A stretch of 42,553 nucleotides of DNA from Oscillospiraceae bacterium (GTDB lineage: Bacteria; Bacillota; Clostridia; Oscillospirales; Oscillospiraceae), in the NCBI GenBank assembly GCA_017541995.1, contig JAFXYD010000114.1, positions 1 to 42,553 on the forward strand, written 5' to 3'. Positions 1 to 42,553 of this stretch are shown piece by piece. How positions within the stretch are numbered: position 1 is the stretch's first letter; each line of letters opens with the position of its first letter. The translations under genes were made by a program, and so were the position numbers. A model generated the notes under the pieces. It had not been told where the DNA came from, ran no database searches, and saw only the letters and a program-made list of their open reading frames with translations.

Positions 1-1
1 C

Positions 2-76
2 CACTGCGAAATCATTAATATGACAGGAAACAGCTACAGACTTGAGCACCACGAATCCATTACAGGCTCTACCTGA
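2..76 (+). CDS. istB: IstB-like ATPase, C-terminal fragment (IS21 family)
   Basis: The frame is open from the window edge to a TGA and encodes 24 residues ending in a stretch containing MTGNSYRL. This resembles the extreme C-terminus of IS21-family IstB helper ATPases, which bind ATP and assist the IstA transposase. The gene body lies off the left edge. The terminal repeats immediately downstream support the IS21 reading. Only the last 24 codons are visible, so the family call rests on a short match from memory. Confidence 0.5.
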   Translation, partial: HCEIINMTGNSYRLEHHESITGST

Positions 77-93
77 TTTGGTGCTCAGAAAAA

Positions 94-141
94 CTGTACA
101 TTTCCTGGCGAAAATCTGTACATTTTACTTGACTGCTTACA
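94..141 (+). mobile_element. Right terminus of an IS21-like element
   Basis: Two copies of CTGTACATTT lie at 94-103 and 116-125, 22 bp apart, directly downstream of the istB-like stop codon. IS21-family ends carry several such internal direct repeats and finish in CA; a candidate outer end is the CA at 140-141 (TGCTTACA). The exact boundary and the target duplication cannot be set without the left end. Confidence 0.45.
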
Positions 142-227
142 ATTACACATATTTGTGTAAAAGTATTGATTTTTATCAGTATCGTTAAATCCTATTCCAA
201 GCTTTTCTCTATAATCCAGCCAGTCCA

Positions 228-3098
228 TTATACCCTCCCAAAAAAGTCACTTATCTTCCGTTGTGTTATTTCTATCCGTTCATGATTTGACAGCGAATCC
301 GGCAGATAAAGGAATTCAAAACGTTCATAGCAGAAACGGGCATTGTTTTGATTAACAAAGGTTTCTTCCATAAATTGTCGCTTATGCGCAAAATCCTTTT
401 CAAAGCCTGCGCCTTTTGTCTCAATGATAATTGCTTTATGAATTTTCCCTTCCTTGCGTTGAATCAGTAGGAAGTCAGGGGTGTACATGCCGATGTAGTC
501 CCAGCGGTTTCCGTGCTGATGATAGCATTTGATTTTGAATTCCGTCATAGCCCGGTCGCCGTTGTAATACAGCTCCAAACCAAGGCTCTGCATTTCCGGG
601 AGAGCAAGAACTTCCTTCATAAACAGCCGCTCGAAACAGCTGTCCGTGTGATAGGGCAGATAATGGAAGGAATGGTCTTTCTGCGGGTGGCTCCCGGTTG
701 AACGTCGAAGCATGTCAGCAATGTCGCTTCTTCCGGCTACAATTGCCATATCAAGGAGCTGCCGATCTTGTTTGCTAAGTTTCAGCTTCCCAGCGTCATC
801 CTGCATGATCCGCTCGACGGCAGTCTGTTCTGGATAGTAAGCCTCCGGGTGATCCGTAGAAACGGTGGGTGTGAAGTTCGCAATATTCAAAAGACTTGCT
901 TCCTGGGGAATAAGCTCTTGCTTTGTCTCAAAACTGCGATTGTCGCAGAAGGCCTTGCGGATATTCGCGTTCACAGCGGGGACGGAGAAGCGGGAGCTGA
1001 AATAACGGCTTCCATTCTTCTCATAGGTAATCGCCGCAAAAACCTGACGCAGCGCGGCTTCATACTTCCGCAGCTCGGAAATCGGTAGGTGGCCGAAGCT
1101 GCCTTTTGAGATTGCGGACAGCCATTCCATATAGGAGGCGTGCACCGTGCCGCGCTCGTCATTATCAGCATCGATGGACAGCGTTTCCATTGAGAAGTCC
1201 GTGGTACGTACAAGCCCTGCATGACTGTCTGCCCCCTGCGCAGCCTTGGGTATGAAGGCTTCGGGATTAGCAGGTTCCGTAATCAGTGTTTCGTAGCTGA
1301 CTTTGAGCTGATAGAAGTCCACCTTTGGCAGCTTCAGATAGGCTGTCCGGTCATAGCGGTTCAGCGTGACCTTCTTTACGTCGCCGCCCTGGGAGAACTC
1401 TTTAAGGGAGATGTGCTGCTGCTTTTGCAGCTCGTCGTTCAGCTTCCCCGCATTGGTATCGTTCAGATAGATCAACGCCGTTTCCGGTGCGTTCTTGTCG
1501 ATCTGACGCAGACAGCGGCAGGAGGTTTGTAGAACCGCGTTTTTGGGACTGTCTCCCTCCTGTGACAAGATAATTCCGGTCAGGCTGCGGCAATCCCAGC
1601 CTTCCCTGCCGATGTTTGCCAGAAGTACGATTCGTACATCAGAAATTGATTTATCCATCGTGTCAAACCGTAATTGACTGTCCGCCGGTGGAGTATATTG
1701 TTTTTCGCCTTTTTTGGTTGATTTACGATAAAACTTCAGAATGCATCTCTCCGGAAGACCGTATTCCGCTACTACACGAGCTACGAGTGGATATGCTATT
1801 TCCTCCAATTTGGGAATTCTGTTGCAGTAGATACCAAGTTTTGCGGTCAAGCCGCCGGGATAAACCGTATCACGGTACATATCCAAGAATTCCCTAACAC
1901 CTTTCTCTATGATGCGAGTGCTGTCCGGCAACTCTGCAATCTTCACTATGGGGCGTTTCAGGAAGTTCCCGATACCGCTAATAAGCGGGTAATAATAGAC
2001 GATATTGGCGATTTCCTGCGTGGACACAGATAGTTTTTCTACGACCTGGACCTTGTTCGCGCTTTCTACATAAGGCGTCCCGGAAAAGCCAAGGACGGAA
2101 TTCACATTCCCGGTCTCGGTCCAATGATTGACCACGGCCCGCAGCTTCTTTTCGTCCGTCGCTGCGTGATGTACTTCATCAATGAATATGGACAAGCGAG
2201 GCAGTTTACCGATCAACCCCCGCAGTTCGTTTTCCAGCCGTGCCTCGTCACTGTCAAATCCGTCAAGCGCAACCGTACCATCTGTTTCTTTCACATAGTT
2301 TAGAATAACTTTTTCCGCGTTTGTCACGGCAACAAGCCCGAAGAGTTTAGAATATGGCTGGTGATTGGCAATTTTCTGAACATTCGGGTTTTTTGTTTTA
2401 TTTGAGCCTTTTGAGGATTTTGCCTCGTCAAGGACTTCGAAAATCAGGGATCGCTTTAGTCCCGTAGCCGCGGGCTCTGGGATCACCCAAGAGGGGTCAA
2501 AACGCTGGATCGTCCGCAGGCTGGGAACAACAGAGGATTTCAGTCCCGAGGGAGCGAATATCATAAAGTTGTGGGAAAAGGTAGGGTTGCCTGGCTCGTT
2601 CTGAGCGAAATATAAGTCCAGGTATATGAAAGCGGCCATGAGGTAGGTCTTGCCTGCGCCCATGGGAAGGCTGAAAAGGTAGTCCGTATAGGTGACGTTG
2701 TTGAACAGCCTGCGGAAAACGTTGTTGTAATCTATTCTCTCTGGGTTCTGCCGGATGGCCTTTTCAAGCTCCGGAGCGGTCTGCTCTTGCAGGTCATTCT
2801 TTGTCTGCGCGTACTCGAACAGCGCTGCCGCTGCAGGATGGGATTGCAGATAAGTCCGGGTACTGCTGGACAGTTCTGCCGCGTCAAGGTCCAGGGTGTT
2901 GAAAACGCCCTGCGAAAACAGCCGATGCAACGGCTGACAGCCACAGGCGATTTTCAGATAAAGATAGGTTTTGATGGCCTCGATCTGAGCATCCCGAAGC
3001 TGCCCTTTGCGCTCCATATAGGAGATCAGTTCATTTACGGTACATTCTCCGGAAGCATACCACTGATCCCGTTTTTTCTCGATCATTCGGTAGAACAT
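228..3098 (-). CDS. DEAD/DEAH helicase-nuclease, type III restriction Res-like
   Basis: A 956-residue protein with an SF2 helicase core. Walker A (MGAGKT) is near residue 145, the Walker B box DEVHH near 310, the motif III-like FSGTP near 330, and the motif V/VI region (GREGWDC, then QTSCRCLRQ) near 500. The C-terminus carries PDFLL and IIIETKG near residues 870-890, matching a PD-(D/E)XK nuclease core. This layout is that of type III restriction Res subunits, which translocate on DNA and cut it. No Mod methyltransferase is adjacent on the visible side, so it is either an orphan, or its partner lies beyond the IS element, or it is a stand-alone defence helicase. The start is supported by GAGGT about 9 nt upstream. 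Base composition is more AT-rich than the core, and it sits between an IS end and a tRNA scar, consistent with acquisition by transfer. Confidence 0.8.
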   Translation of the reverse strand: MFYRMIEKKRDQWYASGECTVNELISYMERKGQLRDAQIEAIKTYLYLKIACGCQPLHRLFSQGVFNTLDLDAAELSSSTRTYLQSHPAAAALFEYAQTKNDLQEQTAPELEKAIRQNPERIDYNNVFRRLFNNVTYTDYLFSLPMGAGKTYLMAAFIYLDLYFAQNEPGNPTFSHNFMIFAPSGLKSSVVPSLRTIQRFDPSWVIPEPAATGLKRSLIFEVLDEAKSSKGSNKTKNPNVQKIANHQPYSKLFGLVAVTNAEKVILNYVKETDGTVALDGFDSDEARLENELRGLIGKLPRLSIFIDEVHHAATDEKKLRAVVNHWTETGNVNSVLGFSGTPYVESANKVQVVEKLSVSTQEIANIVYYYPLISGIGNFLKRPIVKIAELPDSTRIIEKGVREFLDMYRDTVYPGGLTAKLGIYCNRIPKLEEIAYPLVARVVAEYGLPERCILKFYRKSTKKGEKQYTPPADSQLRFDTMDKSISDVRIVLLANIGREGWDCRSLTGIILSQEGDSPKNAVLQTSCRCLRQIDKNAPETALIYLNDTNAGKLNDELQKQQHISLKEFSQGGDVKKVTLNRYDRTAYLKLPKVDFYQLKVSYETLITEPANPEAFIPKAAQGADSHAGLVRTTDFSMETLSIDADNDERGTVHASYMEWLSAISKGSFGHLPISELRKYEAALRQVFAAITYEKNGSRYFSSRFSVPAVNANIRKAFCDNRSFETKQELIPQEASLLNIANFTPTVSTDHPEAYYPEQTAVERIMQDDAGKLKLSKQDRQLLDMAIVAGRSDIADMLRRSTGSHPQKDHSFHYLPYHTDSCFERLFMKEVLALPEMQSLGLELYYNGDRAMTEFKIKCYHQHGNRWDYIGMYTPDFLLIQRKEGKIHKAIIIETKGAGFEKDFAHKRQFMEETFVNQNNARFCYERFEFLYLPDSLSNHERIEITQRKISDFFGRV

Positions 3099-3117
3099 AG
3101 CAATACCTCTTTTGGAG

Positions 3118-3147
3118 CTTATAATTTCCCAAAAATAAATATATCAA
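3118..3147 (-). promoter_or_regulatory. Candidate sigma-A promoter for the Res-like gene
   Basis: On the minus strand, TTGATA (3142-3147) is followed after 18 bp by TATAAG (3118-3123). The -10 ends about 20 nt before the start codon at 3098, leaving a short leader that holds the ribosome binding site. Confidence 0.45.
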
Positions 3148-3841
3148 AAAATGGGAAGATTTGCAACTGAATTTATCAGTTGTTCGAAATCATATCATAA
3201 TGCTTAGGGATGAATAGAATGCCCTTCTTTGTTACAGAGCCTTTGACGGCGGAAAAGGCCCAAAAAATTGAAGGAATTGTTCGGGTCAAGACCTGAGAAA
3301 GAAGGCTGTTTTTCCGACAACGGAGTGCCTGGTGGGTGGTTGCTTTACTCTGTGGGCTTCTGTTGGCTGGAAAGGCGAAACGGATTTTGCGAAAGAAAGA
3401 CTTCCCTTTTGGGGGAAGGTATGGTACAACAGAACGGCAGAAGGGAAAAACGCAGCCGGGAGGGCTGGGCTTCAGATGTTGGTTTGCTGGTCCACCGCTG
3501 CGGGTTCTCTTTGATTATTGCGGCGCAAATTCTGACTGCAAAATAATGGCGCACGATGTGCGCCGCTACAGAAGGTATTGGAATAAATACACGGTTTTTT
3601 CTCTCAAATATCGTTAATTGTAATGCAGGGCTGATTTTGCCGCTCGTTTTGAAACGGGCATCCGGAAATGGGTTACGGTTATTTTTGACCCACAACTTGA
3701 CCCACGAGGGGAAATTTGGGGGCGGAGACGAGACAGGCGGAGAGGATGAAGGCTTTTTCAGGCTCCGGACAAAGACCGGCAGAATGGCCTATAACGATTT
3801 GAAGATGCCGGAAATGGTGTTGTATCTTGTGAGTAGACTGA
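3148..3841. other. Gene-poor interval between Res-like gene and tRNA scar
   Basis: No convincing coding sequence is seen. Several open frames of 60-150 codons exist on both strands, but they overlap each other, lack good ribosome binding sites and resemble nothing I recognise. The only clear structure is a perfect palindrome at 3548-3564 (GGCGCAC, 3-nt loop, GTGCGCC). The interval ends at the tRNA-Thr remnant, so it is probably the distal non-coding end of an integrated element. Confidence 0.5.
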
Positions 3842-3886
3842 TTGGTAAGGATGAGGTCCCCGGTTCAAATCCGGGTAACAGCTCCA
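3842..3886 (+). pseudogene. 3' fragment of tRNA-Thr(GGU), probable attR scar
   Basis: The sequence reads as a tRNA from the anticodon loop to CCA: loop TTGGTAA (anticodon GGT), the 3' stem half GGATG, the T arm CCCGG-TTCAAAT-CCGGG, acceptor 3' half TAACAGC, discriminator T and CCA. The 5' half is missing: the base before the loop should continue the stem as CATCC but reads GACTGA, and no GCTGTTA acceptor strand is found upstream. A tRNA 3' part retained next to its own terminator is the standard distal end (attR) of an element integrated into a tRNA gene. The intact tRNA and integrase should then lie to the left, outside the window. Confidence 0.7.
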
Positions 3887-3887
3887 A

Positions 3888-3930
3888 AAATCGCGCGTTT
3901 TCGAGAGAAAACGCGCGATTTCTTCGTTTT
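3888..3930 (+). terminator. Intrinsic terminator after tRNA-Thr remnant
   Basis: A perfect 14-bp stem (AAATCGCGCGTTTT against AAAACGCGCGATTT, loop CGAGAG) is followed by CTTCGTTTTTT. It is presumably the native tRNA-Thr terminator left next to the scar. Confidence 0.8.
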
Positions 3931-3988
3931 TTCCTGATTGCTTGTACGACAATAGATTGTATATTTTTGATTGATCGCAATTCCTTTG

Positions 3989-4017
3989 TTGAAAAAAAGC
4001 CCTCGGTATGGTAAAAT
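3989..4017 (+). promoter_or_regulatory. Sigma-A promoter for the Na/Pi cotransporter
   Basis: TTGAAA (3989-3994), a 17-bp spacer and TAAAAT (4012-4017) lie about 80 bp upstream of the start codon at 4100. Confidence 0.6.
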
Positions 4018-4099
4018 GTGAAAAACCATTTTATCCCACAGGTTTTGAAGGGTTTTTGAGTTCGGATATTCCTTTATTCTGACAGGAAGGCAAGCAGCT

Positions 4100-5920
4100 A
4101 TGGATATTTTCCAGATTATTTCCCTCTTGGGCGGCTTGGCCATGTTCCTTTACGGAATGCGGCTCATGGGAGATTCCCTGAAAGAAAACTCCTCCGGCAC
4201 GCTGAAGCGGGTCATGGGCAAGGTCACCAACAACGCGGTGAAGGCTTTTTTCCTGGGCGTGCTGGTAACCGCCTTGATTCAGTCCTCCACCGCCACCATT
4301 GTGATTACCGCAGGCCTGGTCAGCGCCGGAATTCTGACCCTGCGCCAGTCTCTCGGCATTATTGTCGGCGCGAACGTGGGTACCACCGTCACCGGCCAGA
4401 TCATCCGCCTGCTGGACATTGACGCCTCCGGGACCTCGTTTCTGCGCTTTTTACAGCCCTCCACCCTGGCGCCCCTGGCCTTGATCCTCGGCATCATTCT
4501 GATTATGGGCAGCTTCTTCAAAAACGCCAGATCCGTGGGCAATATTGCCATCGGCTTCGGGATTTTGTTTTCCGGCTTATTGAATATGACCGGAGCTGTC
4601 AATTCCCTGCAGGAGTCCGGCGTCTTTGAGGGCCTGTTTGCCAGGCTGGGGGACAATCCCTTTTTCGGCTATCTCACCGGCGCTGGCGTGGCCTTCGTGC
4701 TGCAAAGCTCCTCCGCCACCATTGGGATCCTGCAGGCGTTTTCCGCCACGGGACTGCTCAGCTTCAAATCCATCTATGCCGTCATTGTGGGAATCTATCT
4801 CGGAGACTGCGTCACCACCGCCATCGTCTGCTCCATCGGGGCCAAGCCGGAAGCGCGGCGGGTCGGTTTCATCAACATTCTGTATAATCTATGCAAATCC
4901 GCACTGGTGCTTGCTGTCGTAACCATCGTCCATTCCTTGGGCCTTCTGGACGGTCTGTGGGATCAAACGGTCAATTCCGGCATCATCGCCAACACCAATT
5001 CCATCTTTAATCTGTGCTGCGCCCTGGCCCTGCTGCCCATGCTCAAGCTTTTTGAAGGGCTCAGCTGCCGGATCATCCGGGATCGGGCCGGCAAGGAAAC
5101 CCGATTCACAGCCGCCGCCGACGCGCTGAACCCCGTCTTCTACGACACGCCGGCACTGGCGTTTCACAGCAGCTATCAGCTGCTGCTTACCGTTTTTGAA
5201 AGCGCCCGAAGCAATATCGCCCGAGCCTTTCAGCTGTTGAAGCAATACGATCCGAATTTGCACAAGCAGGTTCTGGCTGACGAGGATGAAATCGATCATC
5301 TCACGGACAAGGTCAGCAAATACCTTGTGGGCTTCCTGCCCCATTTGCAGAACGAGGATCACGTCGCCATCATGGATCAGTACTACAAGGTCACTTCGGA
5401 GTTTGAACGTCTCGGAGACCACGCGGTCAATATCGCGGAGCACGCGGCCGCGCTGCATCGCAGCAACACTGCCCTTTCCGCCTCGGCCCTGGCGGAGCTG
5501 AAGGTGCTGGAGCAGGCGATTGAGAATATCCTGAACGAATCCGATCTGGCCTTCCGCAAGCGGGACGTGGAAGCGGCCCGAAGGATTCAGCCCCTGACCC
5601 AGGTAATCAAGGAGCTGACCTCCCTGCTGAAGCGAAATCACCTGAAGCGCATGAGCACCGGGGAGTGCAATATCTTTGCCGACGCCGCCTACACCGATCT
5701 GATGATCGAGTTTCAAAGGATCGGAGACGTTTGCTCCAACGTGGGCATCGCCACCATTATTCGGGTACATCCGGAGCTGGCGGACCATGAGCACTTTTAT
5801 TTTGACCGTCTGCTTGACGGCGGCGACGAGGCCTTTGACGCCGCCTACCGTCAGAAGCGTCGCTATTATTTTGAGCTTCTGAACAGCTTACCCGAAAGCA
5901 AACCCCAGGAAGCCCAATGA
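4100..5920 (+). CDS. Na+/phosphate cotransporter with PhoU-like C-terminal domain
   Basis: A 606-residue protein of the Na/Pi cotransporter II (NptA/YjbB) family. The N-terminal half has about eight to nine hydrophobic segments and the two family signature repeats, QSSTATIV near residue 61 and QSSSATIG near 201, plus GANVGTTVTG after the first. These QSS repeats form the Na+/phosphate path in the family. The C-terminal third (roughly residues 350-580) is soluble and helical, with the repeated E/D-rich pattern of PhoU domains (EIDHLTDKVSKYL; FERLGDHAVNIAEHA; FQRIGDVCSNVG), which bind metal clusters and probably gate or sense phosphate. It acts in the cytoplasmic membrane. It appears monocistronic, with its own promoter and an AGGAAGG ribosome binding site about 11 nt before the ATG. 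Confidence 0.92.
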   Translation: MDIFQIISLLGGLAMFLYGMRLMGDSLKENSSGTLKRVMGKVTNNAVKAFFLGVLVTALIQSSTATIVITAGLVSAGILTLRQSLGIIVGANVGTTVTGQIIRLLDIDASGTSFLRFLQPSTLAPLALILGIILIMGSFFKNARSVGNIAIGFGILFSGLLNMTGAVNSLQESGVFEGLFARLGDNPFFGYLTGAGVAFVLQSSSATIGILQAFSATGLLSFKSIYAVIVGIYLGDCVTTAIVCSIGAKPEARRVGFINILYNLCKSALVLAVVTIVHSLGLLDGLWDQTVNSGIIANTNSIFNLCCALALLPMLKLFEGLSCRIIRDRAGKETRFTAAADALNPVFYDTPALAFHSSYQLLLTVFESARSNIARAFQLLKQYDPNLHKQVLADEDEIDHLTDKVSKYLVGFLPHLQNEDHVAIMDQYYKVTSEFERLGDHAVNIAEHAAALHRSNTALSASALAELKVLEQAIENILNESDLAFRKRDVEAARRIQPLTQVIKELTSLLKRNHLKRMSTGECNIFADAAYTDLMIEFQRIGDVCSNVGIATIIRVHPELADHEHFYFDRLLDGGDEAFDAAYRQKRRYYFELLNSLPESKPQEAQ

Positions 5921-6079
5921 CAGACAGGGCCGACCCGGGCCTTGATCCCTGCGGGCAATTGTATGAAAACTCAGCCGCCGGCTTCTGCCGCGGCTGTGGC
6001 AAACCGGCGCGGAGATGTCCCCGGCCCATGGCGGCCGCCAGAAACGGGGGGCAAATATCTTTCTTCGGGAGTGTATATC

Positions 6080-6502
6080 ATGACGTTCGATTCCAATTGT
6101 TCCTACTGCGCGGAGGGGAAGCTGCTGGACGCCTTCGGCATCAAAATCGGAGAGCTGCCCATGTCCAAGGTCATTCTCTTCAAGGAGCAGAGCCACCGGG
6201 GCCGCTGCATTGTGGCCTGCAAGCGGCACGTGGACGACATTACCGATCTGACCAGGGAGGAGCGAATCCAGTTCATGGAGGACGTGAACCACGTGGCGGA
6301 GATCCTCCACGAGCTGTTCCGGCCCGACAAGCTCAACTTCGGCGCCTACGGCGACACCATGCACCACCTCCACGTCCATCTGGTGCCCAAGTACCGGGAC
6401 GGCTTCGAGTGGGGCGGCGTGTTTCAGATGAATCCCCACGCCCTGGAGCTGGATCAGGCCGGATACGACGAGCTGATCCGCATGATCCGGGAAAAGCTCT
6501 GA
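6080..6502 (+). CDS. HIT-family nucleotide hydrolase
   Basis: A 140-residue protein carrying the histidine-triad motif HHLHVHLVP near residues 94-102; the central His is the catalytic nucleophile in HIT hydrolases, which split AMP from adenylated or phosphoramidate substrates or cleave dinucleoside polyphosphates. The N-terminus SNCSYCAEG has a CxxC pair, common in bacterial HIT proteins that bind zinc. The ATG at 6080 is chosen because GGGAG lies 7 nt upstream and because the longer open frame upstream has no ribosome binding site and low-complexity content. It stands alone between the phosphate transporter and a lipoprotein gene. The specific substrate cannot be read from sequence. The 159 bp upstream hold no clear promoter. 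Confidence 0.9.
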   Translation: MTFDSNCSYCAEGKLLDAFGIKIGELPMSKVILFKEQSHRGRCIVACKRHVDDITDLTREERIQFMEDVNHVAEILHELFRPDKLNFGAYGDTMHHLHVHLVPKYRDGFEWGGVFQMNPHALELDQAGYDELIRMIREKL

Positions 6503-6685
6503 TCGCACCAGGTTTGCGTTTTCTGAGCATTATATCTCATCTTTTTGCAACGTTTTTGCCCGTTCCTGTGTTTATATAGCAGAAGGGATTCCTGGCGCAA
6601 GCCCGCGCTTGCGTCAAGGACCCGGGAAGCCGGTGCTTTTTTCCGGCATTTGCTTCCAATTATAAACAGGAAGGAGCTGTTTTGG

Positions 6686-9085
6686 ATGAAACAACGTGTT
6701 CTTGCGATCCTCATGGTTCTGACGCTTCTGGGCCTTGTGGGCTGTTCTGCCCAAAGCCCGGTCCAGGCTGCCTCCGCTTCGAGTTTTGACGCTGACATGT
6801 CGTCTCCGGAAAGTATTCCCGCGCCGGAATCCGGGATTCTCAACCCGGAGGGCTCGGAAGCTTTGTCGAGCGACGGTTCCAATTCAGACCCGGTTCTTCC
6901 GGAGCACACTGAGGCCGCGTATCAACCCAGCGGAAATCAACTGCTGAAGGGCAAGCAATTTGGCACGGATCAGGATTATACCTCCCTGTATGAGCAGTTT
7001 GGTCGGCAGGTAAGCATTGCCGACGTGGAGGAAAACGAGGACGGTCTTGCCGTGCTCAGGGCGCCCGACGGCAAGCGCTATGAGCTGGGCTTGGACTTCC
7101 TCAGCATGGCTATGGTCTTCAATACCGACCCAGCGGGCTCTGCCTACCGCTCTGCGGATGAGGTCTACGCCGCCTGGTGGCGGTATTATCTCACCCGCTG
7201 GAACCGGCTGCTGCCTGAAATTCCCTTGTACTGCCACGAATATTACGATATTTGCAGCGCGCAGATTCGAGGCATGACGGAGTACCCCACAAATCCCTGG
7301 TGGGGGCCTTCCAAGGCCCTGCTGGACTGGTCCTCCGACAAGGCGGACAATTCTCTGATTCTGGGCGTTGAAAACGAATTGCAGGGCACCTTCCGCTTCC
7401 GGGATCCCCTCCGGAACTCCGGTTCAAACGTGGATCCGGATATCTACTCGCTGATTACGGGGCTTGAAACTGCCGTCACAGATCGGGAAGGGCGCTGGAT
7501 CGTCAATCCCACGGCAGTACAGTCCTATGAACAGCAGGTAAACGAGGACGGTACGACCACCTTCTTCTTCACGATCTATGACGATCTGCGCTTCTCCGAC
7601 GGGAGCCCTGTCACCGCAAAGAATTATCTCTATACCCCTATGGTTTTCTCCAGCTCCGTCGTCAAGCTGGCAGGACAAAAGTGGTCGAGGCCTCTGTATT
7701 CCGTTGCGGGTTGCGAGGCTTTTACCAACTATACCGGCCCCTATGACGTTCCAGGCGAGACCTCCCCGGTTTTCTCCGGGCTCCGGCTGCTGGGGGATTA
7801 CAGCTTCTCTCTCACCCTGAAGGCAGACTACGTTCCCTATTTCTTCCGGCTGTACCAGCTTACCCTGGCTCCGGTTCATCGCACTCTTTGGCTGGAAACG
7901 GCAGATATTGCCGACGACGGGGCGGGCTGTTATCTGACCGGGGATTTTTACGAAAACGCCCAGGCAAACAGCGCGTACATTGAGGCGGCCGCCCTGGGCG
8001 CCGCTCCCTCCGTCCCTTGCGCCGGTCCTTACGCCATAGAGAGCTGGGACGAGAAGGCCGGAACCGTCACGCTGCGGCGCAACCCGTACTTCAAGGGAGA
8101 CTACGCGGGCACGCAGCCGAGCATCGAAACCGTGATTGTGCAAAAGGTGGAGCAGGACACTCTGCTGGAGGATCTGAAGACCGGGCGAGTGGATTTTATT
8201 TCCGGAATCCCCTCCAGTCTGACCGTGGCTGCCCCCAAAAACGACGTCTTCCATACGCTGTTCCCAGGATCCGGCAAATTCAAAACCGTCAATGCCGCTG
8301 CGGATGCCCTGGCCTTTGTGGACGCCTCCGAGGGCGCCTTCTATGCCAGCGGCTATCTGCGGGCAGGCTATGGGAAGCTGGCCTTCCGGAACGACTTCGG
8401 ACCGGTTCAGTTCCCGGAGGTGCGGCAGGCCATTGCCCTGTGCATGGATCGCCCGGTCTTCTCTGAGACGATGACCGGCGGTCTCGGCAGCCTGGTGGAC
8501 GCGCCCTACGCCGTCGGATCCTGGTTGTACAAGGAGGCGGCAAAGCAGGGCATGAAGCTGGAATCCTATGCCCAATCCCTTGAGCGGGCTGTGGCGCTGC
8601 TGGAGGACGGCGGCTGGATCTATGACAAGGACGGCAAGCCCTACACCGAGGGCGTAAGATACAAAAAGATTCCCGCCGCTTACGCCACGGAGCTTGATGT
8701 CCGTTATAGCTCTCTGGATGGCAGCCTGGTCACCACCCGGGTGGGAGAGGATTATTATATGCCCCTGGTGTTGTGCTGGTTCGGCACAAAGGACGACGCC
8801 TTCTCCGCCCTGCTGGAGGAGCGTTTCGCGCAAAACGAGCTCCTCCTGTCCGCGGGCTTCCGGGTGGACGAATACCTGGGGGATTTTGCTCCGATGCTGG
8901 ATGAGCTGTATTGGCAGGGCGTATATGGAGGAGTCTTCACGCCCCGATACAACGTTTTCAACTTCTCCACGGGTTACAGCGATCCGGTCTTCGACTACAG
9001 CTTCAATCTGACCATAGATCCGAATCTCTACGACGACTACAGCGCCTATTACCTCAAGGATCCGGCGGATATCTGGTGGAATTGA
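6686..9085 (+). CDS. Peptide/oligopeptide ABC transporter substrate-binding lipoprotein (SBP family 5)
   Basis: A 799-residue protein starting with a lipoprotein signal peptide: MKQR, a hydrophobic run, then the lipobox LVGC at about residues 17-20. A Ser/Pro/Glu-rich linker follows. The body resembles OppA/DppA-like family-5 binding proteins, with FTIYDDLRFSDGSPVTAKNY near residues 295-315 and a ligand-cleft-like IETVIVQKV segment. It should sit on the outer face of the membrane and capture peptides or similar solutes. It is longer than typical OppA (about 540-600 residues), with extra sequence before the conserved FSDG region. No permease or ATPase gene is adjacent, so it must use components encoded elsewhere or act as a sensor. 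AAGGAG lies 9 nt before the chosen ATG. Confidence 0.85.
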   Translation: MKQRVLAILMVLTLLGLVGCSAQSPVQAASASSFDADMSSPESIPAPESGILNPEGSEALSSDGSNSDPVLPEHTEAAYQPSGNQLLKGKQFGTDQDYTSLYEQFGRQVSIADVEENEDGLAVLRAPDGKRYELGLDFLSMAMVFNTDPAGSAYRSADEVYAAWWRYYLTRWNRLLPEIPLYCHEYYDICSAQIRGMTEYPTNPWWGPSKALLDWSSDKADNSLILGVENELQGTFRFRDPLRNSGSNVDPDIYSLITGLETAVTDREGRWIVNPTAVQSYEQQVNEDGTTTFFFTIYDDLRFSDGSPVTAKNYLYTPMVFSSSVVKLAGQKWSRPLYSVAGCEAFTNYTGPYDVPGETSPVFSGLRLLGDYSFSLTLKADYVPYFFRLYQLTLAPVHRTLWLETADIADDGAGCYLTGDFYENAQANSAYIEAAALGAAPSVPCAGPYAIESWDEKAGTVTLRRNPYFKGDYAGTQPSIETVIVQKVEQDTLLEDLKTGRVDFISGIPSSLTVAAPKNDVFHTLFPGSGKFKTVNAAADALAFVDASEGAFYASGYLRAGYGKLAFRNDFGPVQFPEVRQAIALCMDRPVFSETMTGGLGSLVDAPYAVGSWLYKEAAKQGMKLESYAQSLERAVALLEDGGWIYDKDGKPYTEGVRYKKIPAAYATELDVRYSSLDGSLVTTRVGEDYYMPLVLCWFGTKDDAFSALLEERFAQNELLLSAGFRVDEYLGDFAPMLDELYWQGVYGGVFTPRYNVFNFSTGYSDPVFDYSFNLTIDPNLYDDYSAYYLKDPADIWWN

Positions 9086-9107
9086 ATGTGAGGCATTTTC
9101 ATATACG

Positions 9108-9147
9108 CGCAAGGGGCGGAGCCTTCCAAAAGGCTCCGCCCCTTGCG
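9108..9147. terminator. Bidirectional terminator hairpin
   Basis: A perfect 18-bp stem with a 4-nt loop lies between the convergent lipoprotein and pyruvate kinase genes (CGCAAGGGGCGGAGCCTT paired with its complement). There is no long T-run on either side, so termination would depend on the very stable stem. Confidence 0.6.
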
Positions 9148-9155
9148 TGCATGGT

Positions 9156-10574
9156 TTACTTTTGCAGGGTCTCTACCTTGATGATATTGGAGTTGCCGCT
9201 CTCGCCGTTGGTGATGCCGCCGGTGATGACGATGGTATCCCCCTTCTTTGCCAGACCCGAGGCCCGGGCCACCAGCATGGCGTGGTAGAACAGCACGTCG
9301 GTGGAGGTGAACTCGTCCACCACCACGGGCCGCACGTTCCAGCTCATGGCAAGCTGGCGGTAGGCCTTCTCGCTGGTGGTCATGCCGATGATGGGCATGG
9401 GCGGCCGGAAGCGGCACACCAGGCGGCCCATGAGACCGGTGCGGGTGGTGGCGACGATGCAGGTGGCCTTGGTGTCGATGGCAAGCTGGCAGGTGGAATG
9501 GGAGAGGGCGTCGGTGTTGTTCTTCAGCTCAAAGGGCTGCTTGCTGAAGTTGTCGATGTAGTCGATGTGCTGCTCCGCCTCCCGGGCGATGCCCGCCATG
9601 GCCCGGACCGCCTCCACCGGGTATTTGCCCGCGGCGGACTCCCCGGAGAGCATGACGGCGCTGGTGCCGTCAAAGACCGCGTTGGCCACGTCGGAGATCT
9701 CCGCCCGGGTGGGACGGGGCTTCTGGATCATGGACTCCAGCATTTCCGTGGCCGTGATGGCCAGCCCGCCCTTGAGACGGCACATGGTAATGAGCTGCTT
9801 CTGAATGGCGGGCAGCTCCACGTAGGGGATCTCCACGCCCATGTCGCCCCGGGCCACCATGAGACCCTCGCAGTTTTCCAGAATGGCCTCGGCGTTGTCC
9901 ACGCCGGAGCGGTTCTCCAGCTTGGCGATCAGCTCGATCTCCCGGCCGCCGTGGGCGTCCAGGAAGCTCCGCACGTCCCGGATGTCCTGGGCCGTGGAGA
10001 CAAAGGAGCAGGCCACAAAGTCCACGTCCTGCTCAATGCCGAAGAGCAGGTCCGCCTTGTCCTGCTCCGAGAGATAGATCTGCTTGAGGACCTTGTTGGG
10101 GAAGCTCATGCTCTTCCGGTCCGACAGCTCGCCGCCGACGACGGTGAGGCAGCAGAGCTCCGTGTCGGTCTTGGACTCCACCCGGAACTTCACCAGGCCG
10201 TCGTTCACCAGAATGGTGTCCCCTACCTCCAGGTCCTGGGGCAGGCCCTTGTAGCTGACGCTCACCCGGGTCTCGTCCCCCTCGACCTCCTCTGTGGTGA
10301 AGGTGAAGCAGGCCCCGTCGTCGAGATGGATTCTGTGATTTTGGAAGGTGCGGATCCGGTATTCCGGGCCCTTGGTGTCCAGCAGGATGGGAATGGGCAG
10401 CCCCATTTCCTCCCGCACCCGCTTGATCATGTCAATGCGGGCCTTATGTTCCTCGTGGGTGCCGTGGGAGAAGTTCAGCCGGGCCACGTTCATGCCGGCC
10501 TCGATCATGGCCCGCAGGGTCTTCTCGTCGGAGCTGGCAGGGCCGATGGTGCAGATGATTTTCGTTCTCTTCAT
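9156..10574 (-). CDS. pyk: Pyruvate kinase
   Basis: A 472-residue protein matching pyruvate kinase along its length; it makes pyruvate and ATP from phosphoenolpyruvate and ADP in the last step of glycolysis. Visible landmarks are TKIICTIGPAS at the N-terminus, the TKGPEYR loop near residue 80, the active-site strand ELIAKLENRSGVDN near 213-226 with the catalytic Lys, VARGDMGVEIP near 240 for metal binding, and TATEMLESM near 275. There is no extra C-terminal PEP-utiliser domain, unlike the longer Bacillus form. The start at 10574 is preferred over an in-frame ATG seven codons upstream because AAGGAGG lies 8-9 nt before it. It follows an unknown gene by 17 bp and may be cotranscribed with it. 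Confidence 0.96.
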   Translation of the reverse strand: MKRTKIICTIGPASSDEKTLRAMIEAGMNVARLNFSHGTHEEHKARIDMIKRVREEMGLPIPILLDTKGPEYRIRTFQNHRIHLDDGACFTFTTEEVEGDETRVSVSYKGLPQDLEVGDTILVNDGLVKFRVESKTDTELCCLTVVGGELSDRKSMSFPNKVLKQIYLSEQDKADLLFGIEQDVDFVACSFVSTAQDIRDVRSFLDAHGGREIELIAKLENRSGVDNAEAILENCEGLMVARGDMGVEIPYVELPAIQKQLITMCRLKGGLAITATEMLESMIQKPRPTRAEISDVANAVFDGTSAVMLSGESAAGKYPVEAVRAMAGIAREAEQHIDYIDNFSKQPFELKNNTDALSHSTCQLAIDTKATCIVATTRTGLMGRLVCRFRPPMPIIGMTTSEKAYRQLAMSWNVRPVVVDEFTSTDVLFYHAMLVARASGLAKKGDTIVITGGITNGESGNSNIIKVETLQK

Positions 10575-10591
10575 GGTGCATCCTCCTTGTT

Positions 10592-11503
10592 TCATTTCCG
10601 GTTCTCTTCCTTGTTTGTTTCAGTATACAGGTTTCGTCCGGCGTTGTCAATTGTTTCCCGTGCCGCGTCGGAGCGCGCTGCGTCATAAGCCCGGAGCAGG
10701 GCCAGCAGACAGGCCTCCGATTCCCGCTGCTGCTCCTGCCTCCATTTGCGGTACTCCACCCACAGGGGGAATTCCCGAAAGGCCTCCAGATCCGCCGAAT
10801 CCAGGCTTGTCTCCAGCAGCAGGACGCCCTCGGCGTCGGGGCGGCTCACCAGGATTTTGCGGACCCGGGCCGCGGTAATGCCCGCAATGCTTCCCTCAGC
10901 AATCAGCTCGGGGCTGAGGCGGTTGTTGCGCCGCTCCTCCGCCGTCGCCCGGCGAAGCACCAGCAGGCTGGCCGTCAGACCCCGGCCGTCCTTCAGAAGG
11001 AAGGTCTTCCCTGCCGGGTCCGGGTCTTCCAAGATACCGGCGTTTCCGATGGGGTGGAAGCGCAGCAGGCAGGACAGTCTTGACCCGTAGGGCCGCAGGT
11101 CCAGCTCCGGCCGCGGGCAGTCGTCGGGGCAGGGCCGGAACAGGTCCGGAGAGAGCCGATAAAAGTCCATCAATTGCAGCACTGCGCCTTTGTCCGCCGG
11201 GTCGGCCTCCCTGCCGCCCTCCAGAAGCCAGGGCTCCGACGGAGCCGGGACCGGCGGGGCGCCCTCCCTCCAGAGGGCGTAATCCGCCGCGAAGCGCGGC
11301 CAGCTTTCCGGACGGAGGCGCAGCGTCAGACCGGTTTCCCCCAGGAAGCCGTAAAAGCCCCGTTCCTGCTCTTCCCGGAAGTCCCGGGCTCTGTCCGCTC
11401 CGGAAAGGAGCCCCCTTTGCCAGCGCCTGGTAATCTCCAGCAGCCAGCCGCGGCTCTGCTCCATCTGCCGGGACAGCGCCTGCCGGGTAATCCCTGCCCT
11501 CAT
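10592..11503 (-). CDS. Uncharacterised protein upstream of pyruvate kinase
   Basis: A 303-residue protein from the ATG at 11503 (MRAGITRQAL). I do not recognise a family. It is soluble, rich in Arg, Leu and Glu, and has no signal peptide or membrane segment. The N-terminal part is helical and charged; the C-terminal half contains LLLETSLDSADLEAFREFP and a final Arg/Gln-rich helix. The start is chosen because the frame upstream crosses the promoter and because a G-rich ribosome binding site precedes the ATG. The stop lies 17 bp before the pyk start, with the pyk ribosome binding site in the gap, so the two genes probably share an mRNA. A role linked to glycolysis would be guilt by association only. 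Confidence 0.6.
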   Translation of the reverse strand: MRAGITRQALSRQMEQSRGWLLEITRRWQRGLLSGADRARDFREEQERGFYGFLGETGLTLRLRPESWPRFAADYALWREGAPPVPAPSEPWLLEGGREADPADKGAVLQLMDFYRLSPDLFRPCPDDCPRPELDLRPYGSRLSCLLRFHPIGNAGILEDPDPAGKTFLLKDGRGLTASLLVLRRATAEERRNNRLSPELIAEGSIAGITAARVRKILVSRPDAEGVLLLETSLDSADLEAFREFPLWVEYRKWRQEQQRESEACLLALLRAYDAARSDAARETIDNAGRNLYTETNKEENRK

Positions 11504-11539
11504 GGCTCTGCACCCCCCCGCACATCGCTTTTTTGTTCT

Positions 11540-11569
11540 ATTATACCAGCCATACGGGGCTCTTGTCCA
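11540..11569 (-). promoter_or_regulatory. Promoter of the unknown gene-pyk operon
   Basis: On the minus strand, TGGACA (11564-11569), an 18-bp spacer and a perfect TATAAT (11540-11545) lie about 35 bp upstream of the start at 11503. It is divergent from the promoter at 11610-11638. Confidence 0.6.
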
Positions 11570-11609
11570 GAAAAATCCGCGTAATCTTACGAATCCTTCC
11601 AATTCTCAA

Positions 11610-11638
11610 TTGCATTTTTTCAATCTGAACGCTATAAT
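11610..11638 (+). promoter_or_regulatory. Promoter of the 11670-14614 gene run
   Basis: TTGCAT (11610-11615), a 17-bp spacer and a perfect TATAAT (11633-11638) lie 31 bp upstream of the first ATG. Confidence 0.65.
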
Positions 11639-11669
11639 AGACAAAAAACGATGATCCGGGAGGCGCTGT

Positions 11670-11945
11670 ATGGATACTCAAGTTCAAGCCGCCATAGATG
11701 CCATCCGTGCCCTGCCCCGGTCGCGTTTCCGGGCGCGCTTTGTCCGGGGCTTTGCCCTCAGCGAAGCCTTTTCCACCCTGGTCTGCCTGGGGGCCTCCGC
11801 CCTTTCGGAGGCGGAACGGGAGCAGCTCTGGCTGGAGCTGGGCCGGGAGGACATTCCCCTGCCTGAGCAGGCGGTCCGGCAGCAGCCCGAGGCGTTGGAG
11901 GCCGTGGCAAAGGCCATCACGGGGCGTATGGTGGAGCTGCTGTAG
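11670..11945 (+). CDS. Small uncharacterised protein
   Basis: A 91-residue soluble protein with no recognised domain, predicted mostly helical (AAIDAIRALP; LSEAEREQLWLELG; EALEAVAKAITGRMVELL). GGGAGG lies about 8 nt before the ATG, and a strong promoter sits just upstream. The next gene begins 3 nt after the stop, so the two are almost certainly translated from one mRNA and probably act together. Confidence 0.65.
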   Translation: MDTQVQAAIDAIRALPRSRFRARFVRGFALSEAFSTLVCLGASALSEAEREQLWLELGREDIPLPEQAVRQQPEALEAVAKAITGRMVELL

Positions 11946-11948
11946 CAA

Positions 11949-12461
11949 ATGGGACTGGATTATTTCTTTTTCGTGAAGGGGCCCGATACCCCGCCGGGGC
12001 AGGAGCCCCTGGGCTATGCTCTCTCCCGGGCCTCCTACATGGGGCCCTGTCTGGCGGCCTACGCGAAACGGCACTGTCCGGGGCCCCAGGGACCGGAGCG
12101 CTTTTGTCTGACCCGGGGGGACTGGGAGGCCTTTACGGAGGCTCTGCGGGAGCAGCTGCCTCTGATCGAGGCGCTGACGGACTGCGTGGAGTCGGTTTTT
12201 GACTTTGATCCCGACGTTCCCGATGGGATCCGGGCCCCCGGGGCCGAGGATTGGAAACGCCTGGCGGCCTTTGATCGCTGGTTCTGTGGCCTCTTCCCCG
12301 CCCCGGCCCGAAAACGGGCAGAGCCCTTCTCCTTGGAGCGAAGGCACTTTGAGACCGGGGTGGAACGGGCCTACGCTCTGGCGCTCTGGCTGCGGCTGGA
12401 CGCCGACCTGCGGCAGGCCCTGGAGGAGCCGGAAAACCGCGTGTATCTTCTCATCGGGTAA
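11949..12461 (+). CDS. Uncharacterised protein, second gene of run
   Basis: A 170-residue protein with no domain I recognise. It begins MGLDYFFFVKGPD, is rich in aromatic residues and Pro, and has no signal peptide or membrane span. It starts 3 nt after the preceding stop and ends 26 bp before the membrane protease gene, with that gene's ribosome binding site in the gap. The tight spacing argues that the three genes form one functional unit; what that unit does cannot be read from sequence. Confidence 0.65.
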   Translation: MGLDYFFFVKGPDTPPGQEPLGYALSRASYMGPCLAAYAKRHCPGPQGPERFCLTRGDWEAFTEALREQLPLIEALTDCVESVFDFDPDVPDGIRAPGAEDWKRLAAFDRWFCGLFPAPARKRAEPFSLERRHFETGVERAYALALWLRLDADLRQALEEPENRVYLLIG

Positions 12462-12487
12462 TCGATTGGATTTCATGGAGGTTATTT

Positions 12488-14614
12488 ATGAGCACTTCCT
12501 CAAGCAAGCGCAGCACGGGCCCCTTCTGGAAGCGGCCCCTGGCCTGGCTGATCGTTCTGGCGGGACTGCCGGTTTTTATCCTGTTGGCTGTAGCCTGGGC
12601 GCAGCTCTGGATCTGGCTGAACGCCAAAATATCCCCCCATCTGTCGGGCTTCTGGGCCGATCTGGTGGAGACCCTCGTGGACGAGCTGCAAATCACGGCC
12701 ATCGCCACAGCCCTCGTTTCGTACCTGGGCGGCTCCTTATTTGCCCTGCTGGCGGAGAAGCTCATCTGCACCAGGTCCGGGTGGCGTTATTTTATCATTG
12801 CCGGTCTTTCGTTGATTTTGGCTGTCTATATCCCGGGCTCGATTCTGATGGAACGCTTTCCCTTCCCGCTGCCTTTTCAGCCCAGCGTGGCACTTTTGTT
12901 GAATCTGTTTCTCGCACTGGGGTGTTACGGCATCAATCTGATTCTCAGTGTATTTCGGATGCGAAGGGAACGGGAAAAAATGACGCGGCCGCCGGAGCAT
13001 ATCTCGGTTTTTTGCTGCTCCGAAAAGCCCAGGCCTCCAGTTGTATCCTGGATGAAGCCCATCCAGAAGGGGCTCCGCCCCTTTTGCTTCGTGCTCGGGG
13101 GGCCGCTGCTGGTAAACGAGCACGGAACCCTGGAGGTGCCGGGCCGCAACGGCGCAAAGCTGGACCTGAGCTTGTTTTTCAAAATCAAGGAATACATCTA
13201 CCGGGAAGAGCGGATTCCCTCCAAAACGAATTGGGAATCGATTTATGTCTTTAACGGATTCATTTATGATGGGAAGGTGATCTGCCCGGATCTGATCCAG
13301 GTATTCCCCGACAATGAAAAATGGAATTACGCAGATTTGTTGAACTCCCCGCTCTATGACAAGCACGCCGCCGAATTCCGATTGGGCCCCGATGAAGACG
13401 ATTTGTTCTCCAAATGGGGTGATTTGCAGAACTGCAGAATGTACCGCATGGATGACAACGGCAATCTGAGCCCCATGTGCGCCAAAACGCCCCGGCAGGA
13501 ATGGGAGGAGACAGAGGGCAAGCGGCTGCAGAAGGCTGCGGTGCAAACAACAGCAGCTGCTCCGGCGGCGAAGCCCGCAGCTCCGGCGGCGAAGCCCGCT
13601 GCTCCGGCGGCGAAGCCCGCTGCTCCGGCGGCGAAGCCCGCAGCACAGAAGCGTGACAGTATTTCCCTCTCCCCCGCGGAGCGAGAAGCCGCAATCCACT
13701 ATATCTATTCACAACGCTTTTCTGTTATTTGGGACGCCATTGCGCGTGCAGCCCCGGAGATCCGGAACATTCAGGACATTCGCACGGCCAGCGACGGCGT
13801 GATCTCCGCCCTGGCGGATACAATCCGGCAGAGCAGCGGCAAAGAGGATGCCGCAAAGCGTACAGCAAAGCAGACAACGGCCCCGGCAAAGCCCCAGACC
13901 CCCGCGGCGGGGAATCCGGCCCCGGTGAAGGCCGCCCCGGCTCTGGTGCCGGAGTCCCGGCAAAAGGGCATCGTCCACATCGTCTTTGACAGCTCTCTGA
14001 GCCCGGCCCAGCAGGAGTGCATTTCCCGGGCCGTGGCCGATACCCGGGCTGTATTTCCCGATTTTGCCCTGGAGATTACCGGTGACGGGAAAAATCCCAG
14101 AGCGGAGGGCATCCGCAAGAACATGGACAGCTACAGCGAGGGCACCCGGCAGGAAAGCGGCAGATACGACGCCAGCGTGATTCTGCAGCGGTTGAAATCT
14201 CTGGCCCAGTACAAGAAGGACGCCCGGGCGATCCTGCTCTTTACGGGGCGGGAGCTCTGCCTCAGCTCCCAAAAGCTGTCCTGGTGCTTCGGGGCAGCCA
14301 ACCACTCGGCCCGCACGGCGGTTTGCAGTATGTATTACTATGAGTCTCTGAGTTCCCAGGAGCGGCTGCGCTGCGTCCGGCGGACTCTACGGCATGAGAT
14401 CGGTCACGCCCTGGGTCTGGCCGCAGATCCCAAGCGGGCCAACACGGAAAACCAGTTCGGCACCCACTGCGTCTGCCCCGGCTGTTCCATGCGCCAGGCC
14501 GGGACCCTGAAGAAGCTTCTGGACTTCTCTCTGGAGGAGGATCGCCGGGACAGCTGCTTCTGCCCGGACTGTCTGGCGGATCTGCGGCGGGCGGCCGGCC
14601 AGAACAACAGCTGA
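12488..14614 (+). CDS. Membrane-anchored protein with archaemetzincin-like metalloprotease domain
   Basis: A 708-residue three-part protein. Residues 1-155 hold about four membrane segments (near 17-40, 58-82, 92-117, 128-152). A soluble middle region leads to a low-complexity linker of four APAAKPA repeats at about 357-385. The C-terminal domain has the zinc-protease motif HEIGHALG near residue 636, a spaced HCVCPGCSM and a final CPDC. Archaemetzincins have HExxHxxGxxHCx4CxM followed by CxxC; the same elements occur here in order, but with about 14 extra residues between the Gly and the third His. This suggests a divergent bacterial archaemetzincin-like peptidase. GGAGG precedes the ATG by 7 nt. 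The target is unknown. Confidence 0.7.
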   Translation: MSTSSSKRSTGPFWKRPLAWLIVLAGLPVFILLAVAWAQLWIWLNAKISPHLSGFWADLVETLVDELQITAIATALVSYLGGSLFALLAEKLICTRSGWRYFIIAGLSLILAVYIPGSILMERFPFPLPFQPSVALLLNLFLALGCYGINLILSVFRMRREREKMTRPPEHISVFCCSEKPRPPVVSWMKPIQKGLRPFCFVLGGPLLVNEHGTLEVPGRNGAKLDLSLFFKIKEYIYREERIPSKTNWESIYVFNGFIYDGKVICPDLIQVFPDNEKWNYADLLNSPLYDKHAAEFRLGPDEDDLFSKWGDLQNCRMYRMDDNGNLSPMCAKTPRQEWEETEGKRLQKAAVQTTAAAPAAKPAAPAAKPAAPAAKPAAPAAKPAAQKRDSISLSPAEREAAIHYIYSQRFSVIWDAIARAAPEIRNIQDIRTASDGVISALADTIRQSSGKEDAAKRTAKQTTAPAKPQTPAAGNPAPVKAAPALVPESRQKGIVHIVFDSSLSPAQQECISRAVADTRAVFPDFALEITGDGKNPRAEGIRKNMDSYSEGTRQESGRYDASVILQRLKSLAQYKKDARAILLFTGRELCLSSQKLSWCFGAANHSARTAVCSMYYYESLSSQERLRCVRRTLRHEIGHALGLAADPKRANTENQFGTHCVCPGCSMRQAGTLKKLLDFSLEEDRRDSCFCPDCLADLRRAAGQNNS
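13559..13642 (+). repeat. Four 21-bp tandem repeats in the protease gene
   Basis: Four in-frame 21-bp units differ only at one position (A or T in the last base) and encode APAAKPA four times. The units form a Pro/Ala/Lys linker between the membrane-proximal and catalytic parts. Repeat number could vary by slippage without shifting the frame. Confidence 0.9.
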
Positions 14615-14627
14615 CGGGAGGCACAGC

Positions 14628-15509
14628 ATGGAAAATGACAAGCAATATTGGGACAAGCCCTCTCCCCCCTTCGTGGAGCTTTTGGGATATCTGCCCTATG
14701 ATATGGTCTGGTACCGGGGAAAACGCTATTACGCCTCCCTCTCCTATGGGCCGGAGGCCGCCCCGGTGGCGGAAAACAGCCTTCGGATCTGTCAGTCGGA
14801 TCAAAGCGGCTTTCTGATCGAGACCCCTGCCGCTACCCTGCTCTTTGACTGGTATCGCCGGATTCTGCCGCCCATTCGCCGGGACAAGCCCCTCCACGTT
14901 TTTATCAGCCACACGCACCCGGATCACTTCAACCAGAGTCTGCTGAATCTGGCGAAGCGCTTTCCCGATGTGAGCATCTACCTGGGCTACGACTATTCCG
15001 ACGAGGGGCTCAACGAGGAGCTGGAAAAGCTGCCGGAGATCTGCGCGGACAGTCTCAGCTGTTTCCGGGCCGGGCAGTGGCTGGAGATCGAGGGCGGCCA
15101 GGTACACGCGCTGGAGTCCACAGACCTGGGCGTGGCTTTTCTGGTGGAGCTGGACGGGCTGTGCTTCTTCCACGGGGGCGACCTCTTCCCCTGGCGGGGA
15201 GCGGAATCGGCGTTTTTCGACTGCATCTCTCCCCTGCAAAACACCCACATCGATTACGCCATGCTGCCCATGGATCCCCGCTTCCCGGAGGCTGCGAAGC
15301 TCAGCATCACAGCCTACCTCTCCCAGGCGGAGATCGCATGCTATACCCCCATGCACCTCTGGAACAGGCCGGAATACCCGGAGACCTTTTTTGCCCAAAA
15401 TCCCCGGCTGCGGGCGGGAATGTACTGCGTCCTGCCGGGTCAGCCGCCCCGGAGCTTCACCCTCGCCGGGCGGAAGGCCCAGCTCCGCAGCGCGGCTTAC
15501 AAAGCATAA
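14628..15509 (+). CDS. Metallo-beta-lactamase-fold hydrolase
   Basis: A 293-residue protein with the MBL signature SHTHPDHF near residues 91-98 (HxHxDH), the downstream GGDLFPW acting as the Asp ligand, and a late His in TPMHLW. These residues form the dinuclear zinc or iron site of the superfamily. The general layout, with a FFHGGD strand and an MLPMDPRF loop, is like UlaG/YtnP-type cytosolic hydrolases rather than true beta-lactamases; there is no signal peptide. The substrate is not predictable. It begins 13 bp after the protease gene with GGGAGG between, so it may be the last gene of that run, before a strong terminator. Confidence 0.8.
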   Translation: MENDKQYWDKPSPPFVELLGYLPYDMVWYRGKRYYASLSYGPEAAPVAENSLRICQSDQSGFLIETPAATLLFDWYRRILPPIRRDKPLHVFISHTHPDHFNQSLLNLAKRFPDVSIYLGYDYSDEGLNEELEKLPEICADSLSCFRAGQWLEIEGGQVHALESTDLGVAFLVELDGLCFFHGGDLFPWRGAESAFFDCISPLQNTHIDYAMLPMDPRFPEAAKLSITAYLSQAEIACYTPMHLWNRPEYPETFFAQNPRLRAGMYCVLPGQPPRSFTLAGRKAQLRSAAYKA

Positions 15510-15555
15510 GGACAAGGCGCGGGATCGAGCTTTCTCGATCCCGCGCCTTGTCCTT
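15508..15555. terminator. Long perfect hairpin between convergent genes
   Basis: A stem of about 21 bp (AAGGACAAGGCGCGGGATCGA and its complement) begins at the end of the MBL-fold gene. It can act on both strands. Confidence 0.65.
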
Positions 15556-15560
15556 CGATT

Positions 15561-15599
15561 CCGGGGCGGAGGGCTTTGCCCTCCGCCCCGGTGTTTTTT
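15561..15599 (+). terminator. Second, U-tailed terminator
   Basis: A 13-bp GC-rich stem (561-573 with 579-591, loop CTTTG) is followed by GTTTTTT on the plus strand. It backs up the preceding hairpin for plus-strand transcription and abuts the 3' end of the convergent gene. Confidence 0.75.
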
Positions 15600-15600
15600 G

Positions 15601-18600
15601 TCAGACGTTCAGACCCTTGATCTCCTTGAGCTCATCTTTGAGCTCCTGGGTGGTCTTGGTCTTTTCCGTCTTCTGATCCAGCCCCATCTCCTTGCGGAGC
15701 TTGTTGAGGGTGCCGGCCTGGGGCTCTTCCTTGCTGTTGTTCTGGGGAAGGGCCTCGTTGAAGCCGAATTCGTCCCGCTTGGACTTCAGCTGGGCATTTT
15801 CCCGTTCCCGGCTCTGCCGCTCCTCCAGCTCCTTGGTCACGAGCAGATGCTCCTTCCGCATCAGCTCCTGGAGCTCCTTGTCGGTGAGCTTCCACACCAG
15901 GCCGCGCTCGTGCTGGTCCATGGCCTCGATCTGGGCGTTGATGGAACGCTCCTTGTCGTTAAACTCCTGCCGAAGCTGCCCGCACTTGTTTGCATTCGGA
16001 TGGTCCCGCAGCTTGGTACGCTTCTCCTGGTCGCTGTACTCCCGCACCAGCTCCGCGGTGGCAAGATGCTGCTTCATGACCCGGACGTTGCGCTGATACT
16101 GGGCCTCATCCAGGACGATCTCGCCGTCCTTGCGGTAGGCCGGGGTGATGGTCAGCGCCAGCATCTCCGGCACCCGGGCGTTGGAATCGCTGAAGTGATA
16201 GCCGCCCTGCGCCAGGAAGCTTGTGATCTGGGCCAGCTTATCGCTGAGCTTGACGCTGCTCCGGACCTCACCGGGCAGGGCCGGAAGACGGGCGGCGTCG
16301 GTGGCTTCGCTGGCTCTGGTGAGCTTGTTCTCCCGGAGCTGCTTTTCGATGAGGGCGATGATGTCCCGGGACTGCTCCGTGGCCACGATGCCCCGGCAGC
16401 GGGCCAGGCGCTCCGCCAGCTTTTCCGGGCTCCGGCTGTTCAGACTCACGGTGGGCTGCTTTCTGAGCTTGTGGGTGCGCACGCTGTTGGTCCGCAGGAT
16501 CTGCTGCTCCGCCAGGCGGTGGCCGTAGGGGCCGCAGCGGTCAATGACGGAAAGCACGTCCAGGGCCTGCTCAAAGTGCTCCCGGCGGACCTTGAACCAG
16601 CTCACCGTCCGCTTGCCCTTCATATACTGGGCGGTCTTGTCGTAGATATCCTGCAGGCGCTTGCCCAGCTCCTCGCTGTTCATCCGATCCAGGTCCAGCA
16701 GGGAGAGATCCTTCAGGCTGTAGTAGAAATTCTTGTACTTCTTGCTGGCCCCGGAGCAGTGGTCCAGCATATCCCCGTACTTCCGCAGCTCCTTCAGGGC
16801 GTTGAGCTTCTCCTCCCGGCTGAGGCAGTAGACCAGAGGCCTGCGCATGGCGTTCAGCAGGGGGGAATGGCGGGAATAGTTGACGGTTCGATTCAGCTGC
16901 ATCTGATCCACCGGATTTTTGGCCTCGGCCTGGGGATTCTCGGGGTCAGGGGCGGGAGCCGCCTTCTGATCGCGATAGTACTCCCGGAAGCAGGCGTCCT
17001 TCTGAACCTCCAGGGCCTTGCTGTTGACGTCGGAGACGCTGAGCTTCATGCCGGGGCGGTACTGATTCTCCGCCGCCCACTGGTAGGCGCCGGCCACCTT
17101 GGCGGTGGCGTTCAGCTTCTGCTCTTCGCCCAGCTCGAACATGTGCCGTCCGGAGTGGAAGGCCACGTAGGCCCGCAGGGCGTCGGGCTGGCGGTTGGGC
17201 TCCACGGCCTTCTCAAGGGCCGCCTCCAGGGTCTGAGCCATCTTCTTGCAGGCGTTGACAAAGCTCCGCTGATCTTCGGTGTAGTTTCTCGCGGCCTTGG
17301 CGATATTCCGGTAGAAGGCGGCGCAGCCGTACAGATTCTCCAGCAGCAGCTCCTGTTGGAGGAGATTCAAGCCGTTGTTCTTCCCGGCTGCGAAGTTCTG
17401 CCGCAGGCTGCTGATGCCGGAGTCCATACGCATTCTGACGGCGTTGAGCCATTTCATGTAGTTGTCATGCTCGGTGCCCACGTGGGCCTTCGCGCCGCCG
17501 GCGTCATAGACCGCCATGGCCTCGTGCAGGGCGCTGAGCTCATTCAAGCTGTTTTTCACCAGCCGCTGAAAGAAGCCCGGGAGCATTTGGGTCCGGGTGG
17601 CGTAGAGCTCCGCGTTGCTGTAGCAGTGCTGGGCTCCCTCGGGGGCCGCGTTGTTCCGGAGCTCCTCCTCCTGCGCTCCGGGGAGCTCCCAATCCGCCTT
17701 CTCCCCTTCGGCGCCCATGTCACGGTTCCGGAAGGACTCGTGGATCGCCGTCACGTCCATATTGGCAAAGCGCCGCAGGAAGGGGTCCAGTACGGCGTGG
17801 ACCTTCCGCTTTGTCTCCGCGTCCGCGGACTTCTCAAAGTCCGCCAGATTCTGCTGGAAGTATTGGCACTGCTGGGGCAGAATCCTGGCCTGGCTCGAAA
17901 CCTCTTCGTGACTCCATTCTGTGTCTACCCGCTTCGTGATAATCTCTCGGATATTTGCCAGGGGTGTGATCACGTATCTCAGGTCATTTTTGATATTGTC
18001 GTCTTCCACCCCTAAGCCGATTTTCACCAGCAGCTCGATGGTGGCGTTCAGCATGGCGTAATCCGCGCTGACGTTCTCCTCGTCCGGGCTTTTGCTGCTC
18101 AGATGATAGATCGTGCGGAGGAAATCATTTTTGGGGAGAATCAGCGTGGCGGCCTCGCTGTGGGCCTTGATCTGCGCCTGGACCTTCGGGTTGCTCTCAT
18201 CGAAATAGCGCTCCAGCAGCGCGTCGGCGTCGTCCAGGTTGATCTTGGCGGGGTCCGGCGGGAAGACCACGTTCTCCTGGCTTCCGCTGGGATGGATCTC
18301 CCCGGGGGCGTAGCCCCGGGCCTCGTAGCAGGCCCGGATCAGCTTGATCTGCTGGGTCATCTGCAGGATCGCGCTGCGGATGGCAATGGGGTCCGTGCTT
18401 CCGGCGGCCTGGTCGGCCGTATACTTCAGGGCGCGGATATTCTGCCGCAGAAGCCGTTCCTCGTTGTGGTTGGGAACCACCCGGATCAGATCCTCCAGGG
18501 TGGCCATGACTTCGCTGGAGCCCTCCAGCAGGGAGGCGGCCATTCTGGCGTCCGGGTCCTGCCGGAAGTCGCGCACGGGGCCCTTCGCCAGGTGCTCCGC

Positions 18601-19134
18601 CTTCTTATCCTCCGACAGCTCCGGCTCCACCCGCTCCATGGCCGGGCCGAAGTCCAGACCCAGAAGGGCGTCCAGCCCCGAAAGCTCAGAGAGCAGATCT
18701 CCCCGGCGATAGCGCTTGCCCAGGGCTGCGGCGCCGTGTCGCTCCAGATGGGTAAAGAGCAGATCGCCGTTTTCGTCCCGATCCAGGATCACCTGGGGCA
18801 GGTCCGCCAGCAGACGCATGGCTTCCTCGAATTTGCTGTTTTTCTCCGCCTCCAGCTGCTCCGGCCCATCCTCCAGCACGTTGTCCGCCGTCAGATCCCG
18901 GAAGGCGTCTCCGGCCTTCTGCAGGTACTTGGCAAGCTCCGTCTGCTTTTTGCTGTCGGTATGATTCCGCTCCAGCTCCTGCTCCAGGCCCTGGGCGGCC
19001 CAGCTGAAGAAATTGCTCACATTCTCCAGAATGCGGCGGTATTGTCTGTTCTTCAGACCCTGGCCCCGGGCATCCAGGGCGCGCAGCTGCTCCAGCTTCT
19101 GCTGAAGCTCGTCCTTGGTAAAATTTCGCGGCAT
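15601..19134 (-). CDS. Very large uncharacterised helical protein
   Basis: A 1177-residue protein that I cannot assign to a family. It has no signal peptide and no membrane span, so it should be cytoplasmic. The sequence is rich in Glu, Lys, Arg, Leu and Ala, consistent with long alpha-helical repeats. The C-terminal 180 residues are strongly charged and coiled-coil-like (KELEERQSRERENAQLKSK), ending in a Lys/Glu-rich tail. No nucleotide-binding motif or catalytic triad is evident; scattered Cys residues show no metal-site spacing. GGAGG precedes the ATG. It lies 87 bp downstream of the PP2C/ATPase gene on the same strand and may be the last gene of the NRPS-regulator transcript. A scaffold or structural role is possible but unsupported. 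Confidence 0.7.
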   Translation of the reverse strand: MPRNFTKDELQQKLEQLRALDARGQGLKNRQYRRILENVSNFFSWAAQGLEQELERNHTDSKKQTELAKYLQKAGDAFRDLTADNVLEDGPEQLEAEKNSKFEEAMRLLADLPQVILDRDENGDLLFTHLERHGAAALGKRYRRGDLLSELSGLDALLGLDFGPAMERVEPELSEDKKAEHLAKGPVRDFRQDPDARMAASLLEGSSEVMATLEDLIRVVPNHNEERLLRQNIRALKYTADQAAGSTDPIAIRSAILQMTQQIKLIRACYEARGYAPGEIHPSGSQENVVFPPDPAKINLDDADALLERYFDESNPKVQAQIKAHSEAATLILPKNDFLRTIYHLSSKSPDEENVSADYAMLNATIELLVKIGLGVEDDNIKNDLRYVITPLANIREIITKRVDTEWSHEEVSSQARILPQQCQYFQQNLADFEKSADAETKRKVHAVLDPFLRRFANMDVTAIHESFRNRDMGAEGEKADWELPGAQEEELRNNAAPEGAQHCYSNAELYATRTQMLPGFFQRLVKNSLNELSALHEAMAVYDAGGAKAHVGTEHDNYMKWLNAVRMRMDSGISSLRQNFAAGKNNGLNLLQQELLLENLYGCAAFYRNIAKAARNYTEDQRSFVNACKKMAQTLEAALEKAVEPNRQPDALRAYVAFHSGRHMFELGEEQKLNATAKVAGAYQWAAENQYRPGMKLSVSDVNSKALEVQKDACFREYYRDQKAAPAPDPENPQAEAKNPVDQMQLNRTVNYSRHSPLLNAMRRPLVYCLSREEKLNALKELRKYGDMLDHCSGASKKYKNFYYSLKDLSLLDLDRMNSEELGKRLQDIYDKTAQYMKGKRTVSWFKVRREHFEQALDVLSVIDRCGPYGHRLAEQQILRTNSVRTHKLRKQPTVSLNSRSPEKLAERLARCRGIVATEQSRDIIALIEKQLRENKLTRASEATDAARLPALPGEVRSSVKLSDKLAQITSFLAQGGYHFSDSNARVPEMLALTITPAYRKDGEIVLDEAQYQRNVRVMKQHLATAELVREYSDQEKRTKLRDHPNANKCGQLRQEFNDKERSINAQIEAMDQHERGLVWKLTDKELQELMRKEHLLVTKELEERQSRERENAQLKSKRDEFGFNEALPQNNSKEEPQAGTLNKLRKEMGLDQKTEKTKTTQELKDELKEIKGLNV

Positions 19135-19221
19135 ATTTGCTCCTCCATTTCTTCACGCGGCAACGCGCTGGGCTTTTGTCTGTTTACACCCGGATTATAC
19201 ATCGGGCTTCGTACAAAAACA

Positions 19222-21348
19222 TTACAAAAGCAGGGCGTTCCGGAGAAGTTTTTCATGATTTTTTTCCTCCCGCATTCGCTTCGTGAGCCAGAGCCGGTTG
19301 AAGCCCCCGACCCGCTCGTAGCGCTGTTCGTCGGAGAAGGCCTTCACGAATTCCAGGCCCAGGCCCCCCTCGGAGCGCTCCAGATCCTCCGCCGTAACGT
19401 CCCGGAGGGGGTCGAAGGCCCTGCCGTTGTCGGCAAAGCAGAGCTCCGCCTTCCCGGCCCGGAGGCTGACGCTGACCCGGATCACGGGCCGCTCCACCCC
19501 CTCGAAGGCATAGCTGATCTGGTTGTTCAAAATCTCGTCCACCAGGATCCCCACCTGGGCCAGCCGGTCCGGGTCGCAGCCCGCCAGGGCGCCTTGGACG
19601 AAATCCGTGACGGCGCTGATGTCGTCATAGCGGGGCTTTACAAGCTCCATGCTTTTGGGGCTCTCCAGGCTGAGGGCCAGCATGGTGACGTCGTCAAACT
19701 GCTCCGCCCCCTGGCAGAAGTCCAGCAGGGCCTCGTAGAGGGTCTCGGTGGGCTTCTCCCCGCAGCGCCTCAGGGTTTCGGCAATCCGCTCATAGCCGAA
19801 GGCCTCCTGGGCGGGGTTGATCCCCTCGTTCAGCCCGTCGGTGAACATCAGCAGCAGATCCCCGGGCTCCAGGCGCAGCTCCTCCGCCAGGAAGGGCATA
19901 TCCTCAAAGACCCCCAGAACGGAGTTGGACTCCCGGCAGACGCTGACGACCTCCCCGCCCCGGCGGAGCATGGGCTGCTCGTGGCCCGCCCGGAGGCAGC
20001 TCAGCTTCCCGCTGCGCAGATCCAGAACCCCGAAGAAGGCGGTGATGAAAATGCTCTCCTCGTTGCCCGCGCAGAGCTCGTTGTTCAGCCGGAAGGCCAG
20101 CTCAGGCAGGGTGTCGTCGCTGCTGACGTGGGCCCGGATCAGCTCCTTGGCCCGCATCATGAACAGGGACGCGGGCACCCCCTTGCCGGAGACGTCCGCC
20201 AGGCAGAAGAACATCCGGTTCTCGTCCAGCAGGAAGTAGTCGTAGAGGTCTCCCCCCACCTCCCGGGCGGGCTTGAGAAAGCTGGTGAGCACCGCGTTTT
20301 CGGTCCGCAGGCCCCCCCGGGGCAGGGACTCCGCCTGGATGCGGGCGGCCAGGTCCAGCTCCGCCTTCATCTTTTCCTCCTGGGCGGTTTTGTCCGCCAG
20401 GCTGGCCAGATAGCCCAGCATGGCGTCCTCCATGCGCTCAAAGCGCTGGGAGAGGAGGCCGATCTCATCCCGGCCCTTCACCCCGGCGGAGATCCGCTCC
20501 GGGTCTCCCCTGTCCAGGCCGGTGGTGAAGGCTTCGGCGGCGAGGCTGAGCTTTTTCACGTTTCGCACAATGAGCCGGTCCGCAAAGAGCAGCATGCCCA
20601 GCCCGATGATCAGGGTGGCCCCCAGGAGGATGGAGCCCACGTAGAGGGAGAACAGGCGGACGCTGTGCCGCAGATCCATGTTCCGCTCCCCGAAGAGGAT
20701 GAAAACCCGCTCTGTTCCCGGCACCGGCAGCAGGGCGCGGCAGACCGCCCCCTCCACATAGGTGACGGCGTTTCCGCTTTGCAGGGCGGCGGCCAGGGTC
20801 TCGTCCTCCGGCTTGGCCACGCTCACGGGATGGTGATAGAGCACGGAGCCCTCGGGCATCCGGTCCACCATGTAGACCAGATTGCCCCGCTCCGGGTCGT
20901 AGAAGAACAGGGAGGCCAGATCCATGCCCCCGGACAGGGAGAGCATATCCATCTCGCTGCAGACGGCTTCGTACTCCAGCTTGAACTCCAGCATCTCATA
21001 GGACATGCCCAGGCCCTGCTTGGGGGGAAAGATATCCGCCGTCAGACTGTCGTAGAAGGCCGCCCGCCGGTCATTGGTCTCGAATTCCATCCCGGCGGCC
21101 TCCTCCAGCAGCGCCCGGTTTTCCGCGTAGATCGCGCCCAGCTTGCTCCGGTAGCTTTGCAGAAAATCCACGTGGCTGCCGGTGAGGCTGTCTGACAGGG
21201 TCCCGGCGGTCTCGGCGCAGAGGGCCTCGTGATTCCGCTCCAGGGCGTTCTCATAGAGCTGGGAGGAGACCAGCACGGAGGAGAGAATCATCGCCAGAGA
21301 CAGCAGGACGATCAGCAGCAGGAGCTTGCTGCGGATGGAGACCTTCAT
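19222..21348 (-). CDS. Membrane HAMP-PP2C phosphatase fused to RsbW-like HATPase
   Basis: A 708-residue partner-switch regulator. A membrane segment at residues 7-28, an extracytoplasmic sensor of about 210 residues and a second segment near 240-265 lead into a HAMP linker. A SpoIIE/RsbU PP2C domain (about 330-555) has VGGDLYDY near 364, ADVSGKG, MFTDGLNEG and FDDVTM, the metal-binding acidic residues of the family. A GHKL ATPase domain (about 580-690) has DEILNNQ, FADNGRAFDP and GGLGLEFV, as in RsbW/SpoIIAB anti-sigma kinases. PP2C would dephosphorylate, and the ATPase would phosphorylate or bind, the STAS partner encoded just upstream, whose TGA overlaps this ATG by 4 nt. It is cotranscribed with the NRPS. 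Confidence 0.9.
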   Translation of the reverse strand: MKVSIRSKLLLLIVLLSLAMILSSVLVSSQLYENALERNHEALCAETAGTLSDSLTGSHVDFLQSYRSKLGAIYAENRALLEEAAGMEFETNDRRAAFYDSLTADIFPPKQGLGMSYEMLEFKLEYEAVCSEMDMLSLSGGMDLASLFFYDPERGNLVYMVDRMPEGSVLYHHPVSVAKPEDETLAAALQSGNAVTYVEGAVCRALLPVPGTERVFILFGERNMDLRHSVRLFSLYVGSILLGATLIIGLGMLLFADRLIVRNVKKLSLAAEAFTTGLDRGDPERISAGVKGRDEIGLLSQRFERMEDAMLGYLASLADKTAQEEKMKAELDLAARIQAESLPRGGLRTENAVLTSFLKPAREVGGDLYDYFLLDENRMFFCLADVSGKGVPASLFMMRAKELIRAHVSSDDTLPELAFRLNNELCAGNEESIFITAFFGVLDLRSGKLSCLRAGHEQPMLRRGGEVVSVCRESNSVLGVFEDMPFLAEELRLEPGDLLLMFTDGLNEGINPAQEAFGYERIAETLRRCGEKPTETLYEALLDFCQGAEQFDDVTMLALSLESPKSMELVKPRYDDISAVTDFVQGALAGCDPDRLAQVGILVDEILNNQISYAFEGVERPVIRVSVSLRAGKAELCFADNGRAFDPLRDVTAEDLERSEGGLGLEFVKAFSDEQRYERVGGFNRLWLTKRMREEKNHEKLLRNALLL

Positions 21349-21659
21349 AGCACCGTGAAGCTCTTGTTGAAGCCGGAGACCCGGAAGACCTCCCGGACCA
21401 CGGCGTTGATGTTGCGGATCACCATGCTGCGGCCCTCCGCCTTCACCTGCTTTTGCAGGGCCACCAGCAGACGCAGCCCGGCGGAGGAGATGTACTCCAC
21501 CTGGGTGAAATCCAGCTCCAGATCCCGGCCTCGTGTGGGATGGGCTGCCATTTGCTCCTTCAGATGGGCGCTGGTGACGGTGTCCAGCCGCCCGGCGGGG
21601 GCGACGGTGAGAAGGCTTTCCCCCTCGGTGAATACAGTTTCCAGAATGGCTTCAGACAT
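21345..21659 (-). CDS. STAS-domain anti-sigma factor antagonist
   Basis: A 104-residue single STAS domain of the RsbV/SpoIIAA type. The phosphorylation loop reads EYISSAGLRLL, with Ser58 and Ser59 as the candidate phospho-acceptors. In known systems the unphosphorylated form sequesters an anti-sigma factor, releasing a sigma factor or another effector. Here its kinase and phosphatase are both likely within the next gene, to which it is coupled by an ATGA overlap. It begins 21 bp after the NRPS stop with GGAGAT-type spacing. No sigma factor gene is visible in the window, so the output is unknown. Confidence 0.9.
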   Translation of the reverse strand: MSEAILETVFTEGESLLTVAPAGRLDTVTSAHLKEQMAAHPTRGRDLELDFTQVEYISSAGLRLLVALQKQVKAEGRSMVIRNINAVVREVFRVSGFNKSFTVL

Positions 21660-21680
21660 GACAGTATCTCCTTTCCATGA

Positions 21681-24600
21681 TCAGATGTCGTCCCGGTCAA
21701 AGAAGCCCAGGGAATCCAGGGATTCGATGACCCGCAGCAGATAGTTTTCATCGGTGATGGGCCACTTGTAGCCCAGGCGGTAGAGGGCCTTGACGCTGAA
21801 GGAATTGTCGGTCTTGACGTAGCGGCGCAGGCGCTTGTCGCTGGAGGAATAGGTCAGCAGTCCCGATACCAGCATGCTGCGGCTCTCGTCCGCCGCCGCC
21901 TCGTTGAGTCTGGCCCGGAAGAGCTCGTCCCGGACGATGGCGATTTTGAAGCCGTAGCGGTTCATGGCCTCGATCACGTCGCCCATCTGGACCTCGTGGG
22001 CGTTGGCGCAGTGGAAGAGGGTGAAGCCGGAATCCGTCAGAGACAGGCGCATGATGCACTCGGCCACCTCGTCGATGGGCGAGAAGTCCACGGTCTGGTC
22101 GCAGCTGGACACGGGGAAGCAGCCCAGCACCCGGTAGGCCTTGAGGCTGCGGATAAAGCTGTTGGTGACGGAGTTGATCTGGAACTCGCCGTCGGACTGG
22201 CGGCCCATCAGGTTGCCCACCCGGATGATCTTGGCGTCCAGGCCGCTGTCGATGGCCTCCAGCACGGCCCGCTCCGCCATAAACTTGGAGTGGACGTACT
22301 TGTTGGAGATGTCCTGGCCGAAGTCCAGGGCGTCCTCCCCCAGGCGGAAGGCGGGGTCGATGGCGTTGTCCACGTCCTCCCCCGCCACGGAGAGGGTGGA
22401 GATCTGGATGAAGCGGGCCTGCTTGGCCCGGGAAAGGGCGAGGAGCTTCTTCACGCCCTCCACGTTGATGCGCTCGATGATGTCGTCCTTGGCGAAGTGC
22501 TTGACGCAGGCGGCGCAGTTGATGACGGTGTCGATGCGCTCCGCCGCCAGCAGGCGCTCCAGGCCGTCGGAGGTGATGTCCGCGTCGTAGACCTTCACCA
22601 GGCGGGTGATCTCCTCATCCAGGGGGGAGTCGAAGTAGTAGGCCATCATGGCCCGCAGGCGGGTGTTCTCGTCCAGCTCTCCGGCCCGGCACAGGGCCAC
22701 GGTGGGCACCTCCCGCTCCAGCAGCTTCTTGAAGACGTGGGCTCCCAAAAAGCCGGTGGCGCCCGTCAGCAGCACCCGGCCCAGGGGCCGGCGCTCGGCA
22801 ATCTCGTCCACGTACTCTGCCACGTTGCGGCGCAGGGCGTTTTCATGGATCTCCCGGGGGGCGGCCTGGGCCGGAGCCGGCGCCGCCGTCTCGGGCTCCG
22901 CCCCCAGATGCTTCGCCATTTCCTCGGCGGTGGGATAGTCAAAGACGTCCTTGTAGGCGATGGACAGGTTCATGGACAGGGCCAGCATGGCTACCTTGGA
23001 GGCGGACAGGGAGGTGCCGCCGCTCTCGAAGAAGTCCTCGTCCACGCCGATGTCCTTGTGGCCCAGGGCCTTGGCGTAGATGGCGGCGATTTTCCGCTCC
23101 ATCTCGTTTTTGGGCCGCTTCAGCTCCCGCTGGACGCTCTCGGTGACGGGCTCCGGCAGGGCCTTCTTGTCGATCTTGCCGTTTTTGTTCATGGGGATGG
23201 AGTCCAGCTGCATGTACACGGAGGGCACCATGTACTTGGCCAGGCTCTTGCTGATGTGGGCCTTCAGGGCGTTGGGATCCAGCTTCTCATTGGCGGTGAA
23301 GTAGGCGCAGAGGAACTGGCCCTCCCGCTGGGATTCCTTCACCAGCACCAGGCTTCGCATCATGCCAGGGTAGGTGTTCATGACGTTTTCGATCTCGTCC
23401 AGCTCGATGCGCAGGCCCCGGAGCTTCACCTGGTTGTCCATGCGGCCCATGAAGAGGATGCGTCCGTCCGGGCTCCAGCGGGACAGGTCGCCGCTGCGGT
23501 AGGCGGGCAGGCCCTCGAAGGAGATGTACTTCTCCCGGTTCATCTGCTCCAGCTTCACGTAGCCCCGGCCCACGTTGTCGCCGCAGAGGATCAGCTCCCC
23601 GGGCACGTAGGGGGGCAGCTCGTTGTTGAACTTGTCGAAGATGGCCAGCTTGGTATTGCCCACGGGGCCGCCGATGGTGATATGCTCGTCGGTGACGTTG
23701 TCCGCGGTGATGAAGATGGTGGTCTCGGTGGGGCCATAGCCGTTGATGATCCGGGCCCGGATGCCCAGATCCCGCATCCGCTTATACAGAGGCGCGGGCA
23801 GAGCCTCGCCCCCCAGAAGCAGGGATTTCATGCTCCGCAGGGCCGCCACGGCGTCGGGGAAGTCCAGCAGATTGTTCACGTAGGAGGGCGAGAAGAAGGA
23901 GGCCTCCACGTGGTTCTCCAGGATCAGCCGGGCCAGGAGATTGGGGTTGTGGATCTCCTCCTCCGTGGCGATGACCACGGTCTTGCCGGTATACAGCCCC
24001 GTGGTGTGCTCCATGACGGAGACGTCGAAGGTCAGAGCCGCGAAACTCAGCGTGACGCTGACGTCCTTCAGATGCAGATAATCATAGAGATTGTGGGGGT
24101 TCTCGGTGACGAAGTTCACCAGGGAGTGGTGCTCGATCATGACCCCCTTGGGCTTGCCGGTGGAGCCGGAGGTGTAGAGGCAGTAGGCCAGATTGTGGGG
24201 CTTGACGGCGGGGTCGGGGTTGCCGGTCTCATCGCTCTGGATCAGCTGCTCGATCACCATCACCTCCAGGCCGCAGGCCCGGAACAGCTCCGCCCGCTCC
24301 CGGGCCAGCTGGGCGGTGGTGAGCAGCAGCTTCGCCTCGGAGTTCTCGATGATGTAGCGCACCCGGTCGTCGGGGTAATCCGGGGCCAGCATCAAAAAGC
24401 CGCCGCCGGATTTCAGTATGCCCTCCCGTCCGGCGTAGGCCCAGACCACCCGGGGCACCATGAGGCCCACCATGTCGTCGGGCCGCACCCCAGCCCGCAG
24501 CAGGGCGTGGGCGATGCGGTTGGCGTGCTCGTTGAGCTCTCTGTAGCTCAGCCTTTCGCCCTGGGCGATGACGGCGATCCGGTCCGGGTGGCGCAAGACC

Positions 24601-27600
24601 TCCGCCTCGAAGATGCGGTTCACGGTGGTCTCCGGCACGGGGCCCTCCGTGGCGTTGAAGCCCCGGATGCGCTCCTTCACGGCGGCGGGGAGGATGCTGA
24701 CCTCCTTCACCAGGCGCTTGGTCATGAGGCTGCGGACGGCCTGCTCAAAGTACGCGGAGAAGGCCCGCATGAAGGCCTCGGAATAGAGGTCGCTGCGGTA
24801 CTCGAAGCGGAACTCCGCGACCCCCTTCTCCTCGAAGATGTAGAAGGAAATCGGGGCCTTGGTGTCGCTGAGATCCAGCGGAATCACCTGGGCAGGCTCG
24901 CCGCAGATGGCGTTGAAGCTGAAGCTCTCCCCCTGGTAGACGAACATCAGATCCATGGGGATCTCGCAGGCCCGGGCAATCTCTCCGAAGGAGTAGATAT
25001 CGTGGCTCATGCTGTCCATGAGCTGACGGCCCACGGCGGCGATGAGCTCCTGCACCGGCTGCTCCCCATCCAGCTGGAGGCAGACCGGCAGGGTCTTCAC
25101 CAGCATGGTGACGGCCCGGGACAGGCGGGAGTCGTTTCTGCCGTTGTAGATGGTGGTGTAGAGGGCCTCGTTTTTGAAGCTGTACTTGCTCACCAGCAGG
25201 GCGAAGGCGGTGTTGAAGAAGGCGTTGACGGTGAAGCGCTTTTCCTGGCAGAAGGCCTTGACCGCCGCCATGTCCAGCTCGGATTTCAGGCTCAGAACGC
25301 CGGTGGCGGGGGCCCGGCCCCGAAGGTCCTTGGGGGGCAGGAAGTCGTGCTCCGCCCCGTCCAGGAGATTGTGGTAGTAGGCCTTGGCCTGCTCGTATCG
25401 CGCGCTCTGCCGGGCCTTCTTTTCCTCCAGGGCGGCCTCAAAGCCGGTGTAGCGCTCCGGCTCCAGGGCGGCGCCGGCGTAGGCGCTGTTGATGTCCTCG
25501 ATGAGCACCGCCTCGCTGGTGCCGTCGCAGAGGATGTGGTGCAGCTCCAGGAAGAGGTAGTTGGCCTCCGGGGTCTTGTAGATCCGCATCCGGTAGAGCG
25601 GGCTGTTGAACAGCTCGAAGGGGGTCACCAGGGGCTCCGGCAGGCGGTCTGTCTCGATGAGCTCCGCCACGGGATGCTTGGGATCGTCCCGGCAGACCCG
25701 GATCTCCCCGTCCTCCTGGACAAAGAGCTGCATTTTCAGATAGGGATGGGCCTGGATGGTCTGCTCCAGCGCCGCCTTCAGCCGGGGCAGCTCCACCTTC
25801 GGGGACAGCTTGAAGAGATAGGGAATGTTATAGACGGTGGAGCCGGGCTTGGCGATGCACTCCACCAGAATGCCGTTCTGGGTCTCGGTGAGGGGGTAAT
25901 CGGAGAGGATCTCGTACTCCTGGGCGGCCTCGCTGCTCTGGACAAAGCGCTCCAGGGCCTCCACGCTGCTGTTGGCCTTCAGATCCCCGATGGTGAAGGG
26001 GATGCCGAATTCCTTTGCCAGCAGGACGTTCAGCTTGATGGCGCCGATGGAGCTCAGGCCCGCGTAGAACAGATCCTGGTTGACTCCGAATTCCCGGGAG
26101 CCGATGACCCGGGCCGCGCAGTCGAAGATCCGACGCTGGGTCTCATTTTTGGGCGGCACCAGCCGCTCCGCCTTCCTCTGGGGCACTGGCAGGGCCCGCT
26201 TGTTCACCTTCTGGTTCTGGTTCAGAGGAATGGCGTCGATCTGCATGGTGACGGCGGGGACCATGTAGGGGGGCTTGTTTTGCAGGATAAAGGCGTTGAG
26301 GGCATCCACGTCCACATTCTGATCCGAGACCACGTAGGCGGCGATGAACTTGCCGCCTCCCTCCTGGTCGAAGGCCTGGACGGTGGCGTCCTTGACGCCC
26401 TGGAATTTCCGAATGACCCCCTCCACCTCGCTGAGCTCGATGCGGAAGCCCCGGATCTTCACCTGGCCGTCGCTGCGGCCGATGAAGTCCACCACCCCGC
26501 CGGGAAGCATCCGGACCACATCGCCGGTGCGGTAGACCCGGCGGTAACGCTCATCCGCGTCAAAGGGATTGTCCAGGAAGGCCCGGGCGCTCTGCTCCGG
26601 GCGATTGAGATAGCCCCGGCCCACCTGGGGGCCTGCGCAGAGCAGCTCGCCCGGCACGCCCAGGGGAACCCGGCGCAGCTGCTCATCCACCACGTACTGC
26701 CGCAGATTGGGCAGGGCGGGGCCGATGGGAATCCGCTCATAGAGCCGGTCCACGGGGTAGTGGTTCACAAACACGGTACACTCCGTGGGGCCGTAGGCGT
26801 TATACAGGCCGTAGGTTTTGGGGGGCTCCACAGGCACCAGCCGCTCGCCGCCCACGGTGAGGTACTTGGGGTACTCCGCCTCCGGGAAGAGCTCCGCGTA
26901 CTGGCGGCCCACCTGGGTGGTCATGAAGCTGTGGGTGATTTTGTGGGTCTGGAAATAGTCCCGGATGGCCAGCATGTCCAGGCGGATCTCCTCCCGGATG
27001 ACGTGCAAAGCGGCGCCGGCGCTCAGAGTGGGCCAGGTGTCCATCATGCTGGCGTCGAAGCCGAAGCTGGCGTAGGCCGCCGCCCGGCTCTCCGGGCTCA
27101 GCCGGTAGTAGTCCCGGAACCAGCCGCAGAAGGCGGCCAGATTCCCCCGCTCCAGGATGACCCCCTTGGGGACGCCGGTGGAGCCGGAGGTGTAGAGCAG
27201 GATGAAGCGCTGGGCGGGATCGTAGTCCTGCTCAGGGGCCCGGGCCGGGGGCAGGGTTGGGATTTCGTCGGTATAGAGCACGGGGCCGGTATAGCCGGGC
27301 ACCCGATCCATGAGGCTCCGCTCCGCAATGAGGTATTTGGCCTCGGCGTCCCGGATCATGAATTCCAGCCGCTCCGGGGGATAGCTGGGGTCCAGGGGCT
27401 GGTAGCCCGCCCCGCATTTCAGCACGCCCAGAGGGGCGGCCGCCATATAGACCCCCCGGGGGATCAGAATGGACACCACGTCCTCCCGGCCCACGCCCTT
27501 TCCGGCCAGGAAGGCCGCCAGGGCGTCGCTGAGCCGATCCAGCTCCCCATAGCTGAGGCGGGTATCTCCGCAGACCACGGCCTCGTGCTCGGGCTGCTCC

Positions 27601-28916
27601 GCCGCCCGCTGCCGGAACAGGGTGACCACGTCGCCGCAGTCCAGCGCTTTCTCCCTGCGGTTGGCGGCCTCCAGCCGCTCCAGCTGGGCCGGGGCCAGCA
27701 GATCCACGTCGGCAAGGCGTTCCACCCGGGTCAGCTCCAGCAGGATCTTCTCAAAGCTCTCGTGCATGGCCTGCACCACCTCGTCGTGATACCGGTCCAT
27801 GGGGTACACCGCCCGCAGGGTGACGACGCCCTCGGCCCGCCACACGGTGTATTCAAATTCCTCCTTGGCGTCCGGAGCGGCATAATACACCGGGGTGGTC
27901 TCGCCGCCGCAGAAGGAAATCCGGGGCAGCATATCCCCCTGATAGGAAAACAGGACCTTGGGCCGCAGCTCCGTCTCGGCGCAGAAGTCCGCGAAGGAAT
28001 AGAGTCCGTGTTTTCGATTCAGATCAATCTGTCGATCCAGCTCCCGGAGCAGCTCCGCGGGGCTTTTATCGTCGGTAAGATCCGCCAGAACCGGGTAGGT
28101 TTTTACAAACATACCCACGGTATCTCTCAGGCGCTGATCTCTGCCGTGGTGCACTGTGGAATACACCACGGTCTTGCTGTTGGTATGCCTGGAGAGCAGG
28201 ATTGCGAAGGCGGCGTTGAACAGGGTGCTGAGCTTCACCCCCTGCTGTCGGGCGAAGTCCTTCAGCGCCTGGGCGCTCATCGCCTTGATGGGGTAATCCA
28301 GCACCTTGGCCTCGTGAGGCCGCGCGTTGGCGTCCTCGTAGAGCTGGGTGGCGGTCTCCACCCCCTCGAAGCGCTTCAGATAGTAGTCCCGGGCCTCGGC
28401 ATAGGCAGCCGAGGCCAGCCGCTCCCGCTCCTCCAGGGCAAAATCGTTGGCGCTGAAGCGCTCCGGCTCCACGGGCAGGCCGTTGTAGGCCTCGTCGATC
28501 TGCCGGGTCAGAATGCCGAAGGAGAGGCCGTCAAAGATGACGTGGTGGACGTCGAGGAAGAGCAGCTTTTCCGCCGGGGTCACGATGACGGCAAAGCGGC
28601 AGAGCAGATCCCGCTCCAGGTCGAAGGGCTTCACATAGTCCCGAAGCTCAAAGCGCTCCGCCCAGAGCACCGGGATCTCCGGGCCCTCGGCTTCCCGGCG
28701 CAGATACTTGCAGACCTCGCCGTTCTCATCCTGGGTGAAGCCGGTTCGCAGAACGGGGTGGGCGGCGAGCACCTGGGCGATGGCCGCCTTCAGCCGGTTC
28801 AGATCCACGCCCTCCGGCAGCCGGATCGTGAACGGGTTATTGTAGGCGGTGTTCCGGGCGGTCATTTGCTCCACGTAGACGCCGTATTCCGTTTTGGAAA
28901 GTGGATAGCGATTCAT
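21681..28916 (-). CDS. Dimodular NRPS with terminal thioester reductase (C-A-T-C-A-T-R)
   Basis: About 2411 residues. Module 1: condensation domain with HHVIFDG (near 125), adenylation domain with YTSGSTGVPKG (near 574) and NAYGPTE (near 700), carrier GLSSI (near 957). Module 2: condensation HHILCDG (near 1130), adenylation YTSGSTGKPKG (near 1586) and NGYGPTE, carrier GGTSLSA (near 1970). A reductase follows, with GATGFLG (near 2056) for NADPH and a YVHSK (YxxxK) catalytic pair. Reductive release gives a peptide aldehyde or alcohol. A leading C domain is the usual sign of N-acylation by a fatty acyl starter. Hand-read binding-pocket residues are DAMFTGAVF(K) and DVMFLGGIF(K), suggesting hydrophobic substrates (low confidence). 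The ATG at 28916 is preferred over 28922 because GGAGG lies 7 nt upstream. Confidence 0.93.
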   Translation of the reverse strand: MNRYPLSKTEYGVYVEQMTARNTAYNNPFTIRLPEGVDLNRLKAAIAQVLAAHPVLRTGFTQDENGEVCKYLRREAEGPEIPVLWAERFELRDYVKPFDLERDLLCRFAVIVTPAEKLLFLDVHHVIFDGLSFGILTRQIDEAYNGLPVEPERFSANDFALEERERLASAAYAEARDYYLKRFEGVETATQLYEDANARPHEAKVLDYPIKAMSAQALKDFARQQGVKLSTLFNAAFAILLSRHTNSKTVVYSTVHHGRDQRLRDTVGMFVKTYPVLADLTDDKSPAELLRELDRQIDLNRKHGLYSFADFCAETELRPKVLFSYQGDMLPRISFCGGETTPVYYAAPDAKEEFEYTVWRAEGVVTLRAVYPMDRYHDEVVQAMHESFEKILLELTRVERLADVDLLAPAQLERLEAANRREKALDCGDVVTLFRQRAAEQPEHEAVVCGDTRLSYGELDRLSDALAAFLAGKGVGREDVVSILIPRGVYMAAAPLGVLKCGAGYQPLDPSYPPERLEFMIRDAEAKYLIAERSLMDRVPGYTGPVLYTDEIPTLPPARAPEQDYDPAQRFILLYTSGSTGVPKGVILERGNLAAFCGWFRDYYRLSPESRAAAYASFGFDASMMDTWPTLSAGAALHVIREEIRLDMLAIRDYFQTHKITHSFMTTQVGRQYAELFPEAEYPKYLTVGGERLVPVEPPKTYGLYNAYGPTECTVFVNHYPVDRLYERIPIGPALPNLRQYVVDEQLRRVPLGVPGELLCAGPQVGRGYLNRPEQSARAFLDNPFDADERYRRVYRTGDVVRMLPGGVVDFIGRSDGQVKIRGFRIELSEVEGVIRKFQGVKDATVQAFDQEGGGKFIAAYVVSDQNVDVDALNAFILQNKPPYMVPAVTMQIDAIPLNQNQKVNKRALPVPQRKAERLVPPKNETQRRIFDCAARVIGSREFGVNQDLFYAGLSSIGAIKLNVLLAKEFGIPFTIGDLKANSSVEALERFVQSSEAAQEYEILSDYPLTETQNGILVECIAKPGSTVYNIPYLFKLSPKVELPRLKAALEQTIQAHPYLKMQLFVQEDGEIRVCRDDPKHPVAELIETDRLPEPLVTPFELFNSPLYRMRIYKTPEANYLFLELHHILCDGTSEAVLIEDINSAYAGAALEPERYTGFEAALEEKKARQSARYEQAKAYYHNLLDGAEHDFLPPKDLRGRAPATGVLSLKSELDMAAVKAFCQEKRFTVNAFFNTAFALLVSKYSFKNEALYTTIYNGRNDSRLSRAVTMLVKTLPVCLQLDGEQPVQELIAAVGRQLMDSMSHDIYSFGEIARACEIPMDLMFVYQGESFSFNAICGEPAQVIPLDLSDTKAPISFYIFEEKGVAEFRFEYRSDLYSEAFMRAFSAYFEQAVRSLMTKRLVKEVSILPAAVKERIRGFNATEGPVPETTVNRIFEAEVLRHPDRIAVIAQGERLSYRELNEHANRIAHALLRAGVRPDDMVGLMVPRVVWAYAGREGILKSGGGFLMLAPDYPDDRVRYIIENSEAKLLLTTAQLARERAELFRACGLEVMVIEQLIQSDETGNPDPAVKPHNLAYCLYTSGSTGKPKGVMIEHHSLVNFVTENPHNLYDYLHLKDVSVTLSFAALTFDVSVMEHTTGLYTGKTVVIATEEEIHNPNLLARLILENHVEASFFSPSYVNNLLDFPDAVAALRSMKSLLLGGEALPAPLYKRMRDLGIRARIINGYGPTETTIFITADNVTDEHITIGGPVGNTKLAIFDKFNNELPPYVPGELILCGDNVGRGYVKLEQMNREKYISFEGLPAYRSGDLSRWSPDGRILFMGRMDNQVKLRGLRIELDEIENVMNTYPGMMRSLVLVKESQREGQFLCAYFTANEKLDPNALKAHISKSLAKYMVPSVYMQLDSIPMNKNGKIDKKALPEPVTESVQRELKRPKNEMERKIAAIYAKALGHKDIGVDEDFFESGGTSLSASKVAMLALSMNLSIAYKDVFDYPTAEEMAKHLGAEPETAAPAPAQAAPREIHENALRRNVAEYVDEIAERRPLGRVLLTGATGFLGAHVFKKLLEREVPTVALCRAGELDENTRLRAMMAYYFDSPLDEEITRLVKVYDADITSDGLERLLAAERIDTVINCAACVKHFAKDDIIERINVEGVKKLLALSRAKQARFIQISTLSVAGEDVDNAIDPAFRLGEDALDFGQDISNKYVHSKFMAERAVLEAIDSGLDAKIIRVGNLMGRQSDGEFQINSVTNSFIRSLKAYRVLGCFPVSSCDQTVDFSPIDEVAECIMRLSLTDSGFTLFHCANAHEVQMGDVIEAMNRYGFKIAIVRDELFRARLNEAAADESRSMLVSGLLTYSSSDKRLRRYVKTDNSFSVKALYRLGYKWPITDENYLLRVIESLDSLGFFDRDDI

Positions 28917-28932
28917 AGACATCCCTCCAGAT

Positions 28933-29523
28933 TCAGATTGTTTTGATAATAGCGGGGTCCAGCCCGCTGAGCTTCTCGTCCGCGCACAGGCTCAGGGCAA
29001 AGCCCTCGAAAATCGCGCTCCGGATGGACAGGCCCGGGGGCAGCTCCTCCTCCAGAGCGGGTATTTGCTTCGGGTCGGTATAGCCCCCCAAGGCCTTATA
29101 TAGGGCTTCCTTCCGGGTCCAGAGAATGTGAAAGCGCTTCATCGGCTCCTCCCGGATCCAGGCAAGCTCCGCCGGACCCAGAGCCGCCGGGGCGGCGCTC
29201 AGATTGTCGGGGTCCAGGCGCTCCAGGTCGACTCCGACCCGGCGCCCCTCCCCCACCGCCAGCAGGCAGCGGCCCCCGCTGTGGGACAGGCTGAAGACGG
29301 GGCCCTGCTCCAGATACGGCCTGCCCGCCGGGGTACAGCCCAGGCTCGATTCCCGCTCCACCCCCAGGGCCCGATGCAGCAGGACCCCGGAGCCGATGAC
29401 GCTGCGGCGGTCCTCCTCCCGCCGCATCCGGCAGGCCCGGGCATAGCGGGCGGGAAAGCGCCAGCGAACCAGCTCCAGGTCCGCCTGGGTGAGCGTATTG
29501 GAATCCAGCATATATAAGCGCAC
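28933..29523 (-). CDS. Sfp-type 4'-phosphopantetheinyl transferase
   Basis: About 196 residues. It carries GRPYL, then FSLSHSGG, then VGVDLE with the metal-binding Asp/Glu, and the distal WTRKEALYKALG, the standard motif order of Sfp-type enzymes that convert apo-carrier proteins to holo form using CoA. It should activate the two carrier domains of the NRPS, whose start lies 16 bp downstream. A GTG start at 29523 is chosen (VRLYMLDS) because AAGGGGAGGGGG lies just upstream and because the longer frame to 29565 would begin almost at the predicted transcription start. It is the first gene of the NRPS operon. Confidence 0.9.
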   Translation of the reverse strand: MRLYMLDSNTLTQADLELVRWRFPARYARACRMRREEDRRSVIGSGVLLHRALGVERESSLGCTPAGRPYLEQGPVFSLSHSGGRCLLAVGEGRRVGVDLERLDPDNLSAAPAALGPAELAWIREEPMKRFHILWTRKEALYKALGGYTDPKQIPALEEELPPGLSIRSAIFEGFALSLCADEKLSGLDPAIIKTI

Positions 29524-29573
29524 AGCCGCGCCCCCTCCCCTTCCCCGCAGAACCTGCAGGCACATTTTGGAAT

Positions 29574-29579
29574 ATTATA
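29574..29579 (-). promoter_or_regulatory. Candidate -10 box of the NRPS operon
   Basis: A perfect TATAAT lies on the minus strand in an AT-rich island about 50 bp upstream of the phosphopantetheinyl transferase start. The matching -35 (TTTTAA at 17 bp) is poor, so an activator or an alternative sigma factor may be needed. Confidence 0.35.
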
Positions 29580-29647
29580 ACATATTTCTGTATGTTTTAA
29601 AAGTATTTTTCCGGAATTCCTTCGGATTTGTCGGGCTATTATAACGC

Positions 29648-29677
29648 GGCGCCTCCCTGCGGGGGCAGGGAGGCGCC
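29648..29677. terminator. Stable hairpin between MATE and NRPS operons
   Basis: A perfect 13-bp stem (GGCGCCTCCCTGC and its complement, loop GGGG) lies just past the MATE stop codon. The U-tract on the minus strand is weak, so read-through into the NRPS genes is possible. Confidence 0.55.
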
Positions 29678-29684
29678 GGGGCGT

Positions 29685-31013
29685 TTATTCTTTTTTCGCC
29701 GGGCCGCTGAGGCAGAAGCGGAGGCTCAGGATCGTGGCAACGGTCCAGCCGATGGGCCAGGCGCACCAGATGCCGGTGGAGCCCAGGCCGGTTTTGGAGA
29801 GGAGAATGGCCAGCACCACCCGGAGGATCAGATCTGTGAAGGTGGCGACCATGAAGAGCTTCATGCGCTTGGCGCCCCGGAGCACGCCGTCGGCGGCCAG
29901 CTTGGCGGAGACCACAAAATAGAAGGGGGCCAGAATCTTCAGATAAATCACGCCGGTGCGCACCGCCGTTTCGGTGGGCTCGTCGATGAAGAAGCGCACC
30001 AAGCTCTCCCCCAGGAAGAAGTAGGGCAGGGCAAAGATCAGACTCAGAATCCAGATGATCTTGATGCCCGCCCGGAAGCCCTCCCGGACCCGGGCGCGCT
30101 TCCCGGCGCCGATGTTCTGGGCGGTGAAATTGGAGATGCCGTTGCAGAGGGTGGTGAAGGAGGTGATGACCAGATTGTTCAGCTTGACCCCCGCGGCATA
30201 GCCCGCGATGACGCCGGAGCCGAAGCCGTTGATGACCCGCTGGATCACGATGTTCCCCACGGAGATGAAGCTCTGCTGGATCACGCTGGGCACGGCGATG
30301 CGCAAAAACTGGACCAGGATCCCGCGGTCAAAGCGCCGGGGCTTCGAGTCGGTTTTCATGGCCCCCAGGCGGCGGAAAACCGCCGTCAGCGCCAGCAGGC
30401 AGCTGACCCCCTGGCAGAGGAAGGTGGCCCAGGCCACGCCGGCCACCCCCATCCGGAACAGTCCCACAAAGAGCAGGTCCACCACCACGTTGGCCGTGGA
30501 GGAGGCTGCCAGGAACCAGAAGGGGGTTTTGGAGTCGCCCAGGGCGGAGAAGATGCCGGTGGCGATGTTGTAGTAGAACACAAAGGGCAGGCCCAGGACG
30601 TAGATGCGCAGATACAGCAGGGAGTCCGCCATCAGCTCCTCCGGGGTATGGATCAGCCGCAAAAGGGCCTCTCCCCCCAGCAGGCCCGCCGCCATCAGCA
30701 GCAGGCAGAGCGCCCCGCTGGCGATCATGGTGGTGGAAACCGTGGATTTGACGCAGCTGTGGTTGCCGGCCCCGAAGAAGGTGGAAACCACCACGGAGCA
30801 GCCGATGTTGCAGCCGAAGGCGAAGGCAATCAGTATCAGGGTGATTTCGTAGCTGTTGCCCACGGCGGCCAGGGCGTTTTCCCCGATGAGCTTCCCCGCC
30901 ACCAGGGAGTCCGCGATATTATAGAGCTGCTGGAAGAGTACGCTTCCGAACAACGGCAGGCAAAAGCGCCAGAGTACCCCCCCGGCCTTGCCGGTGGTCA
31001 GATCATGATTCAA
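29685..31013 (-). CDS. MATE-family efflux transporter
   Basis: A 442-residue integral membrane protein with twelve hydrophobic segments in two six-helix halves and the MATE-typical starts LPLFGSVLFQQLYNIADSLV and IAVPSVIQQSFISVGN. MATE proteins export drugs or metabolites using Na+ or H+ gradients. The start is a TTG at 31013, with AAGGAAG 8-9 nt upstream; no in-frame ATG fits better. It sits directly upstream of the NRPS operon on the same strand and 45 bp after the metallophosphatase gene, so it may export the NRPS product or belong to the reverse transcriptase-phosphatase transcript. The location favours but does not prove the first. Confidence 0.9.
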   Translation of the reverse strand: MNHDLTTGKAGGVLWRFCLPLFGSVLFQQLYNIADSLVAGKLIGENALAAVGNSYEITLILIAFAFGCNIGCSVVVSTFFGAGNHSCVKSTVSTTMIASGALCLLLMAAGLLGGEALLRLIHTPEELMADSLLYLRIYVLGLPFVFYYNIATGIFSALGDSKTPFWFLAASSTANVVVDLLFVGLFRMGVAGVAWATFLCQGVSCLLALTAVFRRLGAMKTDSKPRRFDRGILVQFLRIAVPSVIQQSFISVGNIVIQRVINGFGSGVIAGYAAGVKLNNLVITSFTTLCNGISNFTAQNIGAGKRARVREGFRAGIKIIWILSLIFALPYFFLGESLVRFFIDEPTETAVRTGVIYLKILAPFYFVVSAKLAADGVLRGAKRMKLFMVATFTDLILRVVLAILLSKTGLGSTGIWCAWPIGWTVATILSLRFCLSGPAKKE

Positions 31014-31058
31014 GTCAATTCGCTTCCTTTTTCTTTTTGCGCGCTGCTGCCCGACAGC

Positions 31059-31748
31059 TCAGCTGACGTAGAACTGCTCCAGGCTGTCCAGGCAGACGCA
31101 GCCCAGGGTGCCGGTGTAGACGGCTCCGCAGTCTATGGCGATGTGGTTGTTTTTGGTGTAGATCCGGTTGTTCAGCCCGGGCTCAATGAAGCCGGTGGGG
31201 GTGTGGCCCGTCACCAGGTATTTCTCCCGATAATAGCATTTGCTGTAGTCCATGCGCTCCCAGATGAAGTCATGGAGCACGCAGTCCTCGGGCCGCTTTT
31301 CCTTCTGATAGCGCCCGACCCCGGCGTGGGCCAGGAGAAAGGCCCGCCCGTTCAGCGCGATTTCATAATACCAGGGCAGCGCGTCCATCCATTCCAGCAG
31401 ACGGAGCCGACGCTCCTCCGGCAGACGAAGCCAGGCCTCCCAGGTGACCAGGCCGCCGTTGCGCCCGGTCCAGTTCTGATAGCATCGCTCCCAGGCCTCC
31501 CGGTCCGGGGGGCTCAGCTGCCTGCCCCAGCCCCAGGCGGTTCGGCGGAACATATCCTCGTGATTGCCCAGCAGGCAGATCACGTTGGCTCTGTCCCGGA
31601 GATCCTCCAGGATCTCGATGCCCTTCGGCCCCCGGTCCGCGGCGTCCCCCAGGAAAAAGAGGGTGTCCCGGTCTGAGAACCTGATTTTTTCCAGCATGGC
31701 CATATACAGATCGTAACAGCCGTGGAGGTCGGAAAGAACGTAATACAT
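31059..31748 (-). CDS. PPP-type metallophosphoesterase
   Basis: A 229-residue calcineurin-like phosphoesterase with DLHGCYD near residue 7, GDAADRGPKG near 34-43, GNHEDMF near 61-67 and later LLAHAG, the metal-binding motifs of PPP-family Ser/Thr phosphatases and ApaH/PrpE-type dinucleoside polyphosphatases. The DRG-GNHE pattern favours the protein phosphatase/diadenosine-tetraphosphatase group. It starts 15 bp after the reverse transcriptase stop, with an AAGGGGA ribosome binding site in the gap, implying cotranscription. Whether it acts on proteins or nucleotides is not decidable here. Confidence 0.88.
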   Translation of the reverse strand: MYYVLSDLHGCYDLYMAMLEKIRFSDRDTLFFLGDAADRGPKGIEILEDLRDRANVICLLGNHEDMFRRTAWGWGRQLSPPDREAWERCYQNWTGRNGGLVTWEAWLRLPEERRLRLLEWMDALPWYYEIALNGRAFLLAHAGVGRYQKEKRPEDCVLHDFIWERMDYSKCYYREKYLVTGHTPTGFIEPGLNNRIYTKNNHIAIDCGAVYTGTLGCVCLDSLEQFYVS

Positions 31749-31763
31749 CGAATCTCGTCCCCT

Positions 31764-32987
31764 TCAAGTCCCGGCGGCGCGCTCTGCCTCCGCCTTCTGA
31801 TGGGCGTAATACTCGTGAACCAGGCTGCGGTAGCCCAGGTTTTTCAATTCTCCGTAGCGGACCCGATAGCGGCCCTTCGTGCGCGTTCCGCTGATGAGCA
31901 CCCGGAGGCAGTCCTGGGCGTAGCGGTCGATGACGCCCAGGGAGTCCGCGGTGTTGATGACGGAGAAAAACCAGCAGCTCCAGCTGAGCTCCCGGTCCTC
32001 GGGGCTCTCCAGCAGCTTCCGGTTGAAGACCCGGATAAAGGCCGCCGCGGCCTGGACGCCGCTGCGGCCGCTGCGGTCCCGCCAGCGGGCCAGGGCCCGG
32101 GTCTTGCGGCGCATCTTGGCCTTCAGCTTGTCCAGGGTGGCGGGGGCAATGTCCACCCGGTCCCCCTTGCAGAAAAAGCCCAGGAAGGTCCAGCCGCTCT
32201 CGGGGCTGAAGCGCGCTTCCTTTTTGGGATTGATTTGCAGGCCCTTCTCCGCCAGCGCGGCCCGGAGTCGGGCGGCATGGGCCTCCAGCTCCTCTTCGTC
32301 GGAGGCGAAGAGGATGATGTCGTCGGAATAGCGGGCGTAGATCACGCCTCGCCGATGGAATTCCGCGTCCAGCTCCGCCAGATAGAGATTGGCATAGAAG
32401 GCGGATTGGGGCGTCCCCGCCATGATGCCCTTCTGCTCCAGCAGGGGCTCCCCCTTTTCCAGCACGGCAGGCTCCCGCAACAGCCCCGCCAGGAAGGCGT
32501 AGAGGGCGGGGTCCGGGGCCAGGGTCTGCTCCAGCAGGGGCAAAAAGCGCTCCGGCGGCACGGAATTGAAGTAGTTGCTGATATCCAGCTTATAGGCGTA
32601 CATGCCCTCCAGCCCCGGCACGGATCGCAGGGCGCGGATGGCGTCCTTGGCCGTGCGGCCCGGGCGGAAGGACCAGAGCCCGGGGGCAAAGCCCTCGTCG
32701 CAGCTTCGCAGCAGCAGCCAGGTCAGCAGCTTGAAGACCGTATTCTCCGGCTCGGGGTAGATGTAGACCACTCGTTTTTTCTCGGCGTGGAGCTTGGAGA
32801 TCACCGCCCGCCGGGGCAGGGGCATGGCCTCTCCCCTGCGGATCGCTTCCCAGACCGGCAGATAGGCGCCCGCGTCGATGTAGGCCCGGAGCCGCTTTGC
32901 TTCTGCGGCCCCGCAGCACAGGCTGCATTTGTAGGCGTAGTAGGCTTCCCAGATTTCCGGCTGCGAGATGGCGTTCAGAAGGGACAT
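31764..32987 (-). CDS. Reverse transcriptase of an unassigned group
   Basis: A 407-residue RNA-directed DNA polymerase with no accessory domain fused. Landmarks: FRPGRTAKDAI (near 113), the first catalytic Asp in YKLDISNYFNSV (near 140), motif 4 AGTPQSAFYAN (near 195), and the catalytic YSDD in YARYSDDIILFA (near 222). A basic thumb-like region and a C-terminal tail RYGELKNLGYRSLVHEYY complete it. Motif 4 lacks the QG...SP pattern of group II and retron enzymes and the GxxxSQ of diversity-generating retroelements. The ATG at 32987 is chosen for GGAGG 9 nt upstream; the longer frame would cross the structured leader. It is followed 15 bp later by the phosphatase gene. Confidence 0.85.
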   Translation of the reverse strand: MSLLNAISQPEIWEAYYAYKCSLCCGAAEAKRLRAYIDAGAYLPVWEAIRRGEAMPLPRRAVISKLHAEKKRVVYIYPEPENTVFKLLTWLLLRSCDEGFAPGLWSFRPGRTAKDAIRALRSVPGLEGMYAYKLDISNYFNSVPPERFLPLLEQTLAPDPALYAFLAGLLREPAVLEKGEPLLEQKGIMAGTPQSAFYANLYLAELDAEFHRRGVIYARYSDDIILFASDEEELEAHAARLRAALAEKGLQINPKKEARFSPESGWTFLGFFCKGDRVDIAPATLDKLKAKMRRKTRALARWRDRSGRSGVQAAAAFIRVFNRKLLESPEDRELSWSCWFFSVINTADSLGVIDRYAQDCLRVLISGTRTKGRYRVRYGELKNLGYRSLVHEYYAHQKAEAERAAGT

Positions 32988-33013
32988 GGGGGCGTCCTCC
33001 GTCAGAGCATCAT

Positions 33014-33158
33014 AAAAAACAGGAAGAGAAAGCATTAAAGCCCGAATAATTTCGGGAAGTACCAGACCGTACACGGGCAGGCTGCCTGCGAAGCCGCAAA
33101 AAGCCCGTGCCGGGTCCGCCGCAGGCGCAGGTTTCCCAGCGTTCTCTTCCTGTTTTTT
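33014..33158 (-). ncRNA. Candidate structured RNA bounded by inverted repeats, upstream of the reverse transcriptase
   Basis: A perfect 17-bp inverted repeat (AAAAAACAGGAAGAGAA at 33014-33030 and its complement at 33142-33158) encloses 111 bp. Inside are a perfect 6-bp hairpin at 33041-33056 (CCCGAA/TTCGGG) and a 7-bp stem 33072-33078/33103-33109 (CACGGGC/GCCCGTG) enclosing an inner TGCG/CGCA hairpin, with an alternative GCAGG/CCTGC pairing. It ends 26 bp before the reverse transcriptase ATG and is read on its strand. The layout recalls the a1/a2-bounded RNA of retrons, but no typical long msd stem is seen. A small mobile element or a terminator pair are alternatives. Confidence 0.45.
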
Positions 33159-33215
33159 TCAGTTTTTGGGGCGAGCTCTCGGCCCGCGGGGTCTTGGGCG
33201 AATCCAATACCGGTA

Positions 33216-33725
33216 TCAGGCGCCCAGAGCCTCCCGGATCCGGCGCACCACGTAGGAGCGGGCGTTCCACCAGCCCTCCTTGTCGTAGTAGAAGCGCAGA
33301 TAGGGCGTGCGGCTGCGGGCGCAGTCCCGGCGGAGCTGCTGCAGATCCCCGCGGCGGGACATGATCTCCACCACCAGCACCACCCTTGCGCCTTCATAGA
33401 AGGTGTAAACCGTGGTCTTGTCGGAGCGGGGGTTGGCGCTGCGGGTCACCCGGTAGGCGGCAAAGTCCCGGTTGAAAATGTCCTGGAAGTATTCCAGATA
33501 GCTGCCGGGGAAGTTGTACTGATTGGGCTCGTTGGGCAATTTGACGCCCCAGGAGCGGCCGATGGGGGTCTCCTCGGCATAGGCGGAAGCCTCGGGCTGC
33601 GCCGGCCAGTTGACCGGGCGGGCAGGCTGGACGGGGTCCGGCTTCTCCTCTTTGCCCTGCAGCAGCTCCACCACGTCGGAAAGGCTGGGCTTTTTGCCCT
33701 TCAGAAGCTTGGATAACAGACTCAT
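33216..33725 (-). CDS. Uncharacterised protein upstream of the reverse transcriptase
   Basis: A 169-residue soluble protein with a Lys-rich N-terminus (LLKGKKPSLSDVVELLQ), a Pro-rich linker (about 30-50) and a compact C-terminal domain containing YTFYEGARVVLVVEIMSRR, then RRDCARSRTPYLRFYYD and a final WWNARSYVVRRI helix. The alternating strands with a central VVE resemble a PD-(D/E)XK-like fold, but the catalytic Asp and Lys are not clear; I treat this only as a hint. AAGGAGG lies 8 nt before the ATG. It is 228 bp upstream of the reverse transcriptase start on the same strand, with the structured RNA candidate between them. Confidence 0.6.
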   Translation of the reverse strand: MSLLSKLLKGKKPSLSDVVELLQGKEEKPDPVQPARPVNWPAQPEASAYAEETPIGRSWGVKLPNEPNQYNFPGSYLEYFQDIFNRDFAAYRVTRSANPRSDKTTVYTFYEGARVVLVVEIMSRRGDLQQLRRDCARSRTPYLRFYYDKEGWWNARSYVVRRIREALGA

Positions 33726-33803
33726 GGCGGGTACCTCCTTGTATGGTCGGATTCAGGTCATGGGATCTATCTGTTTCGATCTTATCAGAAAAGCGCCGCC
33801 GTG

Positions 33804-34850
33804 TCAACCGTTATTCGCGGCATTCTCCTGACTTTCCCGCAAAGCGGAGTTGGCGGAACGGATGTGGGCCGCGATGCTGTCGTCTCCAAAGTCCACGATG
33901 ATCCAGCCCCGGAGCTCCGACGGGTCCAGCTCCAGCAAGCGCTGATTCAGCTCCTTGGCGTACTGCCAGGGATGCCCGTATTTCGCGGTGCCCGCGGTGC
34001 TGAGAAAGTGGAGGCAGAGGGCCGACGGGGAAACGGCGCTCTCCCGCAGGCCCTTCTGAAAGGCCTCCCATTTCTCCTCCGTGGCGTAATGGAAGCGGTC
34101 CTGCACCCAGAGCTCGCAGTCGTTGAAGTCCACCCGCTCCAGGTGCTCGCCGCTTTCCTGGTCGTTGTCCTGCTCGGGCCAGACGCAGCTGATCCCCATG
34201 CAGTCCGCCCGGGGAGGCAGGCTGCGGTCCGCGTAGCGCCGCAGCAGCACCAGCTTGCCCCGGGCCTCCGCCAGGGTGGGAAGCGTGTTTCCCGTGTACC
34301 AGAAGCGCGCGTCCTTTTGGATGACGGCCTCCAGCGCCCGGGCGAACTCCGCCGCCGTCTCATCGCCGTGCTCCTGCTTCACGTTGAATACCACCGTCTC
34401 CGAAGGATTGCTCAGAAGGAAGGCGTAGCACTGGGCCAGCACCTCCTCCAGATACAGGGGCTCGTCCCAGGGCATGGGGCCCACCCGGCAGGTGGTGAAG
34501 CTGTGCATCAGCTTCAGGCGCTCCCCCTCCAGACCCAGGCGGATGTCCAGATAGCGATAACCCGCGTCCAGCTGCTCCCGGATGCCGAGATCCTGGCAGC
34601 GGGTCAGAAAGGCGATCTGGCAGTATTGGGTGGCGCTGTTGTGGGTGCCGGGCAGCACGATCTCATTGAGCCGCAGGCTGTCGTCGAGATAGGCCATCCA
34701 GGACGAGGCCTCCGCCCCGGGGGCGCTGGCCACCGTCTCGGTGAAGGGGATGATGAAAAAGGCAGCGGCTGTCAGCAGCACCAACACCAGAAAGGCGCAT
34801 ACCACCCGCAGCAGCACCCGCAAGGACTTCCGTTTTTTCTTCTCCGGCAT
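33804..34850 (-). CDS. PI-PLC-like phosphodiesterase, membrane-anchored
   Basis: A 348-residue protein with a basic N-terminus and one membrane segment (about residues 10-33), then a phosphatidylinositol-specific phospholipase C X-domain. The two catalytic histidines are visible in GTHNSAT (near 69-75) and LMHSF (near 114-118), along with YLDIRLG between them. Bacterial members cleave phosphatidylinositol or GPI-type lipids outside the cell without calcium. The anchor places the domain on the outer face. AAAGGAG precedes the ATG. It stands alone, divergent from guanine deaminase. The true substrate, perhaps host phosphoinositides, is inference from family. Confidence 0.85.
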   Translation of the reverse strand: MPEKKKRKSLRVLLRVVCAFLVLVLLTAAAFFIIPFTETVASAPGAEASSWMAYLDDSLRLNEIVLPGTHNSATQYCQIAFLTRCQDLGIREQLDAGYRYLDIRLGLEGERLKLMHSFTTCRVGPMPWDEPLYLEEVLAQCYAFLLSNPSETVVFNVKQEHGDETAAEFARALEAVIQKDARFWYTGNTLPTLAEARGKLVLLRRYADRSLPPRADCMGISCVWPEQDNDQESGEHLERVDFNDCELWVQDRFHYATEEKWEAFQKGLRESAVSPSALCLHFLSTAGTAKYGHPWQYAKELNQRLLELDPSELRGWIIVDFGDDSIAAHIRSANSALRESQENAANNG

Positions 34851-34941
34851 GGAATCAGCTCCTTTTGTTTTTCTGCTCTAATCCTATCAGAACCCGGCCC
34901 TTCTGTCAAGGAAGGGAATTGTGTATTTCTCCGATTTTCGA

Positions 34942-34970
34942 TTGCTTTTCCCCGGAATTTGCCGTATAAT
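34942..34970 (+). promoter_or_regulatory. Promoter of guanine deaminase
   Basis: TTGCTT (34942-34947), a 17-bp spacer and a perfect TATAAT (34965-34970) lie 33 bp before the ATG at 35003. No purine riboswitch fold is evident in the short leader. Confidence 0.65.
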
Positions 34971-35002
34971 GGGCATAGATTTCATCAACGGGGGTTCTTT
35001 TT

Positions 35003-36271
35003 ATGAAGGACTTTATCATAAAGGGTCAGGTTCTGGACAGCGCTGGACCGGAGCTGCTGCGCTGTCGGGAGAACAGCTATATCGTGGTGACAGAGGGGCT
35101 CTGCCGGGGCGTATTTCCCCTCGTGCCGGAGCAGTACGCCGGTCTGCCTGTGACGGACTTCGGAACCGGCATGATCCTGCCCGGGATGAGCGATCTGCAC
35201 CTTCACGCGGCGCAGTTCGGCTTCCGGGGGCTGGGCATGGACATGGAGCTGCTGGACTGGCTGGAGCGCTATACCTTCCCGGAGGAGGCGCGCTTTTCCG
35301 ATCTGCGCTACGCCGAGCAGGCCTACAGCGGCTTCGTTTCCCTGCTGCGCCGCTCCTGCACCACCCGGGCCGCCGTCTTTGCCTCCGTCCACCGGGAGGC
35401 GACACTGCTGCTGATGGAAAAGCTGGAGGCCTCCGGTCTGCGCTGCTATGTGGGCAAGGTGAACATGGATCGGAACTGCCCGGACTATATCCGGGAGCCG
35501 GACGCGCAAAGCGCCCTGCGCGATACCGAGGAGTGGATCCTCCAAGCTCAGAGCTTTGCCCATACGAAACCCATTCTGACCCCCCGCTTCATCCCCACCT
35601 GCTCCGACCCTCTGATGCGGGGGCTGAAGGAGCTGCAGCGGAAGTACGCGCTGCCCACCCAAAGTCACCTCAGCGAGAACTACGGGGAGATCGCCTGGGT
35701 GCGGGAGCTCTCCCCCGACGCGGCGCATTACGGGGACGCCTATGCCCGCTTCGGCATGTTCGGCGGGGATCACCCCTGCATCATGGCCCACTGCGTCCAC
35801 TCCGGCGAGGAAGAGCTGGAGCTGATCCGCCGCAACGGGGTATTCATCGCCCACAGTCCCGAGTCCAACATGAATCTGGCCTCCGGCGTGGCGCCGGTGT
35901 CCCGCTATCTCAGCCTGGGGCTGCGGGTTGGCCTGGCCTCCGACCTAGCGGGGGGCAGCAGCGAAAACATGCTCCGGGCCATGACCCACGCCATTCAGGC
36001 CAGCAAGCTGCGCTGGCGGCTGGCGGATCAGGAGGTGAAGCCTCTGAGTCTGGAGCAGGCCTTCTGGATGGCCACCGCCGGGGGCGGCGCCTTCTTCGGG
36101 AAGGTGGGCCGCTTTGAGCCCGGCTTTGCCCTGGACGCGGTGGTGCTGGACGACAGCAGCCTCTCCACGCCCCGGCCTCTGCGGCTGCGGGACCGGCTGG
36201 AACGGGCCGTCTACCTGGCGGACGAGCGGCATATCACGGCAAAATTTGTGGACGGCGTGAGATTATTTTGA
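35003..36271 (+). CDS. guaD: Guanine deaminase-like amidohydrolase
   Basis: A 422-residue amidohydrolase-superfamily protein. Metal-site residues are visible in DLHLH (near 63-67), SHLSEN (near 222), AHCVH (near 262) and ASDLAGG (near 313). The segment VNMDRNCPDYIRE (near 153-165) is characteristic of guanine deaminases, where it contributes to guanine recognition; these enzymes hydrolyse guanine to xanthine and ammonia in purine salvage or catabolism. The late Asp motif reads SDLAGG rather than the usual TDVGGG, a mild deviation. It has its own promoter and a GGGGGT site 8 nt before the ATG. No xanthine dehydrogenase or purine permease gene adjoins it. Confidence 0.88.
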   Translation: MKDFIIKGQVLDSAGPELLRCRENSYIVVTEGLCRGVFPLVPEQYAGLPVTDFGTGMILPGMSDLHLHAAQFGFRGLGMDMELLDWLERYTFPEEARFSDLRYAEQAYSGFVSLLRRSCTTRAAVFASVHREATLLLMEKLEASGLRCYVGKVNMDRNCPDYIREPDAQSALRDTEEWILQAQSFAHTKPILTPRFIPTCSDPLMRGLKELQRKYALPTQSHLSENYGEIAWVRELSPDAAHYGDAYARFGMFGGDHPCIMAHCVHSGEEELELIRRNGVFIAHSPESNMNLASGVAPVSRYLSLGLRVGLASDLAGGSSENMLRAMTHAIQASKLRWRLADQEVKPLSLEQAFWMATAGGGAFFGKVGRFEPGFALDAVVLDDSSLSTPRPLRLRDRLERAVYLADERHITAKFVDGVRLF

Positions 36272-36279
36272 AAAAAACC

Positions 36280-36308
36280 TTGTACTTTTGCGGCAATTGT
36301 AGTAAAAT
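36280..36308 (+). promoter_or_regulatory. Promoter of phosphoglycerate mutase
   Basis: TTGTAC (36280-36285), a 17-bp spacer and TAAAAT (36303-36308) lie 35 bp before the ATG at 36343, just after the guaD stop. Confidence 0.6.
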
Positions 36309-36342
36309 AGATCGAAATTTGTTACAGACGGAGGATACCGAT

Positions 36343-37914
<1,572 letters not shown>

Positions 37915-37997
37915 GCAGCCCGGGCCAAGGATCAGCGCAGCGTTCCGCAGCAGCGTCTGTTCCACGGTCTGCAAAACGGCCGCGGCTCATGAAAACG

Positions 37998-38039
37998 CCT
38001 CCCCGGGAAGAAAGTCCTTGACTTTTCCTTCCGGGGAGG
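37998..38039 (+). terminator. Hairpin after gpmI
   Basis: CCTCCCCGG (37998-38006) pairs with CCGGGGAGG (38031-38039), extended by GAAG/CTTC, with a loop of about 16 nt. There is no T-run; it overlaps the -35 and spacer of the tRNA promoter, so the two functions may compete. Confidence 0.4.
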
Positions 38040-38046
38040 CTAAAAT
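38018..38046 (+). promoter_or_regulatory. Promoter of tRNA-Arg
   Basis: TTGACT (38018-38023), a 17-bp spacer and TAAAAT (38041-38046) end 14 bp before the tRNA. Confidence 0.7.
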
Positions 38047-38060
38047 ATACGGGATGACAC

Positions 38061-38137
38061 GCCCACGTAGCTCAGCAGGATAGAGCGGCCGCCTCCTAAG
38101 CGGCAGGTCGGAGGTTCGAATCCTCTCGTGGGTGCCA
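38061..38137 (+). tRNA. tRNA-Arg(CCU)
   Basis: A complete 77-nt cloverleaf: acceptor GCCCACG/CGTGGGT, D arm GCTC-AGCAGGATA-GAGC, anticodon loop CTCCTAA (anticodon CCT, reading AGG), variable loop AGGTC, T arm GGAGG-TTCGAAT-CCTCT, and an encoded GCCA end. It is followed by its own terminator. tRNA-Arg genes of this type are frequent integration targets, and accessory genes begin just downstream. Confidence 0.97.
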
Positions 38138-38145
38138 GAAGAAAC

Positions 38146-38184
38146 GCCGAAAGCCTTTGTTTACAAGGGTTTTCGGCTTTCTTT
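38146..38184 (+). terminator. Terminator of tRNA-Arg
   Basis: A stem GCCGAAAGCCTTT/AAGGGTTTTCGGC (with G-U pairs, loop GTTTAC) is followed by TTTCTTT. Confidence 0.75.
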
Positions 38185-38272
38185 ATACTTTCCCTGCTGT
38201 GGGCAATATACTTCTCCTCTTTCCACTTCAAAGGATGGATATATCACCATAAAAATTCCGGAAAAATTTCGT

Positions 38273-38309
38273 TGTAACTATTGACATTACATCTTCAGCG
38301 TGCTATACT
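38273..38309 (+). promoter_or_regulatory. SnoaL-gene promoter overlapped by a 19-bp palindromic operator
   Basis: The operator TGTAACTATTGACATTACA (38273-38291; TGTAA and TTACA half-sites, 9 nt apart) contains the -35 TTGACA (38281-38286). After a 17-bp spacer comes the -10 TATACT (38304-38309). The same palindrome in the same register lies before the Rrf2 gene, so it is the likely Rrf2 binding site. Confidence 0.75.
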
Positions 38310-38366
38310 GCAGCCAAGATGAAACCTCGGTGGTTACATCAAATATGTTTTTGGAGGAATTCTACC

Positions 38367-39140
38367 ATGACTAAAATTGAAAAGGCTCTCGCCCTCATTA
38401 ACACTTTCGCCACCGGCGACACTGAAAAAGCGGCTTCTCTTCTGGCAGAGGGCTACATCCAGCACAATCTCGCTTACGGCACCGGCCGTGATGCCTTTGT
38501 GGGCAGCGTTGCCTGGCTCGCTTCTGCTCCTGTGAAGACCACTGTCAACAACATCCGTGCGTTTGAGGACGGCGATAAGGTCTTCCTGCAGACTGTTTAC
38601 AACTTCGCCGGCGCGGGCGAACAGGTCGCCTTCGACATCTTCCGCTTTGATGAGGAAGGGCTGATCGCCGAGCACTGGGACAATCTCGCTGCGAAGGCCG
38701 AGCCCAATCCCTCCGGTCACACCCAGATCGACGGCTACGACAAGCTGGAGGATCTGAACAAGACCGAGGAAAACCGTGAGATCATCAAGAACTTCCTGCA
38801 TGATGTGATGCAGGGCAAGTCTCCCAAAAAGACGCCCACCTACTTCGACGGCGACACCTACATTCAGCACAACACCGGCATTGCCGACGGGCTCTCCGGT
38901 CTCGGCGCTGCGCTGGGTGCTCTGGCTGAGCAGGGCATTCAGATGATCTATGCTACGATCCATCAGGTTCTGGCGCAGGGCAACTACGTGCTGGCAGTTT
39001 CCGAGGGCACCTTCGGCGGCGCTCCCACTTCCTACTATGATCTGTGGCGCGTTGAAAACGGCAAGGTCACCGAGCACTGGGACGTCATGGAAACCATTGC
39101 TGCCAAGGAGACCTGGCAGAATCAGAATGGCAAATTCTAA
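38367..39140 (+). CDS. Tandem SnoaL/NTF2-like protein
   Basis: A 257-residue protein made of two related SnoaL-like (NTF2-fold) halves, about 1-115 and 130-250. Each has an early YIQHN motif (near 30 and 167) and a late EHWD motif (near 96 and 240), the pattern of the polyketide-cyclase-like SnoaL family. The fold makes a small hydrophobic cavity; members act as cyclases, isomerases or stress proteins, and the exact reaction cannot be inferred. GGAGGA lies 8 nt before the ATG at 38367. It has a strong promoter with an Rrf2-type operator and lies directly upstream of the Rrf2 gene, so it is probably the regulator's main target. Confidence 0.85.
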   Translation: MTKIEKALALINTFATGDTEKAASLLAEGYIQHNLAYGTGRDAFVGSVAWLASAPVKTTVNNIRAFEDGDKVFLQTVYNFAGAGEQVAFDIFRFDEEGLIAEHWDNLAAKAEPNPSGHTQIDGYDKLEDLNKTEENREIIKNFLHDVMQGKSPKKTPTYFDGDTYIQHNTGIADGLSGLGAALGALAEQGIQMIYATIHQVLAQGNYVLAVSEGTFGGAPTSYYDLWRVENGKVTEHWDVMETIAAKETWQNQNGKF

Positions 39141-39177
39141 TGTAACCGTTGAAATTACAGTCGTTCCGTGATAGAAT
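39141..39177 (+). promoter_or_regulatory. Rrf2-gene promoter overlapped by the second 19-bp operator
   Basis: TGTAACCGTTGAAATTACA (39141-39159) begins at the base after the SnoaL stop codon. Its -35 is TTGAAA (39149-39154), followed by a 17-bp spacer and TAGAAT (39172-39177). Sixteen of 19 operator bases match the first copy, with the same -35 register, indicating autoregulation. Confidence 0.75.
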
Positions 39178-39197
39178 GTTCTTTGGGAGGAATGGCT

Positions 39198-39659
39198 ATG
39201 CAGATTTCAAGCAGGTTTACAATCGCCTTGCACATTTTCACCTGCGTGGATGTGTTCAAGGATGAATACAAAATCACCAGCGACTTTCTTGCAGGGTCGA
39301 TCAACACCAATCCGGTCATCATACGCAAGATTTTGACGCAGCTCAAAAACGCCGGTCTGATCACCGTAGCAAGAGGCACGGGCGGCATTGAACTGACGAG
39401 GGATTTGTCGGAGATCACCTTCTACGATGTGTATGAGGCGATCGGAGCGGTAGAAAACGGAGATCTGTTCCATTTCCACGAAAGTCCCAATCCCGAATGT
39501 CCGGTGGGCAGGAATATCCATGCATTGCTGGATGACAAGCTGAAAGCGATTCAAGACGCAATGGAGGACGAATTGCGAAAACACACGCTGCTCGATCTTC
39601 GCAGCGGAATGACTGAGCTTCTGGCAAAGGAGCACGAAAGCAAAGGCTCCGGAGGATAG
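39198..39659 (+). CDS. Rrf2-family (YwnA-like) transcription regulator
   Basis: A 153-residue winged-helix protein. The helix-turn-helix region (about 23-60: TSDFLAGSINTNPVIIRKIL) and the wing GLITVARGTGGIELT match the Rrf2/BadM family, closest in pattern to YwnA of Bacillus. The C-terminal half has HFHESPNPECPVG and a long dimerisation helix. The three-Cys cluster of IscR/NsrR is absent; single Cys residues (in FTCVD and ECPVG) leave a thiol-based redox switch as a possibility. The ATG at 39198 is chosen because GGGAGG lies 7 nt upstream; the ATG at 39192 is too close. Likely represses itself and the SnoaL gene through twin palindromes. Confidence 0.88.
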   Translation: MQISSRFTIALHIFTCVDVFKDEYKITSDFLAGSINTNPVIIRKILTQLKNAGLITVARGTGGIELTRDLSEITFYDVYEAIGAVENGDLFHFHESPNPECPVGRNIHALLDDKLKAIQDAMEDELRKHTLLDLRSGMTELLAKEHESKGSGG

Positions 39660-39674
39660 TATTCTTCCGGAGCC
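39645..39674 (+). terminator. Attenuator-like hairpin after the Rrf2 gene
   Basis: A 9-bp stem GGCTCCGGA/TCCGGAGCC spans the Rrf2 stop codon and is followed by TTTT. The next gene's AGGAGG lies 7 nt after it, so it may reduce rather than stop transcription of the downstream genes. Confidence 0.55.
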
Positions 39675-39693
39675 TTTTACAGGAGGCAAGTTT

Positions 39694-40239
39694 ATGAAGA
39701 CAGCAGACTACCTATCCTTCATTGTAAATGAAATCCACACGACCATCGTTGCCACGGTGGACAATGATGGTTTGCCGGTCACCGCCGCCATTGACATGAT
39801 GGATTGTGATGAAAACAGCCTATACTTTCTGACGGCGAAGGGCAAGGGTTTCTATGACCGGCTCATCAAGAAAGGTTTTCTTGCGCTGACCGCTATGAAA
39901 GGCAAGGATACGATGAGCAGCGTGGCAGTGTCGATCCGGGGCAAGGTGCGTGAGCTTGGGTATGAAAGAATACCGGCGCTGTTTGCGAAGAATCCATACA
40001 TGAAGGAGATTTATCCGACGGAGGACTCCATGAAAGCGTTGACCGTCTTTCAGGTTTATGAAGGCACCGGCGAGTGGTTTGATCTTTCAAAAAAGCCGAT
40101 TGAACGAGCCTCCTTCACCTTTGGGGGAGCATCAGAGAAACCGGAAGGATACTTCATTACCGACGCCTGCATAGCTGCGGAAGCTGTGCGGCTGTTTGCC
40201 CTCAAAGCTGTATTGTCACAGACAGCGTTCCTCACGTGA
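39694..40239 (+). CDS. FMN-binding PPOX-like protein, 5' part of a frameshifted gene
   Basis: The 181-residue open frame begins with a pyridoxamine-5'-phosphate-oxidase-like split-barrel domain (about 1-150; HTTIVATVDNDGLPVTAAID, LYFLTAKGKGFYDRL), which binds FMN in this family. After ITDACIA (near residues 155-161) the frame loses sense (AEAVRLFALKAVLSQ). Moving to the -1 frame at 40176 restores a clear ferredoxin tail, so this stop is premature. AGGAGG lies 7 nt upstream of the ATG. It sits between the Rrf2 and macrodomain genes on the same strand. The truncated product would keep the flavin domain and lose both iron-sulfur clusters, unless the frameshift is a sequencing or assembly error. 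Confidence 0.85.
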   Translation: MKTADYLSFIVNEIHTTIVATVDNDGLPVTAAIDMMDCDENSLYFLTAKGKGFYDRLIKKGFLALTAMKGKDTMSSVAVSIRGKVRELGYERIPALFAKNPYMKEIYPTEDSMKALTVFQVYEGTGEWFDLSKKPIERASFTFGGASEKPEGYFITDACIAAEAVRLFALKAVLSQTAFLT

Positions 40240-40325
40240 TCGAACAGGAGCACTGCCTGCACTGCGGAAACTGCATAGAGGCATGCCCTGTGGGAGCGGT
40301 AGAAAGAAGGCAGCATTATGACTGA
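40176..40325 (+). pseudogene. Detached 2x[4Fe-4S] ferredoxin tail of the PPOX-like gene
   Basis: In the -1 frame from 40176 the sequence continues the preceding protein: CIA joined to CGSCAAVCP makes CIACGSCAAVCP, and then come VTDSVPHVIEQEH and CLHCGNCIEACP. These are two complete CxxCxxCxxxCP motifs of a bacterial-type ferredoxin. The frame ends at TGA 40323-40325, overlapping the macrodomain ATG at 40318, a normal operon junction. One base appears to be missing after 40175. No slippery heptamer is present at ATAGCTGCGG, so programmed frameshifting is unlikely. Confidence 0.8.
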
Positions 40326-41124
40326 GAAAATGACACAGGAGCAGCGGCTTGACACGCTGGTTGAAGCGTTTAAGGCTGATTCTGTTCAATATAAGGATTT
40401 ACAGACGCCGGAGGATAACGAGGGCAAAAGACGAATCCTGCGCTCTCTGATGAACATTCGCATGCCCAAGAAGCTGGACGATTCGGTACTGGCCGTACAG
40501 GATGAATACCTGAGGGAGCGTATCCGTGAAAACGGAATTGTCGAGCTCTCGGATATCCCCGTGATACGAGACGGGCTTTCTATTTGGCAGGGCGATATAA
40601 CCCGTCTTGCTGTTGACGCCATCGTGAATGCCGCCAATTCGCAGATGCTCGGATGCTTCGTCCCGATGCATACCTGTATTGATAACTGCATCCATACCTT
40701 TGCCGGAGTGCAGTTGCGAGCAGAGTGCAATCGTCAAATGAAGCAGTTGCGGATTAAATACGGTAGAGACTATGAGCAGCCTACCGCTGTCCCCATGCTG
40801 ACGGACGGCTATAACCTTCCGGCGAAGAAGATCATCCATATCGTCGGTCCCATCGTTGAGGGTCGGTTGACAAAGGCGCTGGAACAGGATCTGGCGGATT
40901 GCTACCGGAACACCCTTGACCTCTGCGCCGAGAACGGGTTGCGTAGCGTGGCTTTCTGCTGTATTTCAACGGGCGTATTCCGCTTTCCGAATCGGCGGGC
41001 AGCGGAAATTGCGGTCAAAACCGTAAGCAAATGGCTGGATGAACACACAGGACAGGTCGACCGGGTGATTTTCAATGTGTTCAAAGACGAGGACAAAGCA
41101 TACTATGAAGAACTATTACAATAA
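40318..41124 (+). CDS. Zinc-dependent macrodomain ADP-ribosyl hydrolase
   Basis: A 268-residue protein with an N-terminal helical extension (about 1-85) and a macrodomain. The ADP-ribose-binding loops are visible in QGDITRLAVDAIVNAANSQM (near 91-110) and CISTGVFRFP (near 215-224). Between them GCFVPMHTCIDNCIH carries Cys113, His118 and Cys120, matching the zinc-binding signature of the Firmicute Zn-macrodomain class found beside SirTM sirtuins. Such enzymes remove mono-ADP-ribose that SirTM attaches. AGAAGG lies about 9 nt before the ATG. Its 5' end overlaps the ferredoxin tail by 8 nt and its 3' end overlaps the sirtuin start by 20 nt, so translation is probably coupled. Confidence 0.92.
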   Translation: MTEKMTQEQRLDTLVEAFKADSVQYKDLQTPEDNEGKRRILRSLMNIRMPKKLDDSVLAVQDEYLRERIRENGIVELSDIPVIRDGLSIWQGDITRLAVDAIVNAANSQMLGCFVPMHTCIDNCIHTFAGVQLRAECNRQMKQLRIKYGRDYEQPTAVPMLTDGYNLPAKKIIHIVGPIVEGRLTKALEQDLADCYRNTLDLCAENGLRSVAFCCISTGVFRFPNRRAAEIAVKTVSKWLDEHTGQVDRVIFNVFKDEDKAYYEELLQ

Positions 41125-42094
41125 TCAGCCAAACGGCTATCTGGAATCGATACAAAAAGGCCTTCTTGCCGTGCGTACTTATGACCTTCGCGTTTCCCAT
41201 GGGATCGGGACCCGTGAGGAACAGCTTGCAAGGCTGAAGAAGGAACTCGAAACAGCGGATGCGATCGTTGTTGGAGCAGGCGCCGGACTCTCCACGGCGG
41301 CGGGCTTTACTTACGCCGGGGATCTGTTCAAACGGTATTTTTCCGATTTTGAAGAGACATTCGGCTTTCACGATATGTATACCGGTGGCTTTGTTGTGAT
41401 GAATGCGGCTCCTGAGGTGATGTGGGCGTATTGGGCAAGACACATTTACTTCAACCGTTATATCTCTGCTCCGAAGCCCGCTTATCAGAATCTACTGTCA
41501 CTGCTCAATGATAAGGACTATTTCGTGATCACCACCAACGTGGATCACCAGTTTCAGCGTGCGGGCTTCGACAAAAAGCGGCTGTTCTATACGCAGGGAG
41601 ATTATGGTCTGTTCCAGAGCATGGATCCAAAGGTGCAGGAGACCTTCGACAACGAGGAGTGGACAATGCGTGCCATGAAAGCCCAGGGCTTTGTTCTGGA
41701 TGAAAACGGCATATTCAAGGTTCCGGAGAACGGCACAATCTCCATGCAGCTCCCGATAGAACTGATCCCCACTGCTCCAAACGGCGATCCGGTCACGATG
41801 AACCTGCGTTCTGACGATACCTTTGTTGAGGATGCGGGATGGCACAAGGCGTCGGCTGCGTATTCCGATTTTCTGCGCAGACACGAAAACCTGCATGTGC
41901 TGTATCTGGAGATCGGCGTAGGAGCCAATACCCCGGTCATCATCAAGTATCCCTTCTGGCAGATGACAAAAGACAACAGGCAGGCAATCTATGCTTGCTT
42001 GAATTACGGCGAAGCGTACTGCCCGAAAGAAATTGAGAAACAGGCTATTTGCCTTGATGGTGACACCGCTGATGTGCTTGATGCGCTGCAATAA
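41105..42094 (+). CDS. Class M sirtuin (SirTM), protein ADP-ribosyltransferase
   Basis: A 329-residue sirtuin-fold protein. The NAD-binding motif GAGAGLSTAAGF lies near 57-68, then FTYAGDLFKRYF; TTNVDHQF (Asn145) and YTQGDYG (Gln164) occupy the catalytic core. The usual sirtuin catalytic His is Gln here, as in SirTM enzymes, which ADP-ribosylate rather than deacylate. The long C-terminal part includes LYLEIGVGANTPVIIKYPF. The ATG at 41105 is preferred over 41075 because of its GAGGA site and family-like N-terminus. In described operons SirTM modifies a lipoylated GcvH-like protein made with LplA2; neither gene is in the window. The 20-nt overlap with the macrodomain gene shows a writer-eraser pair made together. 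Confidence 0.92.
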   Translation: MKNYYNNQPNGYLESIQKGLLAVRTYDLRVSHGIGTREEQLARLKKELETADAIVVGAGAGLSTAAGFTYAGDLFKRYFSDFEETFGFHDMYTGGFVVMNAAPEVMWAYWARHIYFNRYISAPKPAYQNLLSLLNDKDYFVITTNVDHQFQRAGFDKKRLFYTQGDYGLFQSMDPKVQETFDNEEWTMRAMKAQGFVLDENGIFKVPENGTISMQLPIELIPTAPNGDPVTMNLRSDDTFVEDAGWHKASAAYSDFLRRHENLHVLYLEIGVGANTPVIIKYPFWQMTKDNRQAIYACLNYGEAYCPKEIEKQAICLDGDTADVLDALQ

Positions 42095-42183
42095 TGAAAA
42101 AAAAGCAAAAAGCGGAATGAGCTTCCAAGCTCTGGCAGCGAATGACGGCGAAAGCATCGGAATTGCGGAGGTTTTGGCCCTTG

Positions 42184-42255
42184 CCTGCCGTGGGTCTGAC
42201 GCTGTTCGGGGGCTTCCCTACACGGCAGGTCGGGGGCTCGATTCCCCTCCTGCCG
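42184..42255 (+). other. tRNA-like repeated stem region
   Basis: Three alternating complementary segments occur: CCTGCCGTG (42184-42192), CACGGCAGG (42221-42229) and CCTGCCG (42249-42255). The middle one can pair with either neighbour. The second half reads like a tRNA T arm (GGGGG-CTCGATT-CCCCT), and 42223-42248 is similar to the 3' half of tRNA-Arg, but no 5' acceptor strand or convincing anticodon arm is found. It may be a decayed tRNA, a distal attachment site or a small structured RNA. Confidence 0.3.
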
Positions 42256-42264
42256 AGCTTCCGA

Positions 42265-42303
42265 CGCAAAAGGAGGAAGCCTTGCGGCTTCCTCCTTTCG
42301 CGT
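42265..42303 (+). terminator. Strong hairpin after the tRNA-like region
   Basis: A near-perfect 17-bp stem (CGCAAAAGGAGGAAGCC against GGCTTCCTCCTTTCGCG, loop TTGC) follows; seven T residues come about 10 nt later. Confidence 0.6.
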
Positions 42304-42356
42304 TGGGGTTATTTTTTTGTCTCAGTTTCCGCAGACGGCTCCGGCGGCGTCCCATT

Positions 42357-42516
42357 GCCTTCCCCTGGAGGGGAAGGTGGACTCCGGCGTCTCACGCAAG
42401 CCGGAGGACGGATGAGGTGGGGGATCGTCCCTTGCTGCGTTGGAACGAAAGTGCAGCTTGTCGGGACGCCACCTCATCCGCCCCCTGCGGGGGCACCTTC
42501 CCCGCAAGGGGAAGGC
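42357..42516. repeat. Inverted pair of REP/MITE-like elements
   Basis: Two diverged copies of one element face each other: 42357-42424 (GCCTTCCCC, hairpin, GGATGAGGTGG) and 42471-42516 in reverse (CACCTCATCC, CCCCTGCGGGGGC, CTTCCCCGCAAGGGGAAGGC). Each has its own internal hairpin, and the pair can fold into one long structure. Similar CTTCCCC...GATGAGGTG units are, from memory, dispersed in many clostridial genomes. No gene is seen from 42304 to the window end. Confidence 0.6.
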
Positions 42517-42553
42517 TTTGCGGGGGAGCTCGGTTGTCGCGTTCTTGCCTCAG

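Follow-up and report, generated by a model that had tools for sequence, protein, structure and literature searches.

According to the authors of the DRT10 study, all of the experimentally characterised UG reverse transcriptases (RTs) have been implicated in phage defence; they describe most UG RTs as enzymes whose template and product are unknown, and they raise the question whether telomerase-like repeat addition might be a common theme (PMC12632851). In the Class 2 DRTs studied so far the enzyme's own RNA is its template (PMC12632851, PMC13174585). DRT10 itself needs an A-B-A' arrangement located after a stable stem-loop, as well as a C-terminal serine or tyrosine primer (PMC12632851), and DRT9 has two C-terminal tyrosines, either of which could serve in the case of one phage (PMC12483538). 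UG26 RTs have been reported in cold-seep viruses (PMC10504277).

Here, we analyze a UG26 locus of an Oscillospiraceae bacterium; the window referred to below is the whole stretch of DNA that was analyzed, 42,553 nucleotides in length. On its minus strand a 169-aa gene (33725-33216) is followed by a 145-nt block (33158-33014) and then by a 407-aa RT (32987-31764). The coordinates bear out what the initial annotation had said of this block, namely that a perfect 17-bp inverted repeat (arms 33014-33030 and 33142-33158) encloses 111 bp upstream of the RT, and that the block ends 26 nt ahead of the RT start codon (32985-32987, minus strand). In a repeat search the arms grow to 20 nt at 95%. Folding the block's minus strand gives -66 kcal/mol, whereas dinucleotide-shuffled versions give -46.5 +/- 3.7 (z -5.3; 0 of 200). 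The features of the locus are the following.

31764..32987, minus strand: RT of the UG26 group, 407 aa, active site YSDD at 32319-32330 (PADLOC RT_UG26, 527 bits; Pfam RVT_1)
31806..31811, minus strand: two adjacent tyrosines, Y393 and Y394, candidate protein primer where the conserved part of the RT ends (conservation; priming by analogy with DRT9 and DRT10)
33014..33158, minus strand: partner RNA gene of about 145 nt, starting near 33158 and finishing at the U-tract 33014-33019 (Rfam match; covariance model R1)
33142..33158, minus strand: 5' strand of P1, the outer closing helix (two-sided variation in 14 of 14 counted pairs; 97.0% of cells paired)
33014..33030, minus strand: P1 3' strand, ending in an oligo-U run (covariation)
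33113..33118, minus strand: P2 5' strand, partner 33063-33068 (covariation; outermost pair unpaired in 36 of 91 sequences)
33063..33068, minus strand: P2 3' strand (covariation)
33103..33110, minus strand: P3 5' strand, partner 33071-33078 (covariation)
33071..33078, minus strand: P3 3' strand (covariation)
33080..33095, minus strand: P4 hairpin, 33092-33095 with 33080-33083 (4 of 4 pairs vary on both sides; 92.6% paired)
33120..33126, minus strand: pseudoknot 5' strand GCCUGCG (two-sided variation in 6 of 7 pairs; pairing in 99.8% of 625 cells)
33084..33090, minus strand: pseudoknot 3' strand CGCAGGC, within the P4 loop (same covariation as the 5' strand)
33041..33056, minus strand: P5 hairpin, immediately 5' of the template candidate (5 of 5 pairs vary on both sides; 99.3% paired)
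33029..33040, minus strand: template candidate in the P5-P1 junction, A-B = CUUUAAUG (33033-33040), A' = CUUU (33029-33032); putative function
33216..33725, minus strand: partner protein, 169 aa, RT-associated and COG2852-like (PADLOC RTasCOG2852, 172.7 bits)
33779..33807, minus strand: promoter-like site TTGACA-17-TAAGAT ahead of the partner gene (by consensus scan)

Elsewhere in the window, at 21681-29565, the translations alone suggest a large multidomain protein resembling a nonribosomal peptide synthetase of two modules that ends in a reductase; the gene after it resembles one for a 4'-phosphopantetheinyl transferase.

Both the block and the enzyme belong to families that have already been catalogued. 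RT-5 (Rfam RF03026) matches 33027-33130 of the minus strand over the whole of its model (1-104 of 104) at 97.7 bits, against a curated gathering score of 45.7. The covariance model R1, built from 69 sequences that include the window's own, matches 33011-33161 at 147.8 bits, and the ends of the gene were placed by the promoter-to-P1 spacing in relatives; two other R1 matches in the window, at 42258-42309 (23.5 bits) and 15510-15553 (15.9 bits), were taken as chance. The RT scores 527.2 bits with RT_UG26 (profile positions 1-397 of 398), the next PADLOC models being the generic RT (99.3 bits) and UG27 (94.1 bits); the ncRNA-using DRT classes UG17 (DRT10), Drt9, Drt2 and Drt3a are among its best-scoring UG profiles, and UG27 and UG4 score alike. 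A solved structure, 9ioa, labelled "RNA-dependent DNA polymerase" and which we take to be DRT9, gives 75.6 bits. The suggestion that the block is the RNA of an undescribed RT system thus stands as far as a dedicated RNA of the RT is concerned and fails on the word undescribed, since the core is Rfam's RT-5 and the enzyme is PADLOC's UG26. What we have is a real and well-supported structured RNA, with a core already in Rfam, that is here extended and tied to UG26 as what comparison indicates to be an obligate partner in trans. In the literature searched, which did not take in Weinberg 2017 or Mestre 2022, there was no function for RT-5 or UG26 and no closing helix, pseudoknot or template-like junction; relative to that literature, what is new is the helix that closes the RNA, its pseudoknot, the test of the gene pair and the predicted template. 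Weinberg 2017 is reportedly the original RT-motif paper and Mestre 2022 is said to be a survey of UG and Abi enzymes.

The comparison of relatives points to a conserved fold in which P1 encloses P2-P3-P4 and P5, together with a 7-bp pseudoknot. Alignment A2, built by MAFFT without structure, contains 69 of the 77 RNAs then known; the eight left out, L089 (a run of N), L091, L102, L040 and L101 (insertions or shifted arms) and L052, L086 and L090 (near-copies), are all present in the later alignment A6. In A2, 95.7% of the 3034 cells of the proposed fold pair and two-sided changes are seen in 35 of the 44 pairs, versus 18.5 +/- 2.0 for shuffles and at most 18 for slid structures. A6 comprises 95 RNAs, 92 of them distinct; the model to which they were aligned includes P1-P5 and not the pseudoknot, so the alignment is biased towards the former and not towards the latter. 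Two-sided changes occur there in all of the counted pairs of P1 (14/14), P5 (5/5) and P4 (4/4) and in 12 of the 14 of P2-P3, the weakest pairs being the outermost of P2 (unpaired in 36/91) and of P4 (which fails in 26/91 sequences). For the pseudoknot, 624 of the 625 cells pair, compared with no more than 44.7% in slid versions, and six of its seven pairs vary on both sides; a small CGC/GCG hairpin that RNAalifold proposes at a pseudoknot strand shows weaker covariation and was rejected. Both P1 and the pseudoknot are absent from the structure line of the RT-5 match, and because of the covariation around the RT-5 core we take the P1 arms as the closing helix of this known RNA family. The initial annotation had called for compensatory changes in the 17-bp arms, and these are strongly evident in every counted pair of P1; it would have taken homologous loci without the repeat as counting against it, and homologous loci in fact retain the repeat with compensatory changes. 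The local hairpins it saw inside the block are present, although the minimum-energy fold of the single sequence is not the conserved one. In L091, L102 and L040, insertions of tens of nucleotides are tolerated in the P3-P4 region, which therefore probably points away from the RT core.

The association of this RNA with the RT was examined in 115 genomes of family f67, the RNA being accepted at E<=1e-3 and the RT at E<=1e-60. Both were found in 79 genomes, the RNA alone in one and neither in 35, so that 114 of 115 were concordant; by this comparison the block is almost certainly a small RNA gene and an obligate partner of the UG26 RT. In 50 of the 79 paired genomes the two are adjacent (19-243 nt between matches), in 24 they are 1.2-9.5 kb apart and in five they are on different contigs; the separation in the 24 implies that the RNA acts in trans. 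The possibility of a MITE, which had been raised against the block, is opposed by the single RT-5 match in the window's own genome (assembly 78% complete, 122 contigs) and by one match per genome in 80 genomes. Nine of 95 loci have a TATAAT box of the RNA's own within the 30 nt that precede it (shuffles give a mean of 1.4 and a maximum of 7) and, as a raw count, such a box precedes the RNA in 30 of 45 distinct loci of a later set (35 of 50 rows); in separated loci it sits directly ahead of P1. In the genus with the most genomes, five of the eight loci examined have the RNA on one side of a block of opposite-strand genes and the RT on the other, and in L045 one gene lies between them. By eye, the L045 gene (2150-2640) is DinB-like. 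Opposite-strand genes intervene in the separated loci L176, L177 and L180-L182, where the RNA and RT are still kept together; those of L177 include GH43, LytTR and DUF7010, and in L181 the RT is beyond the sequenced stretch examined. All eight loci examined in a second genus share flanking gene families; in L174 the genes are TrkA- and TrkH-like on one side, and those on the other side have AcpS, AAA/IstB and DnaB_2 domains. A palindrome, CATCAG-N5-CTGATG, occurs about 20 nt upstream of the RNA in six of the eight loci examined in one genus (L168-L175) and slightly altered in the other two; it may be an operator, or a terminator of the preceding gene.

Within f67 the RNA is nearly a core gene (80 of 115 genomes, 50 of the 62 good ones), with one match in each and synteny within the genera checked. 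Counting its own genome in each case, RT-5 was found in 12 of the 394 genomes scanned for the order, in 15 of 391 for the class (one of them below the curated cut-off) and, in the phylum sample, 2 of 398, both in the class. True UG26 matches (E below 1e-150) amounted to 10 loci in 9 of 295 genomes, with the RNA at 10 of 10; the weak matches L023-L025 are considered to be other RTs because the PADLOC generic RT model scores higher and their loci have no RNA. A scan of named genomes gave at least 80 RT loci, and the 80 listed, those nearest to the window's RT, come mostly from uncultured Clostridia, many from ruminant gut samples, and include two from Ruminococcus flavefaciens. The RNA is present at 76 of them; L042, L063 and L087 have 150 nt or less of upstream sequence, and L092 has 5 kb upstream and no RNA. 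A conserved noncoding RNA encoded with the RT, one of the marks of the Class 2 DRTs, is thus found in these 76 of the best 80 loci, as in the 114 concordant genomes. Deep relatives of the RNA (G1150, G1151, G1154 and G1155; L184-L187) score 36.8-44.6 bits, under the RT-5 cut-off, in 4 of 80 genomes; they adjoin divergent UG26 RTs, with a rhodanese-like gene upstream in L186. On contig C10 of G076 there are two diverged UG26/RT-5 systems about 55 kb apart (L006 and L013/L125). L049 and L052, on two contigs of one metagenome-assembled genome, have RNAs and partner proteins that are alike, either by duplication or by an assembly artefact.

Sequence conservation of the RT stops at the two tyrosines. 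The position of Y393 is a tyrosine in 75 of 80 rows and that of Y394 in 79, and at least one is found in all 80 rows with residues there (74 YY, 4 FY, 1 CY and 1 YH); among 16 further divergent RTs, one (L134) has neither. By analogy with DRT9 and DRT10, we would give an even chance to these tyrosines being the primer.

The junction between P5 and P1 has the consensus XUUUAANGY, in which UUUAA (TTTAA in the DNA) is invariant in 69 of 69 RNAs, and the last two bases of A' lie inside P1. The idea that it could be a template arose from viewing the alignment in the light of DRT10, and for that reason a scan for excess identity was run over every eligible column pair, 709 in number, eligibility meaning a spacing of 3-40 columns and minor letters in eight sequences or more. 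Columns 178/186, eight apart in the unpaired junction, came first, with 40 of 69 identical where 23.1 were expected (z 5.1). The next three pairs, inside helices, have z 4.3-4.5, and relatedness therefore inflates this scale, shuffles alone understating it. By ordinary mutual information, corrected, the same columns rank 47 of 6786 (counted from 0), after mostly helix pairs and neighbours. The triplet XUU recurs downstream, a 3-nt A=A' repeat, in 53 of 81 RNAs, compared with 36.5 when shuffled (1 of 5000), and on an 80-tip RT tree in 52 versus 35.3 +/- 5.9 in tree simulations (9 of 2000); it is absent in 28 of the 81. This set consists of the 69 of A2 plus L040, L091, L102, L128, L129, L131, L133, L137, L012, L114, L115 and L116, and L129, without an RT in the tree, accounts for the missing tip; L122-L127, L130, L132, L134 and L135 were kept apart because they have no TTTAA anchor or were read by eye only. 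Read by eye, GUUUC occurs twice in all eight loci examined in one genus and, in the deep variants, CUGUU occurs twice in L134, GUUUU twice in L130 and GUUU twice in L132, with an AUUU repeat in L123 and L125; L122 and L126 have no repeat, L124 fails, and L127 and L135 are weak.

As regards the A-B-A' unit that DRT10 needs after its stem-loop, then, the repeat is seen in 53 of 81 sequences and the coupling is first of 709 with helix pairs close behind. Such coupling of identity is as expected for a telomerase- or DRT10-like A-B-A' template, yet it does not prove templating. Against a template is the invariance of the TTTAA core, unlike the poorly conserved template of DRT10; moreover, as A' overlaps P1 and P1 is pyrimidine-rich, short repeats arise easily. 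On balance, these alignments incline us, by a little, towards a short realigning template in the junction. A different candidate, the repeat GUAC-N6-GUAC, was rejected; its middle is within the covarying P2, and it is not the coupling signal found.

We are slightly in favor of viewing the locus as an uncharacterised DRT-like ribonucleoprotein that makes tandem-repeat DNA, predicted here to be (CATTAAAG)n. In such a mechanism the RT and RNA would assemble into a ribonucleoprotein, with P5 setting the 5' boundary of a short template located in the junction before P1. The RT would copy A-B (CUUUAAUG), the end of the cDNA would slip back to A' and be extended again, and repeated realignment would yield tandem-repeat single-stranded DNA, as in DRT10 and telomerase. 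The conserved C-terminal tyrosines would probably prime the synthesis. Either this DNA or the ribonucleoprotein, together with the COG2852-like partner where there is one, may serve as a signal or be toxic, perhaps as part of a response to stress or in defence.

That the RNA is instead a scaffold or regulator of an RT which makes untemplated or otherwise templated DNA seems to us rather unlikely, although there is something to be said for it: the partnership and the structure are supported by comparison whereas templating is only predicted, 28 of the 81 RNAs lack the 3-nt repeat, and the invariant TTTAA may be a protein-binding element. However, a coupling by identity, and not by complementarity, that tops 709 pairs is hard to explain by scaffolding, and the Class 2 DRTs studied so far template on their own RNA (PMC12632851, PMC13174585). 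It is very improbable that the RNA is a rolling-circle template for building a hidden open reading frame in the manner of DRT2; this is one of the related classes, and 23 of 69 inserts are stop-free on one strand or another when circularised (a raw count), but insert lengths are distributed evenly over the three frames (24, 23 and 22 of 69) and the invariant TTTAA itself holds a TAA.

The initial annotation had likened the layout to that of a retron, and complementary ends do bound the RNA beside the RT gene. As an explanation, an msr-msd transcript copied into multicopy DNA is nevertheless hardly credible: there is no match to an Rfam retron family, the retron RT model NF038233 gives 49.5 bits versus a cut-off of 235, the RT has no NAxxH and no VTG, the motifs that mark retron RTs, the conserved fold is without the long msd stem, and the RNA can sit kilobases away on its own promoter. 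The poorest account of all is a riboswitch, attenuator or terminator controlling the RT gene in cis. In the window the block does lie between the partner gene and the RT, and it does end in oligo-U; but in 24 of 79 genomes the RNA and RT are 1.2-9.5 kb apart, one recurring locus has four or five opposite-strand genes between them, L045 has its intervening gene, and the RNA has promoter boxes of its own. The separated pairs, the boxes and the L045 gene together exclude a leader or terminator as the sole role, which we consider effectively refuted.

Relatives of the partner protein are found in 74 of the best 80 named loci, and no profile match to it was obtained in several lineages that keep the RNA and RT. 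Its N-terminal stretch is amphipathic by eye and is followed by a variable linker and then by a domain that AlphaFold2 models with high pLDDT as helix-strand-strand-strand-helix-strand-helix, a predicted order that recalls the PD-(D/E)XK core. The COG2852/Vsr-like nuclease fold has a catalytic acidic motif. Residue E120 is invariant in 45 aligned sequences; because this glutamate is lost in five deep homologues and the usual first acidic residue (a D before E120) is not seen in the partner alignment, the protein may not cut DNA.

PADLOC files UG26 under DRT, and we would put phage defence as the main role at a little below an even chance. The 118 proteins flanking 20 loci gave only scattered generic matches (raw counts): at 1e-25 the PADLOC models found were mad3, in four proteins, and UvrD-helicase-type models, GajB and RTasHel, in one each; at 1e-15 the best 25 of 41 families were considered. 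PHROG matches, for the best 25 of 55 families, were scattered, with two transposases. At 1e-20 neither 72,556 plasmid records nor 50,697 phage records gave a match to the UG26/RT-5 pair; at 1e-4 all plasmid matches were below 60% identity, most of those among the 40 of 1071 records listed being annotated as group II intron RTs. Viral contigs gave one distant RT. A pair that is near-core, syntenic and single-copy is unusual for a defence system. An unlikely alternative, though one to be kept in mind, is a telomerase-like ribonucleoprotein outside phage defence, with a pseudoknotted template RNA making tandem-repeat DNA; since the pair is near-core, syntenic and single-copy in one lineage of gut bacteria, with its genes even separated, the DNA would, on that account, serve a cellular and not purely antiviral purpose. 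A near-core UG RT would challenge the view of all UG RTs as phage-defence genes.

In comparison with what has been described, then, an Rfam motif becomes a well-supported partner RNA of UG26 with a full predicted fold that includes a pseudoknot, and the template reading yields an exact predicted product of 8 nt. The window's RNA is a member of RT-5 (RF03026), to whose structure line P1 and the pseudoknot are additional. PADLOC's UG26 and RTasCOG2852 are both matched here (527 and 172.7 bits); that set lists proteins only, whereas the RNA is a more constant partner than the COG2852-like protein (74 of the best 80 loci). With DRT10 (UG17) the locus shares a folded RNA with a central stem and side hairpins encoded with the RT, a template (here a candidate) directly after a stable hairpin with an A-B-A' unit of 8-9 nt, and a conserved hydroxyl residue at the C-terminus (PMC12632851). 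It differs in that the RT is not UG17 (79.2 bits versus 527 for UG26) and that the SLATT gene of DRT10 is replaced by a COG2852-like partner, the neighbour here being RTasCOG2852 and the other three window proteins scanned giving no SLATT match; it also has a conserved template core and a covarying pseudoknot, and in the searches made it was found within one class only. DRT9 (UG28; PADLOC Drt9, 73 bits) has in common with it the two adjacent C-terminal tyrosines and a conserved template sequence, but DRT9 copies poly-U into poly-dA whereas the candidate here is a mixed unit of 8-9 nt (PMC12483538). From telomerase the system differs in that the RT profile meets solved telomerase RTs weakly (2.5e-6); the likeness to telomerase RNA is in the mode of working, that is, a short template, here a candidate, that has an alignment repeat and is bordered by a stem-loop or pseudoknot (PMC12632851).
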